Source: Edwardsiella tarda ATCC 15947 = NBRC 105688 (GTDB lineage Bacteria; Pseudomonadota; Gammaproteobacteria; Enterobacterales; Enterobacteriaceae). Taken from it: a stretch of 64,000 nucleotides of DNA. The notes below the pieces were generated by a model. The model was not told the DNA's origin. It did no database searches and worked only from the letters and a program-made list of their open reading frames with translations. The number at the start of each line of letters is the position of its first letter. The first letter of the stretch is position 1. The position numbers were made by a program, and so were the translations under genes. Location of the stretch: contig NZ_CP084506.1 of NCBI RefSeq assembly GCF_003113495.2, forward strand, positions 62,001 to 126,000, in the 5' to 3' direction. Positions 1 through 64,000 of the stretch are shown piece by piece.

Positions 1-593
1 CTTCCGCCGGTGAATTTATGCGCTGTATTGAGCGCGCCGAAACCGGCATTGAGCAGATCCCTGTGCCACTCAACACATTATGGGATCCTGACCATTGTCC
101 CGCCCCGCTTCTGCCCTACCTGGCCTGGGCGCGTTCAGTCAACCGCTGGGATAAAAACTGGCCAGAGCAGACCAAGCGTGCCGTGATCCGCGCCTCCTGG
201 AAAATACATCGGCACAAGGGAACCATCTACGCGCTACGTCAGGCTGTAGAGCCGTTTGGCTATTTACTGAAGGTTAACGAGTGGTGGCAAACAGGCGGGC
301 CGCGAGGCACGTTCAGCCTAGAGATTGGGATACAGGAGCAGGGGATCACCGACGAGACCCGTCGCGAGCTAGAGCGCCTGATTGACGATGCCAAACCACG
401 CAGCCGCCACCTAACCGGGATCGCGCTCTCTCTTCAGTCTACGGGCACCATCACGATCGGTGCTGGCCATTTCTACGGAGACACGCTGACCGTTTACCCT
501 TACCTGCCAGAAGTTATTACAGCGGGTGGGAACAGCAATACGGGCGCTATCGTTCACTTAATTGACACCATGGAGCTTTATCATGGCGAGTAA
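1..593 (+). CDS. I: Phage tail protein I (P2 gpI-like), 5' end outside window
   Basis: This encodes a baseplate protein of a contractile-tail phage. The reading frame is open back to the window edge, so the gene begins upstream; the first internal ATG is at 18. The visible 196 residues match the P2 gpI pattern as I remember it: an N-terminal IEQIPVPLNTLWDP stretch, LPYLAWARSVNRWD, then KRAVIRASWKIHRHKGT. It ends at 593, overlapping the tail-fibre start at 583 by 11 bases, as expected for translationally coupled late genes in the order I-H-G. In P2 this protein lies at the baseplate edge near the fibre attachment point. The family call is confident; the start cannot be seen. Confidence 0.9.
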   Translation, partial: SAGEFMRCIERAETGIEQIPVPLNTLWDPDHCPAPLLPYLAWARSVNRWDKNWPEQTKRAVIRASWKIHRHKGTIYALRQAVEPFGYLLKVNEWWQTGGPRGTFSLEIGIQEQGITDETRRELERLIDDAKPRSRHLTGIALSLQSTGTITIGAGHFYGDTLTVYPYLPEVITAGGNSNTGAIVHLIDTMELYHGE

Positions 594-2352
594 ATATCTT
601 GCGATTCTAACCAATATTGGCGCAGCTAAGCTGGCTAATGCTGCTGCACTCGGTAACAAGTTGGAGATCACCCAGATGGCCATCGGAGATGGCAATGGCA
701 TGCTCCCCACCCCCGATCCGGCGCAAACGGTATTGGTACGTGAAGTTCGGCGCGCGCCAGTTAATTCACTGACCATTGACCCGAAAAACCCCAGCCAGAT
801 TATTGCAGAGCAGGTGCTCCCGGAAGATGTCGGGGGGTGGTGGATCCGTGAAGCAGCGCTGCTGGACAAAGACGGCAATATGATTGCTATCGCCAATTGC
901 CCCGAAACCTATAAGCCACGACTTCAGGAGGGCAGCGGTCGGGTGCAGGTCATTCGTATTGTGCTGATCGTATCCAGTAGCGACGCCATCACGTTGAAGA
1001 TTGATCCCGCTATCGTGCTGGCGACACGCCAGTATGCCGATGAGAAAGCCATCGAGGTACGAGGATATGTTGATAGCCAGCTCCAGGTACACGAACGTTC
1101 GCGCAACCATCCCGACGCGACAACAACAGCCAAAGGCTTTGTGCAACTAAGTAGTGATGACAACAGTGCCGATGAGCGCAAAGCTGCAACGCCCGCAGCT
1201 GTAAAAAAAGTCAGAGATTTGGCGGAGGCCAAAGCTCCGATTAATAGCCCGGCGCTTACGGGTGAACCGACTGCGCCCACACCGCCCAAGACGGATAACA
1301 GCAAGAGGCTTTCAACAACAGCTCACGTTAAAGCCGCTCTTGCCGACTATGCGCCATTAAACAGCCCGGTGCTCACGGGGAGCCCAACCACCCCCACACC
1401 ACCGGCATCAGCTCGAGGGCGTGAGCTTGTTAATGCGGAATTTGTTGCAGGGAAAATTGCTGCACTTATTGGCTCAGCCCCAGGCGTAATGGATACGCTA
1501 CAAGAGATCGCCGCCGCTCTGAACAACAACCCGAATTTTGCCAATGAGATTATCCGGCAACTATCAGGGAAACAGCCACTGAACGCTACCCTGACAGCGC
1601 TCAGCGGAAAAAATGTCGCCCAGCTTCTTGAATACCTTGGTTTGCGAGAAACTATCAATCTGGCAAAGGATGCATGTTCAAAGAGAGTTGTTAAAACGAT
1701 TCGTAATGGTGAATTGTTAGCGAGCTACACGACTCCAGGGTTTTACAGTATTTCTATTGATGATGCGAGCACTGTTGATGATTTCCCCAATGTTCACGGA
1801 ACTCCAATTTATAGCTATGGAGTGATGATAGTTATCAAAAATGATAACACCATTGAACAGTTATTTATTAGTCATAAGGGTCATGTTGCGACAAGACAGA
1901 CCTGGTATGGGGCAGACCGTTATGAGATGTGGGTGGTCCAATATAGCAGCGTCAATAAACCGACGCATCCTGAGTTAGGATTGGGTGATTCAGCTTCAAA
2001 AAACATTGGCTCGGCTACGGGAACTGTAGCGGCAGGGGATGATATCAGGTTTAATCACGCAATCGGGATTTCCCAATCATATCAGGTCATGACATCTTCA
2101 CGAAAAATAGGCATCACGTATATAAATACTCAGACTAGACCGATATTTGTAAAAGTAAAGGCTCGCATTGATGCCAATGCTGAAATATCCATAAATGTAG
2201 ATGGTGTCCAGGCTGCGGGTGGTGACGCGGCAAACGTGACTGGCGCTATTCAATGGGTTTATCCCAGTGCCATAGTGCCACCAGGCTCTTCATATATTGC
2301 TTCAATTGCCAAAGGCTGGGGAGAGCTAATAGAGTGGGTGGAGTTACGATGA
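583..2352 (+). CDS. H: Phage tail fibre protein H, invertible C-terminus
   Basis: This is the receptor-binding tail fibre, 589 aa. The start at 583 (MASKYLAILTNIG) has GGAG at 572-575; an upstream in-frame start at 562 lacks support. The N-terminal 150 residues resemble the P2 gpH baseplate-attachment domain. Two copies of a fibre repeat (NSPALTGEPTAPTPP and [15 protein letters not shown]) lie near residues 225 and 265. A recombinase crossover site falls at about residue 352 (YLGLRETIN). Everything after it is the variable host-recognition part and would be replaced by the minus-strand cassette after inversion. The stop overlaps the next gene as ATGA, suggesting coupled expression with its chaperone. 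The constant part is GC-richer than the variable part, consistent with cassette exchange. Confidence 0.9.
   Translation: MASKYLAILTNIGAAKLANAAALGNKLEITQMAIGDGNGMLPTPDPAQTVLVREVRRAPVNSLTIDPKNPSQIIAEQVLPEDVGGWWIREAALLDKDGNMIAIANCPETYKPRLQEGSGRVQVIRIVLIVSSSDAITLKIDPAIVLATRQYADEKAIEVRGYVDSQLQVHERSRNHPDATTTAKGFVQLSSDDNSADERKAATPAAVKKVRDLAEAKAPINSPALTGEPTAPTPPKTDNSKRLSTTAHVKAALADYAPLNSPVLTGSPTTPTPPASARGRELVNAEFVAGKIAALIGSAPGVMDTLQEIAAALNNNPNFANEIIRQLSGKQPLNATLTALSGKNVAQLLEYLGLRETINLAKDACSKRVVKTIRNGELLASYTTPGFYSISIDDASTVDDFPNVHGTPIYSYGVMIVIKNDNTIEQLFISHKGHVATRQTWYGADRYEMWVVQYSSVNKPTHPELGLGDSASKNIGSATGTVAAGDDIRFNHAIGISQSYQVMTSSRKIGITYINTQTRPIFVKVKARIDANAEISINVDGVQAAGGDAANVTGAIQWVYPSAIVPPGSSYIASIAKGWGELIEWVELR
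1625..1650 (+). other. Left DNA-inversion crossover site (gix/hix/cix type)
   Basis: The core TACCTTGGTTT lies at 1633-1643 with central dinucleotide TT at 1637-1638. It is the inverted partner of the site at 4134-4159, which has AAACCAAGGTTT. Bases 1635-1660 are the exact reverse complement of 4124-4149, a 26-base perfect match. The site lies in the tail-fibre gene so that codons for LGLRETIN are read in the same frame from either cassette. Confidence 0.9.
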
Positions 2353-2699
2353 AATATTTTAAAGACAGCAATAATGTTATATACGCTTATGATGCTGATG
2401 GCTCACAGGATGAATACATCAAAGATGGCCTGATTCATATTTCAGAGGATGAAGCGATGTCCATCGTTAATCCACCACCAACAAAAGAGGATTTAATAAG
2501 AGAGGCGGCGCTTAAAAAAACATCTCTACTAGCTGAAATCGATACAGTCACAAAGTTATGGCAAACTCAATTAGCCCTAAACATTATTCTTGACTCAGAT
2601 AAAGAAAAGCTCAAAGAATGGATGCGCTACGCACAATCTGTGGCAGCGGTTGACCCAGATAGCCTGCCTGAGTCATGGCCGGTAAAACCATCAGTATAA
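2349..2699 (+). CDS. Tail fibre assembly protein (chaperone of current fibre)
   Basis: This 116-aa protein begins at 2349, where ATGA overlaps the fibre stop. The C-terminal half (LLAEIDTVTKLWQTQLALNIILDSDKEKL region, about residues 54-82, then a proline-rich end) matches the Caudovirales tail-fibre assembly family, whose members bind the fibre tip and help it fold or trimerise. It is shorter than the 175-aa partner on the opposite strand and lacks most of that protein's N-terminal domain. Each chaperone is inherited with its own fibre tip inside the invertible segment. Overlapping starts further upstream in the same frame would run into the fibre gene and are not likely. Confidence 0.82.
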   Translation: MKYFKDSNNVIYAYDADGSQDEYIKDGLIHISEDEAMSIVNPPPTKEDLIREAALKKTSLLAEIDTVTKLWQTQLALNIILDSDKEKLKEWMRYAQSVAAVDPDSLPESWPVKPSV

Positions 2700-2705
2700 A
2701 ACCTA

Positions 2706-2725
2706 CGCCCGCAATAATGCGGGCG
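2706..2725. terminator. Hairpin between converging fibre cassettes
   Basis: A perfect 8-bp stem (CGCCCGCA, loop ATAA, TGCGGGCG) lies between the two converging chaperone genes. There is no good T-tract on either side, so it is at best a weak bidirectional terminator. Confidence 0.4.
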
Positions 2726-2730
2726 CTCTG

Positions 2731-3258
2731 TTATTCAGGCATGGATGGGAATATTGCAGGCAATTGCGTTGTATCTACCCGATTGATGCCAACGCGGAAT
2801 TTTTTCCAAGCCTTTAGCCTTGCCTCCTCTTCTGGTGTCGCTACGCCAATATCGACGGCGTCCTGCAATGGGGCAATGGCCTTCGCAGCATCGGCCAGCA
2901 AGCGCTGTTTCTTCTGTTCCGCCTGGACCGTCAGTTCGCCGGTGGTGTACGTCCGAGGGATGATGCTCCCATCAACAAACTGCCATCCACCATCACCATC
3001 CGCTCCATTGGGTAATGAGGCCATTTCGACAACACTTCCACCATCGGGACAAATTGCACTGGCATCTTTATTAATGGCGCAAATCTCCCCATCGGGGAGA
3101 TATTTCACTTTGAAAGTATTTGGCTGAAATTGTGCTATTGCTTGATACCAGTCTCGCCCTAATTCATCATGCCAAAAAAAAGCCTCAAACAGCTCGGCAA
3201 TTTCTTTTTCCTCGCCACTCTCTGGCTCATATCGGGTTAGATTTTTCAAATGTAACAT
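2731..3258 (-). CDS. Tail fibre assembly protein of the silent cassette (P2 gpG-like)
   Basis: This 175-aa protein resembles P2 gpG over its whole length: MLHLKNLTRYEP at the start, FQPNTFKVKYLPDGEICAIN, a middle VVEM and WQFVDGSIIPRTYT segment, and a C-terminal helix-rich part ending in a proline-containing tail. It is the chaperone for the alternative fibre tip encoded just upstream on the same strand; the fibre stop and this start overlap by one base (TAATG). In the present orientation the cassette is not connected to a fibre N-terminus or to an evident promoter, so it is probably unexpressed until the segment inverts. Confidence 0.88.
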   Translation of the reverse strand: MLHLKNLTRYEPESGEEKEIAELFEAFFWHDELGRDWYQAIAQFQPNTFKVKYLPDGEICAINKDASAICPDGGSVVEMASLPNGADGDGGWQFVDGSIIPRTYTTGELTVQAEQKKQRLLADAAKAIAPLQDAVDIGVATPEEEARLKAWKKFRVGINRVDTTQLPAIFPSMPE

Positions 3259-4147
3259 TATAGACCACCTACGTTATACCATGTGCCGTTAATAAATTTT
3301 TGGAGTGCCCGGCGGTAAATTTGGTCTGGGAATTCATCGCGGTTGTCATTTGCCACCCCGGTTATCACATATGGTGGCTGATCATTGTATCCTGGGCCAT
3401 TCCACATCCAGACGCTCTCTTTAGTTGAGAAACGAATATCTTGCACTGTTTTCGTAGCAGGCATTAGCTCTATCCAACCGTTTTCAAATCCGGCACGATC
3501 ACGCGCAGAACGGTAAGCAATGCCACCATTGCGATAATTCACCTTAAATTGTACTGCTGGGCAACTTCCTACCCCCATATTGAAATGAAGGATTAGGCAT
3601 GATGCTCCTGGAACATTCGCCTGGTACACCCCACTAGGAGCATTCCATGCAACGCCTGTATCAGATACAGCAGTATCACCGGTTTTTCCTAATGCAAAAG
3701 CAGGTTGTGGATTGCGTGTGTTATAGTCACGACGCCAGCCTGGCGAATAATCGCTACCGTGATTGATATAGGTGAATTGGGCATTATTAGAAATCGTTGT
3801 CGTCGGTGTGGTAATTCTAACCGTCATTGCTGACCGATTTCCCATAACCTCAATTACACAACCAGCCAACTGAATGTCACCACACCCAGTATCAGTAATT
3901 ACTTTATTGTTGCCATATGACCAGGAGCACTTGCACATCCAGTATGGGTGATCAAATGCAAACTTAGAGGTCAACCATTCAATAAATTGCGCTGTAGTCC
4001 AATTACCTGCTCCAGTGCTTATCGATTCACCGAATGCGCGTCCCGCCCCAATGGCTTGTGTAAATTTATCTTTATTGGGGATGTCTGCACCATTCTGTTC
4101 TTTCTGTAGCGCACCTGCGGCCTGATTGATAGTTTCTCGCAAACCAA
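3258..4147 (-). CDS. Alternative tail-fibre C-terminal cassette (silent phase)
   Basis: This encodes about 295 residues of an alternative fibre tip, beginning at the crossover with LGLRETINQAAGAL. The open frame continues upstream to 4232, but the residues beyond the crossover (about 28) are not fibre-like and come from sequence outside the segment. The cassette has no start of its own; it becomes the fibre end when the segment inverts, and the frame is then preserved because CTT GGT TTG CGA GAA is read identically on both sides. The tip is unlike the currently expressed one, so host range should differ between phases. The stop overlaps the chaperone start. Confidence 0.85.
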
Positions 4148-4159
4148 GGTTTTTGGAAA
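4134..4159 (-). other. Right DNA-inversion crossover site (gix/hix/cix type)
   Basis: The core AAACCAAGGTTT lies at 4141-4152 with the central AA at 4146-4147. It has the dyad and central dinucleotide typical of Hin/Gin/Cin sites. It lies 62 bases before the recombinase start, in inverted orientation to the site at 1625-1650. Confidence 0.92.
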
Positions 4160-4221
4160 AGCGGCAACACATAGCGAAACCTGCAAGAATCCTCCCTCTG
4201 CGAAATAGAGGAGGAGAATTG

Positions 4222-4803
4222 ATGGCCGTCATTGGTTATATCCGCGTATCAACAATCGACCAGAACAGCGATTTACAGCGTAATGCCCTCACAAGCGCAA
4301 ACTGTGACCGCATTTTTGAAGACCGTATGAGTGGGAGAGTTGCCAGCCGCCCCGGTTTGAAACGCGCTTTAAAGTGCGTTAATAGCGGAGACACTCTAGT
4401 CGTGTGGAAACTGGACAGGCTAGGGCGCAGCGTTAAGAACCTGATCGCACTGATATCGGAGTTACATGAACGCGGTGCCCACTTCCGCTCTTTAACAGAC
4501 AGTATTGATACTAGCACTGCCATGGGGCGTTTCTTTTTTCATGTTATGTCGGCACTGGCGGAGATGGAACGTGAGCTGATCATCGAACGAACACTGGCCG
4601 GGTTGGCAGCAGCCAGAGCACAGGGACGCATAGGTGGAAGGCCTAACGCATTAACGCCGCATGAGCGGGAACAGATTGGGCGGCTATTGGCTAAGGGACA
4701 TACTCGCCAGCAGCTGGCCATTATCTACGGGGTGGGGGTATCGACGCTCTACCGGTATTTTCCGGTTAATAGTCAGAGAAAGGATGACACGGTAGGATTG
4801 TAA
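4222..4803 (+). CDS. DNA invertase (Gin/Cin/Hin serine recombinase)
   Basis: This 193-aa serine recombinase inverts the adjacent tail-fibre segment. The start at 4222 (MAVIGYIRVSTIDQN) follows GAGGAG at 4211-4216. Ser10 in RVS is the catalytic nucleophile by alignment with Gin/Hin, Arg8 lies beside it, and LDRLGRSVKNL and the EMERELI helix region follow. The C-terminal 50 residues (GRPNAL, then RQQLAIIYGVGVSTLYRYF) form the helix-turn-helix that binds the site. Length matches the family. Known invertases need Fis bound at an enhancer, usually inside the recombinase gene; I did not locate one by eye. Which family name (gin, cin, pin, hin) applies cannot be decided. Confidence 0.95.
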   Translation: MAVIGYIRVSTIDQNSDLQRNALTSANCDRIFEDRMSGRVASRPGLKRALKCVNSGDTLVVWKLDRLGRSVKNLIALISELHERGAHFRSLTDSIDTSTAMGRFFFHVMSALAEMERELIIERTLAGLAAARAQGRIGGRPNALTPHEREQIGRLLAKGHTRQQLAIIYGVGVSTLYRYFPVNSQRKDDTVGL

Positions 4804-5170
4804 TTCTTTTTCCAATATTGAAGTGCCGCAGTAATACTATTTATTGCACGGCACTTCACTTGCTAAATCAACACTCAAAGATAATCACATTCCAAAATAC
4901 CAATATCATCTTAGTTAGCATCCTAACAAATAATTAGATAAATAATGCACCCTATCTGATTAATACGCAAGCAGAATAAGGTGGGGCGCAAATGAGTTTT
5001 TAAGAGTATTAATTTATCGATGGCTATATGTTTTGTTGAAAATAAAAAAAGCATCAATTATGAGTATTGGCAATTTAATATTTAATATATGCTTCGTATG
5101 TACGAAAGGGGAAATGCTTCCTGTAAACTTGTCAAACTTGCCGCTGCATTGCAGCGGCTTTTTTGCTCCC
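4804..5170. other. Intergenic region between invertase and inverted tail block
   Basis: This 367-base AT-rich stretch holds no open frame I can support. It contains a plus-strand terminator at 5140-5164. It is also one of the two places where the FI-to-U block joins the rest of the prophage in unusual orientation. I searched by eye for a second recombinase site or a TGT-N12-ACA late-activator site and saw none. Confidence 0.5.
5140..5164 (+). terminator. Rho-independent terminator
   Basis: An 8-bp stem GCCGCTGC/GCAGCGGC with loop ATT is followed by TTTTTT. It is oriented for plus-strand transcription and could end an invertase transcript or a small transcript from this region. On the minus strand it lacks a T-tract, so it does not terminate the tail operon. 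Confidence 0.75.
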
Positions 5171-5662
5171 CTACTTAAAAAGCGCATGAAGTGAACGATT
5201 AACATCGTTGTATATAGTGTTAGCCTTGCTTCTTAGATCCGGCAACAAATCACCAATAGATGATACCTGTAGGCGCTCCCGAACATCCTCGTCACAGCGC
5301 TGGAGATCAAGGTTAAACTCAATCTTCCGGGCTTTCCCGTACTGATCCAGTTCAGAACGGGTCAACCTCACCCCTGTGAGCACATACATACCATACACCT
5401 GCCCCACGCCATCAATCAGCGGCCAGGCCCGCCCCGTGTAGGCCTGCGTGGTCAGTATCGTCAGCGACGGTTCACCCCCGGTGATCTCCGGGTACAGCAC
5501 ACCAGACAACGAAATCTGATCTTCACCACTACCGATATACTGCCAACTGGCAGAATGGTTGATACGCTCATTTTTCACATGCCGCCAGGATTTACTCTGC
5601 TGCAACTGCTGATGGGGTAACGTCCTGAGCTCAAAAACAAACATTCCAAAAATCATCATCAT
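5171..5662 (-). CDS. U: Phage tail protein U (P2 gpU-like)
   Basis: This is a tail completion protein, 163 aa, close to P2 gpU (159 aa) in length. MMMIFGMFVFELRTLPHQ at the start and GVLYPEITGG and GRAWPLIDGVGQVYGMYVL in the middle match P2 gpU as I recall it. In P2 it acts at the tail-tube terminus. Three in-frame ATGs begin at 5662, 5659 and 5656; GAGG eight bases before the first favours it. It follows the tape-measure gene by 12 bases on the same strand. In P2 the next gene is D on the same strand; here D is 6 kb away on the other strand. Confidence 0.88.
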   Translation of the reverse strand: MMMIFGMFVFELRTLPHQQLQQSKSWRHVKNERINHSASWQYIGSGEDQISLSGVLYPEITGGEPSLTILTTQAYTGRAWPLIDGVGQVYGMYVLTGVRLTRSELDQYGKARKIEFNLDLQRCDEDVRERLQVSSIGDLLPDLRSKANTIYNDVNRSLHALFK

Positions 5663-5674
5663 GGTGATACCTCA

Positions 5675-8650
5675 TTAGTCTGCATCTCGATAGCTCCCAC
5701 GTCTGGCTCGCGCCTGCTTCTCAAGTTCAACCCTGACCGCCTCACCTACCATTTTCGCCAATGTTTGCGGATTCTGAGTAGTCACACCATGCAAATGCAC
5801 ATGAATATCACCAATTGAAACGCTGTCATTTTGAACCGATGACATGGCCGGGGCCGCAGTTTTCGTTAGCGTGCCAACAGGGGCCAAAGAGGGCGCCGTG
5901 CGAACCTCCGCAACCGCAGGAATACCGGGCAGCGCTGCGCGTCCGCCAGACAGCATTCCGCTTGTTGGCTCCCTCCACTCGCCACGCACCGCTAACGCCC
6001 GTGGTAGGTTTCTGAACACGATATCCCCCGGCCCAATCCGCTTGCGGGTTTCCTTCAGCATGTCGCCGGTATTGTTGGCTATCCGGTTCAGCACGCCATG
6101 ACTGCTCAGCGCTTCAAAACCAGCGCCAGGCACGACAGGGATGGGCTTGGGCGTCTGGGGAGACTCTTTTGGCGCAATGGCATCAACCGTTGCCAGGAGC
6201 GCATTAGCCTTCCCTTTCAGCAAGGACTGCGCCTGCAGTTCCTCTGCCTTTTGCCGTGCTCGCTCAATACCATCGGGGATCATATCCAGTTTTTCCAGGA
6301 TCCAACCCAAAGCATCCATAAGTGCCGTTGCGGGAGTTAATAGTGCCTGAAGCGCTGCACCCACTACGCGACCAAAGGTCTCGCCCGCCGAAGTACATTT
6401 CTCCAGAGTATCCCTACTGGCATTCACAGGTTCAAAGAGATGAGTGAACCACTCCCATACAAACTTGATCGCATCCCCGATGCCAGAAAACAGAGGGGTA
6501 AACGGTTCAAATGCTGCACGAATGGGGGCGATCCCCGCCATCATCCCAGTGATAAACCCATCGAAAAATACCTTGATGGGTTCCCAGTATTTCCAAACCA
6601 GTACACCTGCAGCCACGAACGCCGCTGCCAGCAGGCCTATGGGGCTCAACAGGAGGGAAATGGCGCCGCTCAGCAGAGAAACACCTGTTGTAATCATGCT
6701 CCACAAGGTTGGCAACCCGGTTAACCGCAGCAATAGCGAGCCAATTCCTCGCCCCAGTGACAGTAATGCACCGCCCGGTGAGAGAAACGCACCAACCAGC
6801 AGGCTTCGCAATGCAGGTAATACGCTCCCCAAACGCCCCAGACCACCGGTCACCTGGCGCAGAACAGCCGACCAGCCACGAAGTCCACCTAATGGGCCAC
6901 GGACAACCTTCGCCAGCCGGGAGAAGATTGGGAGTGCCCTCCCCAGACCTTTGGTCCCCATCAGGAGCGAGAAACCCAATTGAAGTTTGGCAACAGGCCC
7001 AATCAATACACCCACTGCCAGTGATAACGCCCCCATGGCTGCCGTCAACGCCAACAGACTGCCACCCAGTACCAGTACCGTTCGTGCAAGAGTGGGGTTG
7101 GCCTTCGTCCAATCGGATACCCGCGTAATCACATCGCTGAGTTGTTGTGTCAGCTTGCGCAACCCACCGTCAATCACCTCTTCAATCTGTATACGCAGCC
7201 CCTCCCAGGCACTGCTGAGGTTATCCAGATCCCCTCCAAGGTTATCGGCCATCACCCGGGCGACCTTTCCAGCCTCACCTCGTGCCGCCTCAAGCTCTTT
7301 CAGTAAAGCCTGCAAGTTCCCTTTGCCGGCAGCATCGACAAGAGTTTGCAATGAAGTGAAGGCCTCTTCCCCCGCAATATCCTTGAAGAAAGAAGCCTGC
7401 GCGGTGTTACTGTATTTCCTGGTTGCGTTATACAGATCGAGCAGTACATCAGTAATCGGCCGCATTTTCCCCTGAGCATCAGCGGCTGATACGCCCAATT
7501 CTTTAAGTGCGGTCCTGGCCTTGTCGGTGGGCGCTGCCAGGCGCCCCAGTGTCGCCCGCAACCCTGTCCCGGCCATGCTTCCACGGATCCCCTGTTGGGC
7601 CAAGATGCCCACCAGGGCGGCCGTCTCTTCAACACTAATCCCAAGTTTCTCTGCACCAACACCGGCATACGTCATCGCCTCACCAATACCACGCAAATCG
7701 GTATTGGTACGCGTGAATGTTGCCGTTAGCACATCGCTGACGCGATTCATTTCCGTTGGATTGAGATTAAATTGCGATAAGACGTTAGAGCCGATATCCG
7801 CACTCTCGCCCAACTCCATACCACCGGCTAGCGCCATGTTTAATACGCCAGGCAATGCAGCTCTAATAGCCTGAGGAGTAAAACCCGCCATAGCCAGAAA
7901 CGCCTGACCGTTGGCGGCATCGCTGGCAGAAAAGGCGGTCTCCGCGCCTAGTTTCTTGGCCTGCTCCCGCAGCGCAGCAAACTGTGGGTTGTCCTTGTCG
8001 ATGCGCGTCAGCGACTGAACGCGCGCCATCTTCTGGTCAAAGCCCACCGCTGGAGCCAGAAAACGCCCTGTCCCATATCCCGCCGCTGTGGCAGCGCCTA
8101 TCGCCATGGCTCCACGACCACGTAATCGCCCAGCCAACTGCTGCGCCCGCTCATAACGCTGCCGAGCACGAGTCACTGCAGTCAGTATCTGTTGCTCACG
8201 CGCCAGTTGCCGGTTGTATTGTTCGGTACGCCTGATGGCGCTCTCGATTGTGCGATCACCGCCAGCCAGGGATATCCCGTGCCGGGTCATGGCTCGTGTC
8301 GCCTCTCGTAACCGCTCTTTCTCTCGCGCCCTGACTTCATTCAACCGCTCAAGACGGGTGGCAAGAGATGCCATCAGGGTCTGCTGATTTTCGGTCAGGA
8401 TGGCGCCACTACGCTGCACAGCCTGAAGGCCACTCAGCTCACGTTGCGCTTTCTGGATCTGCGTATTGGTTTTTGCAAATGCATCCCGCAATCGGGAAAA
8501 GGATTTCGCCTGGGGTACCAGGTTTTTGATATTAGCCTGAGTCCGCTTCAGGGACTCGGCCAGGGCGCCCGCCGAACGGCGGGCTGTCATAGCAGGTCGG
8601 GTAAGTTTGTCGATCGCGCTAAAGGCGACACGAATATCAAGGGTTGTCAT
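5675..8650 (-). CDS. T: Phage tail tape-measure protein T (P2 gpT-like)
   Basis: This 991-aa protein sets tail length. The start at 8650 (MTTLDIRVAFSAIDKL) is the one giving the P2-like N-terminus and overlaps the end of E' by 14 bases; the frame is open further upstream to 8692. Residues 1-190 are helical and probably coiled coil. A TP901-type tape-measure core with ALRGIGEAMTYAGVGAEKLG and GILAQQGIRGSMAG style motifs lies at about 280-400. A hydrophobic stretch with several possible membrane-spanning segments spans about 540-730. The C-terminus has SIGDIHVHLHGV, seen in this family. It is longer than P2 gpT (about 815 aa), implying a longer tail. Confidence 0.92.
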   Translation of the reverse strand: MTTLDIRVAFSAIDKLTRPAMTARRSAGALAESLKRTQANIKNLVPQAKSFSRLRDAFAKTNTQIQKAQRELSGLQAVQRSGAILTENQQTLMASLATRLERLNEVRAREKERLREATRAMTRHGISLAGGDRTIESAIRRTEQYNRQLAREQQILTAVTRARQRYERAQQLAGRLRGRGAMAIGAATAAGYGTGRFLAPAVGFDQKMARVQSLTRIDKDNPQFAALREQAKKLGAETAFSASDAANGQAFLAMAGFTPQAIRAALPGVLNMALAGGMELGESADIGSNVLSQFNLNPTEMNRVSDVLTATFTRTNTDLRGIGEAMTYAGVGAEKLGISVEETAALVGILAQQGIRGSMAGTGLRATLGRLAAPTDKARTALKELGVSAADAQGKMRPITDVLLDLYNATRKYSNTAQASFFKDIAGEEAFTSLQTLVDAAGKGNLQALLKELEAARGEAGKVARVMADNLGGDLDNLSSAWEGLRIQIEEVIDGGLRKLTQQLSDVITRVSDWTKANPTLARTVLVLGGSLLALTAAMGALSLAVGVLIGPVAKLQLGFSLLMGTKGLGRALPIFSRLAKVVRGPLGGLRGWSAVLRQVTGGLGRLGSVLPALRSLLVGAFLSPGGALLSLGRGIGSLLLRLTGLPTLWSMITTGVSLLSGAISLLLSPIGLLAAAFVAAGVLVWKYWEPIKVFFDGFITGMMAGIAPIRAAFEPFTPLFSGIGDAIKFVWEWFTHLFEPVNASRDTLEKCTSAGETFGRVVGAALQALLTPATALMDALGWILEKLDMIPDGIERARQKAEELQAQSLLKGKANALLATVDAIAPKESPQTPKPIPVVPGAGFEALSSHGVLNRIANNTGDMLKETRKRIGPGDIVFRNLPRALAVRGEWREPTSGMLSGGRAALPGIPAVAEVRTAPSLAPVGTLTKTAAPAMSSVQNDSVSIGDIHVHLHGVTTQNPQTLAKMVGEAVRVELEKQARARRGSYRDAD

Positions 8651-8822
8651 CGCGGGCACCGCTTCGTTGCGCCGCCCGCTCACGCCAGGCAATCATGTCA
8701 TCCAGCGTCATCGTGAAGATATCAGCAGGCGACCAGTTAAATACCGTGGCAATATCAGCAACCATGTCCTCGACATGGTCAAACTGCGCTATGGCAATCA
8801 GGCTTCCATCGCCGCCTTTTTC
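8637..8822 (-). CDS. E': E' extension, read by -1 frameshift from gene E
   Basis: Upstream T relatives encode a tail-assembly chaperone pair in which some ribosomes slip back one base near the end of E. Here gene E reads GCG AAA AAG near its 3' end (AAAAAG at 8816-8821 on the complement), and the -1 frame after it is open for about 60 codons. Those codons include IAQFDHVEDM, FNWSPADIF and MTLDDMIAWRERAAQR, the usual E' pattern of an aromatic-Trp helix and a MxLxDxxxW motif. The stop at 8637-8639 overlaps the T start. No start codon or ribosome site of its own is convincing, so translation as a fusion with E is the best reading. Confidence 0.78.
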   Translation of the reverse strand, partial: EKGGDGSLIAIAQFDHVEDMVADIATVFNWSPADIFTMTLDDMIAWRERAAQRSGARDDNP

Positions 8823-9214
8823 GCATCGCCAAAGGGCGTTGGCGCTAAAAAATCAGCAGCCATCACACATAGCGCCATAAAGTCCCCGGTAGCTAGTTCA
8901 TCCAACTCCTGTTTATTCAGGCTTGGTGACAGTACACGGGATAGCCAGATTTTCATGGCATCCGCTTTCATGCTAGCCAGGTCGGCAACAGACAGGCCAC
9001 GCAGGGATCCTGACTGGCCAGCCACTGCGCTAATTTCAACATGTGTGATACACCCCTCTTTCCGTTCAATCGGTTTTGATAGTGTCAACTCTCGCACCAA
9101 ACGGACAGGTGAGGCATCAGGCAGGCTATCCCGCACCTTCTCCATCGGCATATCGGCAGTAGACAATCTGCTCTCTACGGTGGCGTTCTCTGCATTCATG
9201 GTTTGCTCTTTCAT
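8798..9214 (-). CDS. E: Phage tail assembly chaperone E (P2 gpE-like)
   Basis: This 138-aa protein corresponds to P2 gpE, which with its frameshifted form E-E' helps assemble the tail around the tape measure. The C-terminal half (RGLSVADLASMKADAM, then LDELATGDFMALCVMAADFL) is the recognisable part. GGAG lies about 11 bases upstream of the ATG at 9214; an alternative ATG is five codons later. It lies between FII and T on the same strand, the P2 order. The N-terminus is longer than in P2 and poorly conserved, so the start is the least certain part. Confidence 0.82.
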   Translation of the reverse strand: MKEQTMNAENATVESRLSTADMPMEKVRDSLPDASPVRLVRELTLSKPIERKEGCITHVEISAVAGQSGSLRGLSVADLASMKADAMKIWLSRVLSPSLNKQELDELATGDFMALCVMAADFLAPTPFGDAKKAAMEA

Positions 9215-9262
9215 GGCGATAATACTCCGGGCGGCATAGTAGGCCGCCCCTATTGATAATGG

Positions 9263-9778
9263 TTAGCCCAGACCCAGCGCGGAACGGATGCGATCCGGCA
9301 CAATGTCCTTGCCATCTTTCCGATAGATGAAGTTCAGCAAGTCAAACTCAAACAGCGGCTTATCATCGATGGAAAGCTTGTAATACGTATTCTTAAGACT
9401 GAAGGAGTGCGAGGTTGTCTCGCCCTGCTTTGTCTCCCCCATATCGATCTCGGTGATGCGGCCGCGCATTTCAACCTCACATGCCTGGCTCCCACCTTCA
9501 TCGTCATACAGCCAGCCGACGAAACGTAATGCGGTGTGACTCATATCGCCGCCATACTCCAGCAGCGCCTCTCTCACCACGCCACCCAAGACCATGGTGG
9601 CATCCAATGCCCCATCGTCTAGGCCAAGATCAATGGCTACCGCTCCCATCATGCCACCTCCCCGGAAGTTCTCTGTTTTGCGGCTCAGCTTGGGTAACGT
9701 GACCGACGTAACCTTGCCGATTTCGTTTTTACCGTTCACAAAGCAGGTGAACAGTCGGACTACATGTGGAATAGCCAT
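9263..9778 (-). CDS. FII: Phage major tail tube protein FII
   Basis: This 171-aa protein is the tail tube subunit, with the same length as P2 gpFII. The N-terminal MAIPHVVRLFTCFVNGKNEIG and the later FRGGGMMGAVAIDLGLDDGALDATM region are characteristic, as is the C-terminal IDDKPLFEFDLLNFIYRKDGKD block. Its start at 9778 directly abuts the FI stop at 9779, consistent with coupled expression of sheath and tube. Nothing about it looks damaged. Confidence 0.93.
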   Translation of the reverse strand: MAIPHVVRLFTCFVNGKNEIGKVTSVTLPKLSRKTENFRGGGMMGAVAIDLGLDDGALDATMVLGGVVREALLEYGGDMSHTALRFVGWLYDDEGGSQACEVEMRGRITEIDMGETKQGETTSHSFSLKNTYYKLSIDDKPLFEFDLLNFIYRKDGKDIVPDRIRSALGLG

Positions 9779-10965
9779 TTATGCCCCTCCCAGTGATGCG
9801 AACGCCGGCCCAATAAACTCGTCCGTGAAGGTCTGGGTGAACTCCAGATCTTCCAACGGCGGCACCGGCGTGTACTTGTACTGGATGCGTACTCGCCCCT
9901 GGCGGATCTCGGTCGTCGGGTTCTCCACAATATCGAACCAGCAGCTGGCACCCAGCAGGCGCCCGGCGGTGACAAGCTGGTTTAGTTTGGCACGTAACCC
10001 ACTCAAGACATCTTTGACGTTGGTGGGGGTTAGCGGTTCATCAATCGCTTCAAACTGAGCCTCTGCCACGGTATCCGCCAGAACCTGACTGGTACGGGTA
10101 TAAACCTCAAAAATATAGGCGTTAGTATCCGTGCTGCGGTTACCCCAAAAGCGGAAGCCGTTACGCTTGATGAGCGTGGTGATCTCTTTGTTGTTCAGGT
10201 TATTGGCATCACTATCGTCAGCCTGAAGCGCCCAAAAACCTGCTTGGAGATCCCCAGTACATTTTTCACGGGCACATTGGACAGTGATTTGTGCCACCCT
10301 TGCTCATGGTCAATCAGCGCGCGCAGACCGCAGGCATAGGCTGGCGCCGGGAACACTTCGTTTTGACCGGATGCGGGGTTATAGGCAATGAAGTCCGGCC
10401 AGATGAGCATGAGCTCGCGGTAGGCGAATTTTGCGCGGTAGGCAATCGCCTCCGCCATCGTGTTACAGCCATGGCAGCTGGCATACACAAATGCCCGCAG
10501 CTTGCCGGCGATCACACATAGCGATGAGGTAACCGCCTCTGAGTCCAGATCCGGCGCCGCCAGGATGCGAGGTCGATAACCGATATGCTCATCCTGCTCG
10601 GCAACGAGAAACGCGTACATTCCGGTATAGCTGCCATCGGACTCAGTACCACCCACGACTAGTTGATCCTGGGTTTTACTCCCATCCTCGCTTTTTGCAG
10701 CTGGGACGCGCACCACGATAACCTTGGTGCTGGCCTGATCGGCAATGGCCTTCAGTGACTTATACAGCGAACCAGTCTTGCCAGCTTTACCCAGCAGCGG
10801 CTCAATACGTGTCAGCAAAACAGGCTTGTTCAGGGGGAAGGTTTCCGCGTCGGCATCATCTGCCACCGCGACCAATCCGACAACACTGCTATCAATATCA
10901 TTGTACGGGTTGGCAAGATCGGTTTTTTCATGGACGCGGGCACCGTGAAAACGGCTTTCACTCAT
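9779..10965 (-). pseudogene. FI: Phage tail sheath protein FI, frameshifted
   Basis: The contractile sheath gene is split into two frames. The N-terminal part runs from ATG at 10965 (MSESRFHGARVHEK, then DADAETFPLNKPVLLT) to GWHKSLSNVPVKNVLGIS, then goes out of frame. The C-terminal part resumes with WALQADDSDANNLNNKEIT and RNGFRFWGN and ends at 9779. The break falls in a run of five T on the coding strand (10234-10238); six would restore ...KQVFWALQ. Total length would then match P2 FI (about 396 aa). Without an intact sheath the tail could not contract. The run-length change could be a real mutation or a sequencing error. It does not form a canonical slippery heptamer, so programmed frameshifting is unlikely. 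Confidence 0.88.
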
Positions 10966-11129
10966 ATGATCCACCATTGGGTTAATGGGTTAATATCATG
11001 TCGGAGTCCCATCTTCACCAACCCGCCACGGCAATTCACGCGCTTTAGGCTCTCCCCTTCATCCCACAACAAAAACAAGATGTTAGCCCTCGCGCGCGCA
11101 TGGGAGCATAGCCGCAGGAGATCATAACC
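10966..11129. other. Divergent gap between sheath operon and D
   Basis: In P2 this junction does not exist, because FI follows the fibre region and D follows U. The 164-base gap separates minus-strand FI from plus-strand D and so is the right join of the inverted block. I saw no TGT-N12-ACA Ogr-type site in it by eye and no fibre-type crossover site. Confidence 0.4.
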
Positions 11130-12254
11130 ATGCCGAACACCACAAAACCATCAGCCCTAGATATCAACAGCAACCGAGACACGTTATGTGACCCCATCAA
11201 GTCGCCAGACTTTCGTATCATCATGGAGGGCAAGCCAATTGAGCTGCTCAACCGACGCTGTATGAATCTGTCAATGACCGATAATCGGGGCTTTGAAGCC
11301 GATCAGCTCACCCTAACACTGGACGATGCTGACGGCATGTTGACTCTACCGCCACGTGGGGCAGTTCTAACCCTAATGCTCGGATGGATGGGAGAGCCGC
11401 TCGTTAACAAAGGGCGGTTTATCATCGATGAGATTTCGCATGAAGGCCCGCCCGATACTTTGAGCATTACCGCCCGTAGCGCAGATTTCCGAGAGGAGTT
11501 CAATGTGAAGCGAGAAGTCTCCTGGCATGATGTCACCGTCGAACGCGTCGTATCCGCCATCGCCCACCGCTACCAGCTGCAACCCTGCATCAGCGAAATG
11601 TTGATGAATATCGAGATCGATCACGCTGACCAGACAGAAGAAAGTGATATGTCGTTCCTTACTCGCATGGCCGATATGCTGGGCGCCATTGCTACCGTCA
11701 AGAACGCTAGGCTGCTGTTCATCCTACCCGGCGGAGGTGTAACCGCTGATGGTAAGGCCCTGCCATCCTTCCACCTGCAACGCAGTGATGGTGACGGCCA
11801 TCGATTTCGTATTGCCGATAGACAGGCTTACACAGGGGTGCGCGCCTACTGGCTGGATCTGAACTTTGGTAAGAAACGGAAAGTCAGTGTCAAGCGGCGC
11901 ACCACCAAGAAGCGAGAGAAAAGCAGTAGCCGAGACGGCGACTACATGACCGGGGCAGAGGGTAATGTGTATGTGCTGCGTAAAACCTATCGGAACGAAG
12001 AGGCTGCCAGGCGCGCTGCTGCAGCAAAGTGGCAGCAACTCCAACGCGGCGCCGCCGAGTTCAGCATCACCCTGGCGCGTGGGCGCGCCGATCTCTACCC
12101 CGAAATGCACGGTCAGGTAGCAGGGTTTAAGCCAACGATAGATAATCAGGATTGGATTATTGCTAAAGCTGAACACGTAATTGATGGCAATGGTTTTACT
12201 ACGCACCTGGATCTGGAGGCCAGGATACCAGAATGGATTGCGACGCCAGAATAA
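11130..12254 (+). CDS. D: Phage late control / tail protein D (P2 gpD-like)
   Basis: This 374-aa protein is the tail hub (baseplate centre) protein, historically called late control protein D. RNLSMTDNRGFEADQLTLTL-type sequence at residues 45-65, FIIDEISHEGPPDTLSITARSADF, ESDMSFLTRMAD, and the C-terminal RGAAEFSITLARGRADLYPE and NGFTTHLDLEARI blocks match P2 gpD. The start at 11130 follows CAGGAG at 11115-11120. It lies 45 bases before ogr, as in P2, but is separated from U, its normal upstream partner, by the inverted block. Confidence 0.93.
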   Translation: MPNTTKPSALDINSNRDTLCDPIKSPDFRIIMEGKPIELLNRRCMNLSMTDNRGFEADQLTLTLDDADGMLTLPPRGAVLTLMLGWMGEPLVNKGRFIIDEISHEGPPDTLSITARSADFREEFNVKREVSWHDVTVERVVSAIAHRYQLQPCISEMLMNIEIDHADQTEESDMSFLTRMADMLGAIATVKNARLLFILPGGGVTADGKALPSFHLQRSDGDGHRFRIADRQAYTGVRAYWLDLNFGKKRKVSVKRRTTKKREKSSSRDGDYMTGAEGNVYVLRKTYRNEEAARRAAAAKWQQLQRGAAEFSITLARGRADLYPEMHGQVAGFKPTIDNQDWIIAKAEHVIDGNGFTTHLDLEARIPEWIATPE

Positions 12255-12299
12255 CGACACCGTAAACTATGGGTATTGCCATACCATCAGGAGCCGCCC

Positions 12300-12551
12300 A
12301 TGTTCCATTGTCCTCAATGCGGAGCATCCTCTCGCAAACGCACCAGTCGCTACATGAATGAAGAGCGCACTATCAAAAAGACCTACTACCAGTGCAACAA
12401 CCTGACCTGTGGTGCATGCTTTTACTCGATCGAAAACGTGATTGGTCTGGTTGGTCGCAACAAGAAAGCAGCAAAAGAGATCCCTTGGGAAGATTTCCCA
12501 GCATCACATCGAGGTCGGGATCAACTCCCCTTAGAGCTGGATAAAGCCTGA
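12300..12551 (+). CDS. ogr: Ogr/Delta-type late gene activator
   Basis: This 83-aa zinc-finger protein activates P2-family late promoters by contacting RNA polymerase. MFHCPQCGASS has the first CxxC pair and YQCNNLTCGACF the second Cys set, the pattern of Ogr/Delta. The start at 12300 has AGGAG at 12289-12293. It is the last gene of the prophage, just before the attachment site, as in P2. The C-terminal 25 residues (EDFPASHRGRDQLPLELDKA) are hydrophilic and variable in the family. Confidence 0.92.
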   Translation: MFHCPQCGASSRKRTSRYMNEERTIKKTYYQCNNLTCGACFYSIENVIGLVGRNKKAAKEIPWEDFPASHRGRDQLPLELDKA

Positions 12552-12560
12552 GGAAAGAAA

Positions 12561-12586
12561 GCTCACGGTTCCCCGTGAGCTTTTTT
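12561..12586 (+). terminator. Terminator after ogr
   Basis: An 8-bp stem GCTCACGG/CCGTGAGC with loop TTCC is followed by TTTTTT. It ends the D-ogr transcript ten bases after the ogr stop and should limit read-through into the attachment site. Confidence 0.9.
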
Positions 12587-12669
12587 ATTTTTATCGAAGC
12601 GTAGTCAAAATGTAGACGAGTATTAGAATAAATCCTTTTATTCCATAATATTACCTTCAGGATTTCTTC

Positions 12670-12710
12670 ACCATCCCTGTCTTCCCCCACATGATGTGGG
12701 GGTTTTTTTT
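12670..12710 (+). ncRNA. cpxQ: 3' part of CpxQ sRNA with terminator; probable prophage attR
   Basis: The segment reads ACCATCCCTGTCTTCCCCCA followed by CATGATGTGGGGG and eight T. As I recall it, this matches the 3' two-thirds of E. coli CpxQ, the Hfq-bound RNA cut from the cpxP 3' end in the Cpx envelope-stress response, with one loop change. Its stem CCCCCACA/TGTGGGGG and T-tract form the terminator. cpxP normally precedes fieF; here prophage DNA lies immediately left, so this is best read as the bacterial right half of the insertion site. The 5' part of the RNA is absent here and would lie at the other prophage end, outside the window. Confidence 0.78.
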
Positions 12711-13062
12711 ATCTCTTGTTTATCCTTCTTCCCTCATCGATCGCTGAGGTATTGATCATCGTTCGTCACCATGGTGTTCATGCGAGCGTCACGAGATCGT
12801 GAACGCCCCTCGTCAGCATCAATATAATCACTTTCTTGTATATTAATTGTTTATTATACAAAGTTACATTTTATGATATATTGTAATATTAATCGTATGA
12901 TGAATTTATCTTTAATCTTACTTTATGGGAAAGTAGACGAGTAACACGTGTTTGTCGGTTTTGAGAGTATCTAGCAGACGTGGCTATTTGTTGGCCGGTA
13001 TGTGGGGTGGCTATTATCTCTACCGAGATGGCATTGATGTGTTACATGTCTAAGTTTAGTCA
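12711..13062. other. AT-rich intergenic region after the attachment site
   Basis: About 350 bases with runs of A/T and no frame I can support. The low GC continues through the following Mig-14-like gene and suggests an acquired segment between the phage attachment site and fieF. Confidence 0.5.
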
Positions 13063-13933
13063 ATGCTTATTAAAAAACTACTCGGTTGGCAGCAATGTGA
13101 TTTTGCTAGCTATAAGATGGTAGCGCAACGCTATGGGTATAGTGCGGAATCTGCGCCAGACTATATTGAATTCATGATTAACTATGGGGCGAAATTTAAT
13201 TTTATTGCCTATTATCATCATGGCGAGATAGTTGCGGCAGCTTGTATTGATAATGGATGGTTGGTTAATGATTTCAAAAATAATAATAAATCTATTGTCG
13301 GCTTACCGCTGCCGGTATCGGGAATTGTGTTACCGATGCGACGTGATGTATTTTGTTGTGCACCCTTTAAGGCGCGTTGCTTGAGTGGTGATTACCCCTA
13401 CTCATTGAATATTACTAAAAAAATTTTCTAAGCGTCTGGAAGCGATAGCAAAAAAGATCCCCGATTTCTCTAAAAAAACACAGCAGACTCGACGTCGTGA
13501 AATAAAAAAATTTCAGCAATCTGGTGGTGCTTTTATCGATATTAGCACTATCTCTGCTGATGTACTGCTAGATAGTTATGATGCGCTACTTAAAAAGCGT
13601 TGGGGACAAGGTGTTACAAACTTGGCGATGAATCAGGCGTTCTTTCGGCGATTTCAGCACTGTTTTTATGGCGATATCGCTACGTTAAATGGGCAAATCA
13701 TCGGCATCCAACTATTGCTTAAAACAGAGTCCGTCAGAGGTATCTTTGTCGATTTTATCAACATTGGTTACGATGTTACCTGCGAGCACCCCCTCGGCAC
13801 CATGTTGATGTGGCGTAATATTGAGCGCGTCGCCGAATTAGGTGCCGATGTGAAATACTCCTATGGTTTTATGTCGGGTGAGTACAAGAAACGCTGGTGC
13901 GTTCCTCGTCTCCTATCCCGAGTCATCTTTTAA
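13063..13933 (+). pseudogene. Mig-14-like protein, frameshifted
   Basis: A protein of about 289 aa is broken by one frameshift. The first part (MLIKKLLGWQQCDFASYK to LSGDYPYSLNITKK) stops at 13431. The frame resumes as FSKRLEAIAKKIPDF, RRREIKKFQQSGGAFIDIS, LLKKRWG, and ends EYKKRWC plus 10 residues at 13933. The break is a run of seven A at 13413-13419; six would restore the frame. The overall pattern resembles Salmonella Mig-14, an inner-membrane-associated FemAB/acetyltransferase-like protein needed for resistance to host cationic peptides. That family call rests on the RRRE, KKRWG and EYKKRWC motifs and is moderate. The gene is AT-rich against its neighbours, suggesting transfer. Confidence 0.6.
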
Positions 13934-14263
13934 GACAAAAATATTGCTATGAAGCGGCTGGTGTGGCGTCTCCATGATTTTTCCTCTGGATAGCCATACC
14001 CGCTTGCCTGTTGATCGGTATAGTTCCGTCCACGACTTTCTCACCGGCTTTTCGCTTGTTATTTTTACATCGACATGGCTGAGCCTCTCCATTCAATTGG
14101 GGTGACCCATTTCATAGCGCTGAACACCCGTGTTGTCGGGTCGGTCGCGTGACGGGGCTGGCGCAGTGTGGGCCAAATCTTGGGTTTTCGATGAGCTGCC
14201 TTTTTTGCTGTGCAATTCGCTATACTGGTCGGCTAATCGCAAATACTATTTTTGGGTGGATCT
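13934..14263. other. Intergenic region before fieF
   Basis: About 330 bases without a supported gene. Composition returns to the GC-rich core here. A TATACT at 14220-14225, about 40 bases before fieF, may be the -10 of its promoter; the -35 is not clear. Confidence 0.35.
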
Positions 14264-15166
14264 ATGCATCAGCAATATGCACGACTGGTCAAGGTTGCGG
14301 CATTAGCCGCGACAGTGACAGCCACAATCCTGCTGATTTTTAAAATATTGGCCTGGTGGTACACCGGATCGGTCAGTCTGCTGGCCTCGTTGGTGGACTC
14401 ACTGGTGGATATCGCGGCCTCGTTGACTAACCTATTGGTGATCCGTTACTCCCTGCAGCCAGCCGACGAAGACCATACCTTTGGTCACGGTAAGGCGGAG
14501 TCGTTGGCGGCGTTGGCACAGAGCATGTTTATCAGCGGTTCTGCACTGTTCCTGTTCCTAACGGGCTTCCAACACTTGATTAAGCCGGCGCCGTTGCACG
14601 ATCCCGGTGTCGGGATCTGGGTAACGGCTTTCGCCTTGATCAGCACCATGTTGCTGGTGACCTTTCAGCGCTGGGTGGTGCGTAAGACTCAGAGTCAGGC
14701 GGTGCGGGCGGATATGCTGCATTACCAGTCTGATGTGCTGATGAATGGGGCGATCCTGATTTCGTTGGGGCTGAGTTGGTATGGTGTGACCTGGGCCGAT
14801 GCCATATTTGCGTTGGGAATTGGGGTCTATATTCTCTATAGCGCCTTGCGTATGGGCTATGAGGCGGTGCAGTCGTTGCTTGACCGAGCATTGAGTGAAG
14901 AGGAGCGTAGACTGATTGTCTCGTTGATCCATCGTCATCGTGACGTATTGGGGTTGCATGATCTGCGTACCCGTCAGTCTGGGCCGACCCGTTTTATTCA
15001 GTTACATATTGAGATGGACGATGCGCTGCCGCTGGTAGAAGCTCATGCTATTGCCGATCGGGTTGAGCATGATCTATTGCAACACTTTCCCGGTGCAGAT
15101 GTGATCATTCACCAAGATCCGACCTCGGTGGTGCCCCTTGAACAAAAAGGGCGATGGGAGTGTTAA
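14264..15166 (+). CDS. fieF: Ferrous-iron/zinc efflux pump FieF (cation diffusion facilitator)
   Basis: This inner-membrane proton antiporter exports Fe2+ and Zn2+. The 300-aa protein aligns end to end with E. coli FieF/YiiP. The transport-site residues are visible: D45 and D49 in DSLVD, and H153 and D157 in HYQSD. Six membrane segments occupy residues 1-210 and a cytoplasmic ferredoxin-like domain follows with DLRTRQSG and DVIIHQDP. The start at 14264 follows GGTGGA; a TTG four codons upstream is less likely. It is followed by pfkA, as in E. coli, while cpxP, its usual left neighbour, has been displaced by the prophage and the Mig-14-like gene. Confidence 0.96.
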
Positions 15167-15208
15167 AAAATATCAGTTTGTGAGCCGGATTACAGCACTG
15201 CTATTTTT

Positions 15209-15292
15209 TTTACACAGTAAAATATTTACCATGTGTGGACTGACCTGAATCAATTCAGCTTGATTACTTTGCTATAATATTACACAGTAATC
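15209..15292 (+). promoter_or_regulatory. pfkA promoter flanked by two TTACACAGTAA repeats
   Basis: An extended -10 element TGCTATAAT lies at 15271-15278. TTACACAGTAA occurs at 15210-15220 and again at 15280-15290, 70 bases apart. The second copy covers the predicted start of transcription and the first is about 60 bases upstream. Each has a TTAC/GTAA dyad. The promoter is supported by sequence; an operator role is inference. Confidence 0.5.
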
Positions 15293-15460
15293 GACTAATG
15301 TGTTCATTTTCTGTACCAGAAGGCGGGGCCTGGGCCGGTGTTGCGGGTACCGGGCAGCGTGAGGGCGTTGGCTACCGTCGTATGCGGTGGTCGAGCCAGC
15401 GTTATACGCGCCAAGCCACTCCATTTCTAAGAAATAGTATCCACAAGCTCAGAGGTAGTC

Positions 15461-16423
15461 ATGATCAAAAAAATCGGTGTTTTGACCAGTGGCGGTGATG
15501 CGCCGGGCATGAACGCGGCCATCCGCGGTGTCGTGCGTGCAGCCTTGTCCAAAGGGTTAGATGTGTATGGCATCCATGATGGCTACCTCGGTCTGTATGA
15601 AGGACGTATTGAGCAACTGGATCGCTATAGCGTCTCCGATGTGATCAACCGTGGCGGTACTTTCCTCGGCTCTGCACGTTTCCCGGAGTTTCGCGATGAG
15701 AAAGTGCGGGCGCAAGCGGTGGAGAATATGCGTAAGTTTGGCCTGGATGCCCTGGTCGTCATCGGTGGCGATGGCTCTTATATGGGAGCCAAGCGTCTGA
15801 CTGAGATGGGCTTCCCTTGTATCGGCCTGCCGGGCACTATCGATAATGACGTGGCTGGGACAGACTACACCATTGGTTATTTCACCGCGCTGGAGACCGT
15901 TGTGGAGGCGATCGACCGCCTGCGTGATACGTCATCCTCTCACCAGCGTATTTCCATCGTGGAAGTGATGGGCCGCTACTGCGGCGACTTGACCCTGGCT
16001 GCGGCGATTGCGGGTGGTTGCGAATACATCGTGTTGCCGGAGGTGGAGTTTAAGCGTGAGGACTTGGTCGAAGAGATCAAGGCGGGTATCACCAAGGGTA
16101 AGAAACACGCCATCGTCGCGATCACTGAGCATATCTGTGATGTTGATGAGTTGGCTAAGTTTATTGAGCAGGAAACCGGCCGTGAGACGCGCTCGACGGT
16201 TTTGGGCCATATTCAGCGCGGCGGTGCGCCGGTCGCCTATGACCGCATCTTAGCCTCGCGAATGGGCGCTTACTCCATTGAGTTGCTGTTACAAGGATAT
16301 GGTGGCCGTTGCGTCGGTATCCAGAACGAAAAACTGGTACATCACGATATCATCGATGCAGTGGAAAACATGAAGCGTCCGTTTAAGGGCGATTGGCTGG
16401 ATACGGCTAAGATGTTGTTCTAA
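15461..16423 (+). CDS. pfkA: 6-phosphofructokinase I
   Basis: This glycolytic enzyme phosphorylates fructose 6-phosphate to fructose 1,6-bisphosphate with ATP. It is 320 aa, the same length as E. coli PfkA. The ATP loop is [10 protein letters not shown] near residue 10, GGDGSYMGA lies at about 102, the catalytic aspartate is in [11 protein letters not shown] (D127 in E. coli), and the substrate arginine region is [13 protein letters not shown] lies just upstream of the ATG. In E. coli sbp and cdh lie between pfkA and tpiA; here both are absent. Downstream is a strong terminator. Confidence 0.98.
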
Positions 16424-16451
16424 CTTCAGTCTTACCGCTGACCGTTTTATC

Positions 16452-16476
16452 AGCCTCGCCTCGGCGGGGCTTTTTT
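16452..16476 (+). terminator. Terminator of pfkA
   Basis: The stem AGCCTCGCC/GGCGGGGCT is followed by TTTTTT, about 30 bases after the pfkA stop. Confidence 0.9.
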
Positions 16477-16530
16477 ATGTTGACGCTGGGCCGTGCCGAT
16501 ACGCTGATTACGGCGTGGGGACGGAATAAA

Positions 16531-16557
16531 AAACGGCGCCCGTGAGGGGCGCCGTTT
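16531..16557 (-). terminator. Terminator of tpiA
   Basis: On the minus strand ACGGCGCC, a GC-rich loop and GGCGCCGT are followed by TTTTTTATT. It lies 29 bases after the tpiA stop and faces the pfkA terminator. Confidence 0.88.
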
Positions 16558-16585
16558 ATTATCGCGTAGATGACGTACGGGCGAC

Positions 16586-17353
16586 TTAGGCCTGTGCGGC
16601 TTCGGCGGCAGCACGTACGATGGTCGCGAAGGCATCGGCTTTCAGCGAAGCGCCGCCAACCAATGCACCATCGATATCCGGCTGTTTGAACAGATCGGCT
16701 GCATTGGCCGCGTTGACGGATCCACCGTACTGGATGATGACTTCCTGGGCGGCTTCCGCATCGTGTTTTGCGATGTGGTCACGGATGAACTTATGCACGG
16801 CCTGAGCCTGCGCCGGCGTAGCCGATTTGCCAGTACCGATAGCCCAGATGGGCTCATAGGCAATGACCGCACCTTTGAAGACTTGGGCGCCCATGCTCTT
16901 CAGTACGGCATCCAACTGACGCGCACAGACCTCTTCGGTCTTACCGGCTTCGTTTTCTGCTTCGGTTTCACCGATGCACAGAACCGGGATCAGACCAGCT
17001 TCTTTCAGTGCAGCGAATTTTTCAGCGATGAAGGTATCGCTCTCTTTGTGATAGGTACGACGCTCGGAGTGGCCGATGATGATGTATTTCGCACCGACAT
17101 CTTTCAGCATGGCGGCAGCGGTTTCACCGGTGAATGCGCCGGAGGCATTGATGCCGACGTCCTGGGCACCGAGAGCGATACGGCTACCGGCCAGCTCATG
17201 AGCGGCCATATCCAGATACACGGTCGGCGGTGCGATAGCGACGTCACAGCCCGCGACATCGCTCAGCTCGGCGCGCAGCGCGGCGACCAGTTCGTGAACC
17301 ATGTGGCGGCTACCGTTCAGTTTCCAGTTACCCATAACGAGTGGTTGACGCAT
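16586..17353 (-). CDS. tpiA: Triosephosphate isomerase
   Basis: This enzyme interconverts dihydroxyacetone phosphate and glyceraldehyde 3-phosphate. It is 255 aa, the usual length. The catalytic residues are visible: Lys11 in GNWKLNG, His in IIGHSERR, and Glu in [11 protein letters not shown]; the phosphate-binding IQYGGSV and GALVGGASL are near the C-terminus. The start at 17353 ([11 protein letters not shown]) has GGAGG at 17361-17365; the frame is open 13 codons further upstream without support. It lies tail to tail with pfkA. Confidence 0.98.
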
Positions 17354-17468
17354 TTTCTTTCCTCCAATTGGGAAACACATAATCGAAATCAATTTGCCTC
17401 ATCGGCATATTCTGTCTGACAGTATAAAAAATTGCGCGTCAGACGCTTTGTTTTCCATCATTAAATGC

Positions 17469-18125
17469 CTATGGATTTTGGGGATCAGCATCCTCTGATA
17501 GTGCTAGCTTAATCGGTTCAACAGCGAATGTAATGCCTTTTTCTCCGCTATCTGCTACCACATAGCGTAAGGAACCATCCTGTTGACTGTAGTAGGCGTG
17601 GTTTTTACCACGGCTCAATAGCTGTGTGGCTTTTTCCAGGCTTTGCTGTGCCGAGAGCGTGGGTGAGAAGCTTTGCATAATGGCTGCAATATAACGGATA
17701 GCCAGTTGCCGATCGGTACTGTCCGCCCCATTCTTGGCCTCCCGTTTCCCCTTCTCTCGCGTGTTGTTTACCTCGGCGTCGCTCTCAGGCAGATAGGTGA
17801 TCTGTAGGCTCTTGATCTTCCCTGTCCCCTTCTCTAACACCACGGAGGAGTAAATCGCCTGATTAATACGCGTTGCGGCCCGGGTTAGCGGCAGATCCTC
17901 ATCCTGTACGCTGATGGCGCGATACTCTGCCAAGGGGAGCATCGGAAAGTCTTGATTATAGCGTGTGCGGAAGCTAACCAGGGTAAGATCGAAGGTCGGT
18001 GCACCGGGTAAGAGATAGGCGGCGGTCGATGACTCGGGGGCCGGATCGGACGAGGCGGCGTCGCTGGCGGCGGGCAGGCTGGCCAGCAAGAGGATGGAGA
18101 GTAGGGCGATTCGCAGCATGCTCAT
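17469..18125 (-). CDS. yiiQ: YiiQ family periplasmic protein (DUF1454)
   Basis: The function is unknown. The 218-aa protein has a signal peptide (MSMLRIALLSILLLASLPAA, then SDA) and the family signatures YLLPGAPTFDL, a middle KIKSLQITYLP, and the C-terminal LRYVVADSGEKG followed by FAVEPIKLAL, shared with E. coli YiiQ. It is probably periplasmic. It keeps the E. coli position upstream of tpiA on the same strand, separated by about 115 bases, so it may be co-transcribed with tpiA. A second in-frame ATG lies two codons in. An insert rich in Lys, Glu and Asn around residues 122-135 is not in the E. coli protein as I recall it. Confidence 0.9.
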   Translation of the reverse strand: MSMLRIALLSILLLASLPAASDAASSDPAPESSTAAYLLPGAPTFDLTLVSFRTRYNQDFPMLPLAEYRAISVQDEDLPLTRAATRINQAIYSSVVLEKGTGKIKSLQITYLPESDAEVNNTREKGKREAKNGADSTDRQLAIRYIAAIMQSFSPTLSAQQSLEKATQLLSRGKNHAYYSQQDGSLRYVVADSGEKGITFAVEPIKLALSEDADPQNP

Positions 18126-18278
18126 AATCCAGTAAACGGCAGGTAACGATCCGAGGGATGATTAAAGCGTTTTATGACCATGTTTGTCAAAAAGCCGCGT
18201 AAAAATTCCGCTGAAGAGCGGGGGATCGGGTACACTGCGGCGCTCTGTTGGCTGAACCAAATGATAAAAGGATGGTGC

Positions 18279-18710
18279 ATGGGCTTACAACAGTGGTGCT
18301 TCTCGCTACGTGGCCGCTTGGGGCGACAAGCGTTTTGGGCTTGGATGGGGATCTGGTTGCTGCTCTTGCTGGTGTTATTTTCGCTAGCGGGTGCAGGGAT
18401 GCTTCCACTCCAGGCGGCCGCCTTTTTATTGGTCTTGTCATTATGGCCGACGGCGGCGGTATGGGTGAAACGCCTACACGATCGCAACAAGTCCGGCTGG
18501 TGGGCCTTGCTGGCGGTGTTAGCCTGGATGTTGGCCGCCGGTAACTGGACGATGTTGGGGCCGGTGTGGGTTTGGGCCTTGGGACGCTTCTTGCCGTTGC
18601 TGATCTATATCATGCTGATATTAGACTGCGGCGTCTTCGCCGGTACGGCGGGGGATAACCGTTATGGCCCACCGGCAGTGGCGGTGAACTGGCGCCGTTT
18701 TGGCGGCTAA
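18279..18710 (+). CDS. yiiR: YiiR family membrane protein (DUF805)
   Basis: This small inner-membrane protein of unknown function has 143 aa. MGLQQWCFSLRGRLGRQAFW is the DUF805 start motif, and VKRLHDRNKSGWW lies between the second and third membrane segments. Four membrane segments are predicted by hydrophobicity, with several Trp residues near their ends. The start at 18279 follows AAAGGA; the frame is open to 18174 but the extra residues are not family-like. It is divergent from yiiQ, the E. coli arrangement. Confidence 0.9.
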   Translation: MGLQQWCFSLRGRLGRQAFWAWMGIWLLLLLVLFSLAGAGMLPLQAAAFLLVLSLWPTAAVWVKRLHDRNKSGWWALLAVLAWMLAAGNWTMLGPVWVWALGRFLPLLIYIMLILDCGVFAGTAGDNRYGPPAVAVNWRRFGG

Positions 18711-18747
18711 CGGCGGGGATTCAGGGATCGCCCGCCGCTGAGTACGC

Positions 18748-19494
18748 TTACCAATAATGCTCGCTGGTGACGTGACCTGGCTTACGACGCAGATGCTTAC
18801 GCATGGCGCGCGTTTCTTTCAGTACCTGTTGTGTGTCGCGAACCATTTGCGGGTTACCGCACAACATCACATGGCTCTCTTCGGCGTTAATCGGTAGGCC
18901 GACGGCGGCCTCTAAGGCCCCGTTGGCGATCAAGGCGGGAACCCGGCCTTGGAGGGTGCCAGCAGCGGCTTCACGGCTAATGACGGGCTGGATACGTAGC
19001 TTGCCATGATAACGTTGCACCAGCTGCTGCATGCGAGGAAGGTAGCTGAGATCGGCCGCATGGCGCACCGCATGCACCAGTACCAGATGCTCGAAACGAT
19101 CCAGATCCCGCTCTTCCTCCAGCATCGAGAGGTACGGGCCGAGCGCGGTACCGGTGGCCAGCATCCAGAGGATCTTACTGTCCGGCACCTCATCCAAGAC
19201 GAAGAAGCCGTTGGCCTCATCGCTGATCAGTAGGGTGTCACCCGGTTGCAGCGCCGCTAAGCGTGGGCTGAGTAGTCCATCCGGGACGGTGACCAGATAA
19301 AACTCCAGCGTATCGCTACTCGGTGGGTTAACGAACGAATAGGCACGTTGGATACGCTCATCGCCAATATCCATGCCCAGCTTGCCGAACTGCCCCGCTT
19401 GAAACGGCTTGATCGGAGCTTGCAGCTGAATGCTAAACAGTTTATCGGTCCAGTGCTGAACCTGCGTAATGGTACCCGTTACCCATTCGGCCAT
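18748..19494 (-). CDS. fpr: Ferredoxin/flavodoxin-NADP reductase
   Basis: This cytosolic FAD enzyme moves electrons between NADPH and flavodoxin or ferredoxin. It is 248 aa, like E. coli Fpr. The FAD-binding RAYSFVNPP lies at about residues 50-58, the NADP-binding ATGTALGPYLSML at about 113-125, MLCGNPQMV at about 210, and the C-terminus ends in an aromatic YW typical of bacterial subclass enzymes. It follows a cysteine-containing regulator gene by seven bases on the same strand, so the two are probably one operon, unlike E. coli where fpr is controlled by SoxS. emrD lies beyond the regulator, on the other strand. Confidence 0.96.
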   Translation of the reverse strand: MAEWVTGTITQVQHWTDKLFSIQLQAPIKPFQAGQFGKLGMDIGDERIQRAYSFVNPPSSDTLEFYLVTVPDGLLSPRLAALQPGDTLLISDEANGFFVLDEVPDSKILWMLATGTALGPYLSMLEEERDLDRFEHLVLVHAVRHAADLSYLPRMQQLVQRYHGKLRIQPVISREAAAGTLQGRVPALIANGALEAAVGLPINAEESHVMLCGNPQMVRDTQQVLKETRAMRKHLRRKPGHVTSEHYW

Positions 19495-19501
19495 ATGTTA
19501 A

Positions 19502-20122
19502 TCACTCCCGGGAGGTTATGCGGTAGGCGCAGCGACGTGAGTCGCTGATGATGTGCTCTACGCGTTCAATGTGATACTCGGAGCCTAGCAGGCGGTTAAG
19601 CAGGCGTAGCTCGGAGTGGCACAGCTTACCGCAGGTATTGGCGGCGATGCCAATGGGACAGTGGTTCTCGACCAATACCACCGCATTATTTTCGAACTCA
19701 ACCTCGGCCATATAGCCATCGCTTTGACGTAGGCGAGCCAGCGCGCGGAAGCGTTCTTCGCCCTCGGGATGCTGTGCTAACTCATTGGCGTAACGGGTAT
19801 AGAGGGCATCTTCACGGATTTCGAGCAGCTGTTCGACGCCTTGGTTGCCGAACAGTTTCTGTGTCCCCTCCAATAGGGTGCGGGAGAGATCGCGGTGACG
19901 GTCGGGAAATTGGGCATGTCCCTTGCTGGTCAGCGACCAGAAGCGGGTAGGGCGACCGACCTTGGTGCGCGACTCCTCATAACAAACCAATTCCCGTTGT
20001 TCGAGTTGCTGCAAATGCTGACGTACCCCCATGGTGGTGATGGCGATGCGCTCCGCCAACATTTTGGCCGACTGCGGACCCAGACTCTTTAGCTGCAACA
20101 AGATTAATTCGGGTGTCTTCAT
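19502..20122 (-). CDS. HTH regulator with conserved cysteines (SufR-like, COG2345 type)
   Basis: This 206-aa regulator has a winged helix at residues 5-70 (SAKMLAERIAITTMGVRQHL, then GRPTRFWSLTSKG) and a C-terminal domain with VENHCPIGIAANTCGKLC and a later RRCAYRI. Cys155, Cys164, Cys168 and Cys198 could bind an Fe-S cluster; C155 to C168 has the 12-residue spacing seen in cyanobacterial SufR, which senses a [4Fe-4S] cluster and controls Fe-S assembly genes. It is directly upstream of fpr with a 7-base gap. I infer that it links Fe-S or redox status to the reductase. The family call is good; the cluster and targets are unproven. Confidence 0.75.
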   Translation of the reverse strand: MKTPELILLQLKSLGPQSAKMLAERIAITTMGVRQHLQQLEQRELVCYEESRTKVGRPTRFWSLTSKGHAQFPDRHRDLSRTLLEGTQKLFGNQGVEQLLEIREDALYTRYANELAQHPEGEERFRALARLRQSDGYMAEVEFENNAVVLVENHCPIGIAANTCGKLCHSELRLLNRLLGSEYHIERVEHIISDSRRCAYRITSRE

Positions 20123-20428
20123 GGCACAGATCCTTGTGGTAAGCGAGACATTGATAATCGACTGAGTTTAATAATTTATAAAACTCCATTAAATGATAAA
20201 TATTCTTTATTTTTAAACCTGTCGCAGAATCCCTTCCCGGCTGTCACATTTACTTTACGCTGACGGCGATCCGCGCTGCCAATAAAAATCAGGACAAAGC
20301 GCGACGTAGAGAACAAATTTTAGCTTTATCTGTTAGATTATGCGCCCGAATATGGTCATAGATTCCACAAATACATTATCTCTGTGGTTTATCACTCTGG
20401 TTAATAATGCGTTGGTAAGCGTAACATA
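20123..20428. promoter_or_regulatory. Divergent control region regulator-fpr / emrD
   Basis: This 306-base gap between divergent genes must hold both promoters. The side near the regulator is AT-rich (20165-20215) with several possible -10 hexamers. I could not pick one with confidence. Confidence 0.35.
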
Positions 20429-21613
20429 ATGAGAAAGCTAGAAAATTTTCATCTGCTGGTCATGTTGATCCTGCTGGTCGCCGTCGGTCAGATGGCGCAG
20501 ACCATCTATGTGCCTTCGATCCCTGATATGGGGCATGATCTGGGTGTGCGTAGCGGCGCACTGCAAAGCGTGATGGCGGCGTATTTGCTGACTTATGGTG
20601 CCTCGCAACTGATCTATGGCCCGTTGTCCGATCGTGTCGGTCGTCGTCCCGTGATTTTGGCCGGGATGGGGATCTTCATGCTGGGGGCGTTAGCGGCGTT
20701 GCTCGCACCCAGTCTGCATATCTTGGTATTGGCAGCGGCTCTGCAAGGGTTAGGGACCGGGGTCGCGGGCGTGATGGCGCGTACCATGCCGCGCGATTTG
20801 TATAGTGGTACGGCATTACGTTACGCCAATAGCTTGTTGAATATGGGGATCTTGGTCAGCCCCTTACTGGCACCGGTGATCGGTGGCCTGTTGGATGCCT
20901 TTATCAGCTGGCGGGCTTGCTTTGCCTTTCTGCTGTTGCTGTGTGCCGGTGTCGCTTACAGCATGTTCCGCTGGCTGCCGGAGACACGCCCGGCGGCGGC
21001 GGGTAACAGCAATCTGGTTACCAGCTATCGTCAACTGTTGGGGAGCGGTCAGTTTGTCTGCTACCTGATTATGCTGGTGGGGGGATTAGCGGGCGTGGCG
21101 GTGTTTGAGGCCTGCTCCGGGGTATTGCTAGGCGGGGTACTGCATCTCAGTGGTATTGTGGTCAGCATCCTGTTTATTTTACCGATTCCGGCGGCTTTTT
21201 TCGGTGCCTGGTATGCGGGGCGTCCGGGAAAATCCTTCGCGACGTTGATGTGGCATGCGGTCTTTAGCTGCCTGCTAGCTGGGTTGCTGATGTGGATGCC
21301 GAGCTGGTTTGGGATCATTAATATTTGGACGTTGATCGTGCCGGCAGCCCTGTTCTTCTTTGGTGCCGGTATGCTGTTTCCGCTGGCGACCACTGGGGCG
21401 ATGGAGCCTTTCCCACTGTTAGCCGGTGCGGCGGGTGCGCTCGTCGGTGGATTACAAAACGTCGGCTCAGGCGCGATGGCTTGGTTTTCCGCGTTATTAC
21501 CGCAGAATAGTCAGTTCAGCCTGGGAATGTTGATGAGTGCCATGGCGGTGATGATCCTGCTGTGTTGGTTGCCCATCGCGCATAAGGTGCGTCAGCAGGG
21601 GCAGATCCTGTAA
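20429..21613 (+). CDS. emrD: EmrD multidrug transporter (MFS, DHA1)
   Basis: This inner-membrane proton-driven efflux pump of amphipathic compounds has 394 aa, identical to E. coli EmrD in length. MRKLENFHLLVMLILLVAVGQ opens helix 1; motif A appears as YGPLSDRVGRRPV between helices 2 and 3, and LQGLGTGVAGVMARTMPRD follows in helix 4. Twelve hydrophobic helices are visible. In E. coli emrD is elsewhere on the chromosome; here it sits beside fpr and its regulator. A terminator follows at 21649. Confidence 0.93.
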   Translation: MRKLENFHLLVMLILLVAVGQMAQTIYVPSIPDMGHDLGVRSGALQSVMAAYLLTYGASQLIYGPLSDRVGRRPVILAGMGIFMLGALAALLAPSLHILVLAAALQGLGTGVAGVMARTMPRDLYSGTALRYANSLLNMGILVSPLLAPVIGGLLDAFISWRACFAFLLLLCAGVAYSMFRWLPETRPAAAGNSNLVTSYRQLLGSGQFVCYLIMLVGGLAGVAVFEACSGVLLGGVLHLSGIVVSILFILPIPAAFFGAWYAGRPGKSFATLMWHAVFSCLLAGLLMWMPSWFGIINIWTLIVPAALFFFGAGMLFPLATTGAMEPFPLLAGAAGALVGGLQNVGSGAMAWFSALLPQNSQFSLGMLMSAMAVMILLCWLPIAHKVRQQGQIL

Positions 21614-21648
21614 CTCGCGGGGATGGCATTGAGCTTCGTGCTAAGCAG

Positions 21649-21673
21649 ACGGCGCGCCATGGGCGCGCCGTTT
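21649..21673. terminator. Hairpin between emrD and glpX
   Basis: A ten-base stem ACGGCGCGCC/GGCGCGCCGT is followed by TTTT on the plus strand. It lies between the converging emrD and glpX and probably serves emrD. Confidence 0.75.
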
Positions 21674-21688
21674 TGTATCCCGATGATG

Positions 21689-22699
<1,011 letters not shown>

Positions 22700-22813
22700 G
22701 ATGGGTCCTGCAATGATGAGAATAAAATAAGCAATAAGATGACGGGGGGCGATTCTAACACAGAGCGGGTGAAACGTTTGCGTCGGAAAACCGCGCTAAC
22801 CTTGACCAAAAAT

Positions 22814-22838
22814 AAAAAAGGGGCGATTGCTCGCCCCT
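22814..22838 (-). terminator. Terminator between glpK and glpX
   Basis: On the minus strand AGGGGCGA, loop GCAA and TCGCCCCT are followed by a T-rich tract (TTTTTATTTTT). The loop is a GNRA tetraloop. Confidence 0.85.
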
Positions 22839-22860
22839 GGGTGACATGAGAATGGGGAGA

Positions 22861-24368
<1,508 letters not shown>

Positions 24369-24443
24369 GGTCGTTATCCTGGGTTGATGTTTGGGGTACG
24401 GTTTGCGCTCAAAAACCGGGGAGTCTCCTCCCCGGAAACCTTA

Positions 24444-25285
24444 TCAGGCTTTGGACTGCTCACTCTGCTTTTTCTCTTCATCGGCGGTGCAGACATCACA
24501 CGGCAGATGGCGGCCGATCAAGGCACGGTAGCCGAAGGCACCCAGGCAGGCACCAACGATCGGGCCAACGATGGGGACCAGGAAGTAGGGGATGGTGCGC
24601 CCGCCGGTGAAGGCGATCTCACCCCAGCCCGCCATCCACGCGAAGGCTTTCGGTCGAAGTCACGCGCAGGGTTCAGGGCGAAGCCCGTCAGGGGCCCCAT
24701 CGCGGCACCGATGACGGCGATCAGCACACCGATCAGCAGCGGTGCCAGTGGGCCGCGCGGGATACCGTTGCCATCGTCGGTCAGGGCCAAGATCAGGCAC
24801 ATCAGAATGGCGGTGATGACGGTTTCTACTAACAGGGCTTGCCAGACGGTGATGTGTGGGTTCGGATAGGTCGAGAAGATCCCAGCCAGCGTCAGGCTTT
24901 CCTCGCTGCCGCGTACCATATTATGGGTCTGTTCATAGTCGATAAACAGGTTGTGATACAGAGCATAGACTAACGCGGCGGCACAGAATGCGCCGGCGAC
25001 CTGAGCGATGATATAGGGGATCACTTTGCGGCGTTCGAAACAGGCGAACAGCCAAAGGGCGATGGTGACCGCCGGGTTGAGGTGAGCACCGGAGATGGCA
25101 GCCGTCAGATAGATGGCTAGCGCCACGCCCAGACCCCAGATAACGCTGATCTCCCAGAGGCTCAGGCTGGCACCAGCCAGCTTCATGGCGGCGACACAGC
25201 CACAGCCAAAGAAGATCAGCAGGGCGGTGCCCAGAAATTCGGCGATACACTGTCCTTTTAATGTCGTACTCGCTGTCTGGCTCAT
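24444..25285 (-). pseudogene. glpF: Glycerol facilitator, one-base frameshift
   Basis: This aquaglyceroporin channel lets glycerol cross the inner membrane. The N-terminal 210 residues are normal (GCGCVAAMKLAGASLSLWE, first NPA motif in HLNPAVTIALW, second in LNPARDF). Immediately after the second NPA the frame breaks near 24655; the correct continuation (AGWGEIAFTGGRTIPYFLVP and GRHLPCDVC) is in another frame ending at 24444. A missing G (TTCGACCG for TTCGGACCG) accounts for it. Restored length is about 281 aa, normal for enterics. The break removes helix 6 and the C-terminus. The sequence context of the loss matches that in glpK. Confidence 0.92.
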
Positions 25286-25771
25286 AACAAGGAATCCTGC
25301 GACGAAGAGGTGGAAGATAATTACCCGGTGTGAAAATGGAACACGTTACGTTGCGATGTGAATTTATCGTTAACGCGCGAAAACGAGAAATAGCGAAATT
25401 TAAATGTGTGTGTTTTGTCAAAAAAATGGTCGTTTTCGCTTATATTGTGTGACTTAGCCGCGCAACGTTTTGTGATCTGACCACTGACGGAGATCACGGC
25501 GAGGGGCATTTGTTTCTTTTATGTTTGTTGGTAACTTTTTTTAAATCGTTTATGACGGTGTAAAAGTGCGGGCGCCATAGCTGAATTTGTTACAGACTGG
25601 GACCCGGCCTAGACAGTAAGCAGTGGGCTACATACAATCGGGTCAATGAGGTTTGTGCGTTGGCCTGACGGCCTGCGCGGTGTGGGCGCCCATTAAGGAT
25701 ACGTTCGCCGTCGTTGCGGCGGCGTGCGTAACGGTAAGACGTACGCCTGGCTACTATTGAGGGGACAGATC
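25286..25771. promoter_or_regulatory. glpF-zapB divergent control region with GlpR- and CRP-like sites
   Basis: This gap is 486 bases. AATGGTCGTTTTCGCTTATA at 25425-25444 resembles a GlpR operator, and GCGCGAAAACGAGA at about 25375-25388 resembles another half. TGTGATCTGACCACTG at 25471-25486 is a possible CRP site. These fit the known control of glpFK by GlpR and CRP in E. coli, but the matches are by eye. The zapB side (25500-25760) holds no supported gene. Confidence 0.5.
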
Positions 25772-26014
25772 ATGTCATTTGAAGTATTTGAGAAACTGGA
25801 AGCGAAAGTTCAGCAGGCGATCGACACCATTACCCTGCTACAGATGGAAATCGAAGAGCTGAAGGATAAGAATAATCAGCTTAATCAGGAGGTTCAGCAG
25901 GCAGCGAGCAATCGTGAAGCATTGCTGCGTGAGAATGAACAGCTGAAGCATGAACAGGGTGATTGGCAGGAGCGCCTGCGTGCACTACTGGGTAAGATGG
26001 ACGAAGTGAACTGA
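25772..26014 (+). CDS. zapB: Cell division protein ZapB
   Basis: This small coiled-coil protein stabilises the Z ring through ZapA and links it to MatP at the chromosome terminus. It is 80 aa. [20 protein letters not shown] and [17 protein letters not shown] are almost identical to E. coli ZapB and form continuous heptads to the C-terminal [21 protein letters not shown] at 25759-25764 supports the start at 25772; an upstream frame from 25724 is not conserved. Confidence 0.96.
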
Positions 26015-26032
26015 TCGTTTACTCTGGTAATG

Positions 26033-26059
26033 AAAAAGGCGCTCGGTGAGCGCCTTTTT
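26033..26059. terminator. Bidirectional terminator zapB/rraA
   Basis: AAAAAGGCGCTC and GAGCGCCTTTTT pair as a 12-base stem, with A and T runs at the ends, between converging zapB and rraA. Confidence 0.9.
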
Positions 26060-26077
26060 GCTGCCATCATGCGGCGA

Positions 26078-26605
<528 letters not shown>

Positions 26606-26670
26606 TTAATGCGGTTGTTGGCAAAAGCGGCGATTATATGGCGCCGCCTACGCTCAGCGGCGCCTGGCCA

Positions 26671-27588
26671 TCAGCTCAATACGGTACCGACGGCAAACAA
26701 CAGATTGGTCAGCAACGCGCCTTTGACCATATTTTCTAGCATCGGGCGCATCGCCTCTGGGGAACGCTGATGAAACACATAGCTGGCGTGGCGATAGAGC
26801 ATCGGGATCGCCAAGACGAACAGCCAGCCAACCAGGCTGCGTAGATCCAACAGTGCGAACAGCGCCAGGCAGAGCACCGCACCACCGAGTAGCGCCACAT
26901 GGTAATAACGAGCGTTACGCGGCCCGAGGCGTACCGCCAGGGTGTTCTTGCCATTACGAGCATCGTTCTCAATATCGCGTAGGTTATTGATGTTCAGTAC
27001 AGCCGCGGCCAACAACCCACAGGCTGTTGCTGGCAGCATGACCACCTGATCGAAGGTTCCGGCCTGGAGATAGTAGGTCCCCGCGACGCTTAACCAACCG
27101 AAGAAGATCAATACCGAAATGTCGCCCAATCCCATGTAACCGTAAGGGCGAGTGCCAACGGTGTAGGTGATAGCGGCGATGATCGCCATCAGCCCAAGGA
27201 GTAAGAAGCCGAGAATATCCTGCGGCTTCTGGCAGGCGACAGCGATTAACGCGACGCCGGAGACAATGGTCAACAGAACGGTAATGATCAGGGCGCGTTT
27301 CATCTGTGCCTGGGTGATCACGCCTTTCTGCATGCCACGCAATGGCCCGATACGCTCTGGGGTGTCGCTGCCTTTGATGGCGTCGCCATAGTCGTTGGCC
27401 AGATTGGAGAGGATCTGCAACAACGCGGCGGTCAGCAGCGCCAGCAGGGCGATAGCGAGGCTAAAGGTATGTTGCCAGGCGGCGATGGCCGAGCCGGTGA
27501 CAATCGAGGCCAGAGCCAACGGCAGCGTGCGCAGGCGCAGACTTTCCAGCCAGGCACGTGGCCGGCTGATCGGGGTCAATGAGGTCAT
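26671..27588 (-). CDS. menA: 1,4-dihydroxy-2-naphthoate octaprenyltransferase
   Basis: This inner-membrane UbiA-family enzyme attaches the octaprenyl chain to DHNA in menaquinone synthesis. It is 305 aa. The prenyl-diphosphate binding motif is NLANDYGDAIKGSD near residue 62, the second Asp motif is NNLRDIENDARNGK near 200, and eight or nine membrane helices are seen. The start at 27588 (MTSLTPISRPRAW) matches E. coli in register. It lies between hslU and rraA as in E. coli. Confidence 0.96.
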   Translation of the reverse strand: MTSLTPISRPRAWLESLRLRTLPLALASIVTGSAIAAWQHTFSLAIALLALLTAALLQILSNLANDYGDAIKGSDTPERIGPLRGMQKGVITQAQMKRALIITVLLTIVSGVALIAVACQKPQDILGFLLLGLMAIIAAITYTVGTRPYGYMGLGDISVLIFFGWLSVAGTYYLQAGTFDQVVMLPATACGLLAAAVLNINNLRDIENDARNGKNTLAVRLGPRNARYYHVALLGGAVLCLALFALLDLRSLVGWLFVLAIPMLYRHASYVFHQRSPEAMRPMLENMVKGALLTNLLFAVGTVLS

Positions 27589-27703
27589 GTTATGGTTTCA
27601 GTTACTGGGGCAAATGACCCTCAGCTACGCTGAGGGGATCGCCGGGTTATCGCATTTATCTATATTAACAAACCGCCACCCATCCGTGGATCCAGCGTTA
27701 TCG

Positions 27704-27735
27704 AAATAAGAAAGGGGAAGGCGGACGCCTTCCCC
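27704..27735 (-). terminator. Terminator of hslVU
   Basis: On the minus strand GGGGAAGGCG/CGCCTTCCCC (ten bases) is followed by TTTCTTATTT. It lies about 35 bases after the hslU stop. Confidence 0.88.
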
Positions 27736-27769
27736 TGACAACGATCGAAAAGGACGGTTTCTGGATCGA

Positions 27770-29101
27770 TTATAGAATAAACCGGCTCAGATCTTCATCT
27801 GCTACCAACTCATCGAGGTGATTACGGACATAATCGGCATCGATGGTGATGGCGGTACCGTTCATTTCGCTGGCATCGAAGGAGATCTCCTCCATCAGAC
27901 GCTCCATCACGGTATGCAAACGGCGGGCACCGATGTTTTCGGCACTCTCGTTGACCTGCCAGGCGGCTTCGGCGATACGGCGGATACCGTCGGCGGTAAA
28001 GGTGATGTTAACCCCTTCGGTTGCCATCAGTGCCTGGTACTGTTCGGTCAGTGAAGCGCTAGGCTCAGTCAGGATGCGCTCGAAGTCTTCGGTGGTCAGC
28101 GCCTGGAGCTCGACACGGATCGGTAGGCGGCCCTGCAGTTCAGGGATCAGATCGGCAGGGCTAGAAACCTGGAAGGCACCGGAGGCGATAAACAGGATGT
28201 GATCGGTTTTGACCATGCCGTGCTTGGTATTGACGGTACAGCCTTCGATCAGTGGCAACAGGTCACGTTGTACCCCTTCGCGCGAGACATCCGGCCCTGA
28301 GCTTTCGCCCCGCTTACAGATCTTGTCGATCTCGTCGATAAAGACGATGCCATTCTGCTCGACGGCCTCGATGGCCTGATGTTTCAGCTCTTCAGGATTG
28401 ACCAGCTTGGCCGCTTCTTCTTCGATCAGCTGCTTGAAGGCATCCTTGATCTTAATCTTGCGCGGCTTGGTCTTTTGCCCGCCCAAGTTCTGGAACATGG
28501 ATTGCAGTTGGCTGGTCATCTCTTCCATGCCTGGAGGCGCCATGATTTCGACACCCATCGGTGCGGCCGCCAGTTCGATCTCGATCTCTTTGTCGTCCAG
28601 CTCGCCCTCGCGCAGCTTCTTGCGGAAACTCTGGCGTGCCGGTGAGTTCTCGTTGCTTTGTTCGGCCTGTCCCCAGTTGTTCTTGGCCGGCGGGATCAAT
28701 ACATCCAGGATGCGCTCTTCCGCCATCTCTTCGGCGCGGTAGCGGTTCTTTTCGATGGATTGCGCTCGGATCATCTTCATCGCTGAATCGGTCAGATCGC
28801 GGATGATGGAATCGACTTCCTTACCAACGTAGCCGACTTCGGTAAATTTGGTGGCTTCAACCTTGATGAACGGAGCATTGGCCAACTTGGCCAGACGGCG
28901 TGCGATTTCGGTTTTCCCGACACCGGTTGGACCGATCATCAGGATGTTTTTCGGTGTGACTTCGTGACGCAGCGCCTCGCCGAGTTGCATGCGACGCCAG
29001 CGGTTACGCAGCGCGATGGCGACGGCGCGTTTGGCGGAGTGTTGGCCGATGATGTAACTGTCGAGTTCACTGACAATTTCGCGTGGGGTCATCTCAGACA
29101 T
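27770..29101 (-). CDS. hslU: HslU ATPase of the HslUV protease
   Basis: This AAA+ unfoldase feeds substrates to HslV. It is 443 aa, identical in length to E. coli HslU. Walker A is GPTGVGKTE near residue 57, Walker B is VFIDEID near 255, the pore loop GYVGKEV lies near 91, and the arginine region is [10 protein letters not shown] near 391. The I domain (about 110-240) is the variable part. It lies 12 bases after hslV, on one transcript. Confidence 0.98.
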
Positions 29102-29113
29102 GATGTGCAGTCC

Positions 29114-29644
29114 TTACGCTTTAGAATCTAATTCTTCAATGGTGTGGAACTGGTTGGTGTAGATGCAGATATCACCTGCGATCCCCAGCGCCTTTTCTAC
29201 GATGTCGCGGGCGCCCAGCTCGGTGTTTTCCAGCAGTGCGCGAGCGGCGGCTTGAGCATAGGGGCCGCCGGAGCCGATGGCGATCAGATCGTTTTCCGGT
29301 TGGACCACATCGCCATTACCGGTGATGATCAGCGAGGCGTTTTCATCGGCGACGGCCAGCAAGGCTTCCAGCTTGCGTAGCATACGATCGGTACGCCAAT
29401 CTTTGGCTAACTCGACCGCTGCCTTCACCAGATGACCTTGGTGCAGCTCCAGTTTGCGTTCGAACAGTTCAAACAGGGTAAAGGCGTCGGCGGTACCACC
29501 GGCGAACCCGGCGATGACGCGATCGTTGTACAGGCGGCGTACCTTGCGGACGTTACCCTTCATTACGGTATTGCCCAGCGTGGCCTGACCATCCCCACCG
29601 ATCACTACTTTGCCGTTACGGCGAACGCTAACTATTGTTGTCAT
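29114..29644 (-). CDS. hslV: HslV peptidase of the HslUV protease
   Basis: This proteasome-related threonine peptidase forms two hexamer rings inside the HslU rings. It is 176 aa. [20 protein letters not shown] begins with the Thr that becomes the N-terminal nucleophile after Met removal; Lys33 of the family corresponds to the MKGNVRKV region. [20 protein letters not shown] is near residue 122. It is preceded by a leader stem-loop and a sigma-32 type promoter. Confidence 0.98.
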
Positions 29645-29672
29645 GAACAGACCCCCGTGGCTGAAAAGTGAT

Positions 29673-29696
29673 CCTCCCGTCGCATAGGACGGGAGG
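29673..29696 (-). promoter_or_regulatory. Stem-loop in the hslVU leader
   Basis: A perfect nine-base stem CCTCCCGTC/GACGGGAGG with a six-base loop lies between the promoter and the hslV start. There is no T-tract, so it is not a terminator. A comparable 5' stem-loop is reported to stabilise hslVU mRNA in E. coli. Confidence 0.7.
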
Positions 29697-29708
29697 CATT
29701 ACCTGATC

Positions 29709-29736
29709 AGATGGGGGAGATTTTGGGAATTTCAAC
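29709..29736 (-). promoter_or_regulatory. Sigma-32 heat-shock promoter of hslVU
   Basis: Read on the minus strand: -35 GTTGAAA (29730-29736), spacer of 14, -10 CCCATCT (29709-29715). This fits the RpoH consensus CTTGAAA/CCCATnT. The -35 overlaps the ftsN stop codon. Confidence 0.85.
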
Positions 29737-30688
29737 CCCCGCTTGCCAGCGTGATACAGCCGGCCATGCCATTTCCTTTTAGGCGGCTGATCATCTTGTC
29801 TGCCGCCGCCCGATTGGCATAGGGACCGAGCAGTACGCGATGCCAGCCACCACCGCTGGTGATGCGGCTTTCGATACCGCCGAAGGCTAGCTGGGCGCGA
29901 ACGGACTCGGCTTGATCGGTATTACGGAACGAGCCACATTGGATCAGCCACTTCTGGCTGCTCGCCTTCTCTTCCGCTTTCTCGGCCGGTTTCTCTCGGG
30001 CCGGTTGCGGCGCCGGGGGCGGCGTTACGACGCGCTCTTTCTCCCGCTCTCGATTCACGGGAGCGGGCGTCTGCGCCTGGCTTGGGCGCGACGGGGCGGC
30101 ATTGCTGGGCGCTTGAGAGAATGGATTACGCGCCACCGGTGCCGGTTGAGTCTGGCGCACCGGCTCCTGATACGCTGGCTGGGGAGGCGGGGTGGGCTGG
30201 CTATAACGCTGCTCCGGCATCCGGCTATTATGCGGGGTGACGGCCACAGGAGACTGATCGTTATAGGGTACCTCGGATAGCTGTGTCGGTGCCTGGCGCA
30301 TGTCGGCCTGCATTTGTTCCAACAGTTGGCGTTGTTCTTCGGTCAACTGCGGCTGTCCCTGCGGGGGCATCCCCCCGCTCGGTTCGGTCGGCATCGTGAC
30401 GCCGACTTGGCGGTTTTCCAGCTCCTTGATATAGCGCCAGCGCTCTTCTGGCTTCGGTGGTAAGCCATTCTTCGGATGCGGCGACGCCTCCGGTAGCAGC
30501 GTATCGCCGCCCGGTTTATGCTGGGTCAGAAAATAGAGGCCACCGGCAAAGGTTGCCAGCACGGCCAGGGCGAGCACCATCATGGCCCGAGATACCCCAG
30601 AACCCGAGCGCCGTTTCTTTCCCCGGCCATTGCTTTTGCGTTTGGCGCCCGAAGCGCGCCCACGACTCACATAGTCTCTTTGTGCCAC
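29732..30688 (-). CDS. ftsN: Essential division protein FtsN
   Basis: FtsN triggers septal wall synthesis in the divisome. From the GTG at 30688 (VAQRDYVSRG) it has 318 aa; E. coli also starts at that point. The cytoplasmic tail (1-35) is rich in Arg, Lys and Ser, one membrane segment lies at about 37-55, the essential periplasmic KPEERWRYIKELENRQ lies near 80-95, a Pro/Gln-rich linker spans about 110-235, and the SPOR domain binding denuded glycan begins near 245 (SSQKWLIQCGSFRNTDQAES). The frame is open to a TTG at 30709 with no family support. It is downstream of cytR. Confidence 0.95.
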   Translation of the reverse strand: MAQRDYVSRGRASGAKRKSNGRGKKRRSGSGVSRAMMVLALAVLATFAGGLYFLTQHKPGGDTLLPEASPHPKNGLPPKPEERWRYIKELENRQVGVTMPTEPSGGMPPQGQPQLTEEQRQLLEQMQADMRQAPTQLSEVPYNDQSPVAVTPHNSRMPEQRYSQPTPPPQPAYQEPVRQTQPAPVARNPFSQAPSNAAPSRPSQAQTPAPVNREREKERVVTPPPAPQPAREKPAEKAEEKASSQKWLIQCGSFRNTDQAESVRAQLAFGGIESRITSGGGWHRVLLGPYANRAAADKMISRLKGNGMAGCITLASGG

Positions 30689-30754
30689 TGTCGTTTCGCT
30701 ACAACTCAATAGTCAATATCAAGACGCCATGTTACTGAACTCAGGTGTAATTCA

Positions 30755-31759
30755 CTAGCGTTTCGCCACCGCTGTGCTGCCACGGATAATTAGCTCGCTT
30801 TCCAACAAGCGTGAACCGCTGACAGTCCGGTGATGATGCAGCTGCTCCAGCAGTAAGAGCATGGCCTCGCGTCCAATCTGGTAGCGGGGTTGGGCCACGG
30901 TAGTCAGCGGTGGATCGACATACTGCGCGAGGCGAATATCATCGAAGCCGATGATCGAGAGATCATCGGGCACGCGGATCCCCATCTTCCTCGCTTGGGA
31001 GAGTGCCCCGATCGCCATCACATCGCTATGACAGAAGAGGGCGGTGGGTGGTTGCGGCAATGCCATCAGCTTAGCTAACGCCTTGGCTCCGGCCTCGAAG
31101 GTGAAGTCGCCGTGTACCACATAACCCGCCTCGTTGAGTCCACAGCGGCGCAACGCCTGGATGTAGCCCTGTAGACGATATTGACTCAGCGGCATGTGCT
31201 CTGGACCGGCAAGGCTGCCGATACGCTGGTGGCCCAGATCGTGTAGGTAGAGCACCGCTTTGAAGGCCGCGGTCAGATTGTCGATGTGTACGGTTGGCAG
31301 CTCCAGTTCGGGGGCGAATTCGTTTGCCATCACCATCGGTGGTAGATTGCGCTGCTCCTCCTTGCTGGCATCGAAAGGGATGTTGGAGCCGAGCAACAGC
31401 ATGCCGTCGATCTGCTTGGTGATAATCAAGTTAACGAAGGTTTTCTCTTGTTGCATCTGCTGGGCACAGTCGCCGAGCAACACCAGGTAGCCATGCTCGG
31501 CGGCGGTGCGCTCGATCCCTTGGATCACCTCGGCGAAGAAGGGATCGCAGATGTCCGGGACGATCACCAGGATGGTGCGTGACTCCCCTCGCTTGTTGCT
31601 GCGGGCTAGGGTGTGTGGGGCGTAGCCGACGGCTAAGACGGCCTGCTCCACTTTTTGCCGTGTCGCGGCGGAGACTTTCTCTGGATTCATTAAGGCCCGC
31701 GATACCGTTGCGGTCGATACGCCGGCATATTCCGCCACATCTTTCATGGTGGCGTTCAT
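30755..31759 (-). CDS. cytR: CytR nucleoside-catabolism repressor (LacI family)
   Basis: CytR represses nucleoside uptake and catabolism genes together with CRP and is induced by cytidine. It has 334 aa from the ATG at 31759, which follows GGAAGAG; the frame is open from a TTG at 31774. The HTH is MKDVAEYAGVSTATVSRALM at residues 5-24, followed by the hinge and the periplasmic-binding-like domain (RTILVIVPDICDPFFAE, GMLLLGSNIPFDAS, ALFCHSDVMAIGAL). It lies between priA and ftsN, as in E. coli. Confidence 0.96.
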   Translation of the reverse strand: MNATMKDVAEYAGVSTATVSRALMNPEKVSAATRQKVEQAVLAVGYAPHTLARSNKRGESRTILVIVPDICDPFFAEVIQGIERTAAEHGYLVLLGDCAQQMQQEKTFVNLIITKQIDGMLLLGSNIPFDASKEEQRNLPPMVMANEFAPELELPTVHIDNLTAAFKAVLYLHDLGHQRIGSLAGPEHMPLSQYRLQGYIQALRRCGLNEAGYVVHGDFTFEAGAKALAKLMALPQPPTALFCHSDVMAIGALSQARKMGIRVPDDLSIIGFDDIRLAQYVDPPLTTVAQPRYQIGREAMLLLLEQLHHHRTVSGSRLLESELIIRGSTAVAKR

Positions 31760-32052
31760 TGCTTTCTCTTCCAACGCGTTTCTCCTTGCGTCAGTCCATA
31801 CTGGCGCGATGATATGACTTCCCGATCATTATCCCGCGGCGAAGGTAACGATTGCGCCAGCGATAGCACTGCCATACCCGGCGGCATGTTGCTCCATTAC
31901 CGGGAATGGCTGCCCTGAGCGGGCAGCCGATGGGTATACGATCACATATTAAACGGAACAGCGGGAAGGACCGTTACTTAATTTGCAGGAAAAGTGTGAT
32001 GTAAATAGATTTTTTCGATCCTGATCGCACTTCATTCGCGCCGAGGAAGCGC
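31760..32052. other. Gap between priA and cytR
   Basis: About 290 bases. cytR must be driven from here on the minus strand. I see no gene and no clear terminator for priA. Confidence 0.4.
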
Positions 32053-34373
<2,321 letters not shown>

Positions 34374-34449
34374 CCCAATTTTATCAACCACGCGTGGTGT
34401 CTGGCGGAAGAGGGCCGGATAGCGACGCGGCCTTAATAGAGGTTTTCCC

Positions 34450-34662
34450 ATGAAAGAAGGTATCCACCCGAACTACGTTGCTATCACTGCAACCTGCTCT
34501 TGCGGCAACGTGATCAAGACCCACTCTACCGTTGGTCACGATCTGAACCTGGACGTGTGTGACAAGTGCCACCCGTTCTACACCGGTAAGCAGCGTGATG
34601 TCGCTACCGGCGGCCGCGTTGACCGCTTCAACAAGCGTTTCAACATGGTTGGTTCCAAGTAA
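34450..34662 (+). CDS. rpmE: Ribosomal protein L31
   Basis: This large-subunit protein bridges the subunits. It is 70 aa. The zinc-binding form is present: CSCG near residue 16 and CDKC near 37, and the C-terminal [12 protein letters not shown] block is normal. [16 protein letters not shown] is the canonical start. A strong terminator follows. Confidence 0.98.
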
Positions 34663-34680
34663 TTTGGATCCGGCGAAAAA

Positions 34681-34704
34681 GGCACCCACAGGGTGCCTTT
34701 TTTT
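34681..34704 (+). terminator. Terminator of rpmE
   Basis: GGCACCC, loop ACA, GGGTGCC and seven T, 18 bases after the rpmE stop. Confidence 0.93.
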
Positions 34705-34998
34705 ATGGGATCTATCGCGCGGGGTCTTTGCCTTAGCAAGACAATGTGGGCGTGCTCTCCAGTTTTTTGCACGCTCGTCGTCTAGTATACACATGCCCTC
34801 GGAGCGTCGAATTATTTCCGCACGAGAGCGACGTTCTCGCGGGGCGGAAAATCTACCCCATTAGGCTAGTAGCTTTGATATCAGCCTGCCTCGCCATATT
34901 ATTACGGCGCGGTATGGGCATGGTTGATTGCGAGTCGCCCTCGCATCAATGTGGTGACTATACCCGTACCCTACAAGGATGGATTCTTTATTCCATCA
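34705..34998. other. Gap between rpmE terminator and PapB-like gene
   Basis: About 290 bases of mixed composition without a supported frame. Confidence 0.4.
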
Positions 34999-35262
34999 TT
35001 AGCTGAGATGTGGGTACAATTCTAAAATACGTCGACATAGCGCCTGTATTTCCCTTATTTTAATGGAAAGATAGCCAGGATTGACTTGATTGCGCTCGCA
35101 AACTAATTTCCGGCTGTGGCCAAGCACAAAATAGTCGCGTAGTGCCATGATGACTTTTGCGCTACGCACAGGCGAGATGTCAACCAGTAGGCGAAATTGC
35201 TCTTCAGTTACTTCCCCTGGTTGCAATGCATAACCAGGGTGAGTGAACTCTATTTTTTTCAT
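34999..35262 (-). CDS. PapB/FocB-family fimbrial regulator, no fimbrial genes nearby
   Basis: This 87-aa protein resembles PapB-type regulators that control phase-variable fimbrial operons. The match is in EEQFRLLVDISPVRSAKVIM, ALRDYFVLGHSRKLVCERN and QVNPGYLSIKIREIQAL, the DNA-binding core. The N-terminal 20 residues are not conserved. The gene sits in a low-GC insert between rpmE and metJ, where E. coli has yiiX or nothing comparable, and no pilin, usher or chaperone is in view. It may act on a fimbrial operon elsewhere or be a remnant. The start at 35262 (MKKIEFTHPGYA) has a weak ribosome site. Confidence 0.75.
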   Translation of the reverse strand: MKKIEFTHPGYALQPGEVTEEQFRLLVDISPVRSAKVIMALRDYFVLGHSRKLVCERNQVNPGYLSIKIREIQALCRRILELYPHLS

Positions 35263-36273
35263 AGTATTACACCGTAAAGTTATGTGTGAGTATAATCACT
35301 CAACTATTACTCTCTCCTTTGAGCTATGAGTGGGTATAGTGCAATACCCCGATAAAACAAGGGTAAGAAATAATGTAGAGAGACAGTAAAAATACTCCTT
35401 AACTGATTAAATAAAATATCAGTGTGTTATGGAGTAGCGATAGATGACAATAATGTATCTTATCCTGATATATTATCCTCTTGAATAAGGCTCAGACGGT
35501 CTATCCATCCTTAGCTTGTTATAAGTACAACCGACGATATCTATCGCACTATAGGTATACTGGTATTTATATACTCATGGTGTGGCAAAACAGTTCAGTG
35601 AGACGAGATACAACATAGCCTCTTTAATCGTTAATGGATTATCAACATACTAGCTGTTAGCATTTGGTCATCATCGATAGCCTATACTTATTCTGAATAA
35701 ACAATCAGGTTTTATATTGCTGAGAGCAGTATATGTTATCTCTTTTCTTATATAAAGATAAAAGTATGAAATCAAATGCTAGTTTTTTAACAAACAGGTG
35801 GTCCTATTCACTATAAATAAAGCGATATTTAGATATAAAATCTGTATTCATTGCTAATTTATAGTATAAAAATAATAAAAAGTGATAAATATCGATAAAA
35901 TTATCTATTTTATTGAATCGTGGTTATTTAGACTTAACCTAAATGCATGAGGAGAAATATCTTAATTCTTTTCTAATAAAATACTCATTAAAAAGAAAAA
36001 ATATAAAATATATAAAAAAAGATGAATGGGAAATAAAAAGTAGTGAAAATATTATTGGTGCTATCACTCCTCGTCGATTTCAGGGGATAGGCCGTTGAGC
36101 AAAGGGAGGTGAGAAAGAGACATCAATAGTGAATCCAGCAAGGTGCCGGAGAGCGCTGCAACAGGAAGAGGGTCATCGATTCAGTGAGCGGTGTGTGGTA
36201 TGGGAGGCAGAGACGAAGGCCGGAGTCGTCGGTGATGCGCCGAGGGCGGCGCAGTACCATCCGGCCCTGTACC
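35263..36273. other. About 1 kb AT-rich region without genes
   Basis: The stretch 35263-36100 is extremely AT-rich, with long A and T runs and no supported frame. GAGTATAATCACTC at about 35285-35300 is a short dyad upstream of the PapB-like gene. I saw no Dam GATC pair of the kind used in pap switching, nor insertion-sequence ends. GC content rises after about 36060 toward metJ. Confidence 0.6.
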
Positions 36274-36594
36274 TTAGTATTCCCAGCTTTCCGGGTCGAT
36301 CCCCAACTGGCGCATCAGCTCTTTGGCGGCTTCGGGGATCTCGTTGCTACGATCTTTGCGTAGATCGTCATCATCCGGTAGTGGTTGTCCGGTAAAGGCA
36401 TGCAGGAAGGCTTCACACAGGAGTTCGCTGTTGGTGGCGTGGCGCAGGTTATTCACCTGGCGGCGGGTACGCTCATCCGTGAGGATTTTTAACACCTTCA
36501 GTGGAATGGATACCGTAATCTTTTTAACCTGCTCACTTTTTTTGCCGTGTTCAGCGTATGGGCTAATGTATTCGCCGTTCCATTCTGCTGCCAT
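36274..36594 (-). CDS. metJ: Methionine repressor MetJ
   Basis: This ribbon-helix-helix repressor binds S-adenosylmethionine and shuts off methionine synthesis. It is 106 aa. [20 protein letters not shown], the DNA-contacting beta strand [15 protein letters not shown], and [20 protein letters not shown] are intact and close to E. coli MetJ. It is divergent from metB, with the operator between. Confidence 0.97.
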
Positions 36595-36797
36595 GAGGAG
36601 ATACCTTCACAAAAAATTATTCCGAGACCAACGGGCTATTATGCCCGATTGTATCCCGTATCCCTAATACAAACCGGGATACGCGGGGGGATCCGCGCGG
36701 CAGATCGCGTTTCATGCGCCGGCGCTGACGGTGGATACCCATGATAAGATTGAGTCAATTTTAGCGGCTAATCTCCGCCATCACAATCCATACGCAA

Positions 36798-36829
36798 AGA
36801 CTTTTAGATGTCTGGACGTATTGACGTCC
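36798..36829. promoter_or_regulatory. MetJ operator: tandem met boxes
   Basis: Four adjacent 8-mers: AGACTTTT, AGATGTCT, GGACGTAT, TGACGTCC. The consensus met box is AGACGTCT. They lie between metJ and metB, about 60 bases before the metB start, and should control both genes. Confidence 0.85.
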
Positions 36830-36887
36830 AATTTTGCAGCGGTTACGCTCTATCCATTCTCGCGACCATCTCAGGGAGGGTAACCAG

Positions 36888-38048
36888 GTGAGTTATCAAC
36901 CGGCAACTCAGGCAGTGCGCTGTGGATTGAACGACGATGAGCAGTATGGCAGCGTGGTTCCCCCGATCCATCTTTCCACCACGTATAACTTTACCGACTT
37001 CAATCAACCCCGCGCCCATGATTATGCCCGGCGCGGTAATCCGACTCGCGACGTCGCCGAACGGGCGCTCGCGGAGTTGGAGGGCGGTGCGGGCGCGGTG
37101 ATTACCGCCAGCGGTATGGGGGCGATTCACCTGATGTGTACCGCATTACTCTCACCGGGAGATCTGTTGGTTGCGCCGCATGATTGTTACGGTGGTAGCT
37201 ACCGGTTATTCGATAGTCTCGCGCGGCGCGGTGCCTTCCGCGTGATCTTCGTCGATCAGGGAGATGCTCAGGCGTTAGCTCAGGCGCTGGCACAACGGCC
37301 GAAACTGGTGCTGATCGAGACGCCGAGTAATCCGCTACTGCGTGTGGTGGATATCGCCGCACTCTGCACGGCTGCCCATCAGGTAGGCGCATTAGCGGCA
37401 GTGGATAACACCTTCCTCAGTCCGATATTACAGCAACCCTTTTCTTTGGGGGCGGATCTGGTACTACACTCCTGCACGAAGTACCTGAATGGCCATTCCG
37501 ATGTCGTCGCTGGGGCGGTGATTGCGCGATCGGCCGAGCTGGCACAGGAGTTGGCTTGGTGGGGGAATAACATTGGCGTGACGGGTGCCGCCTTCGACAG
37601 CTATCTCTTGCTGCGTGGCCTACGCACGTTGGCACCGCGCATCGCATTACAGCAGGCCAATGCCTTACGTATTGTCGATTGGTTGCAACAGCAGCCTCAG
37701 GTTGCACGTCTGTTTCATCCTTCTCTTCCACATCACCCCGGCCATGCCATCGCCCGGCGTCAACAGCGCGGTTTTGGCGCCATGCTCAGTTTTGAATTGC
37801 TGGGTGACGGGGCCTATTTACGGCGTTTCCTAAAAGCGCTGCAACTGTTTACACTGGCAGAGTCCCTGGGGGGGGTGGAGAGCCTGATCTCCCATGCCGC
37901 CACCATGACTCACGCCGGCATGGCGCCGGAAGCGCGCAGGGCGGCAGGCATCAGCGACAGCCTGCTGCGAATTTCCGTGGGAATTGAGGACGGTGATGAT
38001 TTAATCGCTGATCTGGAACAGGCATTTCAGGCAGCAGCAACGAGGTAA
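36888..38048 (+). CDS. metB: Cystathionine gamma-synthase
   Basis: This PLP enzyme makes cystathionine from O-succinylhomoserine and cysteine. It is 386 aa from the GTG at 36888, which follows AGGGAGGG; the frame is open to 36834 but without family match. TQAVRCGLNDDEQYGSVVPP at the start, PLP-lysine in SCTKYLNGHSD, and ESLGGVESLISHAATMTHAG are intact. It is followed directly by metL, one transcript. Confidence 0.97.
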   Translation: MSYQPATQAVRCGLNDDEQYGSVVPPIHLSTTYNFTDFNQPRAHDYARRGNPTRDVAERALAELEGGAGAVITASGMGAIHLMCTALLSPGDLLVAPHDCYGGSYRLFDSLARRGAFRVIFVDQGDAQALAQALAQRPKLVLIETPSNPLLRVVDIAALCTAAHQVGALAAVDNTFLSPILQQPFSLGADLVLHSCTKYLNGHSDVVAGAVIARSAELAQELAWWGNNIGVTGAAFDSYLLLRGLRTLAPRIALQQANALRIVDWLQQQPQVARLFHPSLPHHPGHAIARRQQRGFGAMLSFELLGDGAYLRRFLKALQLFTLAESLGGVESLISHAATMTHAGMAPEARRAAGISDSLLRISVGIEDGDDLIADLEQAFQAAATR

Positions 38049-38051
38049 GTG

Positions 38052-40490
38052 ATGAGTGCACAAGCGGTAACGGGGCAGCAAGCGGCAGAGCGCCAGCTGC
38101 ATAAGTTTGGCGGCAGCAGCCTGGCGGATGTGAAGTGTTATTTGCGTGTGGCGGGAATCATGGCGGAGTATAGCCAACCCGGTGACATGATGGTCGTTTC
38201 AGCGGCGGGTAGTACCACTAACCAGCTGATTAGCTGGCTGAAGCTCAGCCAAAGCGATCGGATCTCTGCCCATCAGGTACAGCAGGCCTTGCGCCGTTAC
38301 CAGAGTGAGCTGATCTCGGGGCTATTGCCTGCGGAGATGGCCGAGCCACTATTGGCGCGTTTCATCCGCGATCTTGAGCGCCTGGCTGCCCTGCTCGACG
38401 GTACGGTTGATGATGCGGTGTATGCCGAGGTCGTCGGGCATGGCGAGATCTGGTCCGCCCGTTTGATGGCGGCGGTGTTGCAGCAGCAGGGAATGGAGGC
38501 GGCCTGGTTAGACGCGCGTGATTTCCTCTGTGCCGAACGTGCCGCACAACCGCAGGTCGATGAAGCCCGCTCTCACCCCTTGCTGCAGAAATTGCTGGCC
38601 GAGCATCCTGCTAAGCGCTTAGTTGTGACCGGCTTTATCAGCCGCAACTGTGCGGGGGAGAGTGTGTTGCTGGGACGCAATGGTTCCGACTACTCCGCCA
38701 CCCAGATCGGCGCCTTGGCGGGTGTGCGCAAGGTGACCATCTGGAGCGATGTCGCCGGGGTCTACAGTGCCGATCCGCGCAAGGTCAAAGATGCCTGTCT
38801 ACTTCCGTTGCTGCGCTTAGATGAGGCCAGCGAACTGGCTCGCTTAGCGGCTCCGGTTCTACATGCCCGCACGCTACAGCCCGTCTCTGCGAGCGATATC
38901 GACTTACAACTGCGTTGCAGCTATCAACCACAGCAAGGGTCAACGCGTATTGAGCGGGTACTGGCCAGCGGTAACGGTGCCAAGATTGTCACCAGCCATG
39001 ATGATGTCTGCCTTATCGAGTTACATGTTCCGGCAGATCATGAGTTTAACCATGTACAGCAGGAAGTGGAGCGCATCCTGACACGTGTGCAGCTGCGTCC
39101 GCTGGCGCGGGGTATTCACCGCGACCGTCGCCTGATCCAGTTGTGCTATACCGCCGAGGTGGTGGGGAGTGCCTTCAAGCTGTTGGAGGAGTCGGCGATC
39201 CCCGGACTGTTGCAATTGCGTGATGGCTTAGCGTTAGTGGCGATGGTCGGTGCCGGCGTGAGTCGTAATCCACTGCATGCCCATCGTTTTTATCAACAGC
39301 TGAAAGAGCAGCCGGTTGAGTTTATCTGGCAGTCGGAGGAGAGCATCAGCCTGGTGGCGGTGTTGCGCTGTGGGCCGACTGAAGCCTTGGTGCAGGGACT
39401 GCATAGTTCGCTCTTCCGAGCGGAGAAGCGCGTCGGTCTGGTGTTGTTCGGCAAGGGCAACATCGGTTCGCGTTGGCTGGAGCTGTTCACCCGGGAGCAG
39501 GGTAACCTCTCTGCGCGCAGCGGCTTCGAGTTTATTCTGGCCGGGGTCGTCGATAGCAATCGTAGCCTATTGAATTACGAGGGGTTAGATGCCAGCCGGG
39601 CGTTAGCTTTCTTCGACGAGGAAGCTCAAGCGATGGATGAGGAGACGCTATTCCTGTGGATGCGTGCCCACCCTTATGATGATCTGGTGGTGTTGGATGT
39701 GACTGCCAGTGCTGCGTTGGCGCAGCAGTACCGCGATTTCGCCAGTTATGGCTTCCATGTGGTCAGCGCCAACAAACTGGCCGGTGCCGCGGCCAGCCAA
39801 GAGTACCGTCAGATCCGTGATGCTTTCGAGAAGACAGGGCGTCACTGGCTGTATAATGCCACTGTCGGCGCCGGCCTGCCGGTCAACTATACCGTGCGTG
39901 ATCTCCGTGATAGCGGTGATACGATCCTTTCTATCAGCGGTATTTTCTCCGGTACGCTCTCCTGGCTGTTCCTGCAATTTGACGGTACGGTGCCATTTAG
40001 CGCCTTGGTGGATCAGGCTTGGCAGCAAGGGCTGACGGAGCCGGATCCGCGGGTTGATCTCTCCGGTCAGGATGTGATGCGCAAGCTGGTGATCCTGGCG
40101 CGTGAGGCGGGTTATGACATCGAGCCCTCACAGGTGCGAGTGGAGTCGTTGGTCCCCGCCGGTGGGGAGCAGGGCTCCATCGACCATTTCTTCGAGAATA
40201 GCGAGGCCTTGGACGAGCAGATGTTACAGCGCCTGGAGGCCGCTAATGAGATGGGGCTGGTATTGCGCTATGTGGCTCGTTTCGATGCTAATGGCAAGGC
40301 GCGTGTCGGTGTTGAGGCGGTACGCGCCGATCACCCGCTGGCGGCATTGCTGCCATGCGATAACGTCTTCGCTATCGAGAGTCGCTGGTATCGTGATAAT
40401 CCGTTAGTGATCCGAGGCCCGGGTGCCGGGCGGGACGTGACCGCAGGCGCTATTCAGTCCGATCTCAATCATCTGTCACGCCTGTTATAA
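38052..40490 (+). CDS. metL: Aspartokinase II / homoserine dehydrogenase II
   Basis: This bifunctional enzyme catalyses the first and third steps from aspartate to methionine. It is 812 aa from the ATG at 38052, three bases after the metB stop. The kinase domain begins HKFGGSSLADVKCYLRVAG; GRNGSDYSATQIGAL is its nucleotide region near residue 220. The dehydrogenase starts near 455 with VLFGKGNIGSRWLELF and ends DNPLVIRGPGAGRDVTAGAI. E. coli MetL is of similar length; the methionine-repressed, feedback-insensitive isozyme is expected. Confidence 0.97.
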   Translation: MSAQAVTGQQAAERQLHKFGGSSLADVKCYLRVAGIMAEYSQPGDMMVVSAAGSTTNQLISWLKLSQSDRISAHQVQQALRRYQSELISGLLPAEMAEPLLARFIRDLERLAALLDGTVDDAVYAEVVGHGEIWSARLMAAVLQQQGMEAAWLDARDFLCAERAAQPQVDEARSHPLLQKLLAEHPAKRLVVTGFISRNCAGESVLLGRNGSDYSATQIGALAGVRKVTIWSDVAGVYSADPRKVKDACLLPLLRLDEASELARLAAPVLHARTLQPVSASDIDLQLRCSYQPQQGSTRIERVLASGNGAKIVTSHDDVCLIELHVPADHEFNHVQQEVERILTRVQLRPLARGIHRDRRLIQLCYTAEVVGSAFKLLEESAIPGLLQLRDGLALVAMVGAGVSRNPLHAHRFYQQLKEQPVEFIWQSEESISLVAVLRCGPTEALVQGLHSSLFRAEKRVGLVLFGKGNIGSRWLELFTREQGNLSARSGFEFILAGVVDSNRSLLNYEGLDASRALAFFDEEAQAMDEETLFLWMRAHPYDDLVVLDVTASAALAQQYRDFASYGFHVVSANKLAGAAASQEYRQIRDAFEKTGRHWLYNATVGAGLPVNYTVRDLRDSGDTILSISGIFSGTLSWLFLQFDGTVPFSALVDQAWQQGLTEPDPRVDLSGQDVMRKLVILAREAGYDIEPSQVRVESLVPAGGEQGSIDHFFENSEALDEQMLQRLEAANEMGLVLRYVARFDANGKARVGVEAVRADHPLAALLPCDNVFAIESRWYRDNPLVIRGPGAGRDVTAGAIQSDLNHLSRLL

Positions 40491-40497
40491 GGTCTCT

Positions 40498-40527
40498 CCC
40501 TACCCGGCGTGCTGGGTAGGGATTTCC
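40498..40527 (+). terminator. Terminator of metBL
   Basis: CCCTACCC, an 8-base loop, GGGTAGGG and a T-rich tail at 40498-40527. Confidence 0.8.
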
Positions 40528-40529
40528 TC

Positions 40530-40560
40530 TTGTGCGCACTGCATGGTTTTAGGGTATACT
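40530..40560 (+). promoter_or_regulatory. selC promoter
   Basis: TTGTGC (40530-40535) and TATACT (40555-40560), spacer 19, then a GC-rich discriminator typical of stringently controlled stable RNA. The spacing is longer than ideal. Confidence 0.6.
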
Positions 40561-40572
40561 CGCGCCCGCGAG

Positions 40573-40667
40573 GGAAGATCGTCGTCTCCGGTGAGGCGGC
40601 TGGACTTCAAATCCAGTTGGGGCCGCCAGCGGTCCCGGGCAGGTTCGACTCCTGTGATCTTCCGCCA
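40573..40667 (+). tRNA. selC: Selenocysteine tRNA (anticodon TCA)
   Basis: The 95-base gene has the long variable arm and 8-base acceptor stem of tRNA-Sec, anticodon TCA at 40607-40609, and an encoded CCA at 40665-40667. The sequence looks the same as E. coli selC as I recall it. selC is a well-known integration site for islands; here an insertion-sequence remnant and accessory genes follow. Confidence 0.98.
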
Positions 40668-40698
40668 AATATCCTCTTCTGTGATCGCAGACAGTCCC

Positions 40699-40958
40699 AT
40701 GGCAACGTCGACGTTCAGGATCACAACTGCGCACTGACAGCAAAGCCCTTATCAATCGAGGCTCCATCACTTTCTGGCTGGATGACGATGGCGATTCAGG
40801 CCTGGTATGAGTCAGCAACGCCCGCATCACGGGGACGACCTCAGCGCTATTCTGCCCACGCTATCACCACTACCCTGGTGGTTCAACGTGTCTTCTGGCT
40901 GACCCTGCGGGCCGCACAGGACTTTATTGACGCTATCACGGTGAGAAAATTAGAGTAA
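40699..40958 (+). pseudogene. IS5/IS903-type transposase remnant
   Basis: Three frames together give the start of an IS903-group transposase: MATSTFRIT in one, [19 protein letters not shown] in a second, and IQAWYESATPASRGRPQRYS and TTTLVVQRVFWLTLRAAQDF in a third, ending near 40958. At least two frameshifts and loss of the C-terminal catalytic domain make it non-functional. No terminal inverted repeats are evident. It begins 31 bases after selC. Confidence 0.78.
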
Positions 40959-41488
40959 CTATTTTGGCTCATTGGTGTTAATTACAATGATTTGCCAAGT
41001 GCTCATGGGTTCCTTTTGTTATCGCTACCTCTACTCATTGACAAAAATTATTCTATGCTTATTTATCAATAAATCATCATTAATTATTAATGAATGCCGA
41101 TGAGTAGGTGCTGGTTTATTTAATTCTCTCTTTTCGATAATCCTAATGTTATATCTATTACTCTTAGGCTAATTATTTATTTTATAAATCATTACTGCCA
41201 TCGACTTTACCCTGATAAGGCGGAGTCGTTATTTGAATTTCATAAAGTGTAGCCATAAAGTGGGCAAGGTGCACGAAGTTACACCTTATCGATTGAATCG
41301 TTCACTAGAGAGCGCAGAGTAATGTGGTGAACACGATCATAATGAACCATGGCTATTCATCTCTTGTCGCGTTACTTACTCAGTCGATTGATATTCAATA
41401 CAGTATGACAACCTCGTTGTCACTCATCGTTCATGCTTATCCACTGAGTTGCCTTGATTATATTAATGACTCGATCAGGATTAATATT
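40959..41488. promoter_or_regulatory. AT-rich region before the transporter operon
   Basis: This 530-base stretch holds no supported gene. The reading frame of the next gene is open to 41324, but those residues are not transporter-like. The promoter of the MFS-amidohydrolase operon must lie here; I could not pick one. Confidence 0.4.
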
Positions 41489-43111
41489 ATGGAACGCAGT
41501 CCGGTAAAAAGTACACTGATGTGGCTACCGCTTATTGTCGTCTGTATCGCCCAGATAGGGACTTCCGGCGATAACGCCGTGCTCTCGATAGCGACCAATG
41601 AGTTTATCCATAAGTTGGCGGCCTCAATGGATCAGGTGCAACTGGCCAACATTGTCTACAGCTTGTTGGCCGGTGCCCTGATGGTCTTTGGTGGCATGTT
41701 GGGCATCGCCAAGGGATTCAAGCGTGTTTTTATGGCGGGAGCAGCCTTATGCGCGGTCGGCGAGGCGCTGGCCGTGATGGCTCCGACCATGGCGCTACTG
41801 ATTTGGGGCGCGCGGACACTTACCGGTTTAGGCGCCGCCCTGATGATCCCATCTGTTTTGGGCGTGATTGTCTCGCTGTATGAGGGGAAGGCTCGCGCCA
41901 TTGCTTTTGGCGGCGTGGGGGCTGCGACCGGTTTTGCCGTGGTGATTATGCCTGTCGGTGCGGGTTTTATTATGGATTTACTCGGCTACCGTGCGGCGTT
42001 TCTGACGCTATCGGTGTGGTTTATCGCGGTTTTTCTGGTTGCGTGGAGGAGTATTCCGGAGATTAAGCCGAGTCGCATACGCATTGACTATCTCGGTACC
42101 CTGCTGGTCTCGCTCGGTTTACTGTCCTTTATCATCGGCTGTTCAAAGATCAGTCTATGGGGATTGATTGAACCGATGTCTGCTCCTTTCACCTTCTTGG
42201 GGGTGTCTCCGGCCCTGCCTTTGGCACTCCTTGGCGTCATAATCATGGCGGTGACCGTATGGGTAGAGAAGCGTATTGAAGAAAAACATGGTGCCGCATT
42301 ACTCCCTCGTTCTTTTCTTCGTACCCGCCAGGTGCGCAATGGGCTATATGTGACCGGGCTTATTTTTGTGGTCTTCGGCGGCGCTTTTTTCGTGATTGTC
42401 TCTTGGGTTATGGTCGTCGCCGGATGGAGCGGGATTGAATCCGGTCTGGCCATGATGGTCATGGCCATCCCTATGATCGTGCTGTCTCTTACTATTCCAA
42501 AGAAAGCCAGTCACCTCTCTCCTCGTGGGGTTGTGCTGGCCTCCACGGCGATGGTGGTAGCCGGAACTGTATTGATACTGAGTGCATTATTGCCTGATGG
42601 CTTCGATCCGATACTGATGTATCCCGGCCTCGCCCTGCTTGGTGCCGGACAGGGTGGGTATTCCTCTCAGTCTGCCATGATTGTGGCGGCGGCCCTGAAT
42701 CCCCGTGATGCGGCACAATCTGGTGGTATTCAATGTTCTACGCGCAATGTTTGGCAGGCGGCAGGTGTGGCGATCATTGGCGCGGTGATGTTGTTCGGCT
42801 CGACCGCTATCTTTAAAAACCGGATTGAAAATGGCGAGGTCTCCACGATCGTAAAGGTTTATGTCGCCAACACGCCGGTTCATGGTTTTATGGCCAATCA
42901 GGCCATGTTGGAACGCATTCAGAATGCCGGAGCCTCGGCCGAGGAGGCGGAGAAGGCGCTGGCTATCTATAAAATCGCCCGTATTGAATCAGCTCGTTGG
43001 GCGTTTTGGTCACTAGTACTGTTGGTATTACTCCATATTCCCGGTTTTATGGGTATCCCCACTCAAGGCTGGACGGTGAGGGCAAGCAGCGAAAAAGTGG
43101 GTAGCGATTAA
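41489..43111 (+). CDS. MFS transporter, 14-helix DHA2/EmrB-QacA type
   Basis: This 540-aa membrane protein resembles drug:proton antiporters of the EmrB/QacA group. The start at 41489 (MERSPVKSTLMWLPLIVV) has AGGA nine bases upstream; an open frame from 41324 is rejected. Fourteen hydrophobic helices are visible; GARTLTGLGAALMIPSVLGV in helix 4 to 5 is the motif B/C region, and a loop between helices 13 and 14 near residues 450-510 is large. It is followed after 37 bases by an amidohydrolase and then another MFS gene, so uptake or export of the amidohydrolase substrate or product is inferred. The substrate is unknown. Confidence 0.85.
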   Translation: MERSPVKSTLMWLPLIVVCIAQIGTSGDNAVLSIATNEFIHKLAASMDQVQLANIVYSLLAGALMVFGGMLGIAKGFKRVFMAGAALCAVGEALAVMAPTMALLIWGARTLTGLGAALMIPSVLGVIVSLYEGKARAIAFGGVGAATGFAVVIMPVGAGFIMDLLGYRAAFLTLSVWFIAVFLVAWRSIPEIKPSRIRIDYLGTLLVSLGLLSFIIGCSKISLWGLIEPMSAPFTFLGVSPALPLALLGVIIMAVTVWVEKRIEEKHGAALLPRSFLRTRQVRNGLYVTGLIFVVFGGAFFVIVSWVMVVAGWSGIESGLAMMVMAIPMIVLSLTIPKKASHLSPRGVVLASTAMVVAGTVLILSALLPDGFDPILMYPGLALLGAGQGGYSSQSAMIVAAALNPRDAAQSGGIQCSTRNVWQAAGVAIIGAVMLFGSTAIFKNRIENGEVSTIVKVYVANTPVHGFMANQAMLERIQNAGASAEEAEKALAIYKIARIESARWAFWSLVLLVLLHIPGFMGIPTQGWTVRASSEKVGSD

Positions 43112-43148
43112 GTTATCTGATAATTCTATGCGTGAAGGAATCAATAGT

Positions 43149-44894
43149 ATGAAAATGGATAATATTGCTTTTCGTTTGATTGATATGACGAGTCCGGTAA
43201 CGCTATTTCTCGCTAAGAAAGTCATTACTATGGATCCGGCGGCTCCATGTGCCGAATGTGTCGCCAGCCAACATGGCACGATTGTGGCGGTGGGGCCGAC
43301 AGAGACGGTCATGAAAGCATTAGCGCTACACCATTGCGCCATTGAGGTCGATGATAGGTTTCGTGAATATTATATTTATCCGGGTTTCTCCGAACACCAT
43401 ATGCATCCCCATATGATGGGTGCATTCTTGCGTGATGCTCATTATATCGGTTATGTCGACCGTAAAGGCGTGGATGGGACGCGCCTTCCGGGCATTCAGT
43501 CCGTTGACGCATTAATTGAGCGACTTCGGCAGCTGCTCCGCCACGATCATGCTCGTCTGGCCTCATCGGCTACACAGTGGCTAAACTGTTGGGGATTCGA
43601 CCCTCTCTTGTTGAATAATGCGGATGTCAGCCGTGATGTCTTGGATCAGGTCTCGACGGAGTACCCTATTTGTCTTAGCCATGCTTCCGGGCATGTTATC
43701 AATGTGAACTCCCGCGCATTAACCCTGTGTGGTTATGAGCGCATGCCTGCCGACCCTAACCTATTTTGTTATGAAGATGGTCGTTTAAACGGCACCATTG
43801 CAGAATTGGCGATGATGCAACCCGCCATTGCTAATGGCGCCGCCCGTATGGATTTCTCTCTAGAGGGATTACTTGATGCTGGAGAAATCGCCACTCGGAT
43901 TGCCCGTATACATGGTTGTACATCGATTACGGATAAAGGAACCAATATTCCTGTGATACCGGGGAATATGGCAGCAGAAGCCTGGATTAAGGGGGCGGCG
44001 CAGAAGCGGTTACATACTCGCGTTATTATGGAACCGTGGTTTTCCACGATAGAACGTTGGCGATACAAGACATGGTCGGGATGGGAGGCGGTCGAAGCCT
44101 TGCGCAATGAATATCATCCGCGCCTGAGCGTGGGAAATTATAAGTTATTAGCCGATGGTTCTATCCAGGCCTTTACGGCGTACCTATTGCCAGATCAATC
44201 ATATGTGACGCCAGGTAAACCGAATGGCTTGTTGCTGATGGATGCAGACGCGATGGCTAAGCATATTGCTCTGGCCGAGAGTCATGGTATGTCGTGCTCG
44301 ATCCACACCAATGGTAATGGTGCTACCGAGGCGGCGCTGGAGGCTATCGCCCTGGTTCGCGCCAATAATCCGAACCCTGGTTTCCGCCATTCTTTAGAGC
44401 ATTGCCAGCTGGCTACAGAGAATCAGTTTTACCGCATGGCAAGGCTCGGTGTCACACCGAATTTATTTGCCAATCATCTCTACTTTTGGGGCGACGTACA
44501 CTGCAAGTACACGGTCGGTCCCCACGGCGTCCGTCGGATGGATGCCTGCCGCAGTGCTACCCGCTATGGATTGAAGCATGGAGTGCACTCTGACGATATG
44601 GTGACGGAGGTCGCTCCGCTCTTTTCTGCCTGGTGCGCCGTCAATCGCCGCTCCCTGACTGGGGTCGTTTATGGTGAGGATCAGTGTCTCACCGTGGATG
44701 AGGCCATGCGGGTGATTACGTATAACCATGCATGGCTGGCGCACCAAGATGATGTACGCGGTAGCATTGAGCTGGGTAAATGGGCAGATTTTACCGTGCT
44801 GGAGGAGGAGGCCACGGAGGCTGTTCGTGAGCGGCTGAAGGATATTCGTATTATTGGGACGGTGATTGGTGGTGACGATATCATGCTTAATTGA
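43149..44894 (+). CDS. Amidohydrolase, YtcJ-like (Amidohydro_3)
   Basis: This 581-aa metal-dependent hydrolase starts at 43149 (MKMDNIAFRLIDM) after AAGGAA. The N-terminal composite domain carries ITMDPAAP, and the metal site motif is FSEHHMHPH near residue 88 in place of the usual GFxDxHxH. NYKLLADGSIQAFTAYLL near 333, SCSIHTNGNGATEAALEAI near 383, HSLEHCQ near 417, and GVHSDDMV near 483 are the barrel metal and acid residues. YtcJ-like enzymes act on varied amide, ester or cyclic substrates, and this one cannot be assigned. It sits between two MFS genes in one probable operon. Confidence 0.85.
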   Translation: MKMDNIAFRLIDMTSPVTLFLAKKVITMDPAAPCAECVASQHGTIVAVGPTETVMKALALHHCAIEVDDRFREYYIYPGFSEHHMHPHMMGAFLRDAHYIGYVDRKGVDGTRLPGIQSVDALIERLRQLLRHDHARLASSATQWLNCWGFDPLLLNNADVSRDVLDQVSTEYPICLSHASGHVINVNSRALTLCGYERMPADPNLFCYEDGRLNGTIAELAMMQPAIANGAARMDFSLEGLLDAGEIATRIARIHGCTSITDKGTNIPVIPGNMAAEAWIKGAAQKRLHTRVIMEPWFSTIERWRYKTWSGWEAVEALRNEYHPRLSVGNYKLLADGSIQAFTAYLLPDQSYVTPGKPNGLLLMDADAMAKHIALAESHGMSCSIHTNGNGATEAALEAIALVRANNPNPGFRHSLEHCQLATENQFYRMARLGVTPNLFANHLYFWGDVHCKYTVGPHGVRRMDACRSATRYGLKHGVHSDDMVTEVAPLFSAWCAVNRRSLTGVVYGEDQCLTVDEAMRVITYNHAWLAHQDDVRGSIELGKWADFTVLEEEATEAVRERLKDIRIIGTVIGGDDIMLN

Positions 44895-44901
44895 TGGAGC
44901 G

Positions 44902-44921
44902 GGGGAGGTCTGTACCTCCCC
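44902..44921 (+). promoter_or_regulatory. Intercistronic hairpin
   Basis: GGGGAGGT, loop CTGT, ACCTCCCC: a perfect 8-base stem between the amidohydrolase stop and the next MFS start. No T-tract follows. It could modulate translation or mRNA decay of the third gene. Confidence 0.5.
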
Positions 44922-44930
44922 TCGGTAGCC

Positions 44931-46112
44931 ATGCTAAATCTGCGTGGTGTAAACAATCGCCACGAACCTGACTTGAGAGCAATGGTTGGGTTCGCCATGT
45001 TTAATATTTCATTTACGTTGATGTTGTTCCCTCAATATATTTCTGATGCCTATCTTTATGGTTATGAAGTGATGGGCGGGATGATGGCTTGTTGGGGGGC
45101 TGGCGCATTTATCGGCCTATGGCTATTTCGATCTCTCCGTAGCATGCGAAGCCTGTCCTGTTGGGGCGGCTCGTTGCTCTTGCTGTATGCCATATTGATG
45201 TTGTTGGTTCCTGCGTATGTCTCTGTTGTCCTACTGGCCTGTACACTCTTTCTCTTGGGGATTATCCATAGCTGCTTATGCCTCCTGTTGTCGCTCGGGG
45301 CATTTCCCCATCAAGTGAGTTTCTCACGATGTTGGCAGCCTGATCGCTGGCCGCTGTCATTGATCATCGGAGAGGTGAGCGGTATTTCCCTTGCCGCGTT
45401 GATGCCGGATCCTGTGCGGGGAATTTCGTTGGGGGGGCTGGGAGGGCTTGCCGCCGCTATTTTCTATGGATATCTGGTACCTGGGGCGCGTGTCGTGTCG
45501 GATATTCCGATTGCGCGGCACTGGTCGGTCATGGAGCTCATGGTGACCAGACGCTTATTCATGGTTATTGGTTGGGGGAGTATCTGTTTGGCCTCCCATA
45601 TGTTGTTTATGTCGTTTCCCACACTGATGAAGACGCTCTTTGACTTTTCTACATGGCAATCCGGCATGGTGATAGCCGTTTCCGATTTGATTGTATTGGG
45701 TTTTTATCCTGGGATGCGCGTGTTGGGGCCCCGCTGGGGGGCGGGATGGGCTTGGCTGGGGGTATCAATCATCTCGTTGCTCATTTTCCTGCTATTTTCG
45801 TTTTGTGCTGTGAGTTTGATTTCGTCGATCATGGTGATGCTAAGTGTCCACTGTTGCTGGCTTGTGTTTGTGATATCCAGCGTACAGCAGGGGAGCGCGG
45901 CCTTTTGTGGTGCTAGCGGCGGCGTATCTGTGCCATATTCCGTGATATTTTTCTCCTGTATTGCCTACCTACCAGCCGGCCTGCTCAATAGTTACCTAAC
46001 GATCACTCTGGGTATGGCCTATCTTCCTCTATTTGCTGTGGGGATCTGCCTGGTGGGGATAGTCTGTGTACTGGGTGGCCAGGTATTATCCGCTATGACG
46101 CCAGGGCGTTGA
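44931..46112 (+). CDS. MFS-like membrane protein, 12 helices, unknown substrate
   Basis: The 393-aa protein has about 12 hydrophobic segments but weak MFS motifs; no clear motif A is seen, though GAFIGLWLFRSLRSMRSL and GMRVLGPRWGAG fall where cytoplasmic loops would be. The start could be 44931 or an ATG at 44982 (MVGFAMFNISF), where the membrane part begins; the ribosome site is weak in either case. It follows the amidohydrolase by 36 bases. I cannot name it. Confidence 0.7.
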   Translation: MLNLRGVNNRHEPDLRAMVGFAMFNISFTLMLFPQYISDAYLYGYEVMGGMMACWGAGAFIGLWLFRSLRSMRSLSCWGGSLLLLYAILMLLVPAYVSVVLLACTLFLLGIIHSCLCLLLSLGAFPHQVSFSRCWQPDRWPLSLIIGEVSGISLAALMPDPVRGISLGGLGGLAAAIFYGYLVPGARVVSDIPIARHWSVMELMVTRRLFMVIGWGSICLASHMLFMSFPTLMKTLFDFSTWQSGMVIAVSDLIVLGFYPGMRVLGPRWGAGWAWLGVSIISLLIFLLFSFCAVSLISSIMVMLSVHCCWLVFVISSVQQGSAAFCGASGGVSVPYSVIFFSCIAYLPAGLLNSYLTITLGMAYLPLFAVGICLVGIVCVLGGQVLSAMTPGR

Positions 46113-46169
46113 GCGGGATTGGTCTGTCGAGAATCGGGCCCCGCTTCAAGATTAATTCTAGGTAGGTCG

Positions 46170-46565
46170 ATGATGAAAATTCTTTGTTTTCCGGCAGCGG
46201 AGGGGGGAGCCGCACCGATGGTACATTTCCTTGGACAGTTGTCTGGGAAGTTAGCCGAGTCGATTAAAAAGAAGTTGATCGCTTTCAGTACCCAGGAGAC
46301 GATCTACTCCTCCTCAAGTCTAAAAATTCTGAAACCCACGATATGGGGATATAAAGGCACTATCTATAAACTCCGTGTGGATTGTGGCGCACAGTCTGCG
46401 CGGGTGCTATTTACCTTGAGCCGTTCTAACGATCTGGTGGTGCTGCACGCCTTTTTGAAGAAAACACGTAAGACGCCCCCGAAAGAGGCCGAAATCGCGA
46501 TACGTCATTTAGCGGCATTAAATGCAGGTGCTGATCCGGTTCCTTTATTTCCACATGATACCTAA
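46170..46565 (+). CDS. HigB/Gp49-like RelE-superfamily toxin
   Basis: This 131-aa protein resembles phage-derived Gp49/HigB toxins, ribosome-dependent mRNA nucleases. Matching parts are LKILKPTIWGYKGTIYKLRV, ARVLFTLSRSNDLVVLHAFL and KKTRKTPPKEAEIAIRHL. A cognate Xre antitoxin normally follows directly; the next 166 bases have none, and none precedes it. So the toxin is either lone, inactive or controlled from elsewhere. The start at 46170 (MMKILCFPA) follows GGTAGG. It lies 57 bases after the MFS gene. Confidence 0.72.
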   Translation: MMKILCFPAAEGGAAPMVHFLGQLSGKLAESIKKKLIAFSTQETIYSSSSLKILKPTIWGYKGTIYKLRVDCGAQSARVLFTLSRSNDLVVLHAFLKKTRKTPPKEAEIAIRHLAALNAGADPVPLFPHDT

Positions 46566-46731
46566 CGAGTGAGCCTGATACGCCAATCCGTGATGAGGGG
46601 AAGAGAGGTGCCGCTATTCTATGAACCGCTTCACTTCGTGTCTTGACATCACAGGTTATGATGCCTGACTGGAGATCGTGAGTAATGTGATATCAGTGCT
46701 ACCCATTCACATCAGCGGAGGTAAGGGAGCG

Positions 46732-47157
46732 ATGCGTCAGAGGATTATTGTATGCCCTATCATTCAGAATGAAGGGGCGTTTCTGTTGTGCAAGATGGCG
46801 GATGATCGAGGCGTGTTCCCTGGACAATGGGCGCTACCGGGAGGCGGGATGGAGGTCGGGGAAACCATGGAGGCGGCCCTACGGCGTGAGATCCGCGAGG
46901 AGTTGGGAGAGTCCTTGGTGATCAGCGAGATAACGCCGTGGACATTCCGTGATGACGTACGAACCAAGCGTTACGCGGATGGCCGTACCGAAGAGATTTA
47001 CATGGTCTACCTGATCTTCGACTGCGTTAGCCGCAATCGGGACATTATCTTTAATGAAGAGTTTCAGCAAGTGGCCTGGGTTATGCCTGAGGCACTGGCC
47101 GGGATGGATCTTAATGAGGCGACCCGGCTGACCTTCTGCCAGAAGGGGCTGCTGTAA
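46732..47157 (+). CDS. nudI: Nucleoside triphosphatase NudI
   Basis: This Nudix hydrolase has 141 aa, the E. coli NudI length, and cleaves pyrimidine deoxynucleotide triphosphates. [20 protein letters not shown] begins at 46732 after GGAGGTAAGGGAG. The Nudix box reads [18 protein letters not shown] near residues 43-60, and [20 protein letters not shown] is characteristic. The frame is open upstream to 46678 without match. The gene is not obviously linked to its neighbours. Confidence 0.93.
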
Positions 47158-47352
47158 TACCCGATGGGAGTGTGGGGCGTGTGGGACTCGATGCGGTAGT
47201 GGGGAAGGGCGCGTCGCGTTGTTGGTGTTAGGGGGTTTTCGTTCCTGTCTCCCGTGCGGGTCGTCTGCTGGCCTTGAGATATCATGCGCAGAGGCGGCGC
47301 GCTACTATCATTCACTGGAGTGCCCATGGGTTAGCAGCGTAAGGAGGATGGT

Positions 47353-47697
47353 ATGAGTGAGGGGAGCTTTGCCACGGCATTGGTGGTGACGATTGATGAC
47401 AATACGGCGATGCGAGCATTCTTTAAAAAATTTTCACGTGATGAAGCGGCGATCAAGGCTAATCTCTACCATGAATTACCGCAGATTATCAGCCAGCGTC
47501 CTCATAAAATTAAGGCGGCGTGGGGTTTGAAGCATCAGGGGCAAACCATTCTTGAGTATAAAATAGTGTTGAAGCCCCGTAGTTTTCGTGCCGCCTATAT
47601 CCAATGTCAGCAGCAGATATCGGTGATTTTTATCTCCGATATCCTGATTAAGCGCGAGTTTGTTAATGCGCTGGCGGCGACACATCTGGCCGATTGA
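47353..47697 (+). CDS. Hypothetical protein, 114 aa
   Basis: I do not recognise it. The protein starts MSEGSFATALVVTIDD and is basic in the middle (FFKKFSRDEAAIKANLY). The C-terminal half (KIVLKPRSFRAAYIQCQQQI, then SVIFISDILIKREF) has the beta-strand spacing of small RelE-like folds, but I see no signature. AAGGAGG directly upstream of the ATG supports real expression. It ends 36 bases before a GC-rich hairpin. Confidence 0.6.
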   Translation: MSEGSFATALVVTIDDNTAMRAFFKKFSRDEAAIKANLYHELPQIISQRPHKIKAAWGLKHQGQTILEYKIVLKPRSFRAAYIQCQQQISVIFISDILIKREFVNALAATHLAD

Positions 47698-48077
47698 ACG
47701 TGTTCGGTTGTGGTCGAAGGTAAAAGCATCGTACCTCACCGTGTTGGTGAGGGTGAGTGATGACGTTCGGTGGTGCGTAGGCAGTGAGCCTGGCTCCGCC
47801 CCTTAATACGAATGTGATGAGATCTTTCGTTTTTTGTCGTTGTGAGGGAGGCGATAGGACCAGTATGCTTTGGGGCTGTATGAAACGCAGATATGTGCGC
47901 TGGGTACAATGCGACGAGCATGCCGCCAATGGATAGGGATAGCGATGCATCATTCACTTTCGCATCCGGCGAATACTCGTGGGACTGTGCGATGATAAGG
48001 ACGCTATCATGCGGCTCGCGTCATGGTGCTTATGCGGCGAGCCGCGGATAGCGGGACAGCGTCTTCGCTATGGGTGA
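47698..48077. other. Gap with a hairpin
   Basis: CCTCACC, loop GTGTT and GGTGAGG at 47734-47752, without a T-tract. Nothing else supported in about 380 bases. Confidence 0.4.
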
Positions 48078-48224
48078 TTACTCGTCGAAACTGGTGTAGA
48101 AGGTATCGTTATAGGTACACATACCGCAGTCAGCGAGGTTGCCGAAATTATTATTGTGGACTGGTGGGGTATGGGCACAGCCACTTAATACCAGGGCAGC
48201 GAGCAATAAGACGATGTATCTCAT
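48078..48224 (-). CDS. Small lipoprotein, 48 aa
   Basis: A short gene on the minus strand. It starts MRYIVLLLAALVLSGCAHTP, with a lipobox LSGC at residues 13-16, so it would be processed to a mature lipoprotein of 33 residues. The rest includes NNNFGNLADCGMCTYNDTFY with a CGMC pair and ends SFDE. GGAG lies about 9 bases before the start. The lipobox, strong ribosome site and compact size make a real gene likely. The function is unknown; the Cys pair could form a disulfide or bind metal. Confidence 0.72.
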   Translation of the reverse strand: MRYIVLLLAALVLSGCAHTPPVHNNNFGNLADCGMCTYNDTFYTSFDE

Positions 48225-48868
48225 AATGGACTCCGGGTAAGGATTCTTCTGTTAAGAATTAGGTATATGCAATGCCCTACTCATCGTGAGCATTTAAATT
48301 CCCTGTGTTATTTACCGACGATTATAGCGTGAGATTTTTATGCTGTCTGCCTCACATTTAACCTAAAGTGCTTTCGCTAAGCATGAAATAATATGCAAAA
48401 AGGGTGCTGCAAAAATAAAAAGGCGTTCTGTATTTTTGGCTATTTTATAATTTCTGCACATTGTTGTGCAGCACGATAAAAAATGAAGAAATAATGGAGA
48501 ATACAAAAATAATAGTGTTTTCGTTTGATTGTTTATTTTATCGATAGGATGAGTGATTGGTTATTATCTGACATGAAATGAAAGGAGCGACATTACGTAT
48601 TGTACGATAGGCGATGTTTCCCCCATAGCGCGTGGGGCGATAGGCGGGAAGGAGAGCCGTATCGAGAGGGGGCGTACGTCATACTCTGTGGTATCTCACA
48701 AAAGCGCAGCAACGTAATGTTGTCTATTCTTATCAGGCAGTATGCTAGACCGATGCTTGGGCTATGCCAGAACCAGAACACCGGAGGGCATTGGGTGGCT
48801 GGTGCTTGGTGTGCTGATCCACGCAGGAATCGCGCTGTTTTACGGTGAGCCAGGAGGAGGGGGTTACG
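48225..48868. other. Region upstream of the universal stress gene
   Basis: The first 350 bases are AT-rich with no gene. From 48742 to 48903 a plus-strand frame of 53 codons (RTRTPEGIGWLVLGVLIHAG, then IALFYGEPGGGG) looks like the last membrane segment of a permease; it overlaps the stress gene and may be a remnant. It has no clear start. Confidence 0.4.
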
Positions 48869-49297
48869 ATGTACAAGAATATTTTGGTGCCTGTCGATAT
48901 TGAGGAAGATCTCCTGACGCAAAATGCGCTGGAGCATGTGATTTACATGGCTAAACTGACGAATGCCGAGGTGCATTTCCTGTATGTTCTGCCTGATGCA
49001 CAGGCATTCGTCACTGCATACTCCTTTGGTATCAAAGAGTTTGAAAATAAAGCCGTGGCAAACGCAGAAGAGAAGTTGCTGACGTTGATCGATCATATCG
49101 ATCTGCCGCGAGAGCGGATGTCTTACACTATCCGTTTCGGTACTCCACGTGATGAGGCCTTGCTACAGGCCGAGGAGATGGGGGCTGATTTGATCGTGAT
49201 TGGCTCCCATCGTCCGAGTGTGAAGACTTATCTACTGGGGTCTAACGCGGCGGCTATCGTTCGTCATGCCAAGACGAATGTGTTAGTGATTCGCTGA
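48869..49297 (+). CDS. Universal stress protein, UspF/UspG type
   Basis: This 142-aa protein has one Usp domain. MYKNILVPVDIEEDLLTQNA starts after GGAGGAGGGGG; ATP-binding glycines appear in VIGSHRPSVKTYLLGSN with the following AAAIVRHAKTNVLVIR, close to E. coli UspF. The ATP-binding form is expected. It is the only gene in a wide low-GC stretch, so it is probably expressed alone. Confidence 0.93.
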   Translation: MYKNILVPVDIEEDLLTQNALEHVIYMAKLTNAEVHFLYVLPDAQAFVTAYSFGIKEFENKAVANAEEKLLTLIDHIDLPRERMSYTIRFGTPRDEALLQAEEMGADLIVIGSHRPSVKTYLLGSNAAAIVRHAKTNVLVIR

Positions 49298-50153
49298 GAT
49301 CGTCGCTATTTCTTGATGACTTGAGGCGTTTTCTCGATGGCTGCGTGGGTGTCACGGGCGCAGCCACTTGGTGTCCATAGCGACCTCTGTCGCCTTGGGA
49401 GGGGGTGATCGGCTAGCGATCTTTATCGTGTTGGTTAGTGAGCCTTTTTGGCATACGATTAGATTGGGATGTTTCTCGCTGCCTCAATAATTCACTGATA
49501 TCACTATGAGCCAAAAAAATAATTCTTCGGAGTAAATGTTTATTGTATTTTTTGATTTATTTTAACGTAACTTTTTGATTGTTTAATGTTTTCCATATGT
49601 CTCTCGCTGAAGCCTCCCCCTTGCATCACGCTGGCTGCCGCGTAATACTAAAAATTAACGTTGTGATGGCGTGGCGTAATTTTACTTTATGCATATTATT
49701 TTAGATATTATGTAAGGTCATTGACGTTGGTGTTGGTATGATTTGGTCATGTTCTGAGTATGGCTAGGAGAGTAATAATCACGCCGGCGTTAGATAGAAT
49801 TATTGTTGGTGATCTACTGACGATAATGTAGCAAAGACATCGTAGCATTATAATAACTAGGTAATTATTGCGCGGAGAATCCTCCGCGTTTTTTTTGGAT
49901 ATAATAAATAGTTATTAATTCTCTATCTGCTTAGTATCAGAATAGGATAAGTATATCGATAAGATTTGAGTAATCCTATCGTGTAAAGAAAACGCTACAG
50001 TGAAAATTTTCCAGTGAGATTGAAATAATCATATTCTTCGGTATGTTACTTTCATTATTGGGAGCAACTTTAGGCTTCTCTTTTATGCTATGTGCTGGCA
50101 CCACGAGGTGGTAGTGAGATAAGGCATTTTGTTCATTTTGTAGGATGTCTGCT
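49298..50153. other. AT-rich region with an orphan terminator
   Basis: About 850 bases with no gene I can support. It contains a terminator at 49871-49896 with no coding gene upstream of it, and the promoter of the AraC-type gene at the right end. Confidence 0.5.
49871..49896 (+). terminator. Orphan terminator, possible sRNA 3' end
   Basis: CGCGGAG, loop AATC, CTCCGCG, then eight T. No open frame precedes it within 570 bases, so it may end a small RNA beginning somewhere in 49700-49830. Confidence 0.7.
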
Positions 50154-50918
50154 ATGAAACTTTGCTGTGATGAATGTTGTGCGATAGTTTTAACAGAAAG
50201 TGATGTGAATGTCAGGTTTAGTGAGGGCGTACCCGTTAAGTTTAATGCTAATCATTTGATGTTGATCTCTGTGGAGAATGATGCAATAGACTTTTCGCTA
50301 CTAGAGCCAGCTTATGTGCTTTATATTACTAGAGATTTGATAAAAGATTATCTGCACTTTTTGAAAAAAGATCTGACCAGTTATGCTCCGATATCACGTA
50401 ATTTCCCACCCTACATGATGGAGCCTTGCCGAACACCCTATGTATTCAAAGAAGCGGCACGCCATTCGGTGATGCGGGATACTGATGAGATCGAGTATGA
50501 ACGCAAGCGTTCGTTGACATTTGCCGCACTATCCATCTTCCTTAACAATAAGAATTTTATTCCATTTTTAATGAGGATGGTGCGGAACAATATTAGCGCA
50601 AATGTCTACAATATTATTCAAAGTGATATCAACAAGACCTGGAGCCTGACGACGGTGGCGAGTTGTCTATGCTTGAGTCCCAGCTCATTAAAGAAAAAAC
50701 TAAAAAATGAGCAGACCAGTTACAGTAAAATTGTCACCGATTGCCGCATGCGCTATGCAGTAGAGCAGTTATTAGTCTTCAATAAGAATATCTCACAAGT
50801 TTCAGCCTTATGTGGCTATAGTAGTACCTCTTATTTTATTTCGGTATTTAAGGAATATTACGGAATGACGCCGTTAAATTATGTGCATCGTTATCGTGAT
50901 GGTGCCATGTTATCCTAG
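50154..50918 (+). CDS. AraC-family transcriptional regulator
   Basis: This 254-aa regulator has two C-terminal HTH motifs: WSLTTVASCLCLSPSSLKKK near residue 165 and ISQVSALCGYSSTSYFISVF near 215, with YYGMTPLNYVHRYR after. The N-terminal part has several cysteines (CCDECCAIVL at residues 3-12) and no sugar-binding signature. It resembles the virulence and acid-resistance regulators of the AdiY/GadX type more than sugar regulators. The start at 50154 has AGGA at 50142-50145. The AT-rich gene suggests transfer. Its targets are not evident. Confidence 0.85.
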   Translation: MKLCCDECCAIVLTESDVNVRFSEGVPVKFNANHLMLISVENDAIDFSLLEPAYVLYITRDLIKDYLHFLKKDLTSYAPISRNFPPYMMEPCRTPYVFKEAARHSVMRDTDEIEYERKRSLTFAALSIFLNNKNFIPFLMRMVRNNISANVYNIIQSDINKTWSLTTVASCLCLSPSSLKKKLKNEQTSYSKIVTDCRMRYAVEQLLVFNKNISQVSALCGYSSTSYFISVFKEYYGMTPLNYVHRYRDGAMLS

Positions 50919-51238
50919 TCTCTACGATAGCACGCGTCGCTAGCTGGCGTTGTTTGACACGGATGTCGTCACATTCCCCCCGAGCATGTTTGCTCTCTTC
51001 TACCGCTCATATCAGTAGTCTTTTGCTACCTTATCCGTTACGGTCATGGGCCCATTCTTATCCTAGTTATCTCTTATGCTCCATGGAGCGTAAGACATGT
51101 TATCGTCGGATTTTTAACGAGAAAAGCAGTTCAGTACTAAAAAGGTCGCTGAGGATAAGGTATGGTAACCGGCTCTTGTACCGTGTACCTGTGATGACAC
51201 GGTGGCGTTCCATATTGTGTAGGTAGGGAGGGGAGTCG
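50919..51238. other. Gap before idi
   Basis: About 320 bases without a supported gene. A GGGAGGGGAG purine stretch just before idi is its ribosome site. Confidence 0.4.
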
Positions 51239-51769
51239 GTGATTGAAGTCGTTTTGGTTGATCAGCAGGATAAGCCGCTAGGACGGATGGAGAAGCTGGC
51301 GGCACACCGTGAGGGGCGCCTGCACCGAGCCCTGTCGGTTTATCTCTTCAATGCGCGAGGCGAACTGTTGCTGCAACGGCGCGCCGCCGATAAATACCAT
51401 GCCGGTGGGCAATGGAGTAACACCTGTTGTAGCCATCCGTTGCCAGGGGAAGCGAACGACCAGGCCGCGATGCGCCGTTTGCAGGAAGAGATGGGGATGC
51501 AATGTGCGCTCGACCCGGCCTTAACGTTGTATTACCGCGTAGATGTGGGGCAAGGGTTGACCGAGCATGAGTTGACTCATGTGTTTGTAGGGCGTAGCGA
51601 GCAGAATCCACAGCTCAATCCGGCAGAGGTTGATGCCTTTGCGTGGCGCGCGCCTGAGCAGATCCTACAACATATGGCTCAGCAGCCGGATTATTACACA
51701 CCCTGGTTTCGTGTCTGCCTACCGCAAGTCTTACAGCATCTTGCCGCGTGTCCGCGTGAAGTGGTATAG
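51239..51769 (+). CDS. idi: Isopentenyl-diphosphate isomerase (type 1)
   Basis: It interconverts isopentenyl and dimethylallyl diphosphate for isoprenoid synthesis. It is 176 aa from a GTG at 51239. The active-site Cys is in SNTCCSHP near residue 62, and the glutamate in EHELTHVFVG near 110; the Nudix-like core LQEEMGM is present. E. coli Idi is 182 aa. No operon partner is near. Confidence 0.94.
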   Translation: MIEVVLVDQQDKPLGRMEKLAAHREGRLHRALSVYLFNARGELLLQRRAADKYHAGGQWSNTCCSHPLPGEANDQAAMRRLQEEMGMQCALDPALTLYYRVDVGQGLTEHELTHVFVGRSEQNPQLNPAEVDAFAWRAPEQILQHMAQQPDYYTPWFRVCLPQVLQHLAACPREVV

Positions 51770-52072
51770 GGTCGATATCACGGATAGTGATAAGCATGAG
51801 GCCATGTACCGTGTCGGATGACTCGCGGGTATCGCGCTGGCTCCCCCTGCCGGCGCTTAGCGTATCGGCGAACCACGTATCTGATTGATTCGTTATGAAC
51901 CTCCCTCGATGATCCGCGCTCTGCTAAATGATATTTAGGCTACCTCTTTCCATATACCGCTATCGTGTAGGCAGCATATTTTTCCCCGATGCTTGGTGGT
52001 AGTCTGGCACGAGTAGGGAGGGGCTGCATCTGACTCCCTGTCTTAATGCTGAAAGCCTGGGTTGGAGGACGT
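51770..52072. other. Gap between idi and proC
   Basis: About 300 bases with no supported gene. Confidence 0.4.
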
Positions 52073-52882
52073 ATGGAGCAAAAAATCGGTTTTATCGGCT
52101 GTGGCAACATGGGCCGGGCTATTCTCGGGGGGCTACTCGCTAGCCAGTATGCGCAGGCGCAAGATATTTGGGTGTATAACCGCACCGCAGATAGCGTCAG
52201 AGCCATTGTCGATGAATATGGCGTAAAGGCGGCAGCGAATGCCCAGGCGCTGGCGGCCGAGGTGGATATCGTGGTGTTGGGCGTGAAGCCTAATGGTATG
52301 GTCGCCCTATTGAGTGAGATTAAGGCATCGTTGCGCCCCGAGACCATCGTCGTCTCCATCGCGGCGGGCGTGACACTAGACACCCTACAAGCGGGGCTAG
52401 CGGCGCAGCAAAAGGTGGTGCGGGTGATGCCGAATACCCCCTCGTTGGTCAATGCGGGCATGTCTTCGGTGACCCCGAATAGCCGTGTCAGCGCCGAGGA
52501 GTGTGCACGCATCGTCACCCTCTTTCGCAGCTTTGGGCGTGCGGAGGTGGTGCCTGAGGGGTTGATCCATGCGGTCGTCGGCGTGAGTGGTTCGGCTCCA
52601 GCCTATGTCTTTATGTTTATCGAAGCGATGGCGGATGCGGCAGTACAGGCAGGGATGCCACGTGCCCAGGCCTATCAGTTTGCCGCCCAGGCGGTGATGG
52701 GGGCGGCAAAGATGGTGCTGGAGACGGGTACGCATCCTGCTGAATTAAAAGATATGGTCTGTTCCCCCGCGGGTACCACCATCGAGGCGGTCGCGGCATT
52801 AGAAGAGAAGGGGATGCGGGCAGCGGTAATTGAAGCGATCGGCCGTTGTATCGCTAAGTCAGAGGCGATGAGTCGCCGCTAA
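52073..52882 (+). CDS. proC: Pyrroline-5-carboxylate reductase
   Basis: It carries out the last step of proline synthesis. It is 269 aa, the E. coli length. The NAD(P) loop is IGFIGCGNMGRAIL at the start; GVSGSAPAYVFMFIEAMADA and MVCSPAGTTIEAVAAL are the C-terminal dimer and active-site blocks. The ATG at 52073 follows GGAGG; a frame upstream to 52046 is not conserved. Confidence 0.97.
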   Translation: MEQKIGFIGCGNMGRAILGGLLASQYAQAQDIWVYNRTADSVRAIVDEYGVKAAANAQALAAEVDIVVLGVKPNGMVALLSEIKASLRPETIVVSIAAGVTLDTLQAGLAAQQKVVRVMPNTPSLVNAGMSSVTPNSRVSAEECARIVTLFRSFGRAEVVPEGLIHAVVGVSGSAPAYVFMFIEAMADAAVQAGMPRAQAYQFAAQAVMGAAKMVLETGTHPAELKDMVCSPAGTTIEAVAALEEKGMRAAVIEAIGRCIAKSEAMSRR

Positions 52883-53085
52883 GTCCCCGCGTACTCCTCG
52901 GTCTGCGCCGTCCTGATGCGGCGGCGCAAATTTCCCTGTGATGGCCAGAAGGCTCACATCACACATCACATTATGTGATCTGGCTCAAGTTTCTCTCTTG
53001 CTGACCGATAACGTGAACGTCGACCTCACGGTAGACCGGCTGAGGGATGATCCCATGCCGAAGCGTTATTTACAGGGAATAATTG

Positions 53086-54642
53086 ATGAATCAACGTATA
53101 ACAGTGCGTGGCGGATTATTAGTCATAATCTGCACTTATACCTTATTACTGCTCTTTATCAGCAGCATGGGAATTTATTTTTTACGTCAGAGTAATCATT
53201 CTCTGGCGGTCGTTAATCAGTTGCAGGCGGATGAACTGGGGCCGCTTTCAACCGGGTTTAGCGCTACGCTTCGTGCACGCTCCGCCGCCGCCGTTGCGGC
53301 GCGGCAGTTGACGCTAGCACACACGGCCGATGCCGATGCCAGTCGCCAGACGGCGGAGGGATTGATTGCCGAGTCTGATCAGATCATGGCGCAGTTCTCT
53401 GCCTTGAAAAAGGTCACTGCCGAGGGGCAGCGCCTGAGCTCGCGTGTGGAGCAGAGTTACAAAGCTTACATTCATGACGGTTTGCGCCCGATGGTACAGG
53501 CATTGGCGCAACAGAACTTGGATGCCTATTACGGTTTTCTAGAGAATCAGGTCAGTCAGCACTCGACGGAATACGATCGCGACCTGCGTGAGTTTCGTCA
53601 GTTTGCCGATAGGTTAGGGCGAGAGGCGCTGCAAAAGGCCGACCAAGATTACCAACGGGCGATGACGCTGATCATCTCAGCCTGCCTGCTGCTGCTGGGA
53701 ATGGGCGTCTTCTGTTGGTTTGCGCTGCGTCGCATCATCCTACAACCGTTGACGCAATTGGATGAGCATGTGGGGGAGATTGCGAATGGGGATCTGGCTC
53801 GTTCGTTGACGTTGAGTGGTCGCTCCGAGATAGCCCTGCTCGGGCAGAAATTGACGCAGATGCAGCGGGCGTTGGCCGGCACGGTACGTCGTGTGCGGGA
53901 TGCCAGCGAGCAGGTTGATGTGGGGGCGCGCGAGTTGCGAGCCGGCAACAGTGATCTCTCGCAGCGTACTGAGGAGCTGGCGGCGTCACTCGAAGAGACG
54001 GCAGCCAGTATGGAGCAGTTGACGGCCACGGTACGCCAGAATGCGGCGAATGCCGAGCAGGCGAATCTGCTAGCCGATGGGGTCTCTAATAGCGCCAATC
54101 ATGGTGCGGCCATCGTCAATGAAGCGATCGTCGGGATGCGGAGTATTTCCCAGAGCTCGCAGAAGATTGCCGACATTATCAGCGTGATCGACGGTATTGC
54201 CTTCCAGACCAATATCCTGGCGCTGAATGCTGCCGTTGAGGCGGCGCGTGCCGGTGAGCAGGGGCGTGGCTTTGCGGTGGTAGCGGGTGAAGTCCGTAAC
54301 CTGGCGCAGCGCAGTGCCCAGTCGGCGAAGGAGATCAAGCAGTTGATCGAAGAGTCGGTCCATCAGGTAGGCGAGGGAGAGCGACGCGTCAGTGCCGCAG
54401 CGGATACCATGGCGAAGATCTCCGGCGAGGTGGCGCGCGTCACGGCCTTGATGTCGGAGATCTCCTGCGCCTCTCAGGAGCAGAGTCGCGGCATCGAGCA
54501 GGTCAACCAGGCGATTGCTCAGATGGATCAGGTGGCGCAGCAAAACGCCGCATTGGTGGAAGAATCGACCGCTGCGACCGCCTCGTTGGAGACGCAGAGT
54601 GAACAGCTGATGCAGAGCATGGCGACGTTCAAGCTGGTGTAA
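53086..54642 (+). CDS. Methyl-accepting chemotaxis protein
   Basis: The 518-aa chemoreceptor starts at 53086 after AGGGA. Membrane helix 1 lies at about 10-30, a four-helix periplasmic ligand domain of Tar type at about 35-190, membrane helix 2 at about 190-210, HAMP at 212-265 ([20 protein letters not shown]), and the signalling hairpin [16 protein letters not shown] near 375. There is no C-terminal NWETF pentapeptide, so CheR/CheB tethering is not seen. The ligand is unknown. Confidence 0.95.
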
Positions 54643-54725
54643 GCGCTGGGACGGCGGGCACAGTTACGGGATGTGGCCGAATATGTGTATAATTCGCACA
54701 CTGTTGTTGCCCGCCGGAGCTGACT

Positions 54726-55316
54726 ATGACCTATCGCATTGCCTTTATCGACGATCACTATATCGTTCGGTCCGGCTTCGTCCAGTTGCTGTCGCTGGAG
54801 GAGGATATGGCGGTCGTGGGTGAGTTTAGTTCGGCGGCGGAGGCGCGAGCGGGTCTACCGGGATTAGATGTGCATGTCTGTATCTGCGATATCTCGATGC
54901 CGGATGAGAGTGGCTTAGATCTCTTGGCCGATCTGCCCTCAGGCTTAGCGGTGATCATGCTGTCGATGCATGATAACGCGGCGCTGGTGGAGCTGGCGCT
55001 CGATCGTGGGGCGCGAGGGTTCCTCTCTAAACGCTGCCGTCCTGAGGATTTGGCCAGCGCAGTGCGTACCGTTGCACAGGGCGGCGTCTATCTGATGCCG
55101 GAGATCGCGCAACAGTTGGCGCGGACGCGCATCGATCCGTTGACGCGTCGGGAGCGTGAAGTGGCGATGATGCTGGCTCAGGGGCTTGAGGTGCGAGAGG
55201 TCGCCGAACGCCTCGGCCTGTCGCCCAAGACTGTCCATGTCCATCGTGCCAATCTCTTCGTCAAACTTGGGGTCAACAACAACGTCGAACTGGCACATCG
55301 CCTGTTGGGGCAGTGA
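54726..55316 (+). CDS. uhpA: Response regulator UhpA
   Basis: UhpA activates hexose-phosphate transport when phosphorylated by UhpB. It is 196 aa. The phospho-acceptor is Asp55 in [13 protein letters not shown], the acidic pair is DD at 9-10, and the LuxR-type HTH is [20 protein letters not shown] near 160. It overlaps uhpB by one base (TGATG). TATAAT at 54688-54693 may be its -10. Confidence 0.95.
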
Positions 55317-56848
55317 TGCAACACCTGATCTCGACCCTGGCTATCTTCTTTTGCTACACCATCGCCGGCTTTTGCCTATGGGCCATCGGATCGGCACTGG
55401 TGGTCATGCCTGTCGAAGCCCTGCTGCTTTTCCCCTTTGGCCTGCGTATGGGCATCCTATTACAGACTCCGCCGCGTTACTGGCCTGGGATCGTCGCGGG
55501 CGATGTGGCGCTCCAGCTCTTCTTAGCGAATCAACTCGGCATGGGCGACTGGCTGGGCGCGACGCTGCTTGGTCTGCTGTCGTGCCTGGTATTAGCCTGG
55601 GGGGCGGGGGCATGGTTACGTCATCAGCAAAGTCAGGGGGCCGAGTGGCGCTGGCCGTTGCAGCAGGGCGGGGTGGTGGCACTGGCAGCGCTCTTGCAGG
55701 CGCTACTCTGGTCATTGGTGTGCGACGCCATGCCTGGACCGACGCTGCTGCTGGGACTCTGTGGCGGCTTGACGGTGGCACCGACCTGCCTGTTGATCTG
55801 GCACTACCTGGCACAACAGAGTTGGCTGCCGCTGATGCCCGGAATCCTGCATCGTCCGGTGAATTTACGCCTGCGCCATATCGGTGCCTACCTACTGTTA
55901 TTCGCATTGAGTCTCTGGCTACAGCATCTGGCACAACATGCTGAGTTGCGTCGTTTTGTCCCCTTCTGTCTAGCGATCCCGATCGTCTTTATGTCCTACC
56001 GTTATGGGTGGCAGGGGGCATTGCTGGCGACCCTGCTCAATGGTGTGGTGTTGATTGCGACAGAACCGCAGGGCGTGGCGCCGCACCGCGATCTGTTGCT
56101 CTCTCTATTGGCGCAGAGCCTGACTGGCATGCTGTTGGGCGCAGGGATCGAGCGCCAACGCGATCTGAACCGCCAGCTGAGCCAGCGTCTGGAGGAGAAC
56201 CGTTCGCTGGCGCGCTCGTTGGTGATGGCGCAGGAGACAACTCGACGGGAGATCGCACGCGAACTACATGACGAGGTCGGCCAGACCATCACCGTGATCC
56301 GTACCCAGGCGGGTATCATTCGCCGTTTGAGCGACGAGCCGCGCCTGTTGGCCAGTGCGGAGGCGATAGAGAATTACGCCCTGCGGGTCTACGACGGGGT
56401 ACATGAGCTGTTGGCTCAATTATGGCCAGCCTCGCTGAGCAATCTGCCGTTGGCGGCGGCGTTGGCGGCGTTGCTGCGAGACCTGCTGCCACCCGATCAG
56501 GGGATAACGACGCGGCTGGATTGGCGTATCGATGAGTCAGTCCTGGACGACACGCTGAAAATCACCCTGTATCGCCTGTGCCAAGAAGGGGTCACCAATG
56601 CTTGTCGTCACGCGCATCCCAGCCATATCGAGGTGCATGGCTGGCAAGATGTGGCGGGATTGTTGCATGTGACTATCTGCGATGATGGCTGCGGCATCGA
56701 TCTGGTGAATCTGACGCCGGGCTATGGGTTGCGTGGCTTGCGTGAACGCATCTGCGCCATGGGCGGCGAACTCCAGCTGGAAAGCGCGCAAGGGACGCGA
56801 TTGGCTGTGATCTTGCCCGCAGTTTTATCTGCAGAGTGTGCTAACTAA
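55316..56848 (+). CDS. uhpB: Sensor kinase UhpB
   Basis: This membrane histidine kinase responds to external glucose 6-phosphate through UhpC. It is 510 aa. About eight N-terminal helices (1-280, MASE1 type) precede the kinase; the phospho-His is in IARELHDEVGQTITVIRTQ near 320, HPK7 family, and the ATPase boxes follow (CDDGCGIDLVN, GYGLRGLRERI). The ATG at 55316 overlaps the uhpA stop. The gap to uhpC is 105 bases. Confidence 0.94.
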   Translation: MQHLISTLAIFFCYTIAGFCLWAIGSALVVMPVEALLLFPFGLRMGILLQTPPRYWPGIVAGDVALQLFLANQLGMGDWLGATLLGLLSCLVLAWGAGAWLRHQQSQGAEWRWPLQQGGVVALAALLQALLWSLVCDAMPGPTLLLGLCGGLTVAPTCLLIWHYLAQQSWLPLMPGILHRPVNLRLRHIGAYLLLFALSLWLQHLAQHAELRRFVPFCLAIPIVFMSYRYGWQGALLATLLNGVVLIATEPQGVAPHRDLLLSLLAQSLTGMLLGAGIERQRDLNRQLSQRLEENRSLARSLVMAQETTRREIARELHDEVGQTITVIRTQAGIIRRLSDEPRLLASAEAIENYALRVYDGVHELLAQLWPASLSNLPLAAALAALLRDLLPPDQGITTRLDWRIDESVLDDTLKITLYRLCQEGVTNACRHAHPSHIEVHGWQDVAGLLHVTICDDGCGIDLVNLTPGYGLRGLRERICAMGGELQLESAQGTRLAVILPAVLSAECAN

Positions 56849-56953
56849 GAGTTTTTCCTAACGACGCCAGGGGATTTGTATTAGTTATCCCGCGCGTGTA
56901 CATCGCAACATAGCGGCTACAACGATGAGTTTCCACGCACGAGGTATTTTCCC

Positions 56954-58300
56954 ATGTGGTTTTTCCTGAAAAGCCGCGCCGACGCGCCCGAGATCCAGGA
57001 TCGCGCCAAGGTTGACGCAACCTATAAATATTGGCGTATCCAACTGATGTGGGTGATGTACGTCGGTTATGCTGCCTTCTACTTTACTCGCAAAAGCTTC
57101 AACTTCATCATGCCGGAAATGATCAGCGATCTGGGACTGAGTATGTCCGATATCGGCATCATGGGGACGCTGTTCTACATCACCTACGGCTGTTCTAAAT
57201 TTATCTCCGGGATGATCAGTGACCGCTCTAACCCGCGTTATTTTATGGGGTTAGGGCTGATCATGACCGGGATTATCAACATCATCTTCGGCATGAGCTC
57301 CTCGCTGATGGTGCTGGGGGCGCTATGGATGGTGAACGCCTTCTTCCAAGGTTGGGGCTGGCCGCCGTGCTCTAAGATTCTGACCAGTTGGTACTCGCGG
57401 GCTGAGCGTGGTAGTTGGTGGGCCATTTGGAATACCTCGCATAACGTCGGCGGTGCGCTGATTCCGTTGCTGGTGGGTTTTATCTCCCTGCATTTCAGCT
57501 GGCGTTACGGCATGATCATCCCGGGGATTATCGGGATTGTACTGGGTGTGCTGATGTGCTGGCGCCTGCGCGATAAGCCGGTCACCATGGGGCTGCCGAG
57601 TGTGGGTAAGTGGCGTGATGATGCCCTAGAGTTGGTACAAGAGTCCGAAGGTCAGGGGCTGTCCAACAAGGAGATCATTAAGCGCTATGTGCTGACCAAC
57701 AAATATATCTGGCTGTTGGCTGTCTCTTACGTGCTGGTTTACATCGTGCGTACGGCGATTAACGACTGGGGGAACCTGTATCTGACTCAGACGAAAGGCT
57801 ACTCGCTGATGACCGCCAACTCGGCGTTGTCGTTGTTCGAGGTGGGCGGCTTTATCGGTTCACTGGTCGCGGGTTGGGGCTCCGACAAGTTATTCCGGGG
57901 TAACCGTGGCCCGATGAACCTGATCTTTGCCATTGGTATCTTCCTGTCCGTAGCCGCTCTCTGGTTGATGCCGGGTGGGAGCTATGCCCTCCAGGCTGCC
58001 TGTTTCTTCTCTATCGGCTTCTTTATCTTTGGGCCGCAGATGCTGATCGGCATGGCCGCGGCGGAGTGTTCCCATAAAGATGCGGCCGGGGCCGCTACCG
58101 GATTCGTCGGTCTGTTCGCTTACCTCGGTGCCGCGCTCTCGGGCTATCCGATCGCTCGTGTGATGGAAGTGTGGCATTGGAATGGCTTTTTCGTGGTCAT
58201 TTCCGTGGCGGCTTGCTTGTCTGCCCTATTTTTACTGCCTTTCCTGCGTGCCCAGCAGGCGGATAATGGCGTCGGACAGTCGGCGCAGGCGAATGCCTGA
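56954..58300 (+). CDS. uhpC: UhpC-type sensor/transport protein of the OPA family
   Basis: This 448-aa organophosphate antiporter homologue is closer to E. coli UhpC (439 aa) than to Uhp[36 protein letters not shown] and [20 protein letters not shown] all match UhpC. In E. coli, UhpC senses external glucose 6-phosphate and UhpT carries it. No uhpT follows here: the next features are a terminator and tRNA genes. The 105-base gap before it, in contrast to close packing in E. coli, could hold its own promoter. It may be a sensor only or may also transport. Confidence 0.88.
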
Positions 58301-58318
58301 CCGCTCGATATCGTCGGA

Positions 58319-58347
58319 AAAAAAGCATGGCTTCGGCCATGCTTTTT
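58319..58347. terminator. Terminator after uhpC
   Basis: AAAAAGCATGGC, UUCG-type tetraloop, GCCATGCTTTTT. The flanking A and T runs allow either direction. Confidence 0.88.
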
Positions 58348-58453
58348 GCTATTGGGATGGTGAGAATAAGGGCAAAAATACCGCCGATGAGCGAGATTTC
58401 ACGCATGATGGCCGATTTTCTCGGCAAACGGCAAAAGTAATGCAAAAAGAGGG

Positions 58454-58482
58454 TTGACGCGCTGAACGCTGAGCAGTAACAT
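58454..58482 (+). promoter_or_regulatory. Promoter of the first tRNA-Pro copy
   Basis: TTGACG (58454-58459), 17-base spacer, TAACAT (58477-58482), then a GC-rich discriminator. Confidence 0.8.
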
Positions 58483-58494
58483 GCGCTCCGCATT

Positions 58495-58571
58495 CGGCGA
58501 GTAGCGCAGCCTGGTAGCGCAACACGTTCGGGACGTGTGGGTCGGAGGTTCGAATCCTCTCTCGCCGACCA
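58495..58571 (+). tRNA. proK: tRNA-Pro (anticodon CGG), copy 1
   Basis: A 77-base gene with the anticodon loop TTCGGGA (anticodon CGG), T-arm GGTTCGAATCC and encoded CCA at 58569-58571. It matches E. coli proK closely; proK lies near dppA in E. coli too. Confidence 0.97.
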
Positions 58572-58581
58572 AATTCCTGAG

Positions 58582-58609
58582 AAACCCAGCCCTTATGGCT
58601 GGGTTTTTT
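58582..58609 (+). terminator. Terminator of tRNA-Pro copy 1
   Basis: AACCCAGCC, loop, GGCTGGGTT and six T. Confidence 0.9.
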
Positions 58610-58669
58610 GCGTTATGCGCCGTTTACACCCGGTGGAGTAAAAGCCGGACCTACATTCTCCTTAAGGTG

Positions 58670-58698
58670 TTGACGCCGTTGCATGCTAGCAGTAACAT
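58670..58698 (+). promoter_or_regulatory. Promoter of the second tRNA-Pro copy
   Basis: TTGACG (58670-58675), 17-base spacer, TAACAT (58693-58698), the same elements as in copy 1. Confidence 0.8.
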
Positions 58699-58710
58699 GC
58701 GCTCCGCATT

Positions 58711-58787
58711 CGGCGAGTAGCGCAGCCTGGTAGCGCAACACGTTCGGGACGTGTGGGTCGGAGGTTCGAATCCTCTCTCGCCGACCA
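58711..58787 (+). tRNA. tRNA-Pro (anticodon CGG), copy 2
   Basis: Identical to copy 1 over 77 bases, including the CCA at 58785-58787. Confidence 0.97.
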
Positions 58788-58797
58788 AATTCCTGAG

Positions 58798-58826
58798 AAA
58801 CCCAGCCTTTATGGCTGGGTTTTTTG
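58798..58826 (+). terminator. Terminator of tRNA-Pro copy 2
   Basis: AACCCAGCC, loop TTTAT, GGCTGGGTT and T-tract. Confidence 0.9.
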
Positions 58827-58877
58827 CTTTAGGGCGCTCTGACCCTATCCGGCCGTAGCGCCGAGTCTGAGCCGCTG

Positions 58878-59375
58878 CTAGCTCTCTACCGTCTGGCGGA
58901 TAAACATCACACTACGGGGCGCCGCGATACGACGGTAATCTTCGCAGTTGAGGATCAGTGAACGCTCCAAGGTACCGGCGTTGAAGGCTAACTCATCGAA
59001 GCGGCTGAACAGTAATGGATCGGCGACCAGTAACAGGTCGGGATGTAGGCTAAAGGGGGGAATGGCGCCGAAGACACAATCGGTCAGCGCATTGACCTCT
59101 GCCGGACTCGCCAGCGAGGCGCGTGTCCCGCCGATACCGCGTGCCAAGGCGTTCAAATCGGCCTGTTGGTCGGCGGGAAGCACGGCTAATACGTGTTGCT
59201 TGATACCGTTCCCCTTAACGTGGCATACCAATGCCTTAGCCCCTTGACCAAGTTGTGTTCCGCGGATCTTCGCCACCTCTTCAGATTTTCCTGCGCTCGG
59301 ATGCTCGACGACACGATAACGCGCCGCATGGCTGTCCAGCAGCGCCTGTAATCGTTCAAATGTTGCCTGTGACAC
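58878..59375 (-). CDS. yeaK: YeaK-type aminoacyl-tRNA deacylase (YbaK/ProX superfamily)
   Basis: This 165-aa single-domain enzyme resembles E. coli YeaK, a family that hydrolyses mischarged aminoacyl-tRNA. RYRVVEHPSAGKSEEVAKIR lies near residue 20, the catalytic Lys region is GTQLGQGAKALVCHVKGNGI near 48, and CVFGAIPPFSLHPDLLLVAD near 110 is diagnostic. It starts at a GTG (59375) with AGGAG eight bases upstream; the frame is open to 59561 but residues there are not family-like. It lies beside two tRNA-Pro genes on the opposite strand, perhaps by chance. Confidence 0.88.
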   Translation of the reverse strand: MSQATFERLQALLDSHAARYRVVEHPSAGKSEEVAKIRGTQLGQGAKALVCHVKGNGIKQHVLAVLPADQQADLNALARGIGGTRASLASPAEVNALTDCVFGAIPPFSLHPDLLLVADPLLFSRFDELAFNAGTLERSLILNCEDYRRIAAPRSVMFIRQTVES

Positions 59376-59940
59376 CGTTTCTCTCCTTTTGATGACAATA
59401 GGCAGATGATAACGCCGCCAGCGTGTGACGCATGCGCATCGTCCCGCAAAAATGGCGATGACCAAGTTAGCGACCCGCCATCGACAGCATTTTTCCCTAT
59501 CGATATCCATCCTATCAGGGGAATTGGGCAGATATTCAGCGCTTGGGATAAATTTTTTCACCGTAGCGATCAGTGAAATCGGCTGGTAAGAATTTATTAC
59601 TTAGTGGAATTCGTTGTGCAGAAATATGGCGTACAAACTTTAATCTATAAATGCTGTTTATTTATTATCTTTTATATAAAAAAACTGATTGTTTATTAAT
59701 CGATAAATTGTTCCTGGTTATATTGACGCCAACCAGAACACTTGCGAAATTGAGGCGTATAAGGCGGGCAGCGCGCTTCGCGATACCCTTATTCACACAT
59801 CGATGGGCAGCTTGGCGAGTCGTTCCTCGCCGGGTTGTCGCACACCCGCCTTGGCCGAACAGGCCGCCTCCGGACGGATCGTAGAGAAAAAAACAGAGAT
59901 CTGCCGGTTCACACAACATCACAGTACGGAGTTCAACGTT
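59376..59940. promoter_or_regulatory. Control region of dpp and yeaK
   Basis: This 565-base region has no supported gene; AT-rich around 59590-59720. The dpp promoter and leader must lie here, the leader ending at a GcvB-like target. Confidence 0.4.
59910..59923 (+). promoter_or_regulatory. CA-rich element before dppA, probable GcvB sRNA target
   Basis: CACACAACATCACA lies just upstream of the GGAG ribosome site of dppA. In Salmonella and E. coli the GU-rich region of GcvB represses dppA by pairing with such an element. GcvB itself is not in the window. Confidence 0.6.
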
Positions 59941-61569
59941 ATGTCTGCCAAGAATAATGTATCCACAGGCCGTGGAGCGGGACGTGTCGCGCTAAAATGG
60001 GGCATCGGGATGGTGGCGCTGGCGGTGGCCGGTAGCCTTCAGGCTAAGACGCTAGTGTATTGCTCTGAGGGATCACCGGAGGGATTTAACCCTCAGCTGT
60101 TTACCTCGGGTACGACTTATGATGCCAGCTCGGTTCCCATCTATAACCGTCTGATCGAATTTAAAAAAGGGACTACCGAGATCGAGCCTGGCCTGGCGGA
60201 AAGCTGGGAGGTGAGCCCTGACGGTAAGACCTATACCTTTCACCTGCGTAAAGGGGTGAAGTGGCAGGGTAATAAACTGTTTAAACCGACCCGTGACTTT
60301 AATGCCGACGACGTCGTGTTCTCCTTCGAGCGCCAACGCGATGTCAATCACCCGTACCACAAAGTCTCCGGCGGCAGCTATGAGTACTTCCAGGGTATGG
60401 GATTGCCGGAGCTGATCGCCAAGGTCGAGAAGGTGGATGACCACACGGTGCGCATCGTATTGAATCATCCGGAGTCACCTTTCCTGGCCGATCTGGCGAT
60501 GGATTTCGCCTCGATCCTCTCCGCCGAGTATGGCGATGCCATGATGAAGGCCGGTACACCGGAGAAGATTGACCTCGAGCCGTTGGGCACCGGTCCCTTC
60601 CAGCTGTTGCAGTATCAGAAAGACTCCAAGATCCTCTACAAGGCCAACAAGGATTACTGGGGGGCGAAGCCGAAGATCGATCGCCTGGTGTTCTCTATCA
60701 CGCCAGATGCCTCGGTGCGTTATGCCAAGCTGCAAAAGAATGAGTGCCAGGTAATGCCGTACCCGAACCCGGCAGATCTGGAACGTATGAAGCAGGATAA
60801 GAGCATCAACCTGCTGGAGCAGCCGGGGCTAAACGTCGGTTACCTGTCGTTTAACGTAGAGAAGAAGCCACTCGATAACCTCAAAGTCCGTCAGGCACTC
60901 ACTATGGCGGTGAATAAGCCGGCGATCATTGAGGCGGTATATCAGAAGGCTGGGCAACCGGCGAAGAACCTGATCCCGCCGACCATGTGGGGCTATAACG
61001 ATGCGGTGCAGGATTATCCTTATGACCCTGTCAAGGCTAAGGCGTTGCTGAAAGAGGCGGGTTTAGCGGATGGCTTCACCATCGATCTGTGGGCGATGCC
61101 GGTCCAGCGTCCCTATAACCCGAATGCCCGCCGTATGGCGGAGATGATCCAGGCCGATTGGGACAAGATTGGCGTCAAGGCCAAGGTGGTCACCTATGAG
61201 TGGGGGGAATACCTGAAACGTGCCAAAGATGGTGAGCATCAGGCGGTGATGATGGGATGGACCGGGGATAACGGGGATCCGGACAACTTCTTCGCCACCT
61301 TGTTTAGCTGCGATGCGGCCAAGCAGGGCTCGAACTACTCCCGCTGGTGCTACCAGCCCTTTGAGGCGGTGATCCAACCGGCACGTGCCGAGGCGGATCA
61401 GACCAAGCGTGCCGATCTGTATAAGCAGGCTCAAGTGATCATGCATGATCAGGCACCCGCGCTGATCGTCGCCCATTCGACGGTGTATGAGCCGGTACGC
61501 AAAGAAGTGAAGGGGTATGTGGTGGATCCGTTGGGTAAACACCACTTCGATCAGGTCTCCCTGGAGTAA
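59941..61569 (+). CDS. dppA: Dipeptide-binding protein DppA
   Basis: This periplasmic binding protein feeds dipeptides to the Dpp ABC transporter and also takes part in haem uptake and chemotaxis in E. coli. It is 542 aa with a signal peptide (about 1-35, cut after LQA). GFNPQLFTSGTTYDA, AESWEVSPDGKTYTFHLR, GTGPFQLLQYQKDSKILYKA and WTGDNGDPDNFF are the family blocks. GGAG at 59928-59931 supports the start. Confidence 0.97.
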   Translation: MSAKNNVSTGRGAGRVALKWGIGMVALAVAGSLQAKTLVYCSEGSPEGFNPQLFTSGTTYDASSVPIYNRLIEFKKGTTEIEPGLAESWEVSPDGKTYTFHLRKGVKWQGNKLFKPTRDFNADDVVFSFERQRDVNHPYHKVSGGSYEYFQGMGLPELIAKVEKVDDHTVRIVLNHPESPFLADLAMDFASILSAEYGDAMMKAGTPEKIDLEPLGTGPFQLLQYQKDSKILYKANKDYWGAKPKIDRLVFSITPDASVRYAKLQKNECQVMPYPNPADLERMKQDKSINLLEQPGLNVGYLSFNVEKKPLDNLKVRQALTMAVNKPAIIEAVYQKAGQPAKNLIPPTMWGYNDAVQDYPYDPVKAKALLKEAGLADGFTIDLWAMPVQRPYNPNARRMAEMIQADWDKIGVKAKVVTYEWGEYLKRAKDGEHQAVMMGWTGDNGDPDNFFATLFSCDAAKQGSNYSRWCYQPFEAVIQPARAEADQTKRADLYKQAQVIMHDQAPALIVAHSTVYEPVRKEVKGYVVDPLGKHHFDQVSLE

Positions 61570-61573
61570 GCCG

Positions 61574-61593
61574 TTTGCCCCTCCTTTGGGAGG
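61574..61593 (+). promoter_or_regulatory. Hairpin between dppA and dppB
   Basis: GCCCCTCC/GGGAGGGGC immediately after the dppA stop, no strong T-tract. Such intercistronic stems commonly raise binding-protein mRNA over permease mRNA. Confidence 0.65.
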
Positions 61594-61718
61594 GGCATCG
61601 TGCCCCCTCGCGGTAACGGGTCCTCAGGCCCGGGAGCGGTAACTAGAGTCAGGCGACGCGTGGTCTCACGCGCCGCCATGGGTCGGCTTACGCCGACCGA
61701 ATACAGAGAGTTCGGGCT

Positions 61719-62738
61719 ATGTTGCAGTTTATTCTCCGACGTTTGGGGCTGGTCATCCCAACGTTTATCGGCATCACCCTACTGACGTTTGCTTTCGTTC
61801 ATATGATCCCCGGCGATCCGGTGATGATCATGGCTGGCGAGCGTGGGATCTCGGCGGAGCGTCATGCGCAGATTATGGCTGAGATGGGGCTGGATAAGCC
61901 GCTATACCAACAATATTTCACTTACGTCAGTGATGTACTCCATGGCGATCTCGGTCAGTCGTTGAAGAGCCGAACGCCAGTCTGGCAAGAGTTCGTGCCA
62001 CGTTTCCAGGCGACGCTAGAGCTCGGTTTCTGCGCCATGCTGTTCGCCATCCTATTGGGGATACCCATCGGGGTACTGGCCGCGGTCAGGCGTGGTTCGG
62101 TGTTCGATCATACGGCGGTTGGCGTATCGCTGACGGGTTACTCCATGCCGATCTTCTGGTGGGGCATGATGTTGATCATGCTGGTGTCGGTACAGCTCGA
62201 TCTGACGCCGGTGTCGGGGCGCATCAGCGATACGGTGTTTCTGGATGATAGTCACCCGCTGACGGGCTTCATGCTGATCGATACCCTGCTATGGGGCGAA
62301 CCGGGTGACTTTAAGGATGCGGTGATGCATCTGATCTTACCTTCCATCGTATTGGGTACCATTCCGCTGGCGGTGATCGTACGGATGACCCGCTCGGCGA
62401 TGTTGGAGGTCTTGAGCGAGGACTATATCCGCACCGCGCGCGCCAAGGGACTGAGTCGTATGCGGGTGATCGTGGTACATGCCCTACGCAACGCGCTGCT
62501 GCCGGTGGTAACGGTGATCGGCCTACAGGTTGGCACGCTACTCGCCGGGGCCATTCTGACCGAGACCATTTTCTCCTGGCCGGGCTTAGGGCGTTGGTTG
62601 ATCGATGGCCTACAACGTCGCGATTACCCGGTGGTACAGGGGGGGGTGCTGCTGGTCGCCAGTATGATCATCCTGGTTAACCTGCTGGTGGACGTGCTGT
62701 ACGGCATCGTGAACCCGCGTATCCGCCATAAACACTAG
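61719..62738 (+). CDS. dppB: Dipeptide ABC transporter permease DppB
   Basis: 339 aa, same length as E. coli. Six membrane helices; LQFILRRLGLVIPTFIGITL starts helix 1; the EAA loop that docks the ATPase is EDYIRTARAKGLSRMRVIVV near 230. It lies 149 bases after dppA and 11 before dppC. Confidence 0.97.
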   Translation: MLQFILRRLGLVIPTFIGITLLTFAFVHMIPGDPVMIMAGERGISAERHAQIMAEMGLDKPLYQQYFTYVSDVLHGDLGQSLKSRTPVWQEFVPRFQATLELGFCAMLFAILLGIPIGVLAAVRRGSVFDHTAVGVSLTGYSMPIFWWGMMLIMLVSVQLDLTPVSGRISDTVFLDDSHPLTGFMLIDTLLWGEPGDFKDAVMHLILPSIVLGTIPLAVIVRMTRSAMLEVLSEDYIRTARAKGLSRMRVIVVHALRNALLPVVTVIGLQVGTLLAGAILTETIFSWPGLGRWLIDGLQRRDYPVVQGGVLLVASMIILVNLLVDVLYGIVNPRIRHKH

Positions 62739-62749
62739 GAGGCTGACAG

Positions 62750-63673
62750 ATGTCTGAACGAATGATGGCCGAGACGGCGGCACAGACGACGCCACCACTG
62801 GCCGCCCCGCAGCCGCTGACGCCACTCCAGGAATTCTGGCACTACTTCAGTCGCAATAAGGGCGCTGTCGTGGGTTTGATTTATGTGGTGATCGTGGTTC
62901 TGGTGGCGCTGGGGGCCAATTTTATCGCTCCCCATCTGCCACAGGAGCAGTTCCGTGATGCGCTATTACGCCCGCCGGTTTGGGAGGCGGGGGGAAGCTG
63001 GCGTTTTATTCTCGGTACCGATGATGTCGGGCGTGATGTGCTATCGCGTCTGATCTACGGTGCCCGTTTGTCGCTGTTGGTAGGCTGTTTGGTGGTGGCA
63101 CTCTCTCTGGTGTTAGGGGTGGTGTTAGGACTGCTGGCCGGTTATTTCGGCGGCTGGGTGGATGCGTTGATCATGCGCGTGGTGGATATCATGCTGGCGC
63201 TGCCGAGCTTGCTGTTGGCATTGGTGCTGGTGGCTATCTTCGGCCCCTCCATCGTTAACGCCTCGCTGGCCTTAACCTTTGTCGCCTTACCACACTATGT
63301 GCGCCTGACGCGCGCCGCTGTGCTGGCGGAGGTGCATCGCGACTATGTCACCGCCTCCGGTGTCGCCGGCGCCGGTGCGTTACGCCAGATGTTTATCAAT
63401 ATTCTACCCAACTGTCTGGCGCCGTTGATCGTGCAGGCTTCGCTGGGTTTTTCTAACGCGATTCTCGACATGGCGGCGTTAGGTTTCCTGGGAATGGGGG
63501 CGCAGCCACCGACGCCGGAGTGGGGCACCATGCTGTCCGATGTGTTGCAGTTCGCCCAGAGTGCCTGGTGGGTGGTGACCTTCCCCGGGGTGGCGATTCT
63601 GCTGACGGTATTGGCGTTTAACCTGATGGGTGACGGCCTGCGCGATGCGCTGGATCCGAAGCTGAAGCAGTAA
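62750..63673 (+). CDS. dppC: Dipeptide ABC transporter permease DppC
   Basis: 307 aa. Six helices; [20 protein letters not shown] lies before helix 2 and the EAA loop is [20 protein letters not shown] near 210. DALDPKLKQ ends the protein. The start at 62750 follows AGGAGG (62737-62742). Confidence 0.97.
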
Positions 63674-63684
63674 GGGAAAGAGCA

Positions 63685-64000
63685 ATGGCATTATTAGACG
63701 TAAATCAGCTATCGGTTCATTTTGGCGGCGCGAACGCCCCTTTCCGCGCAGTGGACCGCATTAGCTATCAGGTGGAGCAGGGTGAGGTCGTCGGTATCGT
63801 CGGCGAATCGGGATCGGGTAAGTCCGTTAGTTCGCTGGCGATCATGGGGTTGATCGATTTTCCCGGTCGGGTGATGGCGCAGCAGTTGCACTTTAATGGC
63901 GCCGATCTGCAGCGTCTCTCCGAGCGCGAGCGGCGCCAACTGGTGGGCGCCGAAGTGGCAATGATCTTCCAGGATCCGATGACCAGCCTAAATCCCTGTT
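63685..64000 (+). CDS. dppD: Dipeptide ABC transporter ATPase DppD, 3' end outside window
   Basis: The first 105 codons are visible, from [15 protein letters not shown] at 63685. Walker A is GESGSGKS near residue 38 and the Q-loop begins at [13 protein letters not shown] near 92. The gene continues past the window edge. Confidence 0.97.

Follow-up and report, generated by a model that had tools for sequence, protein, structure and literature searches.

The end of a P2-like prophage in the genome of Edwardsiella tarda ATCC 15947 appears to coincide with the 3' part of the small RNA CpxQ, which raises the question of which DNA, host or phage, supplies each part of the small RNA gene after integration. 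The stretch analyzed, referred to below as the window, is 64,000 nt long and corresponds to positions 62001-126000 of contig NZ_CP084506.1 (G000:C1:62001-126000) in a genome of 3.80 Mb and 4 contigs. The best explanation of the evidence given below is that a WPhi-type integrase joined the phage to a box within CpxQ, so that attL holds a hybrid CpxQ with a phage terminator; we put the probability of this at roughly 93%.

A perfect 45-bp direct repeat was found at both limits of a 35.2-kb P2-like prophage, which occupies G000:C1:39502-74713 when both core copies are included and measures 35,167 bp when only one is. The attL core (G000:C1:39502-39546) starts 39 nt past the cpxP stop codon and is letter-identical to the attR core (window 12669-12713, CACCATCCCTGTCTTCCCCCACATGATGTGGGGGTTTTTTTTATC), and the flanks of the two copies differ on either side of the block. 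When the genome was searched with a 41-nt core pattern, allowing up to 3 mismatches, the pattern occurred twice in the 3.80 Mb and its reversed control not at all, and a chance repeat is thus not a serious option. At the attL end, cpxP (Pfam LTXXQ, L009:1984-2463) is followed by the core and then by an adjoining tyrosine integrase gene on the opposite strand (L009:2655-3635, Pfam Int_N and Phage_integrase); at the attR end, the core is preceded by gene D and ogr (Pfam Phage_GPD and Ogr_Delta). These ends define a P2-like prophage whose attL lies at cpxP and whose attR lies in the window. The first-pass annotation of this DNA had advised reading the other prophage end for the repeat and for int, and both were present there; a copy of the core does exist at that end, and cpxP adjoins the prophage instead of lying at a distance from it. 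The features of the window (window coordinates, strand) are as follows.

1-12713, strand not given: part of the P2-like prophage within the window, from the two core positions, with D and ogr assigned by Pfam
11130-12254, + strand: gene D (tail baseplate hub), Pfam Phage_GPD
12300-12551, + strand: ogr (late gene activator), Pfam Ogr_Delta on ORF 12276-12551, with the ATG at 12300 picked by eye
12555-12586, + strand: terminator-like hairpin past ogr and upstream of attR, from the terminator scan
12601-12619, + strand: putative integrase arm sites of the P arm (GTAGTCAA, TGTAGACGA), by resemblance to annotated P2 arm sites
12627-12645, + strand: putative IHF site adjoining the core, from its similarity to the IHF site annotated in P2
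12669-12713, + strand: attR core (CpxQ nt 17-58 followed by ATC), same sequence as at attL
12684-12710, + strand: terminator of the CpxQ 3' half at attR (hairpin 12684-12702, T-run 12703-12710), from the terminator scan
13063-13933, + strand: broken mig-14-like stretch between attR and fieF, Pfam Mig-14 on ORF 13622-13933
14264-15166, + strand: fieF, Pfam Cation_efflux and ZT_dimer on ORF 14252-15166, with the start taken from the MHQQYA reading of congeners

Two further regions of the prophage were noted. The gene at window 4126-4803 was 91.5-94% identical to phage records, one of them annotated as a DNA invertase, and this invertase-like gene and the fibre-like ORFs at 2253-4232 (both strands) probably form an invertible tail-fibre segment. 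Outside the window, L009:8451-8655 (G000:C1:45450-45654) matched Rfam isrK, C4 antisense RNA and a1/b1 C4 targets above the gathering score; in other phages, RNAs of the isrK, C4 and a1/b1 types are associated with the control of antirepressors.

The RefSeq annotation of MG1655, in which CpxQ is 58 nt long and lies between cpxP and fieF, was used as the CpxQ reference. In four reports, CpxQ is described as a highly conserved, Cpx-induced and Hfq-binding RNA cut from the cpxP mRNA by RNase E, its 5' end being the seed for nhaB and cfa (PMC9438474, PMC4817254, PMC6755755, PMC9753035), and its terminator as required for Hfq (PMC9753035). Because the repeat consists of the 3' 42 nt of CpxQ followed by ATC, CpxQ is whole at attL, where it is placed after cpxP and is identical to that of MG1655 at 57 of 58 nt. 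The attR copy matches CpxQ nt 17-58 with the same single difference, a loop base (41 of 42 bases identical), and sits behind phage DNA, past the terminator-like hairpin at 12555-12586. The first-pass annotation was therefore right that the prophage end matches the 3' part of CpxQ with its terminator and that cpxP, at the other end, stays linked to a CpxQ sequence. Its placing of fieF beside the prophage end held in part: fieF does come after attR, but about 1.55 kb away (the gap between cpxQ and fieF in MG1655 is 81 bp), owing to the broken mig-14-like stretch in between, of which ORF 13063-13431 had no Pfam match. At the gathering score, Rfam returned no CpxQ match in L199 or L009, though both contain CpxQ. 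The order of arm sites, IHF site, core and arm sites at the junction is as annotated in P2, with the arm and IHF sites assigned by resemblance.

Twelve phage records were fetched of the 60 listed among the 837 that match the integrase. The core with its terminator was found beside int in 7/7 fetched records whose integrase shows 65.8% identity or more (WPhi twice, phiT5282H, SEN5, ESSI2, R18C and SW3; 6 distinct phages), which bears out, in the attP of related phages, the earlier supposition that attP carries a copy of the core. The CpxQ core was beside int in 0/5 fetched records with an integrase at most 64.3% identical; two of these extend just ~100 bases past int and so were not counted as contrary, and in the other three, arm and IHF-like motifs surround a different core. 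Genome contigs were also scanned by integrase, and the best 80 of 462 relatives were kept. In 15 of these best 80 loci the core adjoined int (12 recognised by alignment score; L054, L062 and L103 by motif), with the box CACCATCCCTGTCTT intact in 14 of the 15 (L054, from Trabulsiella, is off by one base) and cpxP found within the locus in 13 (not in L062 or L131). In a tree of 90 integrases, from which L099 and L131 were left out as too short, all 20 CpxQ-core integrases fell in one group of 22 (support 100/98), the integrase of the window prophage belonged to the WPhi group, and the P2 integrase stood elsewhere, outside the CpxQ-site group. The other two group members were L053, which has other repeats and no CpxQ core beside int, and ENT4; the CpxQ-core label requires 3 changes on the tree. 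The attP of ENT4 (L018) has the usual arms and an IHF-like site around a different core, despite its CpxQ-group integrase, possibly through a change of integration target.

CpxQ was present in 5371 of 5426 complete E. coli genomes. A query running from the WPhi int to the core was at least 80% covered in 787 of the 5426, and a query running from the P arm through the core to fieF in 785, each query being counted on its own; for a cpxP-core-arm query, which itself contains cpxP, all 60 among the matches listed were at cpxP. In LD27-1 the order cpxP-attL-int was found, together with D-ogr-attR-fieF-pfkA, spanning the origin of the record. Its attL is MG1655 on the left and WPhi on the right, with the loop A of WPhi, and its attR is WPhi on the left and MG1655 on the right, with loop C; this base-exact exchange in the attB/attP/attL/attR set places the crossover at the loop or ahead of it. 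The attP of the related phages and the LD27-1 set together present an RNA 3' end that is carried in attP and restores the gene at attL. The CpxQ loop itself is apparently polymorphic in E. coli, with 896 of 5371 genomes matching the C form at 99% or more and 4467 at 95-99%.

It might be proposed that a duplicated or rearranged cpxP-fieF intergenic region, and not site-specific integration, gave rise to the repeat, and the two cpxP-linked copies 1.1 kb apart in genome G209 indicate that duplications near the site occur. The presence of the same core in attP, beside int of sequenced phages, contradicts duplication as the source of the repeat, and the 787 and 785 E. coli genomes that match the two WPhi-type junction queries also speak against it; we consider its chances negligible.

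To assign the two halves of CpxQ under site-specific integration, attL was compared with the outer second copy in 22 loci, comprising the window and 12 and 9 loci from two genome sets. From the first set (16 genomes), G392, G393 and G406 were dropped for lack of a pair, as was G407 (Kosakonia oryziphila), whose second core copy adjoins another int and hence is the inner junction of a tandem pair. From the second set (14 genomes), G310 and G361 were dropped as duplicates of genomes already used, G209 for having two cpxP-linked copies and no second end, and G012 and G163 because their second match fell in unrelated sequence. For the arrays of G298 and Photorhabdus bodei, inner copies were left uncounted. 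Copies were fetched with a 14-nt pattern (ACCATCCCTGTCTT), and the box is therefore common to all of them by construction. The shortest block common to attL and the second copy was 17 nt. The terminator hairpins of attL and the outer attR differed in 10/22 loci, in 8 of which (Acerihabitans, Kosakonia oryzendophytica, Photorhabdus bodei, Rosenbergiella, Serratia proteamaculans, G298, G086 and G375) at least one base pair was altered on both sides of the stem; G024 differed by one outer pair and Morganella by a loop base. The hairpins were scored identical in 12/22 loci, the window included, so that halves are not assignable by hairpin at these; among the 12, the T-run differed in Pseudocitrobacter and G338, and G341 differed right before the stem. 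fieF lay within ~1.5 kb of the second copy in 12/22 loci, the window among them, the ends were on separate draft contigs in 7/22, and in G338 they were on the two strands of a single contig.

Since the attL hairpin continues into the phage arm, it is that of the phage, and the exchange is placed in or next to the box. The attL of Pseudocitrobacter equals the attP of ESSI2 rightward of the box, odd T-run included, and the attR hairpin was found again in congeners of Acerihabitans (2/3), G024 (3/4) and G298 (1/3), the prophage status of these congeners being unchecked. Judged by sequence, the phage is the supplier of the CpxQ terminator and the host of the 5' part. The 16 phage-side hairpin forms had a mean folding energy of -12.2 kcal/mol, compared with an average of -7.0 for arm swaps between forms, and 30 of 240 swaps were as stable as the weakest native phage-side hairpin; the phage-side terminator copy may also be useful to the phage itself, so that these energies are no proof of selection for CpxQ. 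Tandem prophages were observed at the CpxQ site in G298, Photorhabdus bodei (L141, L155, L162, L165, L179, L191) and Kosakonia oryziphila (L139, L153), with up to three different terminator hairpins within one array.

In the proposed mechanism, the WPhi-type tyrosine integrase of a temperate, P2-like phage would act at the conserved box CACCATCCCTGTCTT, midway along the CpxQ gene, the attP of the phage being made up of the box and then the phage's own intrinsic terminator. At attL, the host would contribute the promoter, cpxP and at least nt 1-16 of the hybrid CpxQ, the 5' seed included, and the phage the terminator and U-tract, and the former host terminator would be shifted to attR, on the fieF side. 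The conserved box is reportedly a second seed region of CpxQ (Chao and Vogel 2016). We infer that the integrase made this very junction, that the hybrid CpxQ is made and working, and that the two terminator copies separate the cpxP, prophage and fieF transcripts.

A change in Cpx control, which the first-pass annotation held possible, is not predicted by the sequence of the restored CpxQ, as this equals that of MG1655 save for one loop base, and the same base is found in the prophage-free relative G232. Integration could still alter Cpx control if the phage terminator shifted the amount or Hfq loading of CpxQ, for which the terminator is reported to be necessary (PMC9753035), or if a transcribed attR half competed with it. 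Some phage ends do look weaker, with one stem pair fewer in SEN5 and Kosakonia oryziphila and an interrupted T-run in ESSI2, Pseudocitrobacter and G338, but the attL hairpin in the genome of the window belongs to the strong 8-bp type, which prophage-free G232 has as well. Likewise, a promoter-like match at 12602-12629 ends 40 nt ahead of the attR core, but it scores 9/12, 2 such matches were found against 1.6 expected, and a terminator-like hairpin stands between ogr and attR. An effect of integration on Cpx control is considered very improbable.

The relatives of the host bear on the history of the site. Congeners G137, G300 and G360 each have one box copy with an GCCATGATGGC-type hairpin and fieF close behind. 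G232, whose CpxP is 97.4% identical, has a single box copy with a phage-type hairpin and ATC, no int within the 5 kb examined, and, as in the window, a mig-14-like stretch between hairpin and fieF (80% DNA identity over window 13056-13941); no such stretch was reported in G137, G300 or G360 by comparison of the fieF region. From these alignments, the G232 terminator is likely the scar of an earlier insertion, and the plainest reading is that an older insertion decayed, leaving its terminator and some cargo, and that the present prophage re-entered later. Alternatively, the hairpin of G232 may have arisen by plain mutation, or the mig-14-like stretch may have come from another source. Prophage decay at the CpxQ site is not rare, as only 2.1-4.6 kb lie between the two core copies in four loci (G086, G154, G160 and G310). 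A T-rich stretch before fieF, at window 14200-14207, could be aligned by eye with the congeners and was considered as a possible remnant of the host terminator. Two candidate origins for the DNA between attR and fieF were rejected: cargo of a known phage, as the 103-aa piece of the mig-14-like remnant had no match among 50,697 phage records, and the acetyltransferase beside the attP of ESSI2, which showed no similarity to the stretch.

The first-pass annotation named the cpxP-fieF site as one used by P2-like phages, and this is already in print: the accessible text of two reports gives it as a P2-type integration site, occupied by Escherichia phage WPhi (Peduovirus), Wphi1 of E. coli W and the prophage P1 of an O157:H7 strain, and names the cpxP-fieF gap, not CpxQ (PMC3032704, PMC7609406). 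No publication tying the site to CpxQ was found among the top-ranked matches in the open-licence literature. The WPhi core is said to have been published in 1999. WPhi and the window prophage share the site, core, arm layout and integrase group; their integrases are 66% identical, and the arm repeat is TGTAGACAA in the window prophage and TGTGGACA in WPhi. No phage record covered 80% of window 1-12700, the best pieces being the invertase gene and the attR arm.

The attP core of P2 likewise consists of the 3' end of an sRNA, terminator included: read in reverse complement, the annotated 27-nt core is identical to the last 27 nt of CyaR, Rfam finds CyaR at this core, and the PR-X remnant in MG1655 is annotated as starting inside cyaR. 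P2 differs from the window prophage in that its integrase is on another tree branch and in that CyaR is a separately annotated sRNA gene, whereas CpxQ, according to the literature excerpts cited above, is cut from the cpxP mRNA. No sRNA was matched at the cores of Chuche and P884B11, so that the use of sRNA ends may not be general. Small RNA genes are given as 17% of Salmonella prophage sites in one report (PMC5502288, citing Bobay 2013). With prophages in tRNA, tmRNA and sRNA genes generally, the phage likewise carries and restores the 3' end of the gene; CpxQ departs from this pattern in that the end put back frequently has another hairpin, with the join at a box within the RNA. That P2-type phages insert at this site is not new; what the present analysis adds is the CpxQ reading, together with the hybrid sRNA and the probable scar.

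These results suggest a reason for the location of a common P2-type site, which two junction queries place in ~14.5% of complete E. coli genomes: the integrase would use the conserved box of a stress-response sRNA and pay it back with a terminator. The loop base provides a natural single-base marker of the supplier of the sRNA tail. As a tentative extension, to which we give slightly less than even odds, P2-like phages would be donors of sRNA 3' halves, exchanging the CpxQ terminator for their own time and again through lysogeny and leaving it as the lasting host terminator once the prophage decays, part of the CpxQ terminator diversity of the Enterobacterales would be phage-made, and some donated ends, with a shorter stem or an interrupted U-tract, may set the CpxQ level in lysogens. 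The findings indicate that prophages are able to edit host sRNA genes without breaking them, and with P2 at CyaR and WPhi at CpxQ, a preference of P2-like integrases for sRNA terminators is now directly testable.
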